Shown: positions 1 through 64,000 of the stretch, in pieces
Numbering within the stretch: position 1 is the stretch's first letter
How the letters are laid out: each line of letters starts with the position of its first letter
From: Nitrospira sp.
Lineage (GTDB): Bacteria > Nitrospirota > Nitrospiria > Nitrospirales > Nitrospiraceae
Length of the DNA stretch: 64,000 bases
Reading direction: 5' to 3'
Assembly (NCBI GenBank): GCA_022842445.1
Contig: JALHPO010000005.1
Span: forward strand, 214,908 to 278,907
Program-made: the position numbers and the translations under genes
The notes under the pieces: generated by a model
Databases searched by the model: none
The model's input: the letters and a program-made list of their open reading frames with translations, nothing else
Told to the model about the DNA's origin: nothing

Positions 1-1
1 G

Positions 2-142
2 AAGAATCATCCCGATCAGGTGGTACAAGGAAAGTCGTTCGATGATCTGCAATTGAAACTTCGCCATCTACAGCGCGACCTCTCCGGCCAAACGCGCCGC
101 CAAGAGCTGCCGCCGCCCCAAGCCCCACCGCGAGCAGCCTAA
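2..142 (+). CDS. 3' end of small HicB-like protein (5' truncated by window edge)
   Basis: Frame 2 reads KNHPDQVVQGKSFDDLQLKLRHLQRDLSGQTRRQELPPPQAPPRAA*, closely matching part of the next ORF. Confidence 0.6.
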   Translation, partial: KNHPDQVVQGKSFDDLQLKLRHLQRDLSGQTRRQELPPPQAPPRAA

Positions 143-267
143 CCCGCTGCGTGTCCTGCCTGCGCAGGAAGCCACAGCCGGCCCCTGCAATGGGCCGCGC
201 TGCGGAGAAGGGTGGATAAGGGCCTGTGGAGCTTGGGCAAGGGAAGAGTCCCGCTAATAATTCCGAT

Positions 268-552
268 ATGCACCAGACAAAATACATTCTATGGGAAGAA
301 CAAGGCCTGTGGCGCGGCTATTTGAAAGACCATCCCGACCAGGTGGAGCAAGGAAAGTCTTTCGAAGAGTTGCAGGCCAAGCTGCGTCGGCTGCAGCGTG
401 ATCTCAGCAGCCAAGAACATGATGTCGCAGGCCATGAGCATGACCGGCATGACGAGTATGCCATCGAGATTCCCTACCCCATGCCTCGCCGTATAAAGAC
501 CAATCCGCGTCTTGAAACACTCTTTGTATCGATGCTCGCCAACCTCGGATAA
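268..552 (+). CDS. small HicB-like (antitoxin-type) protein
   Basis: MHQTKYILWEEQGLWRGYLKDHPDQVEQGKSFEELQAKLRRLQRDL; ATG at 268 preferred over the track start at 226. Confidence 0.6.
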   Translation: MHQTKYILWEEQGLWRGYLKDHPDQVEQGKSFEELQAKLRRLQRDLSSQEHDVAGHEHDRHDEYAIEIPYPMPRRIKTNPRLETLFVSMLANLG

Positions 553-765
553 AAACCGCCGTCTTAACCGTTAATCCCCACACCAGAGCCTGGACGTTCA
601 TTTTCGTCCTGATATTTTCTCCCATCGCGTTATTGACATATCCCACCTGGTGTAAGGTTTCGGTCTGATGGCCGACATCTTCAGTGAACCCGGATTGACC
701 TGGCATGTGGAGGGTTGATAGATAACAGTCAGTTCACGACCCTGTCGAACCACCACGAGGCCGAC

Positions 766-1953
766 ATGTCCATTGATGAAATCACCCGGAAAGTCAGTGA
801 TCGTTACGCGAAGGCCGCCGCAACCGGCGAACAGATGTGCTGCCCGACCAATTACGACATGGCGCAGCTCAAGTCGTTTATTCCCGAAGAAGTACTCAAG
901 ATCTCGTACGGCTGCGGCACCCCGGCCGGACTGAAGACGGTGCGTGCCGGCGAAACGGTCTTGGATATCGGCTCAGGCGGGGGAATCGATTGCTTCGAAG
1001 CCTCCCGGCTCGTCGGGCCTACCGGACGTGTGATCGGCATCGACATGACCGACACAATGCTGGAGATTGCCCGGAAGAACGCGTCGGTCGTCGCGGAAAA
1101 TCTGGGATACCCGTCTTCCAATGTCGAGTTTCGAAAGGGCCTGGCCGATGCGATGCCGGTCGAGGATGGAACGATCGATCTGATTATCTCCAATTGCGTC
1201 ATCAATCTTGCCCCGGACAAGCGGAAGGTCTTTCGTGAAATGTTCCGGGTTGCCAAGCCCGGCGGCCGGTTTACTATATCCGATATCGTCGCAGACCAGA
1301 CCGTGCCTCAATACCTGGCCCATGATGCAGATAAATGGGGAGACTGTTTGTCCGGCGCACTTACCTTGACCGCATACATCGCGGGAATGGCCGAAGCGGG
1401 ATTTCTCGGCATTCATCTCGTGAAGTCTTCACCCTGGCAGGTGATCGACGGCATCCACTTCTTTTCCATCACCTTGACCGGCTACAAGGTGCCGCCGACC
1501 ACAATGCCCTCGCCGATTCGGTACGCGACACTCCGTGGGCCATTCAACCGGGTCGTCGATGAACGAGGGACGGCCTATCAGCGCGGCATCCCCCAACCGA
1601 TCACCCCGGATGACGTCATCTTGTTGAGTTGTCCCCCGCTGGCCGGCCACTTTGTTCTCACACCCCATCCGGTGTGGCTCGATCAAACCGACCCGCGCTG
1701 GACCGCCGTATTCCCAATAGAAACCCCCTGCACCTGGCAAGGCCATTATGCCTTGCTGGCCGGCCCCTTCCTTGAAGCAGCGGACGACGACCAGCATATC
1801 TATCGGCGGGGAGAGCCGTTGGAAATTTGCTCGAAGACTCTGGCCGTGCTGGAATCCGAGGGGTATGTGCCGCACTTCGCGATTCTCAATCGGGCCGGGC
1901 AACCGACAAGTGGAACGGCTGTCTCCTGCGCCCCGGATGGAGGCTGCTGTTAA
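766..1953 (+). CDS. arsM: ArsM-like arsenite SAM methyltransferase with Cys-rich C-terminal extension
   Basis: VLDIGSGGGIDCFEASRLVG SAM motif, CCP, YGCG, SNCVINL and conserved Cys; C-term CAPDGGCC; immediately followed by arsS. Confidence 0.8.
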   Translation: MSIDEITRKVSDRYAKAAATGEQMCCPTNYDMAQLKSFIPEEVLKISYGCGTPAGLKTVRAGETVLDIGSGGGIDCFEASRLVGPTGRVIGIDMTDTMLEIARKNASVVAENLGYPSSNVEFRKGLADAMPVEDGTIDLIISNCVINLAPDKRKVFREMFRVAKPGGRFTISDIVADQTVPQYLAHDADKWGDCLSGALTLTAYIAGMAEAGFLGIHLVKSSPWQVIDGIHFFSITLTGYKVPPTTMPSPIRYATLRGPFNRVVDERGTAYQRGIPQPITPDDVILLSCPPLAGHFVLTPHPVWLDQTDPRWTAVFPIETPCTWQGHYALLAGPFLEAADDDQHIYRRGEPLEICSKTLAVLESEGYVPHFAILNRAGQPTSGTAVSCAPDGGCC

Positions 1954-2991
1954 ATGGCTCTCACGTTGCTTGGCCGAAGCAACCCTCTGGCCTCATCGAC
2001 TGAACAGCTTCGGATTCTCGGACAACCGGCCTCTGCTCCACCGTTCGACTTTCGGCTGGATCAGGCCGGATTATTCCCGCTCCATGCAACCGGGATCTCG
2101 GTCCTGCAAGTCAACGTCGGCAAGCTCTGCAACCAGACCTGCCACCACTGTCACGTGGATGCGGGGCCGGACCGCATCGAAAGCATGTCGCGAGAGACCG
2201 CCGAACAATGTATAGCCGCGTTAGCCGCCACGGATATTCCCACGGTCGATCTCACGGGAGGGGCGCCGGAGCTGAATCCGAATTTCCGTTGGCTGGTCGA
2301 ACAGGCCCGGCAACTGAACCGGCAAGTACTGGATCGCTGCAACCTGACCGTGCTGCTCCTGCCCTCTCAGCAGGATCTTGCCGGGTTTCTTGCGGACCAT
2401 CAGGTCGAAATTGTCGCTTCCCTGCCCTATTATCGTGCATCGCAAACCGACGCTCAGCGGGGAGACGGTGTTTTCGACAAGTCGATCGAAGCCATCCGCA
2501 TCCTGAACCGTCTGGGGTACGGACAGGACGGAAGCGGGCTTACCCTGAACCTTGTCTACAATCCGGTCGGCGCATTCTTGCCGCCGAAACAGGAGCCGAC
2601 AGAAGCCCTGTTCAAACGGGAACTCTCCACCCGGTTCGGCATCATGTTCAACCGTCTTTATACGATCACCAATATGCCGATCAGCCGGTTCCTGGAATTT
2701 CTCGTCGAAAGCGGGAACTATGACGGATACATGGAACGTCTGGCCAATGCCTTCAACCCGGTGGCTGCAGCCGGTGTCATGTGCCGTTCGACCCTTTCGG
2801 TCGGATGGGACGGCACCCTCTACGATTGCGACTTCAACCAGATGCTCGATCTCCCGGTCGACCATGGCGCGCCGTCGCATATCCGCGACTTCGATCCGGC
2901 GCGGCTGCATCGGCGCCGGATCGTAACCAGAAACCATTGCTACGGCTGTACGGCCGGATCTGGATCGTCGTGCGGAGGCGCAGTCACATAA
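1954..2991 (+). CDS. arsS: arsenosugar biosynthesis radical SAM protein ArsS
   Basis: CNQTCHHCHVDAGPDR radical SAM CxxxCxxC, VDLTGGAPELNPNFRWLV, C-term CYGCTAGSGSSCGGA. Confidence 0.88.
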   Translation: MALTLLGRSNPLASSTEQLRILGQPASAPPFDFRLDQAGLFPLHATGISVLQVNVGKLCNQTCHHCHVDAGPDRIESMSRETAEQCIAALAATDIPTVDLTGGAPELNPNFRWLVEQARQLNRQVLDRCNLTVLLLPSQQDLAGFLADHQVEIVASLPYYRASQTDAQRGDGVFDKSIEAIRILNRLGYGQDGSGLTLNLVYNPVGAFLPPKQEPTEALFKRELSTRFGIMFNRLYTITNMPISRFLEFLVESGNYDGYMERLANAFNPVAAAGVMCRSTLSVGWDGTLYDCDFNQMLDLPVDHGAPSHIRDFDPARLHRRRIVTRNHCYGCTAGSGSSCGGAVT

Positions 2992-3071
2992 AAAGAACGG
3001 GGTAGGTCGAGGCTAAGACTGAGTCCGACCTACACCTTGACCTCAGTCTGAGTCTCAACCTCGACTCGATC

Positions 3072-4199
3072 ATGGAATTCCTGGCCTTCATCCTGGTTCT
3101 CGCTCTGGCCTACGCCAACGGCACCAATGATGTGTCGAAAGCGATCGCCACGCTTGTGGGAAGCGGAATCACCAACTATCGAGCCGCCATTCTGTGGGGA
3201 ACCTGCTGGACGATGATTGGGGCGGCCGCTGCCGCGTTCCTGGCCGGCGCGATGGTGAAGACATTCAGCCAAGGTCTGGTTCAAACCGGCACGGTGATCC
3301 CGCCCACCGTCACGATGGCTGTGTTGGCCGGAGCCATGGCATGGGTGCTCTTGGCCTCGCGCACCGGGTTCCCGGTCTCAACCACGCATGCGCTCACCGG
3401 AGCCATCGTCGGTACCGGCTTGGCTGCCTTCGCGGGAGAATCACTGCTCTGGCCCGCAGTCATCAAGAAGATCGCTCTGCCGTTACTCCTCAGCCCGTTC
3501 CTGGCCCTTGGACTTTCCTATCTTCTTTATCCATGCCTGCGACTGCTCGCCGCGCGATGGGAAGGAGCCTGCCTCTGCGTGATACCGGCCTCCCGCGCAT
3601 TGGTCGCCCTTGATGCGCAAGGCAGCACGAGAACACTGTTTCAAACTTCCACATTCGGCCGGCCGGTGCTGGCCGTCCCGTCGCAATGCGACCGCTCCGG
3701 ATTGCAGGGATTGTCGGTGGGGCTCCATACCGTGCATTGGCTGTCCAGCGGACTGGCCTCATTCGCCCGCGGAACCAACGATGCACCGAAAATCGTGGCC
3801 ATGCTGCTGCTCAGCAGTGCGACCGCGACGTGGCCAAGCGTTTCAATCCAGCTCGCTGTTTTTGGAGGCGTCACTCTTGCGATGGGGGTGGGAAGCTACG
3901 TCGGCGGACTGCGCGTGACACAGGTACTCGCCGAGAACGTCACGACGATGAATCATACAGAAGGGTTATCCGCCAATCTGGCAACGTCCTCGCTGGTCCT
4001 TCTTTCCGGTATATTGGGATTGCCGGTCTCGACCACGCATGTCAGTAGTTCGGCTATTATCGGCATTGGCCTGCGGAACGGCATACAAGCAGTCCGCTGG
4101 CCTACCGTTCAGAGCATGGTCCTCGCCTGGATCGTCACCCTGCCAGCGACAGCAGTCCTGGCGGGCCTTTTGTACTGGATACTCTCTCTGGTTTTTTAG
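3072..4199 (+). CDS. inorganic phosphate transporter, Pit family
   Basis: LAYANGTNDVSKAIATLVGSG and ARGTNDAPKIVAMLL duplicated Pit motifs; GFPVSTTHALTGA/GLPVSTTHVSSSA. Confidence 0.88.
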   Translation: MEFLAFILVLALAYANGTNDVSKAIATLVGSGITNYRAAILWGTCWTMIGAAAAAFLAGAMVKTFSQGLVQTGTVIPPTVTMAVLAGAMAWVLLASRTGFPVSTTHALTGAIVGTGLAAFAGESLLWPAVIKKIALPLLLSPFLALGLSYLLYPCLRLLAARWEGACLCVIPASRALVALDAQGSTRTLFQTSTFGRPVLAVPSQCDRSGLQGLSVGLHTVHWLSSGLASFARGTNDAPKIVAMLLLSSATATWPSVSIQLAVFGGVTLAMGVGSYVGGLRVTQVLAENVTTMNHTEGLSANLATSSLVLLSGILGLPVSTTHVSSSAIIGIGLRNGIQAVRWPTVQSMVLAWIVTLPATAVLAGLLYWILSLVF

Positions 4200-4276
4200 A
4201 CCTTGCCCCTTCTTCCTCCACTCTGCTAAGGTGACTGTTATCTGATTTCCACATAGGAAGACATCAAGCAACCCGT

Positions 4277-5341
4277 ATGGTCTGGGACCCCAAAGATCCT
4301 TGGAGTAAACGAAGCGACCCCCTTGAGGATGCCCTCAAGCAGGCTCAGTCTCAATTCAAGAATCTCTTTCCTCCCGGTGGATTGAACAACCTGCTTCCTT
4401 CCGGCGGGGCCAGGAACTTGATCCTGGCCGCTCTATTGATATTTCTTGCCTGGCAGAGCGTCTTTATCGTCGCGCCCGATGAAGAAGGTGTCGTGAAGCG
4501 ATTCGGAACTCCGGTCCGGACAGTCGAGCCCGGTCCCCATTTCAAAATCCCGGTCATCGAAAGCGTGCTTCAACCGAAAGTCGCCAAGCTCCACCGCGTG
4601 GAGATCGGGTTCCGGACCAGTCAGCAGGGCCGCCAGCAGATGGTGCCTCAGGAGGCCCTCATGCTGACCGGCGATATGAACATTCTCGCGATCGAGTTCA
4701 TCGTTCAGTACAAGATCAAAGAATCGAGCGAATATCTCTTCAATGTGGCGGACATTCATGAAACCATCGGGAAAGCCGCCGAGGCTTCGATGCGTGAAGT
4801 AGTCGGCAAGAGCAAAATCGATGAGGCGTTGACGACCGGCAAAGCCGACATCCAGCAAAGCATGATGGTCTTACTTCAAAGCATCCTCGATGACTACCAT
4901 GCCGGCGTGCAGGTGGCTGCGGTACAGCTCCAAGACGTCGATCCGCCCGAAGCCGTTGCCGCCGCCTTTAAAGACGTGACCAACGCGAAAGAAGATCGCG
5001 AAAAGCTGATCAATCAAGCCCAAGGGTATCGGAACGACATTATTCCCAGGGCAAAAGGCGAGGCTGCGGAATTGGTCAATCGAGCCAAGGGTTTCGCGCA
5101 GGCGCGGCTCAATCGCTCCCAAGGCGAGGCCAATCGGTTCCTGGCCACGCTGAAGGAGTACCAGCAAGCCAAAGACATCATCAGCAAGCGTATCTACATC
5201 GAAACGCTGGAGGAAATCCTTCCCAATGTGGAGAAGGTGATCATTGACGGAAAGGGCGGCGAGCGTCTCTTGCCCTATCTTCCTTTAGACCGCCTCGGAA
5301 AACCGGCTCCGAAACCGGCGCACGAGGAGCCCACACCATGA
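4277..5341 (+). CDS. hflK: FtsH protease activity modulator HflK
   Basis: SPFH/band-7 protein: VFIVAPDEEGVVKRFGTPVRTVEPGPHFKIP, RVEIGFRT; overlaps hflC. Confidence 0.92.
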   Translation: MVWDPKDPWSKRSDPLEDALKQAQSQFKNLFPPGGLNNLLPSGGARNLILAALLIFLAWQSVFIVAPDEEGVVKRFGTPVRTVEPGPHFKIPVIESVLQPKVAKLHRVEIGFRTSQQGRQQMVPQEALMLTGDMNILAIEFIVQYKIKESSEYLFNVADIHETIGKAAEASMREVVGKSKIDEALTTGKADIQQSMMVLLQSILDDYHAGVQVAAVQLQDVDPPEAVAAAFKDVTNAKEDREKLINQAQGYRNDIIPRAKGEAAELVNRAKGFAQARLNRSQGEANRFLATLKEYQQAKDIISKRIYIETLEEILPNVEKVIIDGKGGERLLPYLPLDRLGKPAPKPAHEEPTP

Positions 5342-6204
5342 CCAAGCAAGGCCTTGCGATTGCGCTGACTGCCGTGGTTGTGGGGTTGTTCGTACTGGGA
5401 GCCTCCCCCCTCTTTATCGTCGATGTGACGCAGAATGCCATCGTCGTGCAACTCGGCAAACCGGTGCGAAATATCACGGAGCCCGGATTGTTTGCAAAAG
5501 TGCCGTTCGTTCAGGAAGTCACCTACTTCGACAAACGGCTCCTGGATTACGACTCAAGCGCCCAGGACGTGATCACCCAGGATAAGAAGACCCTGCTGCT
5601 GGATAACTTCGCCAAGTGGCGGATTATCGACCCTCTCAAAGTTTACCAGAACTTCCAAAGCCAGCGGGGCGCTCTGCAGCGGCTGCACGACATTATCTAT
5701 TCCGAACTGCGCGTCGAACTGGGACGCCATGAACTCCTGGAAATTGTGTCGAGTTCGAGAGCCGACATCATGCGGGTGGTTTCCAAGCGCGCGAACGAGA
5801 AAGCATCTGTGTACGGCATCGAGATTCTGGACGTTCGGATCAAACGCGCCGACCTGCCCGAGCAAAACGAAAAAGCCGTGTTCGCCCGCATGCAGGCCGA
5901 GCGTGAACGGCAGGCCAAGCAGTACCGTGCCGAGGGAGCTGAAGAAGCGCAAAAGATCCGGTCCGAAGCCGAGAAGGATCGAGAAATCATCTTGGCCCAT
6001 GCCTACAAAGAGTCGGAAGAGCTTCGCGGAAGCGGCGACGCGAAGGCGTTTCGCATCTACGCCGACGCGTACCGGCAGGATCAGAAGTTCTTCGAATTCA
6101 CCCGCTCAATGGAAGCTTACAGGGCCACGTTTAAGGATAACAACAAGACGATGCTCATTCTGAGCCCTGATTCAGAGTTCCTTCGATACCTGAAGCAACG
6201 CTAA
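5338..6204 (+). CDS. hflC: protease modulator HflC
   Basis: FIVDVTQNAIVVQLGKPVRNITEPGLFAKVPFVQEV, ATGA overlap with hflK. Confidence 0.92.
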   Translation: MTKQGLAIALTAVVVGLFVLGASPLFIVDVTQNAIVVQLGKPVRNITEPGLFAKVPFVQEVTYFDKRLLDYDSSAQDVITQDKKTLLLDNFAKWRIIDPLKVYQNFQSQRGALQRLHDIIYSELRVELGRHELLEIVSSSRADIMRVVSKRANEKASVYGIEILDVRIKRADLPEQNEKAVFARMQAERERQAKQYRAEGAEEAQKIRSEAEKDREIILAHAYKESEELRGSGDAKAFRIYADAYRQDQKFFEFTRSMEAYRATFKDNNKTMLILSPDSEFLRYLKQR

Positions 6205-6245
6205 GTCGCCCCTGCAAACAGGTAACGCCCACCCGCCTCGCCATC

Positions 6246-7928
6246 TTACGATAACCCGACGATTTGTCCGCTCACCGGATCCAAACCAATCCGTTCACCG
6301 GCCGGCTTCTTGGGCAACCCTGGCATCAATTGGATCCCCGAACAGACCGCCGTCACAAAACCTGCCCCGGCCAGAATTCGTAGCTCCTTGATTGGAACAG
6401 TGAAGCCGGTAGGCCTTCCCTTGAGGGCCGGATCGTGAGACAGCGAGAGCGGTGTCTTGGCCATACAGACAGGCAGCCGGCCGAATCCCAGAGCTTCCGC
6501 CCGCTCCATCTGACGCTCTGCTTCCGGCTCGAATGTCACACTCCCTGCTCCGTACATCCTAGTGGCAATCGTCTCGATCTTTGTTCTGATCGGCCACGAT
6601 AGTTCATAGAGATGCGTGAACCGGGACGGCTGCTCACAGGCCTTAACCACGGCGGCTGCCAGCTGTTCGGCGCCCTTCCCGCCATCGGTCCAGTGGGTGG
6701 AGACCGCGGCATCGATCGCCCCCGCCTCCATCGATCGATCACACACCCAGTCCAATTCCGCCCGCGAATCGTCCTTGAATGCGTTCACTGCCACAACGAC
6801 CGGCACTCCGTGCGCCTTCGCATTGGCGATGTGCTGTTCCAAATTAGCGAATCCCTTCGATACGGCATCATGGTTGGGCCCCGTCAAGCCCGCAGGGAGC
6901 GGGGAGCCGACCTTGGCAAGACCTCCTCCCCCGTGAAGCTTCAGCGCCCGCAACGTTGCGACCACCACCACGGCGGCCGGTTTGAATCCCGACGTTCGGC
7001 ATTTGATATTGAAAAACTTCTCGGCCCCCAAATCGCTGCCGAAGCCCGCCTCAGTCACCACAATGTCGGCGCATCGAAGCGCAATGGCATCGGATAACAC
7101 GGAGCAATTTCCATGGGCAATGTTTCCGAACGGCCCTGTATGGACGAATGCGGGTGTCCCTTCCAGCGTTTGAACCAAATTGGGCAGTATCGCGTCTCGC
7201 AAGAGAACAGCCATCGACCCTGCGCACCCGAGCTCTTGTGCCGTCACCGGCCGTCCTGATTTCGTAAACCCAACCAACATCCGGCCAAGTCGGTCCCGAA
7301 GATCTTGCTGATTGAGCGCCAGCGCCAGCGATGCCATGACCTCGGACGCTTCGGTAATGACAAATTGGCCTATCCGGTTCCCTGTTTCATCTCCGAGCCG
7401 GACTTGACGAAGTGCTCGATCACTAACGCCCAAGGCCCTTGGCCATACGATACTGGACGGGTCGAGAGAAAGCGCATTCCCTTGAAACAGATGATTATCG
7501 AGAAACGCTGAGAGGAGATTATGGCTTGCTGCAACGGCATGCGCATCCCCGGTCAGATGGAGATTAATATCCTCCATCGGAATCACCTGAGCATGTCCGC
7601 CACCGGTACCGCCACCTTTGATGCCAAACACCGGACCAAGCGACGGTTGTCTCAATGTCACTGCGGTCCGATGACCCAAATTCGTGAGCCCCATGGCAAG
7701 CCCTATCGAGGTGGTGGTCTTCCCCTCCCCGAGTGGCGTTGGATTGATGGCTGTCACAAGTACATAGCGGCCCATCGGCCGGTCCTTGAGGCGATCCAGT
7801 AAACTGAGCGATACCTTGGCCTTATGCCTCCCGTACGGAATGAGCTCGTCAGGATCGATCCCGAGTTCTCTGCCGATATCAAGGATTGGGCGGGGCGTGA
7901 CAGAATGCGCAAGTTCCAGATCGGTCAA
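6246..7928 (-). CDS. fhs: formate--tetrahydrofolate ligase
   Basis: YVLVTAINPTPLGEGKTTTSIGLAMGL; DIVVTEAGFGSDLGAEKFFNIKCR. Confidence 0.96.
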   Translation of the reverse strand: MTDLELAHSVTPRPILDIGRELGIDPDELIPYGRHKAKVSLSLLDRLKDRPMGRYVLVTAINPTPLGEGKTTTSIGLAMGLTNLGHRTAVTLRQPSLGPVFGIKGGGTGGGHAQVIPMEDINLHLTGDAHAVAASHNLLSAFLDNHLFQGNALSLDPSSIVWPRALGVSDRALRQVRLGDETGNRIGQFVITEASEVMASLALALNQQDLRDRLGRMLVGFTKSGRPVTAQELGCAGSMAVLLRDAILPNLVQTLEGTPAFVHTGPFGNIAHGNCSVLSDAIALRCADIVVTEAGFGSDLGAEKFFNIKCRTSGFKPAAVVVVATLRALKLHGGGGLAKVGSPLPAGLTGPNHDAVSKGFANLEQHIANAKAHGVPVVVAVNAFKDDSRAELDWVCDRSMEAGAIDAAVSTHWTDGGKGAEQLAAAVVKACEQPSRFTHLYELSWPIRTKIETIATRMYGAGSVTFEPEAERQMERAEALGFGRLPVCMAKTPLSLSHDPALKGRPTGFTVPIKELRILAGAGFVTAVCSGIQLMPGLPKKPAGERIGLDPVSGQIVGLS

Positions 7929-8110
7929 GCTCTGTCCTCCTGACGTAAATGGGGTCTGCGGGAGCGGAGTATAGCACAGAGCCTTGGTGGGAACGGAACC
8001 TCTGGGGAGCCCACTGCGATAGGATGGAATCAGACTGAGGCGAGAACGATATGCCCGTTTAATTAGCGTACAGCCGAGAAAAACCTGAATACCTTAGCGC
8101 AGTATTGCGC

Positions 8111-9139
8111 TTACTCAAGGATGTATTTGGTAGGATCGAGCGCTTGACCATTAACCTTGACCATATAATGCAAATGGGGGCCGGTCGAAAGCCCCGAACT
8201 CCCGACAAGCGCGATGACATCGCCGCGATTGACCCTCTGCCCTTCCTTGACCAACGACTTGGCCAGATGCCCATAAAGCGTCTCGATTCCGAACCCATGG
8301 TCTAATCGGACTATGTTACCGAGCTTGGGATCAAATCCCGTGGCTGTCACTCTACCTTGTGCCGGAGCTTGGATGGGGGAATTAGGAGCTGCACCAATAT
8401 CCAATCCATCATGCCAGGCCGGTTTTTCCGTGAAGGGAGACACACGAGGGCCAAATCCAGACGTCACCCAGCCCTTCACCGGCCAGATCGATGGAGTCGC
8501 AGCCCAGCGAGTCGACCGATGTTCCGCGGCCTGAGCTAAATCGTCCAAGATTCGCTCCTGAACCGTAGCTTCCTTTGAGAGCCACTCCAACCCCTCTTTT
8601 ATCGAAGCAACCTCCTGGAGCTCATTGCGAGATGAGTCATGGCCGGCCAAGGATGAATGTTCTTGATTGCCTTCAAGACCTTGCACGGCATTACCAGATT
8701 CCGTATCAGCGGTCTTATTCGAACTTCTGCCAGACATCTCAGAGGCTTCCGGAAGCGGCACATCTTCACCGCCACGGCCATTGACCATATCGCCCGGCTT
8801 GGGAACCTCAATGCCGAGCATGACCCGGAGACGCTGGTTCACCTCTTTCATTGACACAAGCCGCTTCTTCAAGTCATCGACTGCTGAAGAAAATGCAGCG
8901 GTCTGCTGCCGTGCACTCATCGCCTCCGTCCGGAACGCCGTCAATTCCCAAACTTCCTGTGTCCGAATGACATAGTGGGAAATCACGAGAAAATCAGCAA
9001 GCACAAGCACGCAAGCGCCAATGACAAAGTTGCGAACGAGTTTCCTTGAAAAGCTGAACCGGAGAGGCTTTGCGGTTGACCCTCGAAATACAACGATAGT
9101 GTAGGCATCACCGGCTTCTTGACTGTTCATCTGACCCAT
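8111..9139 (-). CDS. M23 family metallopeptidase (LytM-like), membrane anchored
   Basis: SGFGPRVSPFTEKPAWHDGLDIGA ... GLSTGPHLHYMVKVNG. Confidence 0.9.
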   Translation of the reverse strand: MGQMNSQEAGDAYTIVVFRGSTAKPLRFSFSRKLVRNFVIGACVLVLADFLVISHYVIRTQEVWELTAFRTEAMSARQQTAAFSSAVDDLKKRLVSMKEVNQRLRVMLGIEVPKPGDMVNGRGGEDVPLPEASEMSGRSSNKTADTESGNAVQGLEGNQEHSSLAGHDSSRNELQEVASIKEGLEWLSKEATVQERILDDLAQAAEHRSTRWAATPSIWPVKGWVTSGFGPRVSPFTEKPAWHDGLDIGAAPNSPIQAPAQGRVTATGFDPKLGNIVRLDHGFGIETLYGHLAKSLVKEGQRVNRGDVIALVGSSGLSTGPHLHYMVKVNGQALDPTKYILE

Positions 9140-9284
9140 AACATTTGCCCCCTCATGCTAGGGACTCCCCAAGAGATGCTGATGAGTTTACCCATCCAGC
9201 ACACTATGGTCAACCCTACTTTCACGGTATCCCGTTGAACAGACAAAATTATTACCGATTAAAATTACGCACATAACACATTTC

Positions 9285-9644
9285 CTAGTGGGTCTCTCCC
9301 CGTACCCACTCAAGATATTGAGGAAGCCCGGCCATCACCGGTAGTGCAATAATCTCAGGAACTTTATACGAATGTATCTTTTTGATGGTTTCCTGCAGAG
9401 CTTGAAATTTCTCGACCGTAGTCTTGAGAAGAACCATGATTTCCTGCTCTTTCACTAACTTTCCTTCCCACCAGTAGGTTGAATGCACCAGAGGAATCGT
9501 TGTCGCACAAGCAGCCTGGTGAGTGCCTACCGTCTGATCCACAATTTTATCGGCTTCTTCTTGATTAGGCACCGTGACCATAACGACCCAAATATCCTGC
9601 GAGTTAGTTCCCATGATAGCGGGAAACGATACCTGAGATATCAC
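9285..9644 (-). CDS. cutA: divalent cation tolerance protein CutA
   Basis: VHSTYWWEGKLVKEQEIMVLLKT ... HSYKVPEIIALPV. Confidence 0.92.
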   Translation of the reverse strand: MISQVSFPAIMGTNSQDIWVVMVTVPNQEEADKIVDQTVGTHQAACATTIPLVHSTYWWEGKLVKEQEIMVLLKTTVEKFQALQETIKKIHSYKVPEIIALPVMAGLPQYLEWVRGETH

Positions 9645-9865
9645 CCAATAGACAACTCCGCAGTCACATGAATTTCGGCCTCACAAGGAGGAGCAGCAAC
9701 ATCTGTGCCCTATAGCGATCGCCAATAAATTGACAGTCCCATTGTTTTCAAATGGTTATGTGATCCTATTTCCTGCTCATTCGTGCATTACTCAAATTCT
9801 GTCGCCGAAAGACTACAGAGGCTGCTGTTTGTCACAAAAATGTGCAAAAATCGGCACTCCTGGCT

Positions 9866-11272
9866 CTAGATACGCTTCTTTTGCAACCTTACCCTGCTCA
9901 AGTCCCCGTGTTTCCCCATTTTTGCTAATTCTGAAAAATACCGGGCAAAGGCTGTCATACCCCCGGATGCCTGGCCCCAATCGAAATACTCATTCGGGGC
10001 ATGATAGCCGTGCTCCGGCAAACTCAGCCCCATGAAGAGAATCGGAACCTTCCAGGCCTTCTGCATCGTCACCACCGCCCCGATCGAACCACCTTCCCTG
10101 ACAAAAGCAGGCTCTTTGCCGAATCCTTCTTTCACCGCCCGCGACACTGCCTCCACATAAGGTCCATCGAACAACCCCCTGAACGGCTGCAGCATCCCTT
10201 CCCGCTCTACCTTTACCTTCGGGTTCACCTTGGCAATATACTTTTTGAGAAGGGCAAACACCCGTTCCGGCTTCTGGTTCGGCACCAGGCGCATGCTCAC
10301 TTTGAGCTCGCCCTTGCTTGGCACCACGGTCTTTACCCCAGGACCGTGATACCCGCCGGTAAGACCATGAATTTCAAAGGTCGGCGAAGCCCAGATACGC
10401 CGCATCACATCGGCAGGATCCTCAGTTCGAAGGGCCTGCAATCCGTAGGCGCTCTTAAATCGATTCACTTGGAAACCAGATTTGAGGAAACTCTTGATCT
10501 CCGCCTTGGTCGGCTCAATCACCTCGTCGTAAAACCCAGGAATCTTGACAGTGCCGGTCTTGGCATCGAGACAGGCATTTGCCACCTCCATCAGCTCTGC
10601 TAATGGATTACGGGCAGCTCCGCCGGTGAGCCCAGAATGGGCATCCTTAGCCCCTGTCTGTAATGTCAACCGCACACCCAGCAAGCCACGCAGACCGTAG
10701 GGCATTGCAGGACGCCCACTTGCAATCCAGATCGTATCCGACACGACGACGGAATCCGGTCGCGGAATCGCCGCACGGTTTGTGAGTCCAGCCTCAAAAT
10801 GCGGGCTTCCAATCTCCTCTTCCAATTCCCATAAAAATCGGATGTTGATTGGCACCCCCTGCTCAATCGCAAACCGGGCTCCGAACAAGGCCGCGAGCGC
10901 CGGCCCCTTGTCGTCAGTCGCTCCACGCCCACGATAGATCCCCCCCTCGTTCCGAAACACAAACGGGTCCTGTTTCCACTCCGGCTCTTGTGCCGGCTGC
11001 ACATCCATATGGTTATAGATCGTGACGGTTGGATGCTGGGCACCGGTTGTCCATCCCCCCGAGACGAGAGGGTACCCGCCGGTTTCCACAATCTGCGCAT
11101 CGGCTCCCATATCCGTCAGATATTGCGCGGCAAGAGCCGCCATGCGCCGCATATCACCGGCACGGGCAGGGTCCATGCTGATCGACGGCACTTGCACCAT
11201 CTGCCCCAATAGATCTTCAAACCGCAGCCGTGCCCCGTTGATAAACGTCTGAAGTTGCCGATTATTCGTCAT
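9866..11272 (-). CDS. M20 family dipeptidase
   Basis: YNHMDVQPAQEPEWKQDPFVF ... GRGATDDKGPALAAL; LWELEEEIGSPHFEAGL; start MTNNRQLQTF preferred. Confidence 0.9.
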   Translation of the reverse strand: MTNNRQLQTFINGARLRFEDLLGQMVQVPSISMDPARAGDMRRMAALAAQYLTDMGADAQIVETGGYPLVSGGWTTGAQHPTVTIYNHMDVQPAQEPEWKQDPFVFRNEGGIYRGRGATDDKGPALAALFGARFAIEQGVPINIRFLWELEEEIGSPHFEAGLTNRAAIPRPDSVVVSDTIWIASGRPAMPYGLRGLLGVRLTLQTGAKDAHSGLTGGAARNPLAELMEVANACLDAKTGTVKIPGFYDEVIEPTKAEIKSFLKSGFQVNRFKSAYGLQALRTEDPADVMRRIWASPTFEIHGLTGGYHGPGVKTVVPSKGELKVSMRLVPNQKPERVFALLKKYIAKVNPKVKVEREGMLQPFRGLFDGPYVEAVSRAVKEGFGKEPAFVREGGSIGAVVTMQKAWKVPILFMGLSLPEHGYHAPNEYFDWGQASGGMTAFARYFSELAKMGKHGDLSRVRLQKKRI

Positions 11273-11361
11273 GATATGTCTTGTCCTCCTGGCCAATCGA
11301 AGTGGATTATAGCGACCGCCCACGGGAAGAGAAAGCAGCGGAGACGGTCCTGCGATGAAAG

Positions 11362-11865
11362 ATGATAGAATGGCCGCATCATCTACCGGACCCGGCTCGC
11401 TTCATGCTTCATCGGCTCAGTCTTCAAATCGGTCTCCCTCTGATCCTCTTTGGAATAACCTTGCCACACCCGCTGTGGGCTGCAGAACCGGCCGACATCC
11501 AGCACATTCTCGACGACCCTCGGGTCTATCACCTTCGGCATGTCACTCTACATGGCACCGTACGTGACGTGCACCCGCTCGCCCCATACAAGCTGCCAAA
11601 TGAAACGGTCTGTTACGGCGCCTACCTCTTTCGGCTGGAAAACGGCGATGCCACCATTCCCGTTGCAGTGCTGGGCATTTGCGGAAGCCCGGTGGTGCGC
11701 GACCCCGAAGTGGAAGACGGAGATCACGTCGAAGTGAGTGCCACCATCCAAGCACCCAGCCATGGAGGCCATTATCTGAGCTTTCGCGGCCCCCAGGCGG
11801 TCACGGAGCAGGAAGAAGGGATTGTCCAGGCGGTCGCCGATCGTATTCTCCCGATCGTAGAGTAG
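11362..11865 (+). CDS. hypothetical secreted protein
   Basis: Signal-like N-terminus; conserved-looking ORF with good start/stop. Confidence 0.65.
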   Translation: MIEWPHHLPDPARFMLHRLSLQIGLPLILFGITLPHPLWAAEPADIQHILDDPRVYHLRHVTLHGTVRDVHPLAPYKLPNETVCYGAYLFRLENGDATIPVAVLGICGSPVVRDPEVEDGDHVEVSATIQAPSHGGHYLSFRGPQAVTEQEEGIVQAVADRILPIVE

Positions 11866-12000
11866 TTGGAATGCCTAGGCGCCCGTTCAGCAGTTTCCGT
11901 CCTGTTGCTTTACAGTTTGTACCCTCGGGGGTATAGTCCGCGAAGGGTGTACGCGGAGAGGCCGTCACACTGATTGTGAGTGATACGCGGAGGAGCGCCT

Positions 12001-12564
12001 ATGGGCTGGATTCTGTTGGGCACGGTGGCCGTACTGGTGCTACTGGTCGTCGGCATATACAACAGCCTGGTTCGGCTGAAAGTCCAGTCGGAAAACGCCT
12101 GGGCCGACGTCGATGTGCAACTTAAACGCCGGCATGATCTCATTCCCAATTTGGTCGAAACGGTCAAAGGCTATGCCGGCCACGAGAAGCAAACCCTGGA
12201 AGATGTTGTTACGGCTCGCAATCGCGCTATGTCGGCGACCACTCCAGGAACCAAGGCAGAAGCCGAAGGCATTCTCGGTCAATCGCTGAAGTCACTGTTT
12301 GCCCTCGCGGAAGCCTACCCGCAACTGCGAGCCGTCGAAAGCTTCAATCAGCTGCAAGGCTCGCTGAACCAGATTGAAGAGGCCCTCCAGAACGCCCGCC
12401 GCTATTACAACGCCGTGGTCCGAGACCTGAACACTAAGATCCAGGAATTTCCGTCAAATTTTATCGCGAACTTCTTCAGCTTCAAGGCGCGAGAGTTTTT
12501 CGAGATCGCCGAAGCGGCGGAGCGGGCGGTGCCGAAAGTCAGCTTCGAACAGGCTTCTCGCTGA
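12001..12564 (+). CDS. LemA family protein
   Basis: YNSLVRLKVQSENAWADVDVQLKRRHDLIPNLVETVKGYAGHE. Confidence 0.95.
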   Translation: MGWILLGTVAVLVLLVVGIYNSLVRLKVQSENAWADVDVQLKRRHDLIPNLVETVKGYAGHEKQTLEDVVTARNRAMSATTPGTKAEAEGILGQSLKSLFALAEAYPQLRAVESFNQLQGSLNQIEEALQNARRYYNAVVRDLNTKIQEFPSNFIANFFSFKAREFFEIAEAAERAVPKVSFEQASR

Positions 12565-12599
12565 TCTCACCCGATCAGCCGGCGCGGCATTCCTTCCCT

Positions 12600-14345
12600 A
12601 TGCATGCACCTCGCACCATCTACATTTTCATGCTCCTCTTGGGCTGGACTCTGGCAGTCGGGAGCCCAATTGCCCATGCCCGTTCAATAGCCATCGAGCA
12701 ATTTCACGCCGAACTCCAAGTGCTCCAAAACGGCGAACTCCTCGTCACCGAAACGATACGGCCTCGCTTCTCCGGATCGTGGAACGGGCTGATGCGCGAT
12801 ATCCCCGTCGAATACCGCACACCACAGGGGTTCAATTACACGTTGTTCCTGGATGTGGTGAGCATCACCGACGAACATCTGACACCTCTCACATACGACC
12901 GCTCTCGAAACCGACATTACCAAACGTTCAAGATCTGGCTGCCCGGGGCGCACGATACGACCAAAACGCTCATCCTGACGTACAAGATTTCGAACGGGCT
13001 CAAATACTTCGAGGACCATGACGAACTCTACTGGAACGTGACCGGTGACGAATGGGATATGCCGATCGAGTCTGTGTCGGCCAGAGTACTCTTACCGGCT
13101 GGAGCGACCGGCGTAAAGGCACTCGCGTTCAGCGGAGCCTATGGAGCGCGCGAACAACAGGCCGAGGTGCGGATCACAGGCCCTGAAATTCTCTATGCCA
13201 TGTCTCGCTCGCTCGGATTCCGAGAGGGGCTCACGGCTGTCATCGGATGGGACAAGGGGCTCGTCGCCGAACCCGGCTCGCTGCAGCAGTCTCAACTGTT
13301 TCTTCGCTCAAACTGGCCGCTGATCCTACCGATCGTCGTCTTCGGCGTCATGTGGTATCTCTGGCACACCCGTGGGCGCGACCCGCGTCTGCGCCCCATC
13401 ACCGTGGCCTATGAACCACCTGATCGGCTGACGCCGGCGGAACTCGGCACGCTCATCGATAATTCTCCAGACCTTCGCGATATCACCGCCACACTGGTCG
13501 ATCTCGCCGTACGCGGGTTTGTGCGGATCGAGGAACGGCAAGAGTCCCAGCTCCTCGGGCTATGGTCACACTCGGCTTTTTATCTGCACCGGCTCAAGCC
13601 TGCCCCGGAATGGACCGGGCTGAAGCCCCACGAGCTTGCGGTCCTCAAGGGAATCTTCACCGATGAGAATGCGACGACCGTCGCCCTCTCCGACTTGGAG
13701 AATCGTTTCTACACCCGTCTGGATGGAATCAAGTCCGATCTCTTCGAGCAACTCCTGGGCCGCGGCTATTACGCGCGACGACCGGACCGGGTGAAACGGA
13801 CCTACATGATCATCGGCATCTTTGTCATGTTCGCATCGATCGTTGCGGCGAATCTGCTCAGCGAACACTACGGCGTCGCGCTGCAAACCGGCATCGTCGC
13901 AAGCCTCCTCTCAGGGGTCATCATCGTCGGATTCGGATGGGTGATGCCGGCCAGGACGGTGCGCGGCGCACGAACATTGGAGAAAGTACTCGGGTTTGAG
14001 GAATTTCTTACCCGTGTGGAGTCCGACCGCTTCCAACGCGTCGTCAAGACGCCTGAGATGTTCGAAAAGTTCTTGCCGTTCGCAATGGCACTGGGCGTGG
14101 AGCAGAATTGGGCCCGCGCGTTCGACGGTATTTACACACAGCCGCCCGCCTGGTATCACGGAACCAACATGACAGACTTTCGCCCCCGGAATCTGACCGG
14201 AAACCTCTCACAGCTGTCCGCCGCCGCAGGCGCCGTCATGACCTCCGCGCCTCGGAGCACCGGCGGCTCAGGATTCAGCGGCGGCGGCTCGTCGGGGGGA
14301 TTTTCAGGCGGAGGGTTCGGTGGCGGCGGTGGAAGGGGATTTTAG
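12600..14345 (+). CDS. DUF2207 domain-containing membrane protein with Gly-rich C-terminus
   Basis: LemA partner; FHAELQVLQNGELLVTETIRPRFSGSWNGLMRDIP; C-term GGSGFSGGGSSGGFSGGGFGGGGGRGF. Confidence 0.9.
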   Translation: MHAPRTIYIFMLLLGWTLAVGSPIAHARSIAIEQFHAELQVLQNGELLVTETIRPRFSGSWNGLMRDIPVEYRTPQGFNYTLFLDVVSITDEHLTPLTYDRSRNRHYQTFKIWLPGAHDTTKTLILTYKISNGLKYFEDHDELYWNVTGDEWDMPIESVSARVLLPAGATGVKALAFSGAYGAREQQAEVRITGPEILYAMSRSLGFREGLTAVIGWDKGLVAEPGSLQQSQLFLRSNWPLILPIVVFGVMWYLWHTRGRDPRLRPITVAYEPPDRLTPAELGTLIDNSPDLRDITATLVDLAVRGFVRIEERQESQLLGLWSHSAFYLHRLKPAPEWTGLKPHELAVLKGIFTDENATTVALSDLENRFYTRLDGIKSDLFEQLLGRGYYARRPDRVKRTYMIIGIFVMFASIVAANLLSEHYGVALQTGIVASLLSGVIIVGFGWVMPARTVRGARTLEKVLGFEEFLTRVESDRFQRVVKTPEMFEKFLPFAMALGVEQNWARAFDGIYTQPPAWYHGTNMTDFRPRNLTGNLSQLSAAAGAVMTSAPRSTGGSGFSGGGSSGGFSGGGFGGGGGRGF

Positions 14346-14536
14346 CCCGCACTATTCATGAACACTTCTACTGCAATCGCCGATCCGCTGTTCCGACAAG
14401 CCTGCGGCCGGCGGGCTCGCCCCTCGGACCTTCGACGTACTGCACGAGTACGCCTCAGGTCCTCCAGGCTCCACGCGCCAGTCTCACGACACGGCTTGGC
14501 GATTTCGCGACGAACTGTCATGAATAATACGGGCTA
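14343..14536 (-). mobile_element. MITE-like TIR element, copy 1 (inverted relative to copies 2 and 3)
   Basis: Ends TAGCCCGCACTATTCATGAAC ... TCATGAATAATACGGGCTA; internal sequence homologous to copies 2/3 on the minus strand. Confidence 0.8.
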
Positions 14537-14558
14537 ACAGATCGATAGGCTCTCACCT

Positions 14559-15482
14559 ATGAAACAACTTTCTCCTGCTCAGAGCCGCATCGGATGGATC
14601 GGGACCGGCGTCATGGGCGCATCGATGTGCGGGCACCTCCTCGATGCCGGGTATCCCGTCACGCTCCATACGCGCACGAAATCAAAAGCCCGGCCGCTGC
14701 TCGATCGTGGAGCCGCCTGGGCGGACAGTCCTGCCGCAGTCTGCGCCCTCTCAGACGCCACACTCACCATGGTGGGATTTCCTGCAGATGTCCGCGACGT
14801 CTACTTCGGCCCGCATGGACTGATCGCCTGTGCAAAACCAGGTTCAATTCTCATCGATATGACATCGACAGACCCGTCATTGAGCCGGAATATTGCCGCT
14901 GCTGCGTCAGCCAGAGGGCTTCAGGCCCTTGATGCGCCGGTGTCCGGCGGGGACCTTGGCGCCAGAAAGGCCGTGCTGTCGATCATGATCGGTGGCGAGG
15001 CGGCCGCCGTTGATCGGGCGCGTCCGTTGTTTGAACGGCTGGGAAAGACCATCGTGCACCAGGGAGGAGCAGGCGCCGGACAGCAGGCAAAACTCTGCAA
15101 CCAAATCGTCATCGCCGGCACGATGATCGGCGTCTGTGAAAGCCTGCTCTACGGCCACACGGCCGGGCTCGATCTGAACCATGTACTGACATCGATCGGG
15201 AGCGGAGCCGCCGCGTGCTGGACGCTGAACAACTTGGCGCCACAAATTCTCCAGCGCAACTTCGATCCAGGCTTCTTTGTCGAACATTTCGTCAAGGATA
15301 TGGGGATCGCTCTCGACGACGCACAACGGATAGGGCTCACCTTGCCGGGCCTTACACTGGCGCACGAGTTATACCGTACGGTCATCGCACTGGGACACGG
15401 ACGAAGCGGAACACACGCATTATTCTTAGCGCTGGAAACACTCTCGCACACACGTCTCGCCCCCCAAGGTCCCCCGCGATGA
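14559..15482 (+). CDS. NAD(P)-dependent oxidoreductase, beta-hydroxyacid dehydrogenase family
   Basis: IGWIGTGVMGASMCGHLLDAGYPVTLHTRT; DAPVSGGDLGARKAVLSIMIGG. Confidence 0.92.
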   Translation: MKQLSPAQSRIGWIGTGVMGASMCGHLLDAGYPVTLHTRTKSKARPLLDRGAAWADSPAAVCALSDATLTMVGFPADVRDVYFGPHGLIACAKPGSILIDMTSTDPSLSRNIAAAASARGLQALDAPVSGGDLGARKAVLSIMIGGEAAAVDRARPLFERLGKTIVHQGGAGAGQQAKLCNQIVIAGTMIGVCESLLYGHTAGLDLNHVLTSIGSGAAACWTLNNLAPQILQRNFDPGFFVEHFVKDMGIALDDAQRIGLTLPGLTLAHELYRTVIALGHGRSGTHALFLALETLSHTRLAPQGPPR

Positions 15483-16204
15483 CACGCTACTGGACAGTGC
15501 TGCTCATACTGCTGGCCGGTGGTTGCGCCGGCAGCACAGAATTCGATCGTACCGCCATGCGCGCCACATTGGGCATCGCAGAGATTCCGGCTGCTCAGCA
15601 TGCGTCGACTGTTTCCCGCGCGGGCATGCCGAATTCACCCCACCCGCTTCGACTCGCCCTCTATTTCGTCGAGAGGGATCTGCCGAACCGGCACAAGATC
15701 CGGATGACCAAGTGGACGGACACGGACAAGGGGGCGCTGATGAAGGAGCTGAGGCCGCTACAGAATGAAGGAATTGTGGCAGACACCTTTCTCCTCGCGG
15801 ACTCGACCATCCACGGATACGATGTCCCAAAGATCCGACGGGCTGCCGCGCGCTATGACGCGGATGCCGTACTCATCGTGGAAGGGGTCGGGTCAGTCGA
15901 TCGCTACAACAATGGCTACGCCGCCTGGTATGTCACGCTGATTGGGGCATATGTCGCTCCAGGCACTGTGAGCGATGCATTGTTTATGATCCACAGCAGT
16001 CTGTGGGATGCACGAACCGAACGACTGTACGCGACACAGACTGCAGAGGGTCGTTCCACATTGACAGGATCGGCGGTGTTGTTGGAGGACGGCCAGGTGC
16101 TCGCTCAGGCAAAGACAGCAGCCCTGGCTGAATTCGGGAAGCGGACGGTCGATGAATGGCGCCGATCGCGAACTTCGCCGCCTGCGAGTGATCGCTCACG
16201 GTGA
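15479..16204 (+). CDS. hypothetical lipoprotein
   Basis: MTRYWTVLLILLAGGCAGS lipobox; ATGA overlap with upstream gene. Confidence 0.78.
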   Translation: MTRYWTVLLILLAGGCAGSTEFDRTAMRATLGIAEIPAAQHASTVSRAGMPNSPHPLRLALYFVERDLPNRHKIRMTKWTDTDKGALMKELRPLQNEGIVADTFLLADSTIHGYDVPKIRRAAARYDADAVLIVEGVGSVDRYNNGYAAWYVTLIGAYVAPGTVSDALFMIHSSLWDARTERLYATQTAEGRSTLTGSAVLLEDGQVLAQAKTAALAEFGKRTVDEWRRSRTSPPASDRSR

Positions 16205-17386
16205 ATCGAAAACACACAGCAGTCCGAATACCAAGAGATGTTGTGACGGAGCGAGCCCGAAGACGCCGGGACTGATCTCGCCCCTCCTGAAAAACCCGCC
16301 CCCGACACCGGTCGATTCGTCATAGCGATGTTCCACCCGCAGCATCGTGTTGGTCCACCGATACGGAAGCTTGTATTCAATCGTAGATGTAATGGCCTTC
16401 ACAAACTGTTCCGCTCCGGTCCAGCGCCCGTTCCGGTCCCAGTAGAACTCCGGGCGCAACGCCACGGACCAGGGACCGGCCACATGCCACTTCACCATCA
16501 GATTGCCGCCCATCACGAAAGCCCGCGGACTTCCCGGCTGATCGGCTATATTCTCGGTCCCGGCATCGTAGGAGGCAGCCACCGTGACCTCGTCGCCTTT
16601 CCACTCAAGAATATGATTCCCATAGAAGCGCCAGAATTCTAACGAGGCATCTGTTTGGTCCGGCCCCCAATAGAGAGTCTGCATTGCGGTCAATCGGGGA
16701 GTCAGCGCATAAGACCACTTCCCACCATAGGAGGGCTGTGCAACCGTGTAGGCCAGATGATAGTAGCGATTGATAACGAATGCCGTCACCGTCAAGCGGT
16801 CGTTCACCGGATAGGCGGCGTTCACTCCGAACATCATGTACGGCGTGTTATCGGCGATCCAGGAACGCGTATAATTCGTGTTGTCCTTGGCATAGAGCGA
16901 TTCATACCCCATCAGACTGTTGAACAAACCCGCCGTAACTGTCAGACCATTGCCTACCGGCGCCAGGTAGGAGGCATTGGCACGATGGAGATGCCTGAGC
17001 ACATCCGCGCCATCGACTTTCTTCTCTCCCAGCAGAAACGCAAAATCCACGGAGTCATAGCCACCCTGCACCCCCAGCTCCATTCCCCAGCGCGAGGCCT
17101 CCGTCGAGTCCTTGCGCACATAGGCCAGCACCATATTGGGAGCCGCTTGGTTGTGCCGAGACGCCGTGGTGCGGCTGCGCCAGAGATTGTTTTCCGGAAC
17201 GTTGAAATTGACGATGCCGCCGATGTCGAGATACGCGCCATAGCGCCAGCCTCCGGATGATATGGCCTGGTCTGTGGCTAGAGACGGTTCCTTCTCCGAC
17301 GCACCCAGCGCGTTTGCGGTCGGAGACACCAGCGCCACGAAAAACAGCAGATAGAACGACATCATGCTCATGCACTCACTACGCAA
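16196..17386 (-). CDS. putative outer-membrane beta-barrel protein (porin-like)
   Basis: Signal peptide, many alternating aromatic strands (LGVQGGYDSVDFAFLLG, VALRPEFYWDRNGRWTG). Confidence 0.7.
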   Translation of the reverse strand: MRSECMSMMSFYLLFFVALVSPTANALGASEKEPSLATDQAISSGGWRYGAYLDIGGIVNFNVPENNLWRSRTTASRHNQAAPNMVLAYVRKDSTEASRWGMELGVQGGYDSVDFAFLLGEKKVDGADVLRHLHRANASYLAPVGNGLTVTAGLFNSLMGYESLYAKDNTNYTRSWIADNTPYMMFGVNAAYPVNDRLTVTAFVINRYYHLAYTVAQPSYGGKWSYALTPRLTAMQTLYWGPDQTDASLEFWRFYGNHILEWKGDEVTVAASYDAGTENIADQPGSPRAFVMGGNLMVKWHVAGPWSVALRPEFYWDRNGRWTGAEQFVKAITSTIEYKLPYRWTNTMLRVEHRYDESTGVGGGFFRRGEISPGVFGLAPSQHLLVFGLLCVFDSP

Positions 17387-17453
17387 GGCGATACCCGCCC
17401 CTCGGCGGGCCCATCGTAGAAGAGTTCTCGTACGCGCACAAGGAGGAAGGGAT

Positions 17454-17648
17454 TAGCCCGCATTATTCATGACGGTTCGTCGCGAAATCGCGCAGTCGCA
17501 TAGCGAGACGGGCACGCGGAGCCCCGAGGAACCGAGGCATACTTGAAACAGTATGTCGAGGTTGCGAGGGGTGAGCCTGCCCGCCGAAGGATCGTCGCAG
17601 CAGCGAATCCGCGATTGCAGCAGAAGCGTTCATGAACAATGCGGGCTA
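17454..17648 (+). mobile_element. MITE-like TIR element, copy 2
   Basis: TAGCCCGCATTATTCATGACG ... GCGTTCATGAACAATGCGGGCTA. Confidence 0.82.
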
Positions 17649-18398
17649 GGCAAGCCGGCGATAGTGACGGAGGAGAAGCCATCCGCCCCAGGCGAAGGAG
17701 AGCAGCATCAGCAGGATGCCGGCGTTGTACGCCAGATGAGCCAGACGATGGTCGTACTCCAGCCAGCCAAGCATGGAAAGAATGTTGTTCCAATCGTGCC
17801 CGTCCGTTTCTTTTCCCGTGACCCCGCCCAACAACATGAGATCCATATCCCGCGCATCGTTGATGTAGGGCGCGACGTCCATGATGCTCTCAGCCGTCCA
17901 CCACAAACATACCGACGCACCGAACGGATCACGGGTTTTGATGAGAAAGGTGCCGAGACAAATGAGCGGCATCAGCACCTGCCCTGCGCTCCCGCCGAGA
18001 AACATCATGAATCGTCCGAACGGCATGAAGATCAGGTGGCCCGCTTCGTGAAACGGGAGATTGATCAGATGCAGAAAAGATTCGCCGGTGTAGTTGCTCT
18101 CAAGCGGTGTGAGGATAAACGTACGCCCCCACCAGACAAGGAGCAGAAACACCATCGTCCGGCCGATGAGCGTCAGTGAATCGGTCGCCGTATCCGATTC
18201 AATCAACCAGTGTTTGGCCGGGACCAGCCACTCGGACTTCGCAAACGACCCCGCCGTCGAAACGACACCCGTTCGTAGCGGCAACGGTCTGTACTTGGCG
18301 AAAATGATTCCACACCGAAGACACTCCTCCCCCCCATCCTGTCGTTCAGCCTGACAGTTCGGGCAGTGGGACGTCGCTCTCTCAGTTGAAATCATCAT
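17646..18398 (-). CDS. membrane protein with N-terminal zinc ribbon and HExxH motif (M50-like)
   Basis: CPNCQAERQDGGEECLRCGIIF then NLPFHEAGHLIFMPFGRF. Confidence 0.72.
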   Translation of the reverse strand: MMISTERATSHCPNCQAERQDGGEECLRCGIIFAKYRPLPLRTGVVSTAGSFAKSEWLVPAKHWLIESDTATDSLTLIGRTMVFLLLVWWGRTFILTPLESNYTGESFLHLINLPFHEAGHLIFMPFGRFMMFLGGSAGQVLMPLICLGTFLIKTRDPFGASVCLWWTAESIMDVAPYINDARDMDLMLLGGVTGKETDGHDWNNILSMLGWLEYDHRLAHLAYNAGILLMLLSFAWGGWLLLRHYRRLA

Positions 18399-18452
18399 CC
18401 TACTGTAGGGCTGTGTGCAAAATCGGGCAAGAAAATCCAGCGAATGTTCTGC

Positions 18453-18665
18453 TAGCCCGCATTATTCATGCCGATTCGTGACGAAACCGCTGAGACGCCA
18501 GGCGAGACGGGCGCGTGGAGTCCCGAGAGACCGAGGCATACTTGAAACAGCATGTCGAGGTTGCGAGGGGCGAGCCCGCCCGCTGGCCGCACGAAGCTCG
18601 CGGCCAAGCTTGTCGTAGCGGCGTATCGACGGTTGCAGTAGAAACGCTCATGAATAATGCGGGCT
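18453..18665 (+). mobile_element. MITE-like TIR element, copy 3
   Basis: TAGCCCGCATTATTCATGCCG ... GCTCATGAATAATGCGGGCT. Confidence 0.82.
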
Positions 18666-18681
18666 CAGCCCGTTGGACAGT

Positions 18682-19665
18682 TTATGAATGGAAGGAGAAC
18701 GGAACCGGCGCAAAGGTCGAGACGAACACAGCCAGCGCAATCCAGCCGACGATCTTACGGTTACGTCCTAACGGAGCATGGGGATCGCTGACGGGCGGAT
18801 GACCAAGCCCCCAGAGCCCCGCCATGACCGCCCATAAAAACCAGCCCGGCCAGCCGGCAAATCCCAGGACGATTAGGATTGGAACCGCGATGAACGCCAT
18901 CGTCCGCTGTCTGCCTCCCCAAAGCGCATAGGCGACATGTCCGCCGTCAAGCTGGCCGATCGGAAGGAGATTGAGTGAGGTGACGAAGAAACCGAACCAG
19001 GCAGCAAAGGCAATCGGATGCAGCACGATATCCGATTCCGGTGAGATCGGCCCGATCACCAGCCATGCCAAAAACTGCAACAGCAACGGTTCCCCCAGGT
19101 GCAACCCAAACGCGGCAGTCCGCTCCACAACGGTCGAAAGATTCAGTCCTACGATCAGCACGACAACGGCAACAATAAACCCGGCCAGCGGGCCGGCGAC
19201 CCCGATGTCGAACAGGGCGCGGCGATCCATAATGGGTCCGCGCATGCGGATGATGGCGCCGAACGTTCCGATGAAATGGGGTGGCCCGGGAATGAATAAC
19301 GGCAGCGAGGCTGGCACTCCGTGAATCCTGGATAACAGATAGTGGCCGAATTCGTGCGTCGCCAGAATGAATAAAAGCGCCGCCGCAAAAGGAAGCCCTC
19401 GCCACAATGCCTCCGGATGTTCCAGCAGAAAATTCAGCGGCCCGCGGGCCGTCCCGCTGTACGATTGATAGGCGCCTGCCCATAAAGTTGTGAAGCAGGT
19501 CAGCAGAAACAGGCCGACGGGGAGCGCCCATGCTGAAAAAACAGACGGCGCTTCTTCATCGGCTTCGACCTCGCTGTCGATGGTCTGGGCGACGGCATCC
19601 GGTTCTTCCACAGTTTCCGCCTCACTCCGGATGCGTCGTTGATCGTCCTCCCCTAATCCATCCAT
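18682..19665 (-). CDS. site-2 protease family (M50) protein
   Basis: LFILATHEFGHYLLSRIHGVPASLPLFIPGPP; LNLLPIGQLDGGHVAYALWG. Confidence 0.9.
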   Translation of the reverse strand: MDGLGEDDQRRIRSEAETVEEPDAVAQTIDSEVEADEEAPSVFSAWALPVGLFLLTCFTTLWAGAYQSYSGTARGPLNFLLEHPEALWRGLPFAAALLFILATHEFGHYLLSRIHGVPASLPLFIPGPPHFIGTFGAIIRMRGPIMDRRALFDIGVAGPLAGFIVAVVVLIVGLNLSTVVERTAAFGLHLGEPLLLQFLAWLVIGPISPESDIVLHPIAFAAWFGFFVTSLNLLPIGQLDGGHVAYALWGGRQRTMAFIAVPILIVLGFAGWPGWFLWAVMAGLWGLGHPPVSDPHAPLGRNRKIVGWIALAVFVSTFAPVPFSFHS

Positions 19666-19692
19666 GAAGTCCCTGATTGTTTGTCGGGTTTG

Positions 19693-20589
19693 TTATTCGA
19701 CGGTCACGAACGAGTTATGCTCCAGTTCCTCGGCCACAGTCGTGGCAGGACCGTGGCCCGGCAAAAGGCGATAGTTCGGCGGAAGTGCGAACAGACGTCT
19801 GCGCACCGAATCAAGGTGCGTGGCGTACAGATGGCTCGGATTGGATCGACCGATCGATCCGGCAAAGAGTGTGTCGCCGACAAAGCAGACCGGCTGCTTG
19901 GGGTCATCTATCCGATAACAGATTCCGCCTGGTGTATGGCCTGGAGTCGTGAGGCAGTGAACCCTCCGGCGGCCGACCTTGATGGCGCAGCCGTCCGCAG
20001 GCACAACCAGCAGCTCCGCCCGTGGTTTCCAATTCAACAGGTCAGTATCGTCCGGCCCCAAATAGACCGGAACTTCCCGATACGTGAGAATGCGATCGAT
20101 TCCCTCGGCATGATCGGCATGCCCGTGCGTCAGACAAATCCCCACAAGACGCAGGTCGCGTTTGTTCAGCACCTCGATCATGACAGACGCATTGTAGGCC
20201 GTATCGATCAGCAGGGCCTCACCCTCGTCATGAACGATGTAGCCCTGTACACCATAGCCGCCGATCGAGCCGTGCACCGTCTCGATCCAGTCCGGTTGGC
20301 GTTGCGCGACCGGCTCCCATTTGTCGATCGCAATCTGCGCAAGCGGCTCACTCCGCAAACCCAGCGCATTGGCAAGCGCGAGGAGTTCCGCTCGATCACG
20401 CGCCTGCTCTCCCCGTTCCAGCGCCGCGATTACTCCATCGGACAACCCGGCCCTGCGCGAGACATCGCCGGCCGAAAGCCCCAGACCTGTACGGGCTTTT
20501 TTCAGAATGTCACAGCAATCGTCTTCAAGCGGCACGATCACCCCAGAGCTTATGGCTGATGGCGTATGGCACGGACATGGCGCCACCAA
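19693..20589 (-). CDS. HTH (Cro/C1-type) - metallo-beta-lactamase fold hydrolase fusion
   Basis: KARTGLGLSAGDVSRRAGLSDGVIAALERGE HTH followed by ICLTHGHADHAEGIDRIL ... TPGHTPGG. Confidence 0.85.
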   Translation of the reverse strand: MVAPCPCHTPSAISSGVIVPLEDDCCDILKKARTGLGLSAGDVSRRAGLSDGVIAALERGEQARDRAELLALANALGLRSEPLAQIAIDKWEPVAQRQPDWIETVHGSIGGYGVQGYIVHDEGEALLIDTAYNASVMIEVLNKRDLRLVGICLTHGHADHAEGIDRILTYREVPVYLGPDDTDLLNWKPRAELLVVPADGCAIKVGRRRVHCLTTPGHTPGGICYRIDDPKQPVCFVGDTLFAGSIGRSNPSHLYATHLDSVRRRLFALPPNYRLLPGHGPATTVAEELEHNSFVTVE

Positions 20590-20826
20590 TTCTGGCCCGG
20601 AAAGCTATTGTGTTCTCGCCGGCTGGAAGCGACGGGCACGGAGGCGTTCGCCATAGCGTCGCGGCGGTCCAACAGCTGCAATCGATAGCGCGCGACGGCA
20701 TTGCGACGTTGCGTCGCAGCCTCAGAGGAGTGCGCGGCCAAATAAGAAATCACTTCAGTCGCCATACAACCCCATCGTATTATGGCGATGCCGGAGCTGC
20801 CTCGCTTCGTCAGGCGAGAAATCTCT

Positions 20827-22239
20827 TCACCCCTCCGGAACCAGCTTGATCTCTTTCACCTCGCCGAAAGTCGAGAGCGCGGCCGGCAGGGTCTTGCCCG
20901 ATCCGACGGCGACGATTTTCAGACGATCCGGATAGAGATGCTTCTTGGCAGCCGCCAGGATCTCCTCTTTGGTCAGCTTCACGACCTTGTCGCGCAGCTG
21001 TTGCAGAAAGTCCTTCGGCAGCCCGTCGTACTCCAGCTCGATCAGGCGGTTCACAATCGCCGAGGGGCTGGAGAACGAAAAGATGAACGAATTCACGTAC
21101 GCGTCTTTCGCCTCCGCCAGCTCCGTATCGCTCACGAGTTCCGTGCGCATGCGCTCGATATTCGCCAGAAACCGCTCGATGACTTCCTGCGTGGAGACCG
21201 ATTTGGTCTCGGCCCGCACCAGCCAGATCCCCTGATCATGCACCCCGGTATTGAGCCGGCTGCCGACGGAATACGCCAGGCCGCGTTTGGTTCGGACATC
21301 GTTGAAAATGCGGCTGCGGAAGGAGCTGCCGCCCAAGATGTCGTTTGCAATCGCCAATGAGACATAATCGGGGTCGTGCTCTTTGATCGACAAATGGCCC
21401 ACGCGCAGATGAGTCTGCGTCGTGTCTTTGTCGATGAACCAGACCTCCGGCTTCCCCGCATCGCTCTCCGGCACGTCGGCGATCTTCAACTCCGGAACCG
21501 CGCCTTTCTTCCAATCGCCGAACGCGTCTCGCAACGCCGCAAGCATCGCCTCTTTCTTGAAGTCGCCGGTCACACCCAGAATGATGCCGTTGGGATGAAT
21601 CGTGCTACGGTGAAACGCGACCAGATCCTCTCTGGTAATGCGCCGTACTGAATCGATCGTACTCTCCCGCGCGGTCGGATGTTCCGCGCCGTAGAGCAGC
21701 TTGATGAATTCTCGGCCCACAATGGAACCGGGATTATCCTGGCGGCGGCGGATCCCTTCGATCGCCTGTAATTTGGCCAATTCGAGGCGCGCCGGCTCGA
21801 ACGCCGGAGTCCGGATGAGCGCGGCGAAGATCTGCAACCCCCGCTTCAGATCTTTGCTTAACACGTCGAGCGAGGCAGACCCCGATTGTCTGCCGATACC
21901 GATGCTGACATCGCCCGCAAACTGTTCCAGTGCTTCATCGACTTCTTCCGCCGAGAAGCCCCCGCCCCCTCCGGTGCGCATCACCGATCCGGTCAAGGCC
22001 GCAAGACCGACCTTATCGGCCGGATCAAGCCAACTTCCTGTTCGCATCGTGGCCGTCATGGTAATCAACGGGAGTTCGTGGTCTTCCAACAAATACACGA
22101 CCATGCCATTGTCGAGCACGATCCGTTCCGGGTCAGGCGGCAAGAACTCAACGGGTTTGAAGGTCATCGTCCGAGGATCGCCGAGCGCCACCCCCCCCGC
22201 GCAACCCGCCACAACCGATGCCAAAAGGACAATTGCCAT
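20827..22239 (-). CDS. M16 family peptidase-like protein, lacking HxxEH (likely non-catalytic partner)
   Basis: M16 fold sequence (FLPPDPERIVLDNGMVVYLLEDHELPLITMTATMRTGSW) without HxxEH; lipoprotein-like start MAIVLLASVVAGCAG. Confidence 0.85.
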   Translation of the reverse strand: MAIVLLASVVAGCAGGVALGDPRTMTFKPVEFLPPDPERIVLDNGMVVYLLEDHELPLITMTATMRTGSWLDPADKVGLAALTGSVMRTGGGGGFSAEEVDEALEQFAGDVSIGIGRQSGSASLDVLSKDLKRGLQIFAALIRTPAFEPARLELAKLQAIEGIRRRQDNPGSIVGREFIKLLYGAEHPTARESTIDSVRRITREDLVAFHRSTIHPNGIILGVTGDFKKEAMLAALRDAFGDWKKGAVPELKIADVPESDAGKPEVWFIDKDTTQTHLRVGHLSIKEHDPDYVSLAIANDILGGSSFRSRIFNDVRTKRGLAYSVGSRLNTGVHDQGIWLVRAETKSVSTQEVIERFLANIERMRTELVSDTELAEAKDAYVNSFIFSFSSPSAIVNRLIELEYDGLPKDFLQQLRDKVVKLTKEEILAAAKKHLYPDRLKIVAVGSGKTLPAALSTFGEVKEIKLVPEG

Positions 22240-22306
22240 CCCAAGAAAACTCAGCGTTCCGACACCCCTCCCCCCTACCCCCTCACGCCTCACCTGAGTC
22301 CCATCG

Positions 22307-22331
22307 CCCCTTACCCCTAACCCCTTACCCC
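22307..22331 (-). promoter_or_regulatory. putative telomere-like G-quadruplex motif on coding strand of M16 operon
   Basis: Minus strand GGGGTAAGGGGTTAGGGGTAAGGGG, four G4 tracts with 3-nt loops, exact 7-nt period. Confidence 0.6.
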
Positions 22332-22340
22332 TTACCATCC

Positions 22341-24032
22341 TCACTGTGCCACCCCATTGTTCTGCGTTGCGGCTAGGGCTTTGCCGTTGCTCTTTTTAAC
22401 CAGCATTCCAACCGTCCGATTCGACTTCGTAAAATACTGGGCCGCGACACGCTGTACATCGGCGGGGGTCACCGCGGCAACCCTGTCACGAGACCTCAGG
22501 ATGTCGCGCCAATCGCCGGCCACCGCTTGATACATCGCCAGCTGGGACGCCAGACCGCTGTTGGACCGCAGTGCACGCACCATATCGGCATCCAGATTAT
22601 TGATCACCCGCTCAAGTTCCTTGGGTGAAACCGGCTCTCGCTTCAGCCGTTCCAACTCCTCATAGATCGCCGCTTCCAGTTCGGCCGTCGTATGGGGCGC
22701 CAGCGGCGTCGCCATAATGATGAACAGATTGGGTGCGCGCACACCCGGATGGCTCGCATCTGAACGGACCGAGGCCGCCAGCCTCTGTTCCCGTACCAGT
22801 CTCCGATGAAGGCGGGAGGTGAGCCCATCGGAGAGCACCGCATCGATGACATCGAACACATCATCATCCGGATGTCCCAACCCCGGCTTATGATATCCGA
22901 TGACCATTGACGGCTCCGCGTCGAACTCCACCTCCACCCGCCGCTCACCTCGCTGATCCGGCTCCACTGCCACCCGTGCCGACGACTGGGGCGCCGCGGG
23001 GATCTTCCCGAACGTGCGTTCGATCAAGGCAATCGTTTCTTCGGGATTGAGATCGCCGACCAGTGAGATCGTGGCACGATTCGGCCCATAGTGGGTTTTG
23101 AAAAAGGCTTCGGTTTCGTCCGGCGTCAACGACAAGATATCCGATCCCCAGCCGATCGTCGGCACCCCATAGCCGTGCGCGCGGAACGCCGCCGAAGTGA
23201 ATGTTTCAAACAACAACCCATTCGGACTGTCCTCGTTGCGCAACCGCCGTTCTTCCATGACTACGCCGCGTTCTTTATAGAATTCCCGCAACACAGGACT
23301 GGCCATACGGTCGGATTCCACTGCGGCCCACAATGGGAGACGATTGGCCGGCAGGCTGATCGTGTAGCGGGTGAGGTCTTTGCCGGTGGACGCATTGAAT
23401 CCCACCCCTCCATGCCGTTGATAGAGCAGCGCCACTTCATTGCCGACGACGTATTGGGACGCCTGCGCTTGCAGATCCGTAAACCGCTTCTGTAGAACAT
23501 CGACCGCGGCCTGCTCTTCGGCCGTCGCCCCGCCGGTCTTCTTGACGATCTCGCGCTGACGTTGTTCCAGTTCAGTGCCGACGCGAGCCAATTCATCGAG
23601 AATCGGCTTCTCCTTCTCATAATCCTTGGTGCCGACTATTCTGGTGCCCTTGAACGCCATGTGCTCATACAAGTGGGCGAGCCCCGTCTGTCCCACCTGC
23701 TCATTGATCCCGCCGACAGCGAAGGTGATGTTGATCGACACCACCGGCGTCTGATGACGCTCGACCATCAGTACCGTCAAACCATTGGCCAGCTTGTGTT
23801 CAATCACACGTTCCGCCAGACTGGGCGACGCGGCAGACAGCACGTGGGCATTGAAGACAAGACTAAGGGCCATGGCAAAAGCGCAGATTGTGAAGCGTGC
23901 GGTGTGAAGCCCGGCAAGGACGCAGGATAGATTTCTCATGCAGGAGGCGGGACTTGCTTCATCAACCCTCTCTTGTTTCGGCGGCTTTGCGAGATACACT
24001 TCACGAAATACGAGCGACGATCGAACGATCAT
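22341..24032 (-). CDS. M16 family zinc peptidase (catalytic)
   Basis: GLAHLYEHMAFKGT HxxEH; likely start at internal Met downstream of ORF start. Confidence 0.9.
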   Translation of the reverse strand: MIVRSSLVFREVYLAKPPKQERVDEASPASCMRNLSCVLAGLHTARFTICAFAMALSLVFNAHVLSAASPSLAERVIEHKLANGLTVLMVERHQTPVVSINITFAVGGINEQVGQTGLAHLYEHMAFKGTRIVGTKDYEKEKPILDELARVGTELEQRQREIVKKTGGATAEEQAAVDVLQKRFTDLQAQASQYVVGNEVALLYQRHGGVGFNASTGKDLTRYTISLPANRLPLWAAVESDRMASPVLREFYKERGVVMEERRLRNEDSPNGLLFETFTSAAFRAHGYGVPTIGWGSDILSLTPDETEAFFKTHYGPNRATISLVGDLNPEETIALIERTFGKIPAAPQSSARVAVEPDQRGERRVEVEFDAEPSMVIGYHKPGLGHPDDDVFDVIDAVLSDGLTSRLHRRLVREQRLAASVRSDASHPGVRAPNLFIIMATPLAPHTTAELEAAIYEELERLKREPVSPKELERVINNLDADMVRALRSNSGLASQLAMYQAVAGDWRDILRSRDRVAAVTPADVQRVAAQYFTKSNRTVGMLVKKSNGKALAATQNNGVAQ

Positions 24033-24676
24033 ATAAAGATCTCCATCAGTTCCTCCGGCCGTTCAATGAACCAATCAGGCTGACAGGCCGCCATCTTGTC
24101 CCGATTTCCCATCCCGTAGCCGACTGCACAGACGCGGATGCCGGCATTGTGGCCGCCGTTGATGTCGTTGGTGCTGTCTCCCACCAGAACGGCCTGATCT
24201 TTCGAGACATTCAACTGTTCCATGACATGCAGCAACATGCCCGGTTCCGGCTTGAGCCCGAACCCGTTGTCACCGCCGACGAGATACGTGAAATGCTGTG
24301 CGCCTAACCCGTTCAAGATGACACGCGTATATTCGATCGACTTGTTGGTGGCGACGGCCTTCTGTTTATGCGCGAAGTGGCGCAGCATGGGTTCAATACC
24401 AGGGAAAAAAGTCGTCCGATCCAGGCAATGGGCGAGGTAATGGCCGCGGAACACCTTGAGAGCATCTTCGAAGCTGGTTCGGCCCTCCTCCCCTACTGCG
24501 AGACGCAGCAACTTCTTCACGCCATCGCCGACGAATCCGAAAATCTCTTCCAACGGGCGTTCCGGCAAACCCAACTCGGCCAAGGTCAAATTCACGGACT
24601 TTGCGATATCCCACTTGGACTCGATCAGTGTGCCGTCAAGATCGAAGATGAGCAACTGTACGGACGTCTTCCCCAT
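24029..24676 (-). CDS. gph: HAD family hydrolase, phosphoglycolate phosphatase-like
   Basis: LLIFDLDGTLIESKWDIAKSVN; VLVGDSTNDINGGHNAGI. Confidence 0.88.
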   Translation of the reverse strand: MGKTSVQLLIFDLDGTLIESKWDIAKSVNLTLAELGLPERPLEEIFGFVGDGVKKLLRLAVGEEGRTSFEDALKVFRGHYLAHCLDRTTFFPGIEPMLRHFAHKQKAVATNKSIEYTRVILNGLGAQHFTYLVGGDNGFGLKPEPGMLLHVMEQLNVSKDQAVLVGDSTNDINGGHNAGIRVCAVGYGMGNRDKMAACQPDWFIERPEELMEIFI

Positions 24677-25306
24677 TTATCTCGCCTTTCGTAAGGAACC
24701 TTCAAGCGCCGCCAGGACACCGCGCTGTGCCGCATCCTGCTCATGGAGCGCAGCTTCGCGCGCAAAGTTCACCATCCGCGGCACTCCGATATGAGGAGGA
24801 ATCACCGGCTCGACGATACGCCAGCTGTTTCGCACGGCCTTCACATGGAACCGCACTTCTTCCGTCTTATCCTCAGGCACAAAGACCGCAGACTTGAAAT
24901 TGACAGACCCCCGAACCCGAAAGGTGACGGGTATGATAATGTCCATATTGTCGATGATGGTCCACTGCCGGTAATCCTCCGGCACCGTGGCCTCCTGAAT
25001 CACCACGACATGGTCCCACGACGGCTCTTCTTTCCAATCGACATACGGGGCGAGCACATCGAATCCCATAGCCTCCAGGCGGGCGCCTTTCTGATCCAAA
25101 CGCACGTACCGCTTAACGATCTCGGCGGGAGACCGTTTCAGCGAGCCGCTCTGGGTGAACCCGGTCTGGGCTTGTCCATCACCGGCAGTCGCAACCAGGC
25201 CGAGGACGACACACACCACAACGGCATAACCCACATACCTGACGACTGAATCGGGCACATTCCGGCGGACCGGATCAATCACAGGGGCAAGGCGTGAACT
25301 CCGCAC
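24677..25306 (-). CDS. hypothetical exported protein
   Basis: Long ORF with N-terminal hydrophobic segment, abuts HAD gene. Confidence 0.7.
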   Translation of the reverse strand: MRSSRLAPVIDPVRRNVPDSVVRYVGYAVVVCVVLGLVATAGDGQAQTGFTQSGSLKRSPAEIVKRYVRLDQKGARLEAMGFDVLAPYVDWKEEPSWDHVVVIQEATVPEDYRQWTIIDNMDIIIPVTFRVRGSVNFKSAVFVPEDKTEEVRFHVKAVRNSWRIVEPVIPPHIGVPRMVNFAREAALHEQDAAQRGVLAALEGSLRKAR

Positions 25307-25686
25307 AATAGATACCCTTCGTTCTCTCGTTCAATCCGGGAATCTCAGAATGGCCGTATGATATGAAATGTATCGCACGGTCGACGGCGAGTGTCAGCCG
25401 AGTCGAGACGTATTCTAGCAAACAGCCACCGAGACATCCAGGCAGGCTTGCCATCCATACAGATCGCTGTGTATCTGCCACCGGGACACACAGGATGGCC
25501 ACACATCTGTGTCATCTTTGTGTGCAGGTCCGGTTCACCTGGCTGAGCGTTTTGAACAAAAGCGACGGGTGAGAGATCCCGCACGCGGTCAAGATTGCCT
25601 GGGGGTCTGTCGGCGGAGGCAGGAACAGTCTTTGTGAATAGACCAGGTTAGAAGTCTGAAGCGGAGTAGCCGACGATGCCGTCGGC

Positions 25687-25911
25687 CTATATGGCTTTCT
25701 TCCGGATGATCTGCTTCTTCAGGCCAGGAGACCCCTTCCGCCGCTCTCTTTTCTGCTCCAGTACATACACGCCGTCCCTCCATCGGGCTTGTACCGTGAT
25801 CTGGTGAGCCTTGCAGATACTGTGCGTCTCACGGAAGTCTTCCAGCGGCGCCTTTTCCCCGATCAATCCGATGTCCCCTTCTCGGCGGCACCAGGAACAG
25901 ATGATTCTCAT
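25687..25911 (-). CDS. hypothetical small protein
   Basis: MRIICSWCRREGDIGLIGEKAPLEDFRETHSICKAHQ; paired CxxC and C-x-x-H. Confidence 0.55.
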   Translation of the reverse strand: MRIICSWCRREGDIGLIGEKAPLEDFRETHSICKAHQITVQARWRDGVYVLEQKRERRKGSPGLKKQIIRKKAI

Positions 25912-26156
25912 GGCTGACTCGTATCTCCTTTGAAGCTTATCTAAAAAAAGCAAAAATCGCGCCCAAATGAGAATCGCGTGGCGACAGAGAACGCCTTTGG
26001 AAACTGCGGGTTCTGAGACATTATCTCCACACAGCAAGGACGGAGAGACCTCTCATGACAGTTTTTGGCATCAGGGTGAGCAGATGTGAGCAGTAGAGGT
26101 TCGGAACGGATTTCTTGACCGGTTCTCGTCCTGCATGATAGGGTGCGCCCCCTGTT

Positions 26157-27440
26157 ATGAAAACAACTCGGTCCGCCAAACTCTTCAGTGAAGCCCAACA
26201 ACTCATTCCCGGCGGTGTGAACAGCCCGGTACGCGCCTTCCGATCGGTCGGAGGCCAGCCGCGGTTCATTCAACGAGCCAAGGGGTCTCGTCTGTACGAC
26301 GTGGACCGAAACGTCTATATCGACTACGTGCTGTCCTGGGGCCCCATGATCCTCGGGCATGCCGCGCCTTCGGTCGTCAGCGCCATCAAGAAAGCGGCGG
26401 GTAACGGCACCAGCTACGGCGCCCCGACGGAATTGGAAGTTGCGCTGGCGAAAGAGATTCACGCAGCTTACCCCTCCATGGAAAAGATCCGCCTGGTCAG
26501 CTCCGGAACCGAAGCGGTCATGAGCGCGATTCGCGTGGCGCGAGGCTTCACCAAACGCGACGGCATCCTCAAATTCGAGGGCTGCTACCATGGCCACAGC
26601 GACTATCTGCTGGCCAAGGCCGGATCGGGCTTGGCCACGCTGGGGATTCCGGATTCACCCGGTGTCCCGGCTGATTTTGTGAAACATACTCTGACCGCCC
26701 CCTATAACGACATTCGCACGGTCCAACAGCTGATCAAAGAACACCGGAACCAGCTCGCCTGCATCATCCTCGAACCGATCGCCGGCAACATGGGCGTCGT
26801 GCCACCGGCTCCGGACTTCCTCGCTGCACTCCGCCGGTTGACGGCCGAGAATGATATCCTGTTGATTTTCGACGAAGTCATCTCAGGGTTTCGCGTGAGC
26901 TACGGAGGAGCGCAAGCGCTCTATGACATCAAGCCGGACCTCACTGTGCTGGGGAAAATCATCGGAGGGGGATTACCCGTCGGCGCCTACGGCGGACGAC
27001 AAGAGATCATGGATCTCATCGCGCCGGTCGGGCCGGTCTATCAAGCCGGCACGTTATCGGGAAATCCGCTTGCCGTGACTGCGGGACTGGCGACACTCAA
27101 GCAATTGCGAACAAAAGGACTCTATAAGAAGCTGGAAGCCTCTTCAGCAGCCTTGGCCAAAGGCATCGGCGAAGCGGCCAAGAAAGCGGGCGTCCCGCTC
27201 ACGCAAACCAGAGTGGGGTCGATGCTGACGTCGTTCTTTACACCGGGTCCTGTTGTGGATTGGAATACAGCCAAGCAATCCGACACGAAGCGGTACGGTC
27301 AGTTCTTTCATCACATGCTGGAACAAGGCGTCTATCTCGCCCCGTCCCAGTTTGAAGCAGCCTTCCTCTCCACCGCCCACAGCGCGCAGGATATCGAGAA
27401 GACGATCCGCGCCGCGCACGTTGCATTCAAGAGCTTATAG
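26157..27440 (+). CDS. hemL: glutamate-1-semialdehyde 2,1-aminomutase
   Basis: [31 protein letters not shown] region and C-terminal [11 protein letters not shown]. Confidence 0.97.
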
Positions 27441-27692
27441 CGTATAGCCGATGGCTTATGGCCGGAGGCCTGAGAGCCTATGGCGAATAACGCATGGCAC
27501 AGGTTTCCCTCTGTCTGATTTCGTGCTATTAACGATATGCCATATGCTCTTCGCGGCTAATTAAGATACAGCCGTATCAGTTTAGGTACACACTGAAAGC
27601 CTTGGGGCTATCAAAAATCCGGTGAGGGTTGCACGAGTTGTCGGCCTTCAATCCGACCATACGCTATAGGCCATTCGCTATCAGCTCTTCTC

Positions 27693-27923
27693 CTATTCGT
27701 CGTCCTCGTCATCCGCATCCATCGCCTCCTGCCGCTTCTGTTCTTCCATCGCATTATGGAGCAGCATGCGGATAAACATCGAATAGAGCGACCCTTTTTC
27801 CAAGGTTCCGCCGGGAGGAATGGCGATTCTCCCCTCCTTAATCATGCGATCCATCCAGGCTTTCTGATCAGGGGCGATCAATACAGGAATCTCGACCAGC
27901 CCCACCCGTCCCATCATATCCAT
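27693..27923 (-). CDS. hypothetical small acidic-tailed protein
   Basis: MDMMGRVGLVEIPVLIAPDQKAWMDRMIKEGRIAIPPGGTLEKGSLYSMFIRMLL...DADDEDDE. Confidence 0.6.
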   Translation of the reverse strand: MDMMGRVGLVEIPVLIAPDQKAWMDRMIKEGRIAIPPGGTLEKGSLYSMFIRMLLHNAMEEQKRQEAMDADDEDDE

Positions 27924-27956
27924 GTCGTAAACCTCCGTGAACTCTAGAACAATCCA

Positions 27957-28066
27957 AGAGCTGATAGCGTATGGCTAATGGCACAAACCCGACAGCATAA
28001 AGAGGGAGCAGCCAACTCCTCTTCGTCAGGACCATACGCTATACGCCATCAGCTATATGCTCCTCA
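27957..28066. repeat. intergenic imperfect palindromic repeat (GAGCTGATAGCGTATGGC family)
   Basis: AGAGCTGATAGCGTATGGCTAATGGC ... CCATACGCTATACGCCATCAGCTATATGCTC; related segments at 20546-20572, 27436-27500 and 27659-27693. Confidence 0.6.
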
Positions 28067-28127
28067 TTCGCCGCATTGCAGCACGCCATTTTCCTCATTG
28101 TCAACCAACCTGATTGTGGCACGGCCT

Positions 28128-28736
28128 ATGCTGACACAGGTGACCATGCAAATCTCCCGAACCGCCATTGTCATGCTGCTCGTCACCTTCGCCGGAACTG
28201 GTCCGCTGGAGCCTTGGGCGAACGCTGAGCGCCTGTCGAAATCCGATCTTGAATCGACCCTGCAACCCCAATGTGACCTCTGCTGGTACCCGACCCCGGA
28301 TGAACCCGATTCAAATCGCCTGCCGACCTACAAACAGCAGCGCCCCCGCCGTCCGCCGGACAGCCGCCCCCAACGGTTTCCAAAAGGCAGCTACAAATTG
28401 GGACCCAAGCAGAAACAATCCCGCATCTCGGCACTTCGTGCGCGGTCCCTCCGAAACTCCAGACTGTTGAGCACGTTGCAAATATCCGCCGTCGACGGAG
28501 ACACCATTCGTGCCGGGCCAGACCGCATCAGGCTCCGCGGCATCGACACACCGGAGCTGAGCGAGCCGGAAGGCCAGGCAGCCAAGCAACGGCTGGCCGA
28601 GCTGCTCCGCACCGGCATCGTGCGCATTGTCCCGCGAGGCCGCGATGTCTACGACCGCCTGATCGCCGACGTGTTCGTGGACGGACAGAACGTGGCGGAG
28701 AGGCTGGAGAGTGAAGGATTTACGAAGACAAAATAG
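28128..28736 (+). CDS. thermonuclease (SNase-like) family protein
   Basis: ISAVDGDTIRAGPDRIRLRGIDTPEL ... VYDRLIADVFVDGQNVAERL. Confidence 0.9.
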   Translation: MLTQVTMQISRTAIVMLLVTFAGTGPLEPWANAERLSKSDLESTLQPQCDLCWYPTPDEPDSNRLPTYKQQRPRRPPDSRPQRFPKGSYKLGPKQKQSRISALRARSLRNSRLLSTLQISAVDGDTIRAGPDRIRLRGIDTPELSEPEGQAAKQRLAELLRTGIVRIVPRGRDVYDRLIADVFVDGQNVAERLESEGFTKTK

Positions 28737-28800
28737 TCGGCGATCCCCCCGGCACCGGCTTTCTGGAATCTTGACTGTGCGGCAATCCGCTGTCATCCTG

Positions 28801-28819
28801 TTGTTGAAATATTCAACAA
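28801..28819. promoter_or_regulatory. putative antitoxin operator (perfect 8-bp inverted repeat, 3-nt spacer)
   Basis: TTGTTGAA-ATA-TTCAACAA just upstream of the RHH antitoxin ATG at 28833. Confidence 0.55.
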
Positions 28820-28832
28820 ATGGAGTCCCGTT

Positions 28833-29066
28833 ATGGCCACCGTGAACTTCAGTGTGCCGTCCGACGTCAAAGAAGCATTCGACAAGGCCTTCAGCCGGCA
28901 GAACAAAAGTGCGGTGCTGACGGAATTGATGCGGCAGGCTGTCGAGGAACGGCGGCGGCGACGACGACGGGCCACAGTCGTCGAGAAATTGCTGGCATTA
29001 CGAAAACGTACGCGACGCGTCACGAGTAAAGCCGTTCGAACAGCGAGAACACGCGGACGAGCATGA
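28833..29066 (+). CDS. ribbon-helix-helix type antitoxin
   Basis: MATVNFSVPSDVKEAFDKAFSRQNKSAVLTELMRQAVEERRRR. Confidence 0.78.
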   Translation: MATVNFSVPSDVKEAFDKAFSRQNKSAVLTELMRQAVEERRRRRRRATVVEKLLALRKRTRRVTSKAVRTARTRGRA

Positions 29067-29497
29067 CAACGGTCGTCCTCGATGCCAGCGTGATCGTGAA
29101 GTGGATCTTCGCCGACCGGTCCGAGGAACTACACTCTCTCCAGGCTCTTCAGATTCTACAACTCGTCAAAGAATCGCGCGTGACCGTGCTGCAGCCGCCG
29201 CACTGGCTGGCCGAGACAGCAGCGGTGATCGCACGGCTCGATCCTGGCCGTGCTCGTCAAGCCGTGTCCCTTCTGCACGCTCTTGAATTTCCTGTCGTCA
29301 CAAGCGTAGAGGCCTACCACAAAGCCTGCGATCTTTCGACATCGCTGAAACAGCATTTGTTCGATACCTTCTATCACGCCGTCGCGCTGACTGAATCCAG
29401 TGCCACGTTAGTGACAGCCGACGACCAGTACTATCGAAAAGCTCACAGGGCCGGTCGGATTGTCAGACTAAGGGACTTCAACCTCACAGCGATCTGA
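29063..29497 (+). CDS. PIN domain (VapC-like) toxin
   Basis: VVLDASVIVKWIFADRSEE ... LFDTFYHAVALTESSATLVTADDQYYRKA. Confidence 0.9.
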   Translation: MTTVVLDASVIVKWIFADRSEELHSLQALQILQLVKESRVTVLQPPHWLAETAAVIARLDPGRARQAVSLLHALEFPVVTSVEAYHKACDLSTSLKQHLFDTFYHAVALTESSATLVTADDQYYRKAHRAGRIVRLRDFNLTAI

Positions 29498-29697
29498 TAT
29501 GGCGGACAATCAGCCGCATCGTGAATCCACGGGAATCCGGTGATGCACAAGACAAGAGTTGACCCCGCATTTTGCGCTCTTTCAGCTGAGAAGTGTTGGA
29601 GATGGAGCACGATATACCGTGAGCGAATCACGGGCCGCTCGGCGGTTACTTAATAGTTTTGGGTCTCAGAAAGTTCGCGTGGTAATCGAAGGGAAGA

Positions 29698-30111
29698 ATG
29701 TCCATGAACGCTGATGTGATTAGGAAAATGGCGGATGTGACCCTTTCGGGGACAATGCCATTCCCGGAAATTGTTGGAAATCTGATAAGGGAAGGCGTGG
29801 AGTACTACCACGCAGACTACGTATCACTTTCGTTTTCCTTCTACAGCGAAAGCGGAGGAGTCGTGGTCGCTCCCTTGGCGCTTGAAGGCCTGCCAGAGGT
29901 GGCAGGTGAGTTGAATATCGCTGAGCTCCGTGCGGCTATCCTGGACAGTCAGCAGAACGGTCAAAAATATCGGCAGTTCTGTTTCAGGGCAATACGCTCT
30001 GGGGTTCAATCGTACTTTGCATTTCTCCGAGGTCAGCGCGTCCTGTATATCGGGCGTCAGGGTGACCAGCACGTTGAGTGGTTTCCCGACGCAATGCGCG
30101 TGGACACATAA
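29698..30111 (+). CDS. DUF1398 family protein
   Basis: PFPEIVGNLIREGVEYYHADYVSLSFSFYSESG ... VQSYFAFLRGQRVLYIGRQGDQHVEWFP. Confidence 0.72.
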   Translation: MSMNADVIRKMADVTLSGTMPFPEIVGNLIREGVEYYHADYVSLSFSFYSESGGVVVAPLALEGLPEVAGELNIAELRAAILDSQQNGQKYRQFCFRAIRSGVQSYFAFLRGQRVLYIGRQGDQHVEWFPDAMRVDT

Positions 30112-30298
30112 CCATTCGCTGAGTGGGAGAAATCAGGGTCAGAGTATTATTGTGTTGGCGTACAACCAACCGACGTGACCCCTTCTCTCGAAATTGTACT
30201 CTTGACCCCGATTTTCACTGACAGCTTATCGGCGCGATATCTTGATAAGTGTCGGATTTCATTTTAGACTCGCCATCCAGTGAGCTGCGTAGATCCTC

Positions 30299-30853
30299 GT
30301 GCAATGCTACGCGGGTAGCCTGCAGCATGTGAAGACACAGGGGTCCTTTCTCGACGGCTCATGGGCAATTGAGACTCCCGCCCTCTCTGTTGAACGCGTG
30401 ACTGAGGCAAGAGCACCGTTGCATACCCCTCGACGACTTCGGGCCCTTGTGGCTCCGTTTGTGTGGTTGCTCTTCTTGTGCTGCGCCACCGGCATGGCAT
30501 GGGTGCCTTCCGCCATCGCGGCACACCTCGGCGAGAGCCCCTCTCTCGGAACCACGCTCAGCCCTCCGGCAGAGACAGACGATAATACGCGGGCCATCAC
30601 ACCTCCGCAGAAAGCCCGAGACCTGCTCGCGCTGCTGCAGGAGCGTGGAGGCGCGCCACTTCCAGGCTACATCGGAGGGCGCGACTTTCAGAACCGGGAA
30701 CGGCGCTTACCACAAGGCCGCTATCGGGAGTATGATGTGAATCCCAAGATACGAGGCCGCTCGCGCGATGCCGAGAGGATCGTGATTGAGCGACGGACCG
30801 GGAAAGCCTATTACACGGGGGACCATTACCGGACTTTTATCCCCCTCAACTGA
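30299..30853 (+). CDS. secreted barnase/RNase N1-T1-like ribonuclease
   Basis: LPGYIGGRDFQNRERRLPQGRYREYDVNPKIRGRSRDAERIVIERRTGKAYYTGDHYRTF; E, R and H positions typical of microbial RNases. Confidence 0.85.
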   Translation: MQCYAGSLQHVKTQGSFLDGSWAIETPALSVERVTEARAPLHTPRRLRALVAPFVWLLFLCCATGMAWVPSAIAAHLGESPSLGTTLSPPAETDDNTRAITPPQKARDLLALLQERGGAPLPGYIGGRDFQNRERRLPQGRYREYDVNPKIRGRSRDAERIVIERRTGKAYYTGDHYRTFIPLN

Positions 30854-30867
30854 CTTTCAACATTGAA

Positions 30868-31440
30868 TTGAGCCCTCACATGGCCACAAAACAGACCGTA
30901 CAGACCCATCTTCAGAATGCCACACCCCCCTGGTCATCCCTCCTTGTGACACCTCCAGGGACAGCCGTCACGTCCCTGGTCAAACCGCCGAGGGGATATG
31001 CGCTCCGGATCGTTCAAGGAAAGAAATGCAACACTCCGGCGGGTGTCTTCGAGGAGTTTGCCCGCGCCCTCGAATTTCCCGACTACTTCGGACACAACTG
31101 GGACGCGCTGGAAGAATGCCTGGCCGATTTGGGATGGCTTCCCGCAAAGGGCTACGTCGTACTCATTACCGAGGCACAGTCAGTCATTCCCGGCGATGAG
31201 GAGGAGTACGAAACGCTGCTGGAGGTCCTCAACGATGCAGGTGAGGCCTGGAGCAAGGGGCAGACGGCTGATGAACGGCGCGCTCCGTTCCATGTGTTCT
31301 TTGTGGTCTCTGAGCAGAACAAGTCGAAGCGGAAACATTGGGGGCTAGAGGAACTTCCGTCTCTCGAGCGAGAGACACCGGGTCCAAAAAGCGGCACAAG
31401 AAGTTCGATCAAACAATCGACACGAAGAAGGACCTCATGA
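30868..31440 (+). CDS. barstar family (barnase inhibitor) protein
   Basis: FEEFARALEFPDYFGHNWDALEECLADLGWLPAKGYVVLITEAQ. Confidence 0.88.
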   Translation: MSPHMATKQTVQTHLQNATPPWSSLLVTPPGTAVTSLVKPPRGYALRIVQGKKCNTPAGVFEEFARALEFPDYFGHNWDALEECLADLGWLPAKGYVVLITEAQSVIPGDEEEYETLLEVLNDAGEAWSKGQTADERRAPFHVFFVVSEQNKSKRKHWGLEELPSLERETPGPKSGTRSSIKQSTRRRTS

Positions 31441-31837
31441 GTCTCTTTGATCAACCAGGCCAGGCAGCCGGTGGAATGCTGGGCGGAGGCGGAAGTCAAA
31501 ACCCCTTGCTTCACGCCGTGACCAGTCTACTGGGGCAGAACAGTTCGCTCGGTGGTCTGGCAGGGCTGGTTCAGGCGTTTCAGAAAAATGGATTGGCCGA
31601 CATTGTGAATCCATGGGTCAGCACGGGTGAGCATCTTCCGGTTTCTGCCCAGCAGATCAAGCAGGGGCTCGGCGGCGACCTGCTGAGCCAGGTGGCGTCC
31701 AAAGCCGGCTCTCACCAGATGCGGCAGGCTCCCAATTGGCTGGGCTGCTCCCCGATCTGATCGACAAACTCACGCCGAATGGAAAGATTGAAGCAGGGGG
31801 ACTTGATCAACTGATGAAGATGGTTCAGGGGAAATAA
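31437..31837 (+). pseudogene. YidB/DUF937-like gene with apparent 1-bp deletion frameshift
   Basis: Frame 1 MSLFDQPGQAAGGMLGG...LSQVASKAG then other frame LSPDAAGSQLAGLLPDLIDKLTPNGKIEAGGLDQLMKMVQGK*. Confidence 0.75.
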
Positions 31838-32040
31838 CGGCAAAGACGCCCTGGTGGCCCGGTAACCCACATGTTTTCTCAGGCGACAACCGCTCCTATA
31901 GGAAGCTTGTTGCGCCCCATGTTGAAAAGCAAGCCAACGCGATTTCGCCCCTTGCGTTCGAATGCGCGCTCGCGCCACGCACCCATCGCAGGCATTACCC
32001 CGCACCTGATTAAGTCACCTCAAGATTGTGAGGGCGGCCT

Positions 32041-32850
32041 ATGACCACTGCTTTCGGAGCATTACTCAAGAGCGATCTGGAGGATTTTCGTCATGACCTG
32101 CTGCAGGAAGCGAAGGAAGGGCGTCTCGCTTCAACTGACGTTCAAGACATCTTGTCGCGCTGCTCTAATCTGCACTTCCCCGGCCTGATCACCCTGCTCG
32201 CGCTGGGTGCCCGGACAACCAACCACGACTCACAGACACAGACATTTCCGCTCACTCACGAGCATATTACCGATGCCCTCAGCCGCCTGTCCGCCCACAA
32301 TCCGCCGGAAGTCGAGACTGCTAAACGCGCCGCCCAACTGCTCCTATCCGGCCAATTCGTAGGCAACCTGGCCGAGGCCTTTGCCGTGGTCGCCCATACT
32401 GTTCCCGGCTTGCCTCTCGCTATCGCTGACGATGTTCGCTCGATGCCTCATGTCTCAATACCATTAGTCCCGGCCATCGCACGAGATCTCGGTCAGATTC
32501 CAGCGGCGATTGATGCGGTCATACAGGAACTTCGGCGCGATGGAACAATTACGTCTCAGCCCGCTGTGATGACCCATACCATGCGTGCAATCTATGAACA
32601 GGCCACCGCCCGGCAAATTTCCGCCACCATTCACACGCTCCTGGGGAATGAATCGGTCAGGTTGGCCATCATCCTCTTTGCCCGATCGAAAGGCGTCACG
32701 ATTTCGCAGCAAGATTTGGACCGGGTGCGCAAGGCGATCGATCCGAGTGCGCCCAACCTTGGGGAGCTCTTAGCGCCGGGCTACCGACAGCTGAACAAGA
32801 GATATGGGAAAGCCCAGGCGCTGGAGATACTCAAGCAGTTCGTCGTGTAG
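32041..32850 (+). CDS. hypothetical protein
   Basis: Long ORF, plausible start and codon usage. Confidence 0.7.
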   Translation: MTTAFGALLKSDLEDFRHDLLQEAKEGRLASTDVQDILSRCSNLHFPGLITLLALGARTTNHDSQTQTFPLTHEHITDALSRLSAHNPPEVETAKRAAQLLLSGQFVGNLAEAFAVVAHTVPGLPLAIADDVRSMPHVSIPLVPAIARDLGQIPAAIDAVIQELRRDGTITSQPAVMTHTMRAIYEQATARQISATIHTLLGNESVRLAIILFARSKGVTISQQDLDRVRKAIDPSAPNLGELLAPGYRQLNKRYGKAQALEILKQFVV

Positions 32851-32906
32851 TCGGAACGAAGCAGCATCTGTGGATTTCGGCATCGCCGAAGCCCACAGAA
32901 GGCAGG

Positions 32907-33311
32907 TTAGAAGTCGCCGGTTTTCACGTACGGATGGCTCCACAGCGTGAGCTGGAGGAGGCAGGACTTCACCCAGGTGTTGTACATCTTGTCGACCTCC
33001 TCGGCCTTGTGCCCTTTCTTGGCGAGGAACGGCTTCAAGGTGAACGTCACCGGAAAAATGAGCGCGAACAGATCGCGGAACGGCACAATCGCGCTCGCAT
33101 CTACGCCATCGGTCTTGTTCTTCTTCGTGCGGTGGTGGTGCAGCCCGATCTCATGCTGATAGTCGAGCAACTTCTGGTCGTACTCGGCGCGGGCAGTATC
33201 GAGAATCCACTGACCGAAGCGTTTGCGCACACCGCCCAGATAGTCCCCCAGCGGCTTGCCGTCGCTCTCGCCGAGGAAGGACTGGAGCAGCTGCGGCTGA
33301 GAACCGACGAA
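32907..33311 (-). pseudogene. protoglobin, N-terminally truncated remnant
   Basis: FVGSQPQLLQSFLGESDGKPLGDYLGGVRKRFGQWILDTARAEYDQ...TFTLKPFLAKKGH...KSCLLQLTLWSHPYVKTGDF with stop directly upstream in frame. Confidence 0.7.
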
Positions 33312-33601
33312 TTACCTTGTCGGTGGACGGAACGATTGACGTCCGCACTTTATTTGCAGTCAACAGGACTTGGCCGGTAGCAAGTCTCCCCCCTACCCAC
33401 TATCAGAAACGGCATGTGTGTATCCGCACATGCCGTGCGCCAGCACACAGGCAACCGGTGTGATCAACGATCACACGTCTAAATATCGAGAGAGATCATA
33501 AATGTTTGCTCGATTTTGTAAACACTTAGCACGCGCAGAGCCTGGGTCTGTTTCTTGCTGATGCTCACGACCAGGATGAGATTCTCATCCGCAAATGAAC
33601 G

Positions 33602-34984
33602 GTGAAATCCTTGGAGGTTAGTGCCATGGACGGCGCGCCAGTTGTGACTTCATCCGGATCGCTTTCAGCAAACCGCGATACTGCCTATGGCGAAGGGCTG
33701 CTCAAAATGGCGGCCTTCGAGCCTGCGGCTTTTCAAGCTCAGTATGTGGGCCGCGATATCGCAGCCGGATTGATTACCGGAGTGATGGCCATCCCGCTGT
33801 CGGTGGGGATCGCCATGATGTCCGATTATCCCATTAAAGTGGGGCTCGCCACCGTGGCATTTGCCTGCATGATTGGCTGGATTAACGCATGGATCAGGCC
33901 GGGCAACTTTATCGGATGCCCCGGGATTGCCGCAGGATTAGCGCCTGTCCTGGCGATAGGGGTTGCCAGCTTCGGCATGGAAAACATGGCCTTTGTAATT
34001 TTCCTCACGGCCGTCATGCAGGCCATCATTTGGAAGTTCAACTGGCAACGCTATATCTTGCTCGTCGTCCCGGCTTACCTGGTTGAGGGGTTGCTGGCGG
34101 GAATCGGTTTAAAGATTGCGCTGAAATTCTTGGGCTTCACGTACGAGCTCCCAGCCGAATTGGTAGCCGCAGATACGTTCTTTAACGAGGCCCGCATTCA
34201 ATTGTTACTCATTTCCCTGACCGGACTTGGGCTGTTTGTCTATCTCTTTACAAAATTCCGGTACATACAGCCGGCCGTTCCATACTTCGTCATCATAGCA
34301 GCCGGCGTAACCCTGGCCCAGTTCGTTCATGTACCCATGTTACATGTGGAAGATGTGCCGCTATCACTGGCGCTTCCCATTCCCCATTTCGACAATGCAC
34401 TCACATGGGCGTATGTGTTCGGATTTGCGGCCATGCTCGCGGTGATCGACGTGATCGAACAAGTCATGAGCAATGCGGCCATCCAGAAAATCGATCCTCT
34501 CAAGAGAACGTGCAATAGCAATAACAGCTTGTTGGCGATCTGGATCGCCAACATGGGATCGAGTTTCTTTGGCGGCATGACCAATCTGGACGGCCTGGCT
34601 AAGAGCACGACCAACCGGCTGGCAGGCGCCTACACCAAATTCTCCGTCTTGATCATCGGCTGCGTGGTAACCTTCTTTGTCATCAATCCCCAATATCTGG
34701 AACTGCTGCCCAAGTTTGCTGTGGCCATCGTCATGATATTCACAGGCTGGAAAATGATTGCCGGACTGATGCACGTGACCCACCACGGCCCCTATGCCCT
34801 GGTCCTCGCCTTTCTGACCGGAGCCCTCGTGTACAAGGTGGGAATATTCGAAGGTCTGCTTGTGGCGATGGCTATACACGGCGCTGTGCACTACCTGGTG
34901 GATACCCAGGCCAACAAACGGCCGGTGAAAGCCATTGTCGGTGACTATTTTTCGAATCTGAGGAAGATCAGCAGCGAATCCTGA
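33602..34984 (+). CDS. SulP-type anion permease, paralog A
   Basis: GRDIAAGLITGVMAIPLSVGIAMMS; KIDPLKRTCNSNNSLLAIWIANMGSSFFGGM. Confidence 0.78.
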   Translation: MKSLEVSAMDGAPVVTSSGSLSANRDTAYGEGLLKMAAFEPAAFQAQYVGRDIAAGLITGVMAIPLSVGIAMMSDYPIKVGLATVAFACMIGWINAWIRPGNFIGCPGIAAGLAPVLAIGVASFGMENMAFVIFLTAVMQAIIWKFNWQRYILLVVPAYLVEGLLAGIGLKIALKFLGFTYELPAELVAADTFFNEARIQLLLISLTGLGLFVYLFTKFRYIQPAVPYFVIIAAGVTLAQFVHVPMLHVEDVPLSLALPIPHFDNALTWAYVFGFAAMLAVIDVIEQVMSNAAIQKIDPLKRTCNSNNSLLAIWIANMGSSFFGGMTNLDGLAKSTTNRLAGAYTKFSVLIIGCVVTFFVINPQYLELLPKFAVAIVMIFTGWKMIAGLMHVTHHGPYALVLAFLTGALVYKVGIFEGLLVAMAIHGAVHYLVDTQANKRPVKAIVGDYFSNLRKISSES

Positions 34985-35140
34985 TTCGGATCGTCCAGAC
35001 CGGCTTCACCTGTCCCTGGAAGGTCGTTTTTCAATGACGCAACAGGATCTCGACGACCTTCAGGGAAAACCGCTATACTGCTTGCTAGGGGCACTGGGTC
35101 TCCGGATCCCGCTCGAATCTTATCACCGGCGAGTTTTGCT

Positions 35141-37138
35141 ATGCCCTCCCTCAGACGCGCCCGTTCGAAGCCACCGATCCCGGCCCGATCTGAGGTGGCC
35201 GCAGCGGAAGTCCTCGCCTGGCTGAGCGACTGTATCGAAGGCGGCTTATGTTTTGTGTCCAAAGGCATCCTGATTTTCGAAAATGCCCAATTCGGAGAAC
35301 TGAGCGAAGCTGCCTCAGGCGCCGGCACTGAGCACCCGGCCCACACCGTCCAAGACAGAGAGTCCTCGCTCCGCACCAGATTGTTCGCCGATGCCACGGC
35401 CTGGGAGGCCCAACGACTGGGCGCCCATGAGACGCAAACCTACAGGCTCACCGATCGACAGGGGCACCCGCTGATCTACGAGTGCCGCTTCAACGTCGTG
35501 CCCTATCACGGCGCCACCGGGGTTCTGCTTGTTTTGCAGGATGTCACCGATCGCATGCTTCTCGCACAGGAGGCCTCACAGGTCGCCAGGTTCCAATCCG
35601 TTCTCGCCCGTATCGGCACCCTGGCCGTCAGTGATGCGCCGGCTCAGGAATTGATGAACGAAGCCGTCCGCCATACGGCCCGGGCACTGGAAGTGGAACT
35701 GTGCAAGATTCTGATCGCGCGGGATAATGACGATCATCTCGCCGTTGTCGCGGGCATTGGAATCGAGGAGGATTTGATCGGCAAGCTGACGATCGAAGGA
35801 GGCACACATTCCCAAGCCGGTTTCGCCATTCGTGAACGGGTACCGGTGGCCGTGCGTGATTTGAGGAAAGAAACCCGCTTTACCCCGTCGAAACTCCTGA
35901 CCGAACATGGCGGCATTGCCGGCATGTGCGTCCCGATGCTCGTCGAAGACCGGGTCTACGGCGTCATGACGGCCCATTCCAAACAGGTCCGCGACTTTAC
36001 GGAAAAGGAACAGGAATTTCTCTGCACGGTTGCGAACACGATCGCGACGGTTCTGGAGCGGCGCAGGCGCGCCGATACACAACGGGACTTCTACCACCGG
36101 CTTTTCATGTCGGCCCAGGACGGCATCATGCTGACCGATACCGATGGCCGGATCCTGGAATGGAACCCCGCTCTCGAACGGATGACCGGGTGGACCCGCG
36201 ACGAAGCCCTGGGGCAACGTCCCACCATCTTGAAGTCGGGGAAGCACGGTCCTGAATTCTACGGGCGATTGTGGCAGGCAATCCGATCGGGCCAGCCGTT
36301 CGTCGACCGGTTTGTAAACCGGAGAAAAGACGGATCAGAAGTTCTTGTGTGGGAAAGCGTGAATCCGGTGAAGGACCGCGACGGAACAACGCAATACTAT
36401 ATGGCGATCCTCACGGATTTGAGCGAACGGGAACAGATGTTGGAAGCCTTGCGGCATGCGGAACAAGTCAAATTGGTCGGGCAACTCGCGGGTGGGATTC
36501 TCCACGAAGTCCGAAATCCCTTGATCGGGCTTGGCAGCCTTGCCACGCATCTGGCCGCACAGGAGGAATTGCCGCAGGCGGCCAGGGACCGCTGCCGGCT
36601 CATCGCGCGAGAGGCGGCGCGCATCGACGACTTGCTGGAGTCCCACCTCGGCCAGCTCCGCCCGCAGCCATTCGATCTTCAGCCCTGCGACCTCCCCTCG
36701 CTCATCGACGACACCCTGATCCTGCTAAGACCAAATTTGACCAAACAGCATGTCCGTGTGACGAAGACCATCGCGACGGACCTGCCCATGGTCGAGGCCT
36801 CCCGTGCCCATCTTCAACAAGTCTGCCTCAACATCACGATGAACGCGATCGACGCCATGGCCGGCGGAGGGGATCTGACGGTTGACCTACGACCCGAAAC
36901 TCGACGAACCCCCGGAGTGCTGATGACATTTTCCGACAGCGGCAAGGGCATTCCACCCGACGACCTGCAGCGTATCTTTGAGCCGTTTTTCACCAACGGC
37001 AAAGCGAAGGGCGTGGGGCTTGGCTTGACGATCACACACGACATCATCGAACGGCACGGCGGGCAGCTCATGATCAGCAGCCCCGCCAGCAAGGGTGCCA
37101 TCGTAGAAGTGTGGCTGCCGGTAAAGCGAGAAGGCTGA
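35141..37138 (+). CDS. GAF/PAS sensor histidine kinase
   Basis: GAF and PAS segments; LVGQLAGGILHEVRNPLIGLG H-box; GVGLGLTITHDIIERHGG. Confidence 0.92.
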   Translation: MPSLRRARSKPPIPARSEVAAAEVLAWLSDCIEGGLCFVSKGILIFENAQFGELSEAASGAGTEHPAHTVQDRESSLRTRLFADATAWEAQRLGAHETQTYRLTDRQGHPLIYECRFNVVPYHGATGVLLVLQDVTDRMLLAQEASQVARFQSVLARIGTLAVSDAPAQELMNEAVRHTARALEVELCKILIARDNDDHLAVVAGIGIEEDLIGKLTIEGGTHSQAGFAIRERVPVAVRDLRKETRFTPSKLLTEHGGIAGMCVPMLVEDRVYGVMTAHSKQVRDFTEKEQEFLCTVANTIATVLERRRRADTQRDFYHRLFMSAQDGIMLTDTDGRILEWNPALERMTGWTRDEALGQRPTILKSGKHGPEFYGRLWQAIRSGQPFVDRFVNRRKDGSEVLVWESVNPVKDRDGTTQYYMAILTDLSEREQMLEALRHAEQVKLVGQLAGGILHEVRNPLIGLGSLATHLAAQEELPQAARDRCRLIAREAARIDDLLESHLGQLRPQPFDLQPCDLPSLIDDTLILLRPNLTKQHVRVTKTIATDLPMVEASRAHLQQVCLNITMNAIDAMAGGGDLTVDLRPETRRTPGVLMTFSDSGKGIPPDDLQRIFEPFFTNGKAKGVGLGLTITHDIIERHGGQLMISSPASKGAIVEVWLPVKREG

Positions 37139-37139
37139 G

Positions 37140-38543
37140 ATGCCCTGGCAACTGTTACTCGTTGAAGACGAAGAATCCGTCCGCGAGGCCTTTGCATTAC
37201 GGCTCAGCGACCAAGGCTACCTCGTCCAGACCGCAGGCTCAGGAGCAGAAGCGCTGTCGTTGCTCCGTTCGTTCGAGCCGGACATTCTTGTCCTTGATCT
37301 CGTTATGCCGAATTTGTCCGGCCTCGACGTGCTCGCCAGAGTGAAGCAGACGTCCCCCAATCTCCTCGCCATTCTCTTAACAGCGCGCGGGACCGTCAAA
37401 GATGCCGTGGAGGCTACCAAACTCGGGGCTTTCGACTTCGTAGCCAAGTCCATCGACATGGAAGACCTGCTGCATGCGCTGCACCGCGCAACGGAATTGC
37501 TCACGCTACAGCGTCAAGTCCGCTTACAAAGCGGGCAGGAAGTGGAACGGTATGCCCTCGATCGTGTCATCGCCAAAAGCCCCGTCACTCAAGCGTTCCT
37601 CGCACAGGTCCGCGAGTTGGCGAAAAACGACCGTGTCACAGTGCTGTTGCAGGGCGAAACCGGAACGGGAAAGCAATACACCGGCCGTGTGATGCATTTT
37701 AACGGTGCCCGGGGCGATAAACCCTGCATCGAAGTCGACTGTCCGTCGATCCCCCGTGAATTGTTCGAAAGCGAGCTATTCGGGCACGAAAGGGGTTCCT
37801 TTACAGGCGCAGCAGGCAGAAAGACGGGTTTGATCGAGATGGCGGACGGTGGGACGGTGCTGTTCGACGAGATCGCTGATCTCCCGCTGGCGCTCCAGGC
37901 CAAACTACTCCGGGTGATTGAGGAACGGACCTTGCGCCGTGTCGGGGGGGCAGCCACAATCCCCGTTGATGTTCGCTTCATGGCCGCAACGAATCGCAAT
38001 CTGAAAGACGCGGTAGCCAAAGGCGAGTTTCGCGAGGATCTCTATTTCCGGCTGAACGTCGTGACCTTGACCGTTCCTCCGCTACGAGAACGTCAGGAGG
38101 ACATCATCCCCCTGGCAGAGCGATTCCTGACCCGCTCGGCCCTTTCACTGAGAAAACCGGTCCGCCGTTTGGGAGACAGCGCACAAGCCCTCCTGCGCCG
38201 ATACAACTTTCCGGGCAATGTGCGGGAGCTCAGCAATCTCTTGGAACGTGCGGTACTCTTCTGTTCAGGAGATACTCTTGAATCGATGCATTTCCCGTCA
38301 GATGTGCAAGGCAATCTTTCACGACCGTTTGCAGAGGCGGCCCATCCTTCATCCACTTCCTCAGGCATATTGGACCCCTCTCAAATCCACTTATCGTTTC
38401 ACCTCGGCGAATCCTTGGCCAATCTCGAGGACCGCATCATCAACGAAGTCTTGAAGCACGCCGATGGAAACAAATCCCTTGCAGCCAAGCACCTCGGCAT
38501 TACCCGCTGGATGCTCGATCGCCGGCGCAAATCCAAGCCGTAA
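37140..38543 (+). CDS. sigma54-dependent NtrC-family response regulator
   Basis: Receiver VLDLVMPNLSG; GETGTGK; GSFTGA; Fis-type HTH NKSLAAKHLGITRWMLDRR. Confidence 0.93.
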   Translation: MPWQLLLVEDEESVREAFALRLSDQGYLVQTAGSGAEALSLLRSFEPDILVLDLVMPNLSGLDVLARVKQTSPNLLAILLTARGTVKDAVEATKLGAFDFVAKSIDMEDLLHALHRATELLTLQRQVRLQSGQEVERYALDRVIAKSPVTQAFLAQVRELAKNDRVTVLLQGETGTGKQYTGRVMHFNGARGDKPCIEVDCPSIPRELFESELFGHERGSFTGAAGRKTGLIEMADGGTVLFDEIADLPLALQAKLLRVIEERTLRRVGGAATIPVDVRFMAATNRNLKDAVAKGEFREDLYFRLNVVTLTVPPLRERQEDIIPLAERFLTRSALSLRKPVRRLGDSAQALLRRYNFPGNVRELSNLLERAVLFCSGDTLESMHFPSDVQGNLSRPFAEAAHPSSTSSGILDPSQIHLSFHLGESLANLEDRIINEVLKHADGNKSLAAKHLGITRWMLDRRRKSKP

Positions 38544-38799
38544 CTGAGCGCCGACGCACCTCCGCACCGCCTGCCGTGCACCGACACACACTCAGCGATG
38601 TCATCAATGTAGAAAGTGCCGGACCGTATTTTGATGATCTCGATTTTCTTCGAAATCCGATCACTCTCCAGAATTTTCCTGAGGCGCAACTCGGGACTGC
38701 CGATTGCATCGGTGTGGGTGTCGCATATATTCAAGGTGGACCGTGGAGTCTCGATCCGGGCACTGTTCTTTGCTCGCTCACTTGTTGGGAACAGGCACC

Positions 38800-41172
38800 A
38801 TGTCAGTGCAAACGCTCAAACTGGTAGTCCTCATGGTGGGACTAGTCTGGATTTCCTGCCCGCTCGTTGTCTACGCCTCATCCTCCCGGACAAAATCCGG
38901 CGACGATGCCGCCCGCTTCGTACTGGAGTACGTCGAGGCATTGGCCCATTCACAGACCGACAGATGGGCCATGGCGGACCTGGGCTGCCTCAGCCGCGCC
39001 CGAACAACCTCCGGAAGCGGATCTCCGAAGTTAACCCAGGATGTTGCCCGTCGTTGCTGGGACGACACATTGCGAGGCCATGCCAATATGGTGGCGCAGC
39101 AGGCTGAATCCGGCGTATTCAGTGCTACCGGGCGCGGGATCGGTCTCGGCCTATTACATGATCGGCACCGGGCCACGGAGAATTGGAAAGAATACCCGCC
39201 TGCGGTCTTTCTTTCCCCACCCATCATTCGGAAGGACCACGCCCCGATTCCTCAGACGACAGCCGTGCGGACGAGTCCGTTGCGGCCAATCGCCCTGTCG
39301 CAGATCAACGGCGCCGATCTTGTCTCGGTCGGCGGTCAGGCCGTGGATATCAAGATCGTCTACCCTGACCCTCTCACCGCACCGCTTGCCCTCAGGCCCG
39401 AAGAAATATGGTGGGTGAACGGAGCTCAGCGACAGTTCGGGCCTGTTCGCGAGGTCGCGGTTCGGTTTGTCGTGGTGACCGGCCTGCGCAAGTTCGGCTT
39501 CAGCGCAGATCGCGCCGTCATGAACGAAGTGCTTCCGGGCGTTCCACTGATTCCAACGACCTACTACGGCTTGCGGCCGGACAACGGCCGGAAGTTCGAC
39601 CAGGCCGACCCTACCGAGGCTCTCTTGAAGGGCGGACTCATCGCAGGATCAGCGCGCTGGTGGGAGCGCGGAGACGCGGAGCCTGTCATGCAGGCTGCCT
39701 TGGACCGGGCCATCCATCTCACGGCTGCAGAACGTGCAGGATTGCTGACCCGGCTACTGTTAATCGATCCGAACCATGCAGGCACCCACATACTCCGTGG
39801 TGACGACAGCTACCAGGACTTTCTGAAGCAGGGCGTGGTGAAGGGGGGATTGGCGGCTCGCGACGAGCCGGCGCTGCAGCGCATCACCGAACTCTACTGG
39901 ACCATCCAAGCGCAAACCTGGCGCCAGGAATTGACCGCCGTATCGGAAGGGTATGAGCCAGCCGCCGATGCGCTGTATCGGGCCATTGCTTCCTACGAGT
40001 CAATCGTTCAACAGAATCGCGCAACGCCGGAGCAGCGCCGCCGCCTTGGCACGTTGACCCGATGGAACAACGATCCGACCGGCGCCCTCAGTATCCATGA
40101 GGCGTTGCTACGCGACACCGCCGCAGGCACAGCCGAGTACGGCCGGATCCTGACTGAGATCGCCTGGGATCGCATCCAGTTGGTGTCGTGGGAACGGCGC
40201 TACGACCATCCCTGGCTGCAACGAGCCAATGACGAAGCCGGACAGGCTGTCGGGTTGCTGACTCAGCCCTACGACACAATCCATGCGCACTATGCGCAGG
40301 TCGCGGTCGAATCGCTCCTGGTGCCACGTAATCCGGACCGCTTTCAGCAAGGGATGCAGCGGAGCAAGCAGGATTTGGATCGGATTTCCGGGATAAAGGG
40401 GCTGCAAGGGCATCTGGTTGCCAACGATCTCGTCAAGTCACTGATGCCGGATGCTGCCGCCATCGTCCTGCCGAGTCCACCGCGATTGCTTGAAGTGCTC
40501 GACGTGTCGGTGCATGCCAATCCGCCCAAGCAGGACATCCTTTGGAAATGGAATTTCGATCAAGACGAGCCAGGACAGGTCCCCACCGGTTTCGTGCGGC
40601 TGGGCCTGACTGATGAGGACCCAGCTGCCTGGCAAGTCCAGGACGATCAGGAGGCGCCAAGCGGGAGGCAACGGCTGCTCCGCTCTTCTGCCTGCCCGAC
40701 ACCAGACTGCGTGCGACTCCTTGTCGCAGATGGGATCAGGACTACCTATCCCGACGTGACCGTCCATGTGCGCTCGCCCAGCATGAAGGACCGGAGTGAA
40801 GGCGGCATCGCCATCGCTGTGACGGACGGCAACAACTATTATGCGATCACGCTGCAGACTACGGCCGGTCTTGTCACAACACGTCGTATCACGGATGGCG
40901 TGGCAACCGTGTTGGGGCAAGTCAGCACCAAACTTGCCGCCAAGCCCTGGCACACCATTCGTGTCCAACGTATCAATTTCCTCCATCTCGACAAGGGCCG
41001 GCTCGCCGTCTATATCGACGGCGCCCAGGTTGCAGCCGTCGACGATGCCGTCCTCCCGCAGGAAGGCCAGGTGGGACTGATCGCACTGGGCTCGTCGGGT
41101 ACCCAGTTCGACAACCTCCATATACTGGATCTCGTTTCGAACCGGACCTTCTCGAAACCGGCTGCCTACTGA
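38800..41172 (+). CDS. large exported hypothetical protein with C-terminal LamG-like region
   Basis: Signal peptide [28 protein letters not shown]-term [35 protein letters not shown]. Confidence 0.78.
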
Positions 41173-41191
41173 ATGGGCTCTGAAGGAAACG

Positions 41192-41989
41192 ATGAAGCAT
41201 TTACGCGCCCTTGAGGATCAAAGCGTCTACATCCTACGCGAAGCGTACAAGCATTTCGACGACCTCGCTATGCTCTGGTCGATGGGTAAAGACTCGACGG
41301 TGCTATTGTGGCTGGCCAGAAAGGCCTTCTTTGGTCATGTGCCGTTTCCGCTCGTACACATCGATACCGGCTACGAAATGCCTGAATTGATCGAATATCG
41401 TGATCGCCTCGCCAAGGAGTGGCACCTCGATCTCGTCGTCGGCCAGAACCGCGAGGCACTGGCCGGCGGCATGGGCCCTGATCAGGGTCGCGTCACCTGT
41501 TGCACGGCGATGAAGATCGAGGCGCTCAAGCAGACGATTGCGAGGCACAAGTGGACGGCCGTGATTCTTGGTATTCGCGCCGATGAGGAAGGAACACGCG
41601 CAAAAGAACGTTATTTCTCATTGCGCGATAAGCATGGCGAGTGGAATTTCCGGGACCAGCCACCCGAACTATGGGACCAATTTAATACCACGTTCCCGGC
41701 TGGTGCTCATATCCGCGTCCATCCTCTGCTCGATTGGACGGAATTGAATATCTGGGAGTATCTTGAACTCGAACAGGTTCCCCTTCCAAAACTGTATTTC
41801 GATCAAGGCAATAGCGTGCGGTATCGGAGTTTGGGATGCGTGCCTTGCACCGGCACCGTGAATTCCTGCGCCTCAACCGTTCCGCAGATCATCACGGAGT
41901 TGCGGACCACGACAAGCGCTGAACGAGCCGGACGGGCGCAGGATGAAGGTCGCGGAATGGAAACACTCCGCAAGCTCGGACATATGTAA
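41192..41989 (+). CDS. cysD: CysD-like sulfate adenylyltransferase small subunit
   Basis: [59 protein letters not shown]. Confidence 0.85.
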
Positions 41990-42457
41990 ACCGCCTCCGT
42001 TTCGTACCCCTAGCCTCCTGACCCGCGACATTGCTCGCACGACAGGCTGTGGGGGCGGGGGCCACGTGCAGGCGTGCACAGGGCGTGTGTGGCCGCACTG
42101 GTTCCTTGGAATATGGAGGCATTCTCGTTGGTAGCGTAATTGGGCGGGCGCGTGACTTCTCCTTGTTTACGAGGTGCTTACGATTCGCTATTGAAGGAGT
42201 ACTCGGTCTCGGCCTTTTTCTTGCTCTATTCTTGCTCTCACGGTCGGTAGCGACATACTCGAAAGAGCATCTATGAGCGAGACGATTTAGATGGGCAGAT
42301 CTTCTCCGACGGTCTATCGGAATCTTGAAGCTGTGAGCATGACAAGGATCGAGCAGAACGTCTTAGATCAAGGACTGCTCGCGTAAAGACCTAGGACACT
42401 TCACGTCGGATTCTATCGGTCAGTTCAACCTGTTCTTCGCATGCTGGATTACTACCG

Positions 42458-43831
42458 ATGACACCTTATGAAGCAGAACCAGCCATGACGACACCAAGAA
42501 ACGAAGTTGCAGAGACTGGAAGTGCCCCGCCTGTTGATACGGGGCCAGTCGCCATGCCTGCCTCAGCCGCTTTCCAAGCGCAATATGCCGGGCGTGATAT
42601 CGCCGCCGGCCTGATCGCCGGGTCAATGGCGATACCATTGTCGGTGGGTATTGCCATGATGTCCGAGTATCCCATTAAAGTGGGACTGGCCACCGTCGCG
42701 TTTGCCTGCCTTGTCGGTTGGATCAATGCCTGGTTCAAGCCCGGCAACTATATCGGGTGTCCTGGCATCGCGGCGGGTCTGGCGCCGGTGTTGGCCGTGG
42801 GAGTGGCCACCTTCGGCCTGGACAATATGGCTTTCGCCATTCTCCTGACCGCTACCATTCAAGCCGTCATCTGGTTCTTTAACTGGCAACGGTATATTTT
42901 GGTCGCTGTGCCGGTCTACCTCGTCGAAGGGCTGTTGGCAGGCGTCGGTCTGAAGATCGCCTTGAAGTTTTTGGCCTTCACCTATGAGCTGCCTCCAGGT
43001 ATGGAAGCCGCCGACTCGTTCTTGAACGGTGCGCGTATCCAGATGATCCTCATCTCCATGGCGGGATACGGTCTCTTTGTCTATCTCTTTCTAAAATTCA
43101 AGAACACGCAACCGGCTGTTCCCTATTTCGTCATCATCGTAGCAGGCATCACCCTCGCTCAGTTCGTGACGGTGCCCATGCTGTCCATGGAAGATACGGA
43201 ACTCAAGCTCGCGCTGCCGGTCCCGCATTTTGACAGTGCGTTGACATTTCTCTACATGCTGGGATTCGCGGTGATGCTGGCGCTGATCGACGTCATCGAA
43301 CAGGTCATGAGTAATGCCGCGATTGAAAAGATCGACCCGCTCAAGCGCAAATGCAACAGCAATAACAGCCTGTTGGCCATCTGGATCGCCAATATGGGGT
43401 CGAGCTTCTTCGGCGGCATGACCAACCTGGACGGTTTGGCAAAGAGCACCACCAATCGCCTGGCTGGAGCCTATACGAAGTTTTCTGTCCTGATCATCGG
43501 TTGCGTGGTGACCTTCTTTACCTTCAACACACACTCACTCGAATATCTCCCGAAGTTTGCGTTAGCGGTCATCATGATCTTCTCCGGCTGGAAGATGATC
43601 GAGGGACTCGTGCATGTGACCCATCACGGTCCCTATGCCATGATCCTCGCCATTTTATGCGGCGTGCTGGTCTTCAAGGTGGGGATTTTCGAGGGATTGC
43701 TGATTGCCATGGCCGTGCACGGGATCGTGCACTATATGGTCTATGCCAATCTTGACAAGATGCCGGGACGCGCGATCGTCAAGCGATACATCGATGATCT
43801 CAAAAAGAGCGACGCCGGCGATATCACCTAA
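42458..43831 (+). CDS. SulP-type anion permease, paralog B
   Basis: Near-identical core to 33602..34984 (NNSLLAIWIANMGSSFFGGMTNLDGLAKSTTNRLAGAYTKFSVLIIGCVVTFF). Confidence 0.78.
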   Translation: MTPYEAEPAMTTPRNEVAETGSAPPVDTGPVAMPASAAFQAQYAGRDIAAGLIAGSMAIPLSVGIAMMSEYPIKVGLATVAFACLVGWINAWFKPGNYIGCPGIAAGLAPVLAVGVATFGLDNMAFAILLTATIQAVIWFFNWQRYILVAVPVYLVEGLLAGVGLKIALKFLAFTYELPPGMEAADSFLNGARIQMILISMAGYGLFVYLFLKFKNTQPAVPYFVIIVAGITLAQFVTVPMLSMEDTELKLALPVPHFDSALTFLYMLGFAVMLALIDVIEQVMSNAAIEKIDPLKRKCNSNNSLLAIWIANMGSSFFGGMTNLDGLAKSTTNRLAGAYTKFSVLIIGCVVTFFTFNTHSLEYLPKFALAVIMIFSGWKMIEGLVHVTHHGPYAMILAILCGVLVFKVGIFEGLLIAMAVHGIVHYMVYANLDKMPGRAIVKRYIDDLKKSDAGDIT

Positions 43832-43933
43832 CCAATCTGTCTCACACTGATTGCGCGGTATCGTGTTGAGGAGAGGGCGATAGAAATCCCTGTCCTTCAG
43901 GAAGGCCTCACATTCGTAAGAAGGCGTATCGTT

Positions 43934-44341
43934 ATGTTCAAGAAAATTATGGTGGCGATCGACGGCAGTGAGATTTCCATGGAGGCGTTGAGGGAATCGG
44001 AGCGCATGGCCGTCTCCCATCATGCGACCCTGCGCATTGTCTACGCCGTGGCCGATTCAGACGAGGCTGATCAGCAGACCGGCCTCAAGTTGTTGGAGCA
44101 GGCCAAGTCCGCTGTCGGCAACGGCCTGGACGTGGAAACCTGCATACTGCACGCCGAAGCCCAATATGGCCTGAACGGTATTGCAGAAGCCATCGCCGGT
44201 GCGGCGAATGAATGGGACGCCGACCTCGTGGTGGTGGGAACGGCGAATCGTCGCGGGTTAGAACGTTTCGTGATCGGTTCAGTAGCGGAACAGTTGATCG
44301 CCAAGATTGACGCATCTGTTCTCGTGGTTCGTCCATCGTAA
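43934..44341 (+). CDS. universal stress protein (UspA family)
   Basis: MFKKIMVAIDGSEISMEALRESERMA ... GTANRRGLERFVIGSVAEQLIAKIDASVLVVR. Confidence 0.93.
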   Translation: MFKKIMVAIDGSEISMEALRESERMAVSHHATLRIVYAVADSDEADQQTGLKLLEQAKSAVGNGLDVETCILHAEAQYGLNGIAEAIAGAANEWDADLVVVGTANRRGLERFVIGSVAEQLIAKIDASVLVVRPS

Positions 44342-44405
44342 GCAGTCGAGTGACGAACCTCCACTGGTGCAGGGATAACAGCTAGAAACCATATTCTGAT
44401 TCTTT

Positions 44406-45848
44406 ATGCGCTGGCCGACAGCAGGCGGCATGTATCTGGTTATGGCCCCGAGCGAACCACAAACTGAATCGTTGACCACACCGTTCCAATCGCTAGCGGA
44501 CGTCCAGAGCCTGCTGGACAGTCGGATCAACTATGAGAACGACCGGAAGGTCCCGACCGAACGGGTCTTTGTGCTCGACCGGATGGTCCGTTGCGTCGAG
44601 GCGCTCGGACGGCCGGACCGGGCGTTTCGCACGATCCATGTGACGGGAACCAAGGGCAAGGGCAGTGTGAGCCGAATCCTGGCTGCGTTGCTGGGAGCGA
44701 CCGGTGCCCGCGTTGGCCTCTATACAAGCCCGCATGTCGAACATCTGCGTGAACGGGTCTCGGTGGACGGGATGCCGGTCAGTGAGCGGACATTCGTGGC
44801 AGCCTTCAACGAGCTTCAGCCGCATCTTGAAGGAACAGGGAAAGAACTGACCTATTTTGAGTTGCTCACAGCCGCCGCCTTCTGCGCGTTTCGGACCGAA
44901 CAGGTTGACTGGGCCGTGATTGAAGTCGGTATCGGGGGCCGTCTCGATGCGACCAACGTGATCCTGCCGGAGGTCTGTGTCATCACCACCGTAGACTATG
45001 ACCACATGGACCTGCTCGGGGATACCTTGGAACAGATTGCCTTCGAAAAGGCCGGCATCGTCAAGCCGAACGTGCCGGTCGTAGTCGGCGCGATGGGGGA
45101 TGGACCTCTCGCGGTGATTCGCTCGCGCTCCGCTGCACTCCGCGCACCTGTTTTCCTGCTCGGAGATGAGTACGAGTGCCAGGGGTTTACCCGCACCGGA
45201 TACCGCGGCTTTTGTACGGTGCGGGTCGGCGAGACCATCTGGCGGAACATGACGCTTAACTGCCCGGCTGCCTTCATGGCAACAAACGCCGCCCATGCGA
45301 TGGCTGCCTTTCAGACGTTGTGTCAACGGAGATTTGTTCCTGGGCTGACGGAAGACCACGTCCGCCGGACGCTGGAGGCGGTCCGTCTGCCTGCCTGTTG
45401 CGAGGTGTTTCCCGGTCGCCCGACTGTCGTGATCGATGGATCGCACAATGCTATGGCGGCGTCCAGTCTGGCGACCATCATCCGCACTCTGTTCGAAGGC
45501 CGTGACCGGGTGCTCGTCGTGGGGATTCCGCGAGATAAAGAAGTGGAGAAACTGATCGCTCACTTCGCCGGCGCTGGCGCCAGACACGCGATGTTCACGC
45601 GCTATCCAGGAATGCGTGCGACCGCACAGGAGGAATTGGCAACGCTCTGGCAGCGACGGAGCGCGGCGCCGGCGGAGGTGTTCGAGGAGCCGGACGAGGC
45701 CTTTGCGCAAGCGCTGGCAATCGCAGGAGGAGAGGGCGTGGTAATTGTGACCGGCTCGATCCATTTGGCAGGCGTGCTCCGGCCACTGGCCCGCGCGCGC
45801 CACGACATGATCGACCACAACGGGGCGACTCCGGGGGAGTTTTCATGA
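44406..45848 (+). CDS. folC: folylpolyglutamate synthase/dihydrofolate synthase
   Basis: HVTGTKGKGSVSRILAALLGATGARVGLYTSPHVEHLRERV; VIDGSHNAMAASSL. Confidence 0.93.
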   Translation: MRWPTAGGMYLVMAPSEPQTESLTTPFQSLADVQSLLDSRINYENDRKVPTERVFVLDRMVRCVEALGRPDRAFRTIHVTGTKGKGSVSRILAALLGATGARVGLYTSPHVEHLRERVSVDGMPVSERTFVAAFNELQPHLEGTGKELTYFELLTAAAFCAFRTEQVDWAVIEVGIGGRLDATNVILPEVCVITTVDYDHMDLLGDTLEQIAFEKAGIVKPNVPVVVGAMGDGPLAVIRSRSAALRAPVFLLGDEYECQGFTRTGYRGFCTVRVGETIWRNMTLNCPAAFMATNAAHAMAAFQTLCQRRFVPGLTEDHVRRTLEAVRLPACCEVFPGRPTVVIDGSHNAMAASSLATIIRTLFEGRDRVLVVGIPRDKEVEKLIAHFAGAGARHAMFTRYPGMRATAQEELATLWQRRSAAPAEVFEEPDEAFAQALAIAGGEGVVIVTGSIHLAGVLRPLARARHDMIDHNGATPGEFS

Positions 45849-46267
45849 CGCCTCAGCGGCAGATGGCCCCAGGTCAGACGTGGAGGCGCACGCAGCGAGT
45901 GCTCATTGTCGATGATGCTCCAACCTGTCGAGAGACGCTCACCGCCTTGTTTACGGACTGGCAGTGGGATGTTTTCGAAGCCTCATCAGGCCGATAAGCG
46001 CTGGACATCCTGGATCGCCACGCGATTGACCTCGTGTTCCTGGATGTGGCCTCGCAGGGAGTGACGTGCCTCGATCTCCTCGCTGTCATCCGGTCTCAAG
46101 TGCGGGAGCTGACGATTATCGCGATGGGTACAATGATGACAGAGGAATTGCGCTGTGACTGGCGCAGCCACGGAGTCGTGGAATGTCTGACCAAGCCGGT
46201 TACGCCACAGATTCTGTCTGCTCTACTGGGTGCGCTCGCGCCGCCGTCAGGGTTTGCGGATAGTTGA
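45845..46267 (+). pseudogene. response-regulator receiver domain with in-frame TAA
   Basis: VLIVDDAPTCRETLTALFTDWQWDVFEASSGR*ALDILDRHAIDLVFLDVASQG...VVECLTKPVTPQ; TAA at 45995-45997, same frame both sides. Confidence 0.8.
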
Positions 46268-46285
46268 CCGCCGGAGGGACGACGG

Positions 46286-48076
46286 GTGCTGGCTGGAAAG
46301 GGGAGAAAGATGAGTTACGGCACGCAACACTATCGAGGGATCGCTGCGAGTCGGTTGATGAGCCTGTTCCGGAACCTGTGGGGATTGTCGGTACTATTCA
46401 TCACGCTCGGGCTTGTCGGAGCCCCTCAGGACGTTGGCGCTTCCGCTCAATACGTCATACTCCAACCGGATCATGCGACGCCCGGAGCGACGATCGTGGT
46501 GAGCGGCAAGGGGTTCGGGCAATTCAAATCCGTTCGGTTCAATAGGGTGACCTTCGCGGGGGTGCCGGCGCTGATCCAGCGTTGGGAGTCCGACCTGGTC
46601 GAGGTGAAAGTTCCGTTTAAAGCTATGACCGGTCCGGTTGAGCTGCTGATCGGGACTAAGAAATTGTCGGCCGGTATGTTCGTGGTGGTGAAGCCGCGTA
46701 TCGAGTTTATCACGCCGATGGAGGCCGAGCGCGGCACGATGGTCACGATTGCCGGCGAGCATTTCGGCATCACCGCCGGTGCTCGCGATCCTAATACCAT
46801 GTTCGGTGTCAACGACGTGGTGATCGGTGGCGTGATCGTGCGGCCGCGCCGTTGGGGAGATGACAAGATCGACGTAGAGATTCCTCCGAATGCGACGTCC
46901 GGCGACGTCGTCGTGCGGTTGGCGTCGTCCGATCCGCTGCCGGATGGTTCCTGCTGCGCGCCGGTTAAATATGTGACGAGCAATGCAATGCCGCTCACAC
47001 TGGTTCCGAGCGTGCGGGTCGATCCGATGACCGGACCGGTCGGGACAAAGGTCGTGTTGTTCGGCCAGGGTTTTGGGACCAAGGGGGCAGATGATGCCGT
47101 CTTGATCGGGAGCAACCTTGCAACGATCGCACAATGGAAGGACGATGTCATTGTCGCGCATGTACCGCTTGGAGCGGAGACCGGACCATTGGTGCTGAAA
47201 CGGCAGGGGCGTGAACAACCGCTCGGCACATTTACTGTGCATGTGCCCAGGGCCATGGCGGTCACGCCGGCGAGTGCCCCGATCGGGACCTTGCTCCGGA
47301 TCAATGGCGAGCACTTTGGGTCCTATTCCGAAAGCGGCTCCACTCCCTACAGTTTCATGGATTTCAATAAGGGTGAGAATCGCATCGAGATCGGCGGAGT
47401 TCCGGCGGTGGTCTACCGGTGGCACGACGACCGTATCGATGTCTGGGTGCCGTTCAGTGTGAAGAGCGGCCCCGTGCGTATCTATCGCAGCGCTACGAAA
47501 CCGAAGACAGACGGATCCTGCTGTCAGGAGCGCGGGGAGCTGGTCACCGAAGCCGGTATCTTTACGCTGGTGACGCCGGTCGTTGAATCCTATGAGCCGA
47601 AGGCAGCCGGGTTAGACGATCTCGTGACGATCAAGGGCAAAGGGTTCGGCACATTCCTGAAGACGGCGGAGCATACCGGGCTGGAATTGAGTCAGAAGGC
47701 GTATAAGCGTCGGCTGGATATGGAGATCAACGAACCGGATTCCGGCAGCACGGTCATTTCCAACGTGTCGCGGACGGAAGTGCTGTTCAACGGCGCGGCG
47801 GCTCTGGTGCAATCCTGGACGGACACGGAGATTGTTGTGAAGGTGCCTCATCGCAATTTGTACGGCATCGGTCGGCGCGGGGCGTTCTTCGATGACCTCT
47901 CAACCGGACCGCTGGTGGTGCGGAGAGGGTCATGGGATGTTCTGCCGGACGGGGGCTGCTGCACGCAGAAGCAGTGGCTGACCATTGAGGTCGGCCAGTT
48001 TACGATCGCAGCGAAGGGACTGCCAGACACCGGCTATTGGAATAACAACCGTCCTGATGCCAACACAAGCCAATAG
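46286..48076 (+). CDS. exported multi-IPT/TIG-domain protein with repeated DG[SG]CC motifs
   Basis: Five TIG-like repeats (P..G..V.I.G..FG...); DGSCC x2 and DGGCC x1. Confidence 0.82.
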   Translation: MLAGKGRKMSYGTQHYRGIAASRLMSLFRNLWGLSVLFITLGLVGAPQDVGASAQYVILQPDHATPGATIVVSGKGFGQFKSVRFNRVTFAGVPALIQRWESDLVEVKVPFKAMTGPVELLIGTKKLSAGMFVVVKPRIEFITPMEAERGTMVTIAGEHFGITAGARDPNTMFGVNDVVIGGVIVRPRRWGDDKIDVEIPPNATSGDVVVRLASSDPLPDGSCCAPVKYVTSNAMPLTLVPSVRVDPMTGPVGTKVVLFGQGFGTKGADDAVLIGSNLATIAQWKDDVIVAHVPLGAETGPLVLKRQGREQPLGTFTVHVPRAMAVTPASAPIGTLLRINGEHFGSYSESGSTPYSFMDFNKGENRIEIGGVPAVVYRWHDDRIDVWVPFSVKSGPVRIYRSATKPKTDGSCCQERGELVTEAGIFTLVTPVVESYEPKAAGLDDLVTIKGKGFGTFLKTAEHTGLELSQKAYKRRLDMEINEPDSGSTVISNVSRTEVLFNGAAALVQSWTDTEIVVKVPHRNLYGIGRRGAFFDDLSTGPLVVRRGSWDVLPDGGCCTQKQWLTIEVGQFTIAAKGLPDTGYWNNNRPDANTSQ

Positions 48077-48192
48077 CAACGGAGGGAGAGGCCAGTGAGG
48101 AAGCCTAGCGAGAAATGCAGTTATTAGATGCTACGACGAACGCACTGTGGCGTCATCGCATGTCAGCCCCTTAAGGAAAGGAACAGAGTAAT

Positions 48193-49866
<1,674 letters not shown>

Positions 49867-49911
49867 CTCGATGCGGAGACACAGATCGCCGACCGGAGAA
49901 TCCCATGACCA

Positions 49912-50691
49912 ATGAAAGCCCACACACGAATGGATAGATTGCAATTGCAGAATCTCCTTGAACGTGTCCGTGCCGGTGGCATGAGTCTCGATGACGCGTT
50001 GCGCGAGTTGAAGGATCTCCCGTTTGCCGATCTCGGCTATGCCATGGTCGACCACCATCGCGCACTGCGACAAGGGACTCCTGAGGTTATCTTCGGGTTA
50101 GGGAAGAGCGCGGAGCAGATCGTGGGGATCGCAGAGGAACTCGCGCGGACAGGCCAGAATGTGCTGGTCACGCGGCTTGATCGGAAAAAGGCGGTCGCGG
50201 TGACACAAACGCTGCCCTTGCTGAACTACCATGAACTCGCACGCACGGCGACCTGGGAGCAGGCTCCAATTGCACCGCTCGGCAAGCTCCCCATCGCGCT
50301 CGTCTGCGCAGGCACGGCCGATATTCCGGTGGCCGAAGAATGCGCCGAGACGTTGCGCCTGCTGGGCATTCGCATCGAACGCCTCTACGACGTGGGGGTC
50401 GCGGGTATTCACCGGCTTCTCAGCCGCCGCGAGCTCTTTGACAAGACTGCCCTGGCGATTGTGGTAGCGGGCATGGAAGGGGCACTGCCCAGCGCCGTCG
50501 GTGGGCTGGTCTCGATCCCGGTGATCGCGGTTCCAACGTCGACCGGATATGGGGCCGCATTCGGCGGGGTGACGGCACTGGCCTGTATGCTTACGAGCTG
50601 TGCCTCCGGGATCATGGTCTGCAACATCGACAACGGTTTCGGCGCCGCTTTCGCCGCGGCGCGGATTCTGCGCACAGCCGATCGGTTCTAA
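49912..50691 (+). CDS. larB: nickel pincer cofactor biosynthesis protein LarB
   Basis: VDHHRALRQGTPEVIFGLGKSAEQIVGIAEEL; GTADIPVAEECAETLRLLG; VVAGMEGALPSAVGGL. Confidence 0.92.
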   Translation: MKAHTRMDRLQLQNLLERVRAGGMSLDDALRELKDLPFADLGYAMVDHHRALRQGTPEVIFGLGKSAEQIVGIAEELARTGQNVLVTRLDRKKAVAVTQTLPLLNYHELARTATWEQAPIAPLGKLPIALVCAGTADIPVAEECAETLRLLGIRIERLYDVGVAGIHRLLSRRELFDKTALAIVVAGMEGALPSAVGGLVSIPVIAVPTSTGYGAAFGGVTALACMLTSCASGIMVCNIDNGFGAAFAAARILRTADRF

Positions 50692-50716
50692 CCCGCATGA
50701 CTCATGAATGCTTCTG
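50689..50716 (-). repeat. decayed single end of the TIR element family
   Basis: TAACCCGCATGACTCATGAATGCTTCTG versus TAGCCCGCATTGTTCATGAACGCTTCTG (reverse complement of copy 2 right end). Confidence 0.55.
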
Positions 50717-51109
50717 GTTCGCCGGTTCCTCTTTGTTCGTCGCGCGTTGTTCGTGAATCGTCAACGAGACCAGCGAGGCGTGCACGACAGGCGCGTGCTC
50801 GCACAGGTACCACTTCGGACTCGTCCCGCTTTTCTCGCAAGACTCGCGACTCCGGTAAGATTCGCTTACACGGAATGCTGTGCCGTGCGGCCTTGCACGA
50901 TCACAGGGCGCTCCGTGCAGGCGCACACGGTTTCATCGGCGGCACAGGAGATCGCTCCTCTATTCTCTTTTTAGTGGGGGAAAGGCAGACGGACAGATTC
51001 GTGAGTGGCGGTGCGGAGTTACTCCCTTCTCCGCATGAAAAATCCTCGCGCAGAGGCGCGGAACTCTATTTGCAGTGGCTTCAGGAGACAACTAGGGAGA
51101 GAGTGATCC

Positions 51110-52099
51110 ATGAAGACGATGTCCTTCGTCATCGCCGTGCTTCTGATTAGTGCGTCTATCTGGGCGGCAATGACTCAACCCGTTCCCGCGGTAAGTTCAA
51201 CTTCATCGGAGCAGACTGCGCCTGATCATGTGATTCTGTTTGTACTGGAAGGAGTCGATCAACCGGCGCTTAAGACGGGGCCCATGCCGGTCCTGGGGCG
51301 CCTTGTCAAGGCTGGGGCCGTGACATGGTCAGCCAAGACTGTCGTACCCACTCTCCGGCTGCCAGCGATGGCGTCCCTGCTCACCGGGCTGTCGGTCGAG
51401 AAGCACGGCGTCACCTGGAATACCTTCGAGTTCAGCCGAGGCTATCCCAGGCCTCCCACGCTATTCGATTATCTTGACCTCGGCGGCGGGCGGGACAGCG
51501 CCATTTTCTTCATGGACGAATCGTTGTATCAGCTCGCGAAACCTGAGCCCTATACGGATTACCAGATGTGCGGGCCGTTGAAACCAGAGTGCAGTCCGGC
51601 GCGGCTCGTCTCGTATATCAGGCAATACTTTCAAAAAGCGTCGAGCGGCCATGGATATGGCCATGCCGTTCTGTCATTGCCGCATCTCCTGATCGTGCAC
51701 TTGCCGGATGGAGGGCGCGCCGGAGCCGCCCACGGCTGGAGCTCGAAGGACTATCACGCAGCGCTCCGATCGGTGGATCAGGCCATCGGGGCGGTGCTGG
51801 AGATCTTCGAAGAACAAGGGCTCCTCGCGCGCACCACAGTGTTCGTCACGTCCTTGAGTGGGGCCGGCGCGGTACAGGGGCAATCCACAACGGTCTCATC
51901 ACTCGTCCCATGGATTGCCTTCGGTGCCGGGATCAAGACAGGTCACACTATCCATCAGCCGGTTTCCATTATCGATATGGGCGCGACGGTGATGCGGACC
52001 CTCGGGCTCAAAACCCATATGGAATGGGACAGCCGTGCGGTCGAGGAGATCTTTCGCGACACCGACGCCATCTCCGCGATTCCAACGAAGGGACGGTGA
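51110..52099 (+). CDS. alkaline phosphatase superfamily-like protein, probably catalytically degenerate
   Basis: VVPTLRLPAMASLLTGLSVEKHGV; YHAALRSVDQAIGAVLEIFEEQGLLARTTVFVTSLSGAG; canonical DH/Thr/DxxxH ligands altered. Confidence 0.75.
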   Translation: MKTMSFVIAVLLISASIWAAMTQPVPAVSSTSSEQTAPDHVILFVLEGVDQPALKTGPMPVLGRLVKAGAVTWSAKTVVPTLRLPAMASLLTGLSVEKHGVTWNTFEFSRGYPRPPTLFDYLDLGGGRDSAIFFMDESLYQLAKPEPYTDYQMCGPLKPECSPARLVSYIRQYFQKASSGHGYGHAVLSLPHLLIVHLPDGGRAGAAHGWSSKDYHAALRSVDQAIGAVLEIFEEQGLLARTTVFVTSLSGAGAVQGQSTTVSSLVPWIAFGAGIKTGHTIHQPVSIIDMGATVMRTLGLKTHMEWDSRAVEEIFRDTDAISAIPTKGR

Positions 52100-52105
52100 T
52101 CACTC

Positions 52106-52567
52106 ATGACTGCTCCCGAATACAGGCCGTATCTCGCTCCGCAAATCACGCGCCTGATCCTAGGGTGCGCCGTCGCCGCATGGGCTGCCTGGATGGGAAC
52201 CATCGCCATCGCCGGATCGCCGGAGACATCGGCGACCCGTTATCCCATCACGATCGATGCAACGTCGATAGTGCCCCAGAGCTGGTGGCAAGTGCCGGGT
52301 ATCACGCCTTCGATTTGGTCCTCCGATCCGGAAACCTCCGACGCCTATCGAACGACCGAGCCTCGCATGCTTCACTTACAACCAGGCCGGTACAACTTCA
52401 TCAGCTTCACCTTCGACTTTCCGTTTGAGGTCACCGCGGATGGAACCGTGGCTTATGCATCGTCTCTCAATCAATGTGTGGAAGGACGGGGTATGCCAAC
52501 CTTGATTGTCCGATGCAAACGGACCTATCCCCACGGGGGTCAACCAGAATATTCACAGAATCCATGA
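52106..52567 (+). CDS. hypothetical membrane-anchored protein
   Basis: ORF with N-terminal TM segment directly downstream of the previous gene. Confidence 0.6.
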   Translation: MTAPEYRPYLAPQITRLILGCAVAAWAAWMGTIAIAGSPETSATRYPITIDATSIVPQSWWQVPGITPSIWSSDPETSDAYRTTEPRMLHLQPGRYNFISFTFDFPFEVTADGTVAYASSLNQCVEGRGMPTLIVRCKRTYPHGGQPEYSQNP

Positions 52568-52748
52568 CCGCGGAAGGAGAGGACACTATCTCTAGGGGAA
52601 GGGAATCAGCAACCCTATTCCGTTTCCCTCTGCGCAACCTCCTGCAAACCGGTTCGATCGGTGGGTGGACGCCTTCCGCCCGTCGGCACGATGATGTCCA
52701 GCCATGCCGGGTCCCGCCCACACGACCGCCGGGGTGAAGGAGTGATCG

Positions 52749-53735
52749 ATGAAACGCACGCAGCGGCTGTCCGCTTCAGATCCTGCCTCCATCCGGTTCG
52801 CCGCGGATATTATCCGTGCCGGCGGCCTCGTCGCTTTCCCGACGGAAACAGTGTACGGGCTCGGGTGCAATGCCCTCAATCACGACGCAGTAGCTCGTGT
52901 CTTCGAGGCCAAGCAACGCCCGCGCTTCGACCCGCTCATCGTCCACCTGGCCGACCGATCGATGTTGGAGGCTATCGTGGAATCCATGCCTCCAACGGCT
53001 TATCGGCTCATGGATGTATTCTGGCCTGGCCCGCTGACGCTCGTGTTGCCGAAACGCGCGCACGTTCCCGATCTTGTGACAGCAGGACTTCCCACCGTTG
53101 CAGTCCGAATGCCGGCTCATCCGGCGGCACAGGCACTCATCCGGGAAGCGGGCGTCCCGATCGCAGCCCCAAGCGCCAACCCGTTTGGCTACGTCAGTCC
53201 GACCTGCGCGCAACATGTAGTGGATGGACTGGGCGATCGCGTCGACGTAATTCTCGACGGGGGGCCGTGCCTCCTTGGGGTGGAATCCACCATTGTCGCA
53301 ATGACCGGTACCTGGCCGGAACTTCTTCGGCCGGGAAGCGTCACGCTTTTCGAGATCCGGAACGTCATCGGACCGGCAACGTACACACCGGCTACGCAGA
53401 ACATAGCCGTACCAGGCCAACTCCCCCGCCATTACGCAACCCGCACTCCGATGACTATTCTGGCGGCTCCAGGAATCAGACCCGTGGTGCATGACCATGA
53501 GCGTGCCGGGCTGCTGGCCATGTCACAGCCGAATCACAGAGACAACCAGATCTGTGCAATGGAAATTCTCTCCGCATCCGGCGATCTACGGGAGGCGGCT
53601 CGACATTTATTTGCGGCGCTACGGCGGCTGGATGAGCGGGGTCTCGATCGCATTTACGCCGAGCCCTGTGCGGAATCCGGAATCGGACTTGCGATCATGG
53701 ACCGGCTCCGGCGTTGCGCAACGCCTTGTCATTAG
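52749..53735 (+). CDS. L-threonylcarbamoyladenylate synthase (Sua5/YrdC-type)
   Basis: AADIIRAGGLVAFPTETVYGLGCNA; EAKQRPRFDPLIVHLAD; PIAAPSANPFGYVSPT. Confidence 0.94.
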   Translation: MKRTQRLSASDPASIRFAADIIRAGGLVAFPTETVYGLGCNALNHDAVARVFEAKQRPRFDPLIVHLADRSMLEAIVESMPPTAYRLMDVFWPGPLTLVLPKRAHVPDLVTAGLPTVAVRMPAHPAAQALIREAGVPIAAPSANPFGYVSPTCAQHVVDGLGDRVDVILDGGPCLLGVESTIVAMTGTWPELLRPGSVTLFEIRNVIGPATYTPATQNIAVPGQLPRHYATRTPMTILAAPGIRPVVHDHERAGLLAMSQPNHRDNQICAMEILSASGDLREAARHLFAALRRLDERGLDRIYAEPCAESGIGLAIMDRLRRCATPCH

Positions 53736-54008
53736 TTAGTTCAAACCCAAAGTGCTGACTTTCTGCGAGCAGTGACGCACAGTACGACGTGCGGCCCGTG
53801 CGCCCATGCACCTACATTATCCTGCAGTCAGAACAACACCAAGGCACCGCGAACTCGCAATTATCAGGAGCCCTGTATTTGCTGAGTAATTGCGATTGTC
53901 TGTTCACAATACAGCCCTCGATCAATCTGGAACCTACTTTGCAATGGCGAGAGAGGAGAAGGGGAGCGGATGGTCCGATCGCCCTTGCTGCTTAAGGGAG
54001 GTTGTTCA

Positions 54009-55025
54009 ATGGGTACACAGCATGTCGTGACGATGTTACCGGGAGAGGGCACCGGCCCGGAGATCTGCGAAGCGGTGCGGTTGGTGATCGATGCGAGCGG
54101 GGTCAATATCAAATGGGAGTACGAAGATATTGGACTCGATTGTCTTGAAAAGTACGGCACCCTTCTGCCCGACAAGACGATTCAGAACATTGCCAAGAAC
54201 AAGGTGGCCCTCAAGGGCCCGACGACGACTCCGATCGGCACCGGACACAAAAGCGCCAATGTGACTCTCCGCAAGGTCTTCGATCTTTACGCAAATGTTC
54301 GGCCGGCAAAACTCATCCCGGTGCTTAAACGGCCCTGGGACAAGATCGACATCATCAATTTCCGCGAGAACACCGAAGACTCCTACGCCGCCATCGAGCA
54401 TATGGTTTCTGATGAAGTCGCGCAATGTTTGAAAGTCATTACCTGGCCGGGCTCCTACCGTATCGCCGATTTTGCCTTCAAGTGGGCCAAAGCCAACGGG
54501 CGCAAGAAGATCTACTGCGTCCACAAGGCCAATATCATGAAGATGACCGACGGCCTCTTTCTGGATGCCTTCCGGGAAGTCGCCAAGCAACATCCCGACA
54601 TCGAGTCCGGCGACATCATCGTGGACAATTGCTGTATGCAGCTGGTGAGAAATCCGGCGCAGTTCGACTGCCTGGTCCTCCCGAATCTGTACGGCGACAT
54701 TCTGACAGACCTCTGTGCCGGACTGGTGGGAGGCTTGGGCTTCGCGCCGGGCGCCAATGTCGGCGACGGATGCGCGATTTTCGAAGCCGTTCACGGCTCT
54801 GCGCCGAAGTACGCCGGCATGAAGAAGGTCAATCCTTCGGCCGTGCTGGTCTCCGGCATCATGATGCTCCGCTGGTTGAAGGAGGAGGCCGCCGCCGCGC
54901 GCATCGAGAAGGCCATGTTCGCCGTGCTCGACGAACGCAAACATGTGACGTACGACGTCGGAGGAACAGCCAAAACAGACGAGTATGCACAAGCCATCGT
55001 GGACAAGATGCACGCGAAGGCCTGA
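54009..55025 (+). CDS. isocitrate/isopropylmalate dehydrogenase family protein, likely isocitrate dehydrogenase
   Basis: MGTQHVVTMLPGEGTGPEICEAVRLVID; REnTEDSYAAIEHM; FDCLVLPNLYGDILTDLCAGLVGGLGFAPGAN. Confidence 0.9.
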   Translation: MGTQHVVTMLPGEGTGPEICEAVRLVIDASGVNIKWEYEDIGLDCLEKYGTLLPDKTIQNIAKNKVALKGPTTTPIGTGHKSANVTLRKVFDLYANVRPAKLIPVLKRPWDKIDIINFRENTEDSYAAIEHMVSDEVAQCLKVITWPGSYRIADFAFKWAKANGRKKIYCVHKANIMKMTDGLFLDAFREVAKQHPDIESGDIIVDNCCMQLVRNPAQFDCLVLPNLYGDILTDLCAGLVGGLGFAPGANVGDGCAIFEAVHGSAPKYAGMKKVNPSAVLVSGIMMLRWLKEEAAAARIEKAMFAVLDERKHVTYDVGGTAKTDEYAQAIVDKMHAKA

Positions 55026-55059
55026 GCTTGAGCGCACAGACTGAACAAGGAGAAATCCC

Positions 55060-55410
55060 ATGCCCACATTTACAGAAATCGCCAAAGCGACAAAAAAGAA
55101 AAGAGAGATCAAACTCGTCGGAGTCGATATGTATATCATCACTGAGAAGGGCACCCCGAAGTTCGACGACATCGGAGCCTTCAAATGTGAATTCATTTCG
55201 AACCGAGGCACGAAGGTTTGGCCTGGCTTCGTGAGCCCCGATCTCCTTCAAGTAAACTGGTACCGCTGCCGGTTCATGGCGACCAAAGACGTGCAGGATG
55301 CCGATATCAATGCATTTCTGGACGCTCTGACCAAGAAAGGCTGGTGGTGGTCAGCGGCCCAGAAGTTGTGGACCTACGATGGAGAGCCAGGGTTCAGTAA
55401 GGCCTACTGA
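55060..55410 (+). CDS. stand-alone homolog of the Thermus-type isocitrate dehydrogenase C-terminal domain
   Basis: VGVDMYI ... EFISNRGTKVWPGFVSPDLLQVNWYRCRFM ... KLWTYDGEPGFSKAY; directly downstream of IDH. Confidence 0.68.
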   Translation: MPTFTEIAKATKKKREIKLVGVDMYIITEKGTPKFDDIGAFKCEFISNRGTKVWPGFVSPDLLQVNWYRCRFMATKDVQDADINAFLDALTKKGWWWSAAQKLWTYDGEPGFSKAY

Positions 55411-55921
55411 CGATCGAGCACAGACGGTGGGCGCTTGTGCGCCCACCGTCCTCCTGATCCTGGGCCGAGAAATACAGGCGCATAACGGCAACACAACCGG
55501 CTCTCAGCCGGCTCGGTGGGGAGAACTCGTGATCGGCACCGGCGTCAACAAAGCAGAGGTCGAATATGCCGTGATGCTGGCTGTCTTGGAATTTCAGACA
55601 GAGTTCATGAAGTCCAACTATTCGCGTGTCCAGGTTCAGGTATTTGACGAACTCATCGAGGTAACTCTGACCCGGAACGCTCCGATTCCTGCCGAGGAGG
55701 AACTTGCGAAATCTCCCGGAGGACAAACGCTTCTTCGTCAATTTCATCAGGCGCTGTTCGATTCTTGCCGGGAGCTACTGCGGGCAAAGATTGAACGCGC
55801 TATCGGGGCTAAGGTCGAAAGCATCATCAGTGACCTCGACCTCACGGCGGGGAAAAGCACGCTCCTCATCCGGCTGCAAGAACGTCTTACCACTTCCACT
55901 GCATGTCATTCGAACAGCTAG
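55379..55921 (+). CDS. DUF2294 family protein
   Basis: VQVQVFDELIEVTLTRNAPIPAEEELAKSPGGQTLLRQFHQALFDSCRELLRAKIERAIGAKVESIISDLDLTAGKSTLLIRL; true start uncertain. Confidence 0.68.
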   Translation: MESQGSVRPTDDRAQTVGACAPTVLLILGREIQAHNGNTTGSQPARWGELVIGTGVNKAEVEYAVMLAVLEFQTEFMKSNYSRVQVQVFDELIEVTLTRNAPIPAEEELAKSPGGQTLLRQFHQALFDSCRELLRAKIERAIGAKVESIISDLDLTAGKSTLLIRLQERLTTSTACHSNS

Positions 55922-56169
55922 ACAAATTGGCTATCCCTTAAATTCGGATCGTTGCGTTTTTCATCCCTGGAACTTTGCAGCGAGAGAACGCTGTCATGGT
56001 GACCACGCCGATGCAAATCACACCGAACGAGCATTCGCCGGTTCATAGATACTAGGCCTTCCGCTTTTTCGGAATAACCTACCCCTCTTCAATAAGATCT
56101 GGCACCGGTGCTTTCTGACACATTAGGCATATCCCAAGTCATTCTCTTTATAAATGTAAATCTACTCCA

Positions 56170-56187
56170 TTATCTATTTGCCTATGA
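56170..56187 (+). promoter_or_regulatory. shared upstream motif TTATCTATTTGCCTATGA
   Basis: Recurs as TTATCTATTTGTCTATGA at 63847-63864, at similar distance from a start codon. Confidence 0.5.
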
Positions 56188-56255
56188 GTTGAGCGATCTT
56201 ATAAAAATGACCATGTGAACATATTGTTCACCCCATAACCCACAAGGAGGGCGTC

Positions 56256-56582
56256 ATGAATGCTCAAGGTCTATCGAGAGCCGGCACCCTATCCATCGTC
56301 GCTGCGACGATGATGTTTGCGGCATCGACAGTCTTCGCAGGTGATAAGCCGTCCATGATCGGCAGCAGCGTAGAACTGAAGCCCAAGGCCGTTCCGCAAG
56401 CGAAGGTGGACGTAAAGGATCTGGACGAGCAGGTGTCCCATTTGGAGGTGGTCGATTCGATGGGGAATGCCTATCTCCTCATCCCCCTAAAGACGGCCCA
56501 GGGAAAGAGCCCAGCGGTGGCACAAGATGGAAAGATCATCGTGGAGTACGTACACCCGTATATGGAGCCGCTGAACCGCTGA
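56256..56582 (+). CDS. small secreted hypothetical protein
   Basis: Signal peptide LSIVAATMMFAASTVFAG; strong RBS AAGGAGGGCGTCATG. Confidence 0.75.
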   Translation: MNAQGLSRAGTLSIVAATMMFAASTVFAGDKPSMIGSSVELKPKAVPQAKVDVKDLDEQVSHLEVVDSMGNAYLLIPLKTAQGKSPAVAQDGKIIVEYVHPYMEPLNR

Positions 56583-56675
56583 TAGGTCATGGAATCTGAC
56601 GAGAGCGGCACCAGGTTTCTCCTCGGGAATAGCTGATGTGGTGGGGGCTTTCGTAGCAAGCGAAAGGAAGGAGCC

Positions 56676-56867
56676 ATGAAGCAGGAACGGCAAAAGGAAG
56701 AGAAGAAGGTGAACGGAGTGGCACCAGAAGAAGACGTCTTGTCGATTCAGAAAAGTATCGCCTTGCGTGCGTGCGAACTCTATCTCCAACGTGGTGGAGT
56801 GGATGGTTATGCCGAGGATGATTGGTTGCAGGCAGAACGGGAGATCCTCAAGGAAGTGCAACACTAA
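56676..56867 (+). CDS. DUF2934 family protein
   Basis: IALRACELYLQRGGVDGYAEDDWLQAEREILKE. Confidence 0.8.
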   Translation: MKQERQKEEKKVNGVAPEEDVLSIQKSIALRACELYLQRGGVDGYAEDDWLQAEREILKEVQH

Positions 56868-57239
56868 ATGGTGACAGCGGCGGCTTACCTGAGTGCGAAC
56901 GGGTCTGCCGCCGCAATTTCACCTTCGTTAGCGATCGATGCCTGTCGAGCGTGCAGAATTACTGGACCGGTCCTGAGTAGTGGCGACGCGTCGCAGCGCA
57001 CAGAGCAGCCGCCATGGAATTGGTTCAACCTGCCCCAGACCGATCCGCATCACCTTCCAGGCATCGAGCCGCATCATCCTGCTCCTTACCGGAGTTTCCA
57101 ATCATCGGGCGGTGCAGCGTTGATGTCTGGGCGGACATTCAACACGCCATGACGGCCGTCAAGATGATGCCAGGCTGAGGGGAACAGGAGGAACGCTGCG
57201 TGAAGCTGTGACGCGACGAACGAGACAACATGCATAGCA

Positions 57240-58646
57240 TTGATCAATCCAATGAAACTATTTGATTACGACCTGCTGTGCATCGGGAGCGGCCCGGCCG
57301 GGCAGCGGGCGGCCGTACAAGCTGCCAAACTTGGGAAACGTACCGCCTTGGTCGAGCGAGGCCGCCTCATCGGAGGTGTCTGTGTCGACACAGGAACCAT
57401 TCCCAGTAAGACGTTTCGAGAAGCCGTTCTTCTGGAAACGGGCAGAGCCTTGTTTGACCGGAAGTTTCGACCTCTGGCATCCGGCCATCGTCCAAACGCA
57501 CAGATTCTCTTGGCCAGAGTCGCCGAGGTGGAACAGGAACAAGTCGAGATAATTCATGATCAACTGCAACGCAACGACGTCACTGTGCTCGCGGGCGAAG
57601 CATGCTTTCAGGATCCCCACACGGTCGATGTGGTCAAGGACGGCCGATCAAAGGTTGTGACCGCAGACAATATTCTCATTGCGGTCGGCACGATACCGGC
57701 GCCGCCGCCCGGCATGCGCGCTGAACCGAGTCTGGTCGTCACGAGCGATGAGCTGCTCCAAATAACGACGCTCCCGCGACGATTCACGGTGGTCGGAGCC
57801 GGCGTCATCGGAATCGAATATGCTTCGATGTTCGCCACCCTCGGCATCGAGGTAACCGTCGTCGACAAGCGGGAACGTTTGCTGGAATTCCTCGATGCCG
57901 AGTTGGTTGACGAGTTGCTCCATCAAATGCGGAATATAGGCGTCACATTTCGACTCGGCGAAGCGGTCGAGCGGCTGGACGTCGCCGAGGGGTCGCCTCG
58001 GCATGTCGTAATCTACCTAGAATCAGGCAAACGACTCGTCTCCGAATTGGTGCTGTTCAGCGCAGGACGGCAGGGGGCGACCGATCGATTGAACCTCTCA
58101 GCAGCGGGACTCAAGGCGGATGATCGTGGGCGATTGACGGTCGATCGAGAGTACCGTACGAGCGTCCCGCACATCTTCGCCGCCGGGGATGTCATCGGGT
58201 TTCCGAGCTTGGCGACCACTTCGGCGGAGCAGGGACGCCTGGCTGCTTGCGCGGCTTTTAGTATCGATACGAAGCCAATGACGCCCCATTACCCTATCGG
58301 GATCTACGCGATCCCCGAAGTGTCGGCCGTCGGAGAGCCTGAGCATGTATTAACAGCAAAGAAGGTTCCATATGAGAGCGGTGTCGCCCGCTATCGAGAG
58401 ATTGCGCGCGGCCACATCATGGGTGATAATAGTGGATTCCTCAAGATGCTGTTTCATCGGGAGGACCGTCGTCTCTTGGGAGTGCACGCGGTCGGAACTG
58501 GTGCGACAGAGCTGATCCACATCGGCCAAGCTGTGTTGGGGTTGGGGGGCGGGCTCGATTATTTTCTGTCCACTGCTTTCAACTACCCGACCTTGGCTGA
58601 ATGCTACAAGGTCGCCGCATTGGACGCATTCAACAAGCTTGCATAA
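57240..58646 (+). CDS. sthA: soluble pyridine nucleotide transhydrogenase (Si-specific)
   Basis: DYDLLCIGSGPAGQRAAVQAAKLGKRTALVER; GGVCVDTGTIPSKTFREAVL. Confidence 0.93.
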   Translation: MINPMKLFDYDLLCIGSGPAGQRAAVQAAKLGKRTALVERGRLIGGVCVDTGTIPSKTFREAVLLETGRALFDRKFRPLASGHRPNAQILLARVAEVEQEQVEIIHDQLQRNDVTVLAGEACFQDPHTVDVVKDGRSKVVTADNILIAVGTIPAPPPGMRAEPSLVVTSDELLQITTLPRRFTVVGAGVIGIEYASMFATLGIEVTVVDKRERLLEFLDAELVDELLHQMRNIGVTFRLGEAVERLDVAEGSPRHVVIYLESGKRLVSELVLFSAGRQGATDRLNLSAAGLKADDRGRLTVDREYRTSVPHIFAAGDVIGFPSLATTSAEQGRLAACAAFSIDTKPMTPHYPIGIYAIPEVSAVGEPEHVLTAKKVPYESGVARYREIARGHIMGDNSGFLKMLFHREDRRLLGVHAVGTGATELIHIGQAVLGLGGGLDYFLSTAFNYPTLAECYKVAALDAFNKLA

Positions 58647-58790
58647 GAAAAAAAGACGGGATTACGAACGACGCCCTAGCACCTGTATCTATGCTCTTCG
58701 ATCAAAACCTTCCTGATCAGACCGTTACGGCACGCTCCTGTTCGAAGCTCCATTCAAACCGGACTTGCCTAAAGTAAAAGGAGTCTCCTC

Positions 58791-60260
58791 ATGAGAGTCT
58801 TATCGTTCATTCTCGGCTGGCTACTCCTGCTACCGGCAGTCGGCTATTCAGGTCAGGTCGGAGAAGTACCGGCGGCCGAATCCCTCCCGCCCATTCCATT
58901 CAGTCTGGACGAACTTCATGCAAGGATCGATCGGACTCATCCGCTCCTCAAGGGAGCCGGAGCTGAAAAAACGATCGCCCGCGGCAAGATGCTGAAGGCT
59001 CTTGGCGCGTTCGAACCGACTCTCGTGAATGACACAGAGCTTGAACGTTTTATTTCAAGCACCGACCCCAGCAAGGGGACACAGACGGTGGGATATAACG
59101 ACACGCTGGTTGAAGCGCTGCATCCATCCGGATTTAAAGGCAGCGCCGGGTTCCGCCAAGCGATCGGCGATGCGAGAATTCCAGACCTGTCGTTCGGCAA
59201 CGGGAATCAACAAGTGATTCTGGGCGGGTACCTTCCTCTGCTACGGGGTCTGATGATCAACCCGGAACGTGCAGAACTCCAGCGATCAGAACTGGCCAAC
59301 CCCCTTGCAGACATCAAGATCGCTCAAACCAGGCAAGGTCTCTTCTTGGCAGCGGCCCATCAATTCTGGGAGTGGGTGTCAGCTGCCAAACTGTTCGACG
59401 TTCAGAAGCGAGCGGTCGCCGTGGCGGAAGCACGCTACAAGCAGGTGGAAGAGCGCGCCAAGGCTGGTGTGATCGCTCCAATCGACGTGACGGAAGCCGG
59501 CCAGGAGGTGCATCGCCGGCGGGAAGTTGCCATCGCTGCCCGGCGACTGCTCGAGCAGGAGCAGTTCAAGCTGTCCATGTTTCTGTGGGACAATGGCTCT
59601 CCGACGATCCCGCCAATCGATCGCGTTCCGGAATTTCCGCCGGCGGGACGGCTGCCGACTCCGGAAGACATCATGGCGCATAAGCTGGCCGCGATGGAAG
59701 AACGGCCTGAGGTCAAGGAACTGGACGTGGAGGCAAAAATCAACAACATCGATCTCGCGTTGGCGAAAAATAACCTGCTCCCAAGCCTTGACCTCGAGGC
59801 AGCGCCGGCCCGTTCTCCTGAAAAATTCGTTCTGGGGTTGGGATACCGATTCGGCGTGGAGCTGAGGATTCCTCTGATGCAACGCCGCGGCCGAGGCGAA
59901 GTGCTGCAGGCCCAAGGCCAGGCCGAGCGGCTCGTGATGGCGCAGCAGTATCGGGAAAACCAAGTCCTGGTCGATGTCGATAATGCCTTCTCCGCGATCG
60001 AGCGAGCGAGGGAACGAATAGAGGAGGCGGTACAGGCGCTCCGCCTGGTTGAAATCGTTGAAGAGGGCGAGCGGTACCGCTTCAGCGTCGGGGCAAGCAG
60101 CGTGTTGTTCGTCAATATGCGAGAGCGCAACACTATCGATTCGGAAAATCAGGTCATCCGAGCGAAGGCCGAGTACTACAAGGCCCTGGCGCAATATCAA
60201 TGGGCCATCGGAGCTTGGGCCAAGGGCCCGAATGAAATCATGCGGGCGAGTTATCGTTGA
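58791..60260 (+). CDS. TolC family outer membrane efflux protein
   Basis: Signal peptide; coiled-coil duplicated OEP pattern; RAELQRSELANPLADIKIAQTRQGLFLAAAHQFWEW. Confidence 0.88.
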   Translation: MRVLSFILGWLLLLPAVGYSGQVGEVPAAESLPPIPFSLDELHARIDRTHPLLKGAGAEKTIARGKMLKALGAFEPTLVNDTELERFISSTDPSKGTQTVGYNDTLVEALHPSGFKGSAGFRQAIGDARIPDLSFGNGNQQVILGGYLPLLRGLMINPERAELQRSELANPLADIKIAQTRQGLFLAAAHQFWEWVSAAKLFDVQKRAVAVAEARYKQVEERAKAGVIAPIDVTEAGQEVHRRREVAIAARRLLEQEQFKLSMFLWDNGSPTIPPIDRVPEFPPAGRLPTPEDIMAHKLAAMEERPEVKELDVEAKINNIDLALAKNNLLPSLDLEAAPARSPEKFVLGLGYRFGVELRIPLMQRRGRGEVLQAQGQAERLVMAQQYRENQVLVDVDNAFSAIERARERIEEAVQALRLVEIVEEGERYRFSVGASSVLFVNMRERNTIDSENQVIRAKAEYYKALAQYQWAIGAWAKGPNEIMRASYR

Positions 60261-60391
60261 GGTGACGAGCCGGCGAGAGCGTGGTAGGGTCTACGTGAGT
60301 TCATGGCGGGCTGGTTGAATTACCCGTGAGTCGCGGGTTTACAACCACGTGTTATGTCCTCGCGACCGCAATAATCATGGAACGCTGACGC

Positions 60392-62092
60392 ATGGAGCCA
60401 TCACTCGGCACCCATCAGCCTCCCCTGTTTCACGTGCTGAGGCTTTTGGGGCGTTTCTTCCAGCTTGAGCGTAGGGTCTTGGCTCTCGTGGTTTCCTATG
60501 CCCTGGTGATCGGACTCTTCTCCCTCATCGTCCCCTTGACTGTTCAAGAATTGGTCAACACGTTCTCCCTTGCCATCCAACCAGTCATGATCGCCACGCT
60601 GGCCATTATCATGGTCGTGGTGCTGACGGTCGTCGGCGTATTTAAAGCGTTGCAATACTACGCGGTCGAGGTGCTCCAGCGACGGCTCTTTGTCAGGACT
60701 GCTTTCGCGATGGCCCAGAAGCTTCCCCTTATTCGATTTCAAGGATTCAAACCGAGAGTCTCAAATTGCTTCATGGAAACAGCGTTCATGCAGCGCGCGC
60801 TGGCGGTCTTACTTGTGGATCTGATCCATGTGGTCGTCGGCGGCGTCATCGGGATGCTGATCTTGGTGTTCTACCATCCCTACTTTATTCTCTTTAACCT
60901 CGTCCTGCTCATCGGATCAGCCTTCATTTTCTTTGTCCTGTCTCGTGGAGGACTGCGGACCACCGTCGACATGTCTCATGCCAAGTATGACGTGCTGCAC
61001 TGGATCCAGGAAATCTCCCAGAACTTGCTGCACATCAAGGCAACCGACAGCCGCTCGTTGCTCATGGAGAAAACCGATCAACTCGCGAAGAAGTATATCG
61101 AGTGTCGACGAGCGCGGTTCGCCGTTTTGCTGCGCCAATTTATCGCCTCGGTTGGAGGGCAAGCCCTTGCGCACAGCGGTACCCTGGCTCTAGCCGGCTG
61201 GCTCTTGTCGATCGGGCAATTGACCCTCGGCCAACTCGTCGCCGTTGAGGTGGTTGTCGGCAGCCTTCTGATCAACTTTGATGCGGTGGTCAAGAGTATG
61301 GGGCAGGTGTTTTTCTTCTTCACTGCCCTAGTGGAGCTAGATGCCTTCTTCTCACTGCCGAAAGACCAGCTCCACCCTCCTCCGACGTCATCGGTGATCC
61401 TCCCTGACCCGAAGATTCATGGCATCCGCGTGACGTGTAAAGGACTCAGTCTGATTCACAACGGTGCGTCTGCGTTCGACCATCTCGATTTGGACGTTGC
61501 CTCCGGCGAGAAAGTCGCGATCTACGCCAAGACAACGACGGCGAGAATAGCATTGGCAAAAGTGCTGGCCGGACTTCAAGCGCCGACCAGCGGTGTCATT
61601 TCCTATAACGATATTGAACTTCGGCATCTCGATCTGAGCGTCGTCAATCAATGTCGTGGCTTCATGATCGATTCGCAGCTGTCCCTGATAGACGGAACGA
61701 TCGCGGACAATATCGTGTGGCGCCGCTCCTACATCTCTTACGAGGATGTCCGTTGGGCCCTCTGGTTGACTCAGCTGCAGGAAGAAGTGGCCGCCCTCCC
61801 GCTCGGTCTCAACTCCGACATCAGCGCGCTTGGAGAGATTCCCGCCCCGACACATATATTGCGCATCTTGCTGGCGCGGGCCATCATCGGACGGCCGAAA
61901 CTTCTAATCTTCGACGGCATGATCCATGACATGCAGCCGGCTATCCGCGATGCCATCCTGCGGCGAATCTGCTCGAAAGAGGAGTCCTGGACCGTCATCT
62001 TCGTCTCGAACGATCCTGACCTCACCCCCCACGTTGATCGCCGCATCACTCTGGGTGATGCGGGCGCCACGATGCCGCTATTACCTGCTTGA
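60392..62092 (+). CDS. ABC transporter-like protein (TM + degenerate NBD)
   Basis: Six-TM exporter-like N-term; NBD aligned as EKVAIYAKTTTARIALAKVLAGLQ ... RPKLLIFDGMIHDM with loss of catalytic motifs. Confidence 0.85.
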   Translation: MEPSLGTHQPPLFHVLRLLGRFFQLERRVLALVVSYALVIGLFSLIVPLTVQELVNTFSLAIQPVMIATLAIIMVVVLTVVGVFKALQYYAVEVLQRRLFVRTAFAMAQKLPLIRFQGFKPRVSNCFMETAFMQRALAVLLVDLIHVVVGGVIGMLILVFYHPYFILFNLVLLIGSAFIFFVLSRGGLRTTVDMSHAKYDVLHWIQEISQNLLHIKATDSRSLLMEKTDQLAKKYIECRRARFAVLLRQFIASVGGQALAHSGTLALAGWLLSIGQLTLGQLVAVEVVVGSLLINFDAVVKSMGQVFFFFTALVELDAFFSLPKDQLHPPPTSSVILPDPKIHGIRVTCKGLSLIHNGASAFDHLDLDVASGEKVAIYAKTTTARIALAKVLAGLQAPTSGVISYNDIELRHLDLSVVNQCRGFMIDSQLSLIDGTIADNIVWRRSYISYEDVRWALWLTQLQEEVAALPLGLNSDISALGEIPAPTHILRILLARAIIGRPKLLIFDGMIHDMQPAIRDAILRRICSKEESWTVIFVSNDPDLTPHVDRRITLGDAGATMPLLPA

Positions 62093-62134
62093 AAAGTATT
62101 TGGCGAAAACGTCGGCGCGGTGGGAAGAACAGGA

Positions 62135-63745
62135 TTACTTTGAGCCTCGTCCTGCCTTGGGGAGAAGGGTGTCCATCACCGTGTGCGAGCGTTCCTCATA
62201 ATCCGGCGGGAACAGGTTGAAGCGACGCCACAGCTCATACCAGAGGGGCACACGGTTCAAGATGACCCACCCCATCGTCTTCGTCCCCTGCCGCACGTGA
62301 GACTGTTCCGGCCAGACGCGATCGTCCGGGTCAGGAACAACCCAAAACCGGTAGTTCCCTTTTCCGTCGTCGACTTGATCGATGACCTTAATCACGCCGG
62401 AATAGGTACCGGCCATCAATTCAGGCCATGCCGGCAGAGGGATAGCGGGGATGCCGTAGAAGAGGATTTTAACCTTTCGACCCACATTCAACAGCGGGGC
62501 GTCCAGCCCGTCCGCTATCATCTCAATCGCCTTGTCCGTACTGGTAGGAGACAGTCGGACCAACGTATCACCTGGGCGCACGGTCTCACCAGCACCAGCT
62601 TTGGCCATCTTGACAACGGTGCCGTCGATTGGAGCTAAGATCTTACCGGCCAGACGTCGTTGCTCGGCATTTGACAGTCGGAGTGACACATCGGCCAGCT
62701 GCTCGCCGACTCTGGCTGCTTCGGCCACGGACGAATCCCGGCCAGCCTCCGCATCGAGCAGCCGCTGCAACATCTCCGCGCTGACTTGATCTCGTCCGAA
62801 GCCGAGTGATTTCATGGCCTGCTCGGCTGCTTGCAGATTCGCCCGGGCTCCCTCAAGATCGGCTTGACCGGCGGTATCTGTTTGGATCGCCAATTCCAGT
62901 TCTCGCTGAGAAGCCAACCCCCTCTTAGCCAGTTGTTTGTGCCGCTCTACGTTAAGGGCTGCAGTAATCGCGGCGATTTTGGCGGCTTCTACCTTCTGAT
63001 GCGCTTCGCGCACCTTATTTCCGGCTTCGACCACACGGGCCTCAGCCGACGGCACGGCGGTTTTCACTAGATTCCGCATCTCAATGATGCGCTTGTCCAG
63101 CTGCTCGACTCTGGCCAATGCCGCATGTTGGGTCTTCTCCATCGCTTTTTTTCGTTGATCCAGAAAGGCCAGCAGGTCTGGTGACATGAAATTGGGATCA
63201 TTATCCTCCAGTTCAAGAATGAGGTCTCCCTCCTTAACCTGGTCACCTTCGAATACGTGCCATTTCTTGATACGGCCGGCAATTTGGGCCTCAATGTCTT
63301 GAGGTCGTTCGAATGGAGTATAGGCCGACATCTGGCCGGTCACGGTCACTGTCTGAGTCCAAGGGACGAAGAAGATGAATAGAAAGAAGAGCAGGAACAG
63401 GGCAATCGGCAGACGCGAGGAAAACCTCCATCCCTTCGGAAGCTGAGCTTCTTCCCAGGATTGAAGCTTGGTGGAAGCGGCCAGCTCGTCGACGGAGATT
63501 TCTTCCGAACCTGATTCACCGTGAACAAGGGACCGGACCGTCTTCCCAAGATCGAGAGCGCGACTTCCCACGGAACCGTTTTTGTTGCGCATACTAGTCC
63601 AATCAACGACCAGGAACCATTGAAAGTCTGAAAGACCTCGTGCCGGCATCATAAGAAGAACCTGCGGTTGAGTCAATTCAGTCCGCTCATCACGCTGCCT
63701 CAACGGATTGTTCCTGGCCCGATCACAGTTGCGACAGCGAATCAT
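62135..63745 (-). CDS. HlyD-family membrane fusion protein
   Basis: AQIAGRIKKWHVFEGDQVKEGDLILELEDNDPNF; LAGKILAPIDGTVVKMAKAGAGETVRPGDTLVRLSP. Confidence 0.9.
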   Translation of the reverse strand: MIRCRNCDRARNNPLRQRDERTELTQPQVLLMMPARGLSDFQWFLVVDWTSMRNKNGSVGSRALDLGKTVRSLVHGESGSEEISVDELAASTKLQSWEEAQLPKGWRFSSRLPIALFLLFFLFIFFVPWTQTVTVTGQMSAYTPFERPQDIEAQIAGRIKKWHVFEGDQVKEGDLILELEDNDPNFMSPDLLAFLDQRKKAMEKTQHAALARVEQLDKRIIEMRNLVKTAVPSAEARVVEAGNKVREAHQKVEAAKIAAITAALNVERHKQLAKRGLASQRELELAIQTDTAGQADLEGARANLQAAEQAMKSLGFGRDQVSAEMLQRLLDAEAGRDSSVAEAARVGEQLADVSLRLSNAEQRRLAGKILAPIDGTVVKMAKAGAGETVRPGDTLVRLSPTSTDKAIEMIADGLDAPLLNVGRKVKILFYGIPAIPLPAWPELMAGTYSGVIKVIDQVDDGKGNYRFWVVPDPDDRVWPEQSHVRQGTKTMGWVILNRVPLWYELWRRFNLFPPDYEERSHTVMDTLLPKAGRGSK

Positions 63746-63846
63746 AAGAGTAGGGCTTGACCGGGAAAATCTGGCTCGGCGTGATAGGGGAAATCGAAGA
63801 CATGCGGTGCCGACTCATTTACTTTTCAAGATGGTTGTAATGCGAG

Positions 63847-63864
63847 TTATCTATTTGTCTATGA
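63847..63864 (+). promoter_or_regulatory. shared upstream motif TTATCTATTTGTCTATGA
   Basis: 17/18 match to 56170-56187; 60 nt upstream of ATG at 63925. Confidence 0.5.
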
Positions 63865-63924
63865 ACCGTGCGCCAGGTACATTTCATCGTGACGGCATTC
63901 ATAGCAACCTGGAAGGAGGGCGTC

Positions 63925-64000
63925 ATGAAAGCACGAACCATAACCAAAGCGGCCGGCCGAGGAACGACAGAAGTTGCGCTGAGCGTCGGGATAGCCATGT
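63925..64000 (+). CDS. 5' end of a small protein gene, truncated by window edge
   Basis: RBS GGAGGGCGTCATGAA identical to that of 56256; MKARTITKAAGRGTTEVALSVGIAM... Confidence 0.5.
   Translation, partial: MKARTITKAAGRGTTEVALSVGIAM

Follow-up and report, generated by a model that had tools for sequence, protein, structure and literature searches.

ATP hydrolysis is the defining feature of ABC exporters, and in the NHLM bacteriocin exporter family the ATPase motifs are intact. In the HlyB-HlyD-TolC type I secretion system, an exporter built in the order transmembrane domain (TMD)-nucleotide-binding domain (NBD) is encoded next to HlyD and TolC. Each ATP site of an ABC dimer is formed by the Walker A and B motifs and the Q- and H-loops of one NBD together with the signature of the other (PMC7756269). 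TmrAB, TAP and TM287/288 have one half with non-consensus motifs and keep one complete site. Transport without an NBD has precedents: MsbA deprived of its NBD transports by using the proton gradient (PMC4979069), and SbmA, an ABC-type TMD from which both NBD and coupling helices have been lost, is driven by protons (PMC13316013).

The window analysed here is the whole stretch of 64,000 nucleotides, and base 64000 is also the end of the contig. It carries a gene for an exporter-like ABC protein with a degenerate NBD (pseudo-ABC), flanked by TolC- and HlyD-family genes. The features are as follows:

58791..60260, + strand: gene for a TolC-family outer-membrane factor, 489 aa (Pfam OEP, E 4e-33; TIGR01844, E 2e-13)
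60392..62092, + strand: pseudo-ABC exporter gene, judged catalytically degenerate, 566 aa (translation, relatives, structure model and PDB fold matches)
60425..61351, + strand: TMD, residues 12-320 (helix boundaries of the model), which holds most of the family-wide conserved columns
61025..61045, + strand: coupling helix 2, residues 212-218, where an NBD is predicted to dock (a short helix of the model, conserved if the NBD is present and decayed in members that lack it)
61247..61249, + strand: Glu286 in TM6, never Glu in the canonical outgroup (column table)
61514..61555, + strand: degenerate Walker A, VAIYAKTTTARIAL, residues 375-388 (alignment with canonical exporters)
61841..61855, + strand: PAPTH in place of the LSGGQ signature, residues 484-488 (same alignment)
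61901..61918, + strand: Walker B, LLIFDG, residues 504-509, with Gly in place of the catalytic Glu (same alignment)
61994..62017, + strand: H-loop region, VIFVSNDP, residues 535-542, with Asn540 in place of His (same alignment)
62135..63745, - strand: gene for an HlyD-family membrane fusion protein, 536 aa as called (Pfam HlyD_3 and Biotin_lipoyl_2)

The HlyD gene is convergent with the pseudo-ABC gene, and the TolC gene lies on the other side of the latter. Orthologs of the HlyD protein have about 475 aa as against the 536 aa called, so its true start is probably internal.

Eight intact ABC exporters, four encoded in the same genome and four on plasmids, served as the reference in an alignment of the window protein. 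In Walker A, G379, G382, G384, K385 and [ST]386 are replaced by A, T, A, R and I; the signature (484-488) is changed from LSGGQ to PAPTH; Walker B retains D508 and has G for E509; H540 of the H-loop is N; and the Q-loop Q of the canonical rows is S. All eight canonical exporters have the three glycines, K, D, E, H and the Q-loop Q, and seven of them have SGG. The loss of Walker A, LSGGQ, the Walker B Glu and the H-loop His, which had been proposed in the initial annotation from the window alone, was thereby confirmed, and a location of the motifs elsewhere in the protein was ruled out by the same alignment. Its statement on Walker A stands in full for the glycines, since intact P-loop glycines were found in none of the 37 sequences from the taxonomic family of the window (f1); the loss of Lys holds for the subclade of the window protein, to which the exchange for Arg is restricted, but not for 33 of the 37 f1 sequences, in which Lys is retained. 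Lys or Arg is thus present at this position in 37/37, the Q-loop Gln is Ser in 37/37 as well, and the Walker B Glu is Gly in all 43 sequences from the order. Judged by sequence, all four elements of a functional type I ABC exporter (Walker A, signature, Walker B Glu and H-loop His) appear lost from the window protein, and the NBD of its family would no longer be able to hydrolyse ATP. Databases call these proteins 'ABC transporter ATP-binding protein', and Pfam ABC_tran scores 19.1 bits on the window protein, under the 25-bit cut-off. Among NCBIfam models, those for peptide and type I secretion exporters match best, and none comes near its cut-off. Of these, the NHLM bacteriocin exporters (TIGR03796/TIGR03797, E 9e-32) give the best match to the whole protein, and TIGR03796 gives 110 bits against a curated cut-off of 853.

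The initial annotation had also described the NBD fold and the TM domain as well preserved, and structure prediction agreed with it. An AlphaFold2 model (pLDDT 89, pTM 0.82), computed from an alignment of the window protein and 77 relatives from Bacteroidota and Gemmatimonadota, comprises a helical TMD and a complete NBD. A Foldseek search of the PDB was led by TmrAB, HlyB, MsbA and PCAT1, with best TM-scores of 0.84-0.87. In the model a six-helix TMD is fused to an ABC-fold NBD, which is the architecture of a type I (type IV fold) ABC exporter. The prediction is thus of an NBD that folds but has no catalytic site.

With HlyB the window protein shares the fold (TM-score 0.85), the TMD-NBD order and the adjacent HlyD and TolC genes. 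It differs from HlyB in having neither the catalytic ATP-site motifs, so that a functional ATPase is not expected from its sequence, nor the N-terminal C39-like domain; in most of the pseudo-ABC family, moreover, the conserved half is the TMD and not, as in HlyB-type exporters, the NBD. The fold is likewise that of TmrAB (TM-score 0.84), TAP and TM287/288. Whereas one site is complete in those exporters, both half-sites are lost from the window protein, no intact partner half-transporter that could complete a consensus site is encoded alongside, and tandem copies found elsewhere in the family are also degenerate. SbmA/BacA (SLiPT), a group of secondary peptide transporters, resembles the pseudo-ABC family in having an ABC exporter-like TMD that works, or is proposed to work, without hydrolysis (PMC13316013), and loss of the NBD with decay of the coupling helix recurs in the extreme members of the family. 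In contrast to SbmA/BacA, the window protein retains coupling helices and, in the model, a folded pseudo-NBD; the absence of an NBD that characterises SLiPT was found only in three relatives, and SbmA/BacA Pfam models gave no match to the window protein at E 0.1. SbmA is furthermore an importer with an additional TM0 domain, whereas the window protein is found with HlyD and TolC, which suggests export. Type-I-secretion-like loci associated with SecA_DEAD also combine HlyD and OEP genes with the lack of an ordinary ABC ATPase; they contain no ABC homolog and encode a SecA_DEAD protein and M50-like proteins (PMC4452313). Neither of these proteins was seen among the scanned neighbours of pseudo-ABC genes, and this identity was rejected as a different system.

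Relatives of the window protein were detected at E <= 1e-40 in 149 of the 176 f1 genomes. The closest orthologs (73-90 % identity) have the same motif losses, and a paralog on another contig of the same genome, 60 % identical, has losses of the same kind. When the whole phylum was searched, the family was confined to f1 and one further family (f2) of the same order (77/296 genomes); plasmid records added relatives from Persicobacteraceae and sphingomonads. A wider scan covered 85,462 species with one genome each; it was keyed on a TM6 peptide pattern and hence did not select on the state of the NBD. It yielded at least 594 confirmed relatives, the best 80 of which are mostly from Bacteroidota with some from Gemmatimonadota. 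The motifs were read one by one in 128 aligned relatives from f1, f2, Bacteroidota, Gemmatimonadota and sphingomonads. The full set of Walker Lys, SGG, Walker B Glu and His was found in none of the 128, each of which lacks at least two of the four; seven of eight canonical outgroup sequences have all four elements, and none of the eight lacks two or more. A close relative with intact motifs was sought among the 128 and was not encountered. The family is large, conserved and cross-phylum, and apparently undescribed, no account of it having been found in the open-licence literature.

The losses differ between lineages. Nearly all motifs are lost in the order of the window and in sphingomonads, the latter with Glu at the position of the Walker A Lys. 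Bacteroidota members mostly retain Walker A (near-complete in 59 of 80 sequences), have LPRS-like signatures and lack the H-loop His. Members from Gemmatimonadota retain the His and have Glu or Ala for the Walker Lys; in L160, L161 and L162, where this combination was read, one sequence also has DE in Walker B. An early shared loss of the signature, followed by independent drift elsewhere, would account for these differences. In a tree built from the TMD only, the family falls on one side of the canonical-exporter branch with an SH-aLRT of 88, the outgroup branches being long and the branch not firmly settled.

In most of the family the conservation pattern is inverted: the membrane domain is constrained, as against the NBD in canonical exporters. 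Mean identities are 20 % (TMD) and 42 % (NBD) among canonical exporters, 54 and 34.5 % among Bacteroidota members, 47.5 and 38 % between f1 and f2, and 48 and 32 % between Bacteroidota and Gemmatimonadota; the two domains are about equal within f1 (55.5/58 %) and between f1 and Bacteroidota (27/28 %). Columns conserved to at least 90 % across the 128 members lie mostly in the TMD, and none is a catalytic position of the NBD. They include Arg239 and Glu286, residues absent from the outgroup at those positions; acidic TMD residues conserved in the family are Glu93 (91 %) and Glu286 (97 %).

Selection on the pseudo-ABC genes of the window's clade is purifying; omega lies between 0.06 and 0.12 for the TMD and between 0.08 and 0.21 for the NBD. 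Pairs with L013 were left out because their value of about 1 was apparently a coordinate artefact (the L013 gene is an intact frame of 567 residues). Some formerly catalytic positions are fixed at new residues (Gly, Ser), which indicates that the protein is maintained and is not eroding. Ortholog conservation, omega well below 1, the intact predicted fold and conserved synteny together bear out the earlier view of a maintained gene as opposed to random decay.

HlyD and TolC homologs lie within 4 kb of the pseudo-ABC gene in 32 of 42 neighbourhoods from the order of the window, and in 71 of 80 Bacteroidota and Gemmatimonadota loci (the best 80 of at least 594), several of the exceptions being on short contigs. 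Plasmid annotations place the two genes next to it in Fulvitalea, Aureibacter, Riemerella, Novosphingobium, Croceicoccus and Sphingobium as well. With an HlyD query, the genome of the window gave only two places, one adjoining each pseudo-ABC copy. The initial annotation had asked whether orthologs share the motif losses and the HlyD/TolC neighbours; both were found, and its reading as an HlyD/TolC-associated ABC pseudo-ATPase is upheld by conserved synteny and ortholog conservation. It had also proposed to look for a second ABC ATPase beyond base 64000; the contig stops there, and the orthologous loci have none. Of the 42 neighbourhoods of the order, 41 lack any ABC protein in which Walker A and LSGG are both present, and an intact ABC protein of exporter size occurs in only 3 of the 80 other loci (again the best 80 of at least 594). 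In sum, the maintained pseudo-ATPase with HlyD and TolC was supported and the partner in trans was made unlikely; the cross-phylum reach and the loss of entire NBDs had been understated.

This natural loss of the NBD was found in three genomes of one f2 genus (G327, G396 and G319), which encode TMD-only versions of 337-346 aa; the proteins of G396 and G319 are 92 and 80 % identical to that of G327. Their genes are placed as follows:

L098 4444-5457; L227 about 9340-10360; L099 9703-10743: NBD-less members in HlyD-TolC clusters, with decayed coupling helix 2

The order HlyD-TolC-pseudo-ABC is kept in these clusters. Searches with NBD queries found no remnant of the domain downstream, and in G327 the next ORF begins about 50 bases past the TMD-only stop. 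Omega values of 0.23-0.29 indicate purifying selection, at a level above that of full-length relatives; the L212/L213 pair, with very few changes, was left out of these values. Identity in coupling helix 2 is 62 % among full-length relatives and 26 % between full-length and NBD-less proteins; the corresponding values for TM6 are 74 and 77 %. Since the NBD-less genes are kept under purifying selection with helix 2 decayed and TM6 not, we infer that the TMD is useful without an NBD. Since helix 2 is decayed only where the NBD is missing, the pseudo-NBD of full-length members, that of the window included, would still engage the TMD.

We propose, with a probability of about 50 %, that the window protein is a former ABC exporter with a dead ATPase, which forms the inner-membrane part of an HlyD-TolC conduit and whose TMD works without ATP hydrolysis of its own. 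Its family would be an old one, spread across phyla and made up of type-I-secretion-like ABC exporters whose NBD, judged by its motifs, has lost hydrolysis. The conserved gene neighbourhood points to a dedicated conduit, and the association with HlyD and TolC suggests export across both membranes. Such exporters probably draw their energy from a source different from ATP hydrolysis of their own; the TMD would most likely act as a secondary transporter on a proton or substrate gradient, perhaps with proton coupling by analogy with SbmA. In full-length members the pseudo-NBD would still dock on the coupling helices and have a structural or regulatory role, as the NBD-less relatives suggest. Three findings count against this proposal: the Walker A Lys in most f1 members and the near-complete Walker A in most Bacteroidota members, which by sequence may mean that ATP binding persists in part of the family; ten orphan paralogs without close HlyD/TolC neighbours, some of them just upstream of a histidine kinase gene, which would suit a sensory role; and the raised omega of the TMD-only members relative to full-length relatives. 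More tentatively, HlyD-TolC exporters of ABC descent may have turned into secondary transporters on a path separate from that of SbmA/BacA, and every stage of loss would still be visible, from the signature with Walker A kept (Bacteroidota) through the P-loop (order of the window) to the entire NBD (one genus). A family of this kind next to HlyD and TolC would mean that a type-I-like secretion conduit can do without an ABC ATPase; it would also provide a second natural route besides SbmA from primary to secondary transport, with directly testable intermediates, and annotation pipelines as well as counts of type I secretion systems would need correction.

The main rival, to which we give a clearly smaller share, is a non-transporting scaffold or sensor, in which a dimer of the pseudo-ABC would hold the HlyD-TolC channel in place or gate it, or would pass on ligand binding to signalling partners, without moving substrate itself. 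An NBD that appears catalytically dead would suit such a role, as would the orphan paralogs directly upstream of PAS histidine kinases (three by Pfam; a sigma-54 response regulator follows in at least two) and a 4HB_MCP protein gene after the pseudo-ABC in two scanned loci, with ORFs of the same size in many others. The window copy and most relatives, however, adjoin HlyD and TolC and not signalling genes, and the strong conservation of the TM helices suggests a function beyond anchoring.

An ATPase acting in trans, either an intact ABC half-transporter in a heterodimer or an unrelated ATPase encoded elsewhere, is improbable. Among heterodimeric exporters a degenerate half is a common feature (PMC7756269), and intact ABC exporters are encoded elsewhere in the window genome. 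In the window protein, however, the signature and Walker B/H-loop are both gone, so that both composite sites would stay incomplete even with a perfect ABC partner, and this counts against rescue by an ABC ATPase. The scarcity of intact ABC genes in the neighbourhoods and the persistence of NBD-less relatives point the same way, and the pairing in trans considered by the initial annotation is therefore opposed. Similarly doubtful is ATP that is bound without being hydrolysed, as a structural or regulatory ligand of a pseudo-NBD dimer: the basic residue at the Walker A position throughout f1 and the near-intact Walker A in 59 of 80 Bacteroidota sequences would allow it, but the P-loop glycines are largely gone in the order of the window, the Walker Lys is Glu or Ala in Gemmatimonadota and Glu in sphingomonad sequences, and one genus dispenses with the NBD. 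Ordinary gene decay or an assembly error in the window genome can be dismissed almost entirely, because the 73-90 % orthologs and the 60 % paralog share the losses and omega is far under 1.

Several further arrangements were observed. Orphan pseudo-ABC paralogs are followed by a histidine kinase gene in L102 (9177-13706), L103 (5972-10512), L106 (9579-12786) and L110 (4744-7920). The kinase is PAS-HisKA-HATPase by Pfam in L102, L103 and L106, an ORF of the same size takes its place in L110, and the sigma-54 response regulator comes next in L102 and L103; this order suggests a sensory version of the protein. In L046 (11239-12027) and L059 (8810-9601) the pseudo-ABC gene is followed by one for a protein of about 262 aa, which has a 4HB_MCP four-helix-bundle sensory domain and no signalling output domain, and ORFs matching it in size occupy the same place in many other loci. 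L112, L116 and other Bacteroidota members of about 724 aa have about 150 additional N-terminal residues, perhaps a degenerate C39-like domain, for which Pfam gave no match at E 0.01. Tandem pseudo-ABC genes, both degenerate, lie side by side in L052, L053, L058 and L059, where heterodimers of two pseudo-ABCs are possible. In the window's subclade (62135-63745; L042, L043 and L045) the HlyD gene is inverted and convergent with the TolC-pseudo-ABC pair; in other lineages the three genes are co-directional. A paralogous cluster (G000, contig C15; L011, 45-6606) consists of two or three tandem TolC genes followed by pseudo-ABC and HlyD genes, and was also seen in L048, L049, L050 and L051.
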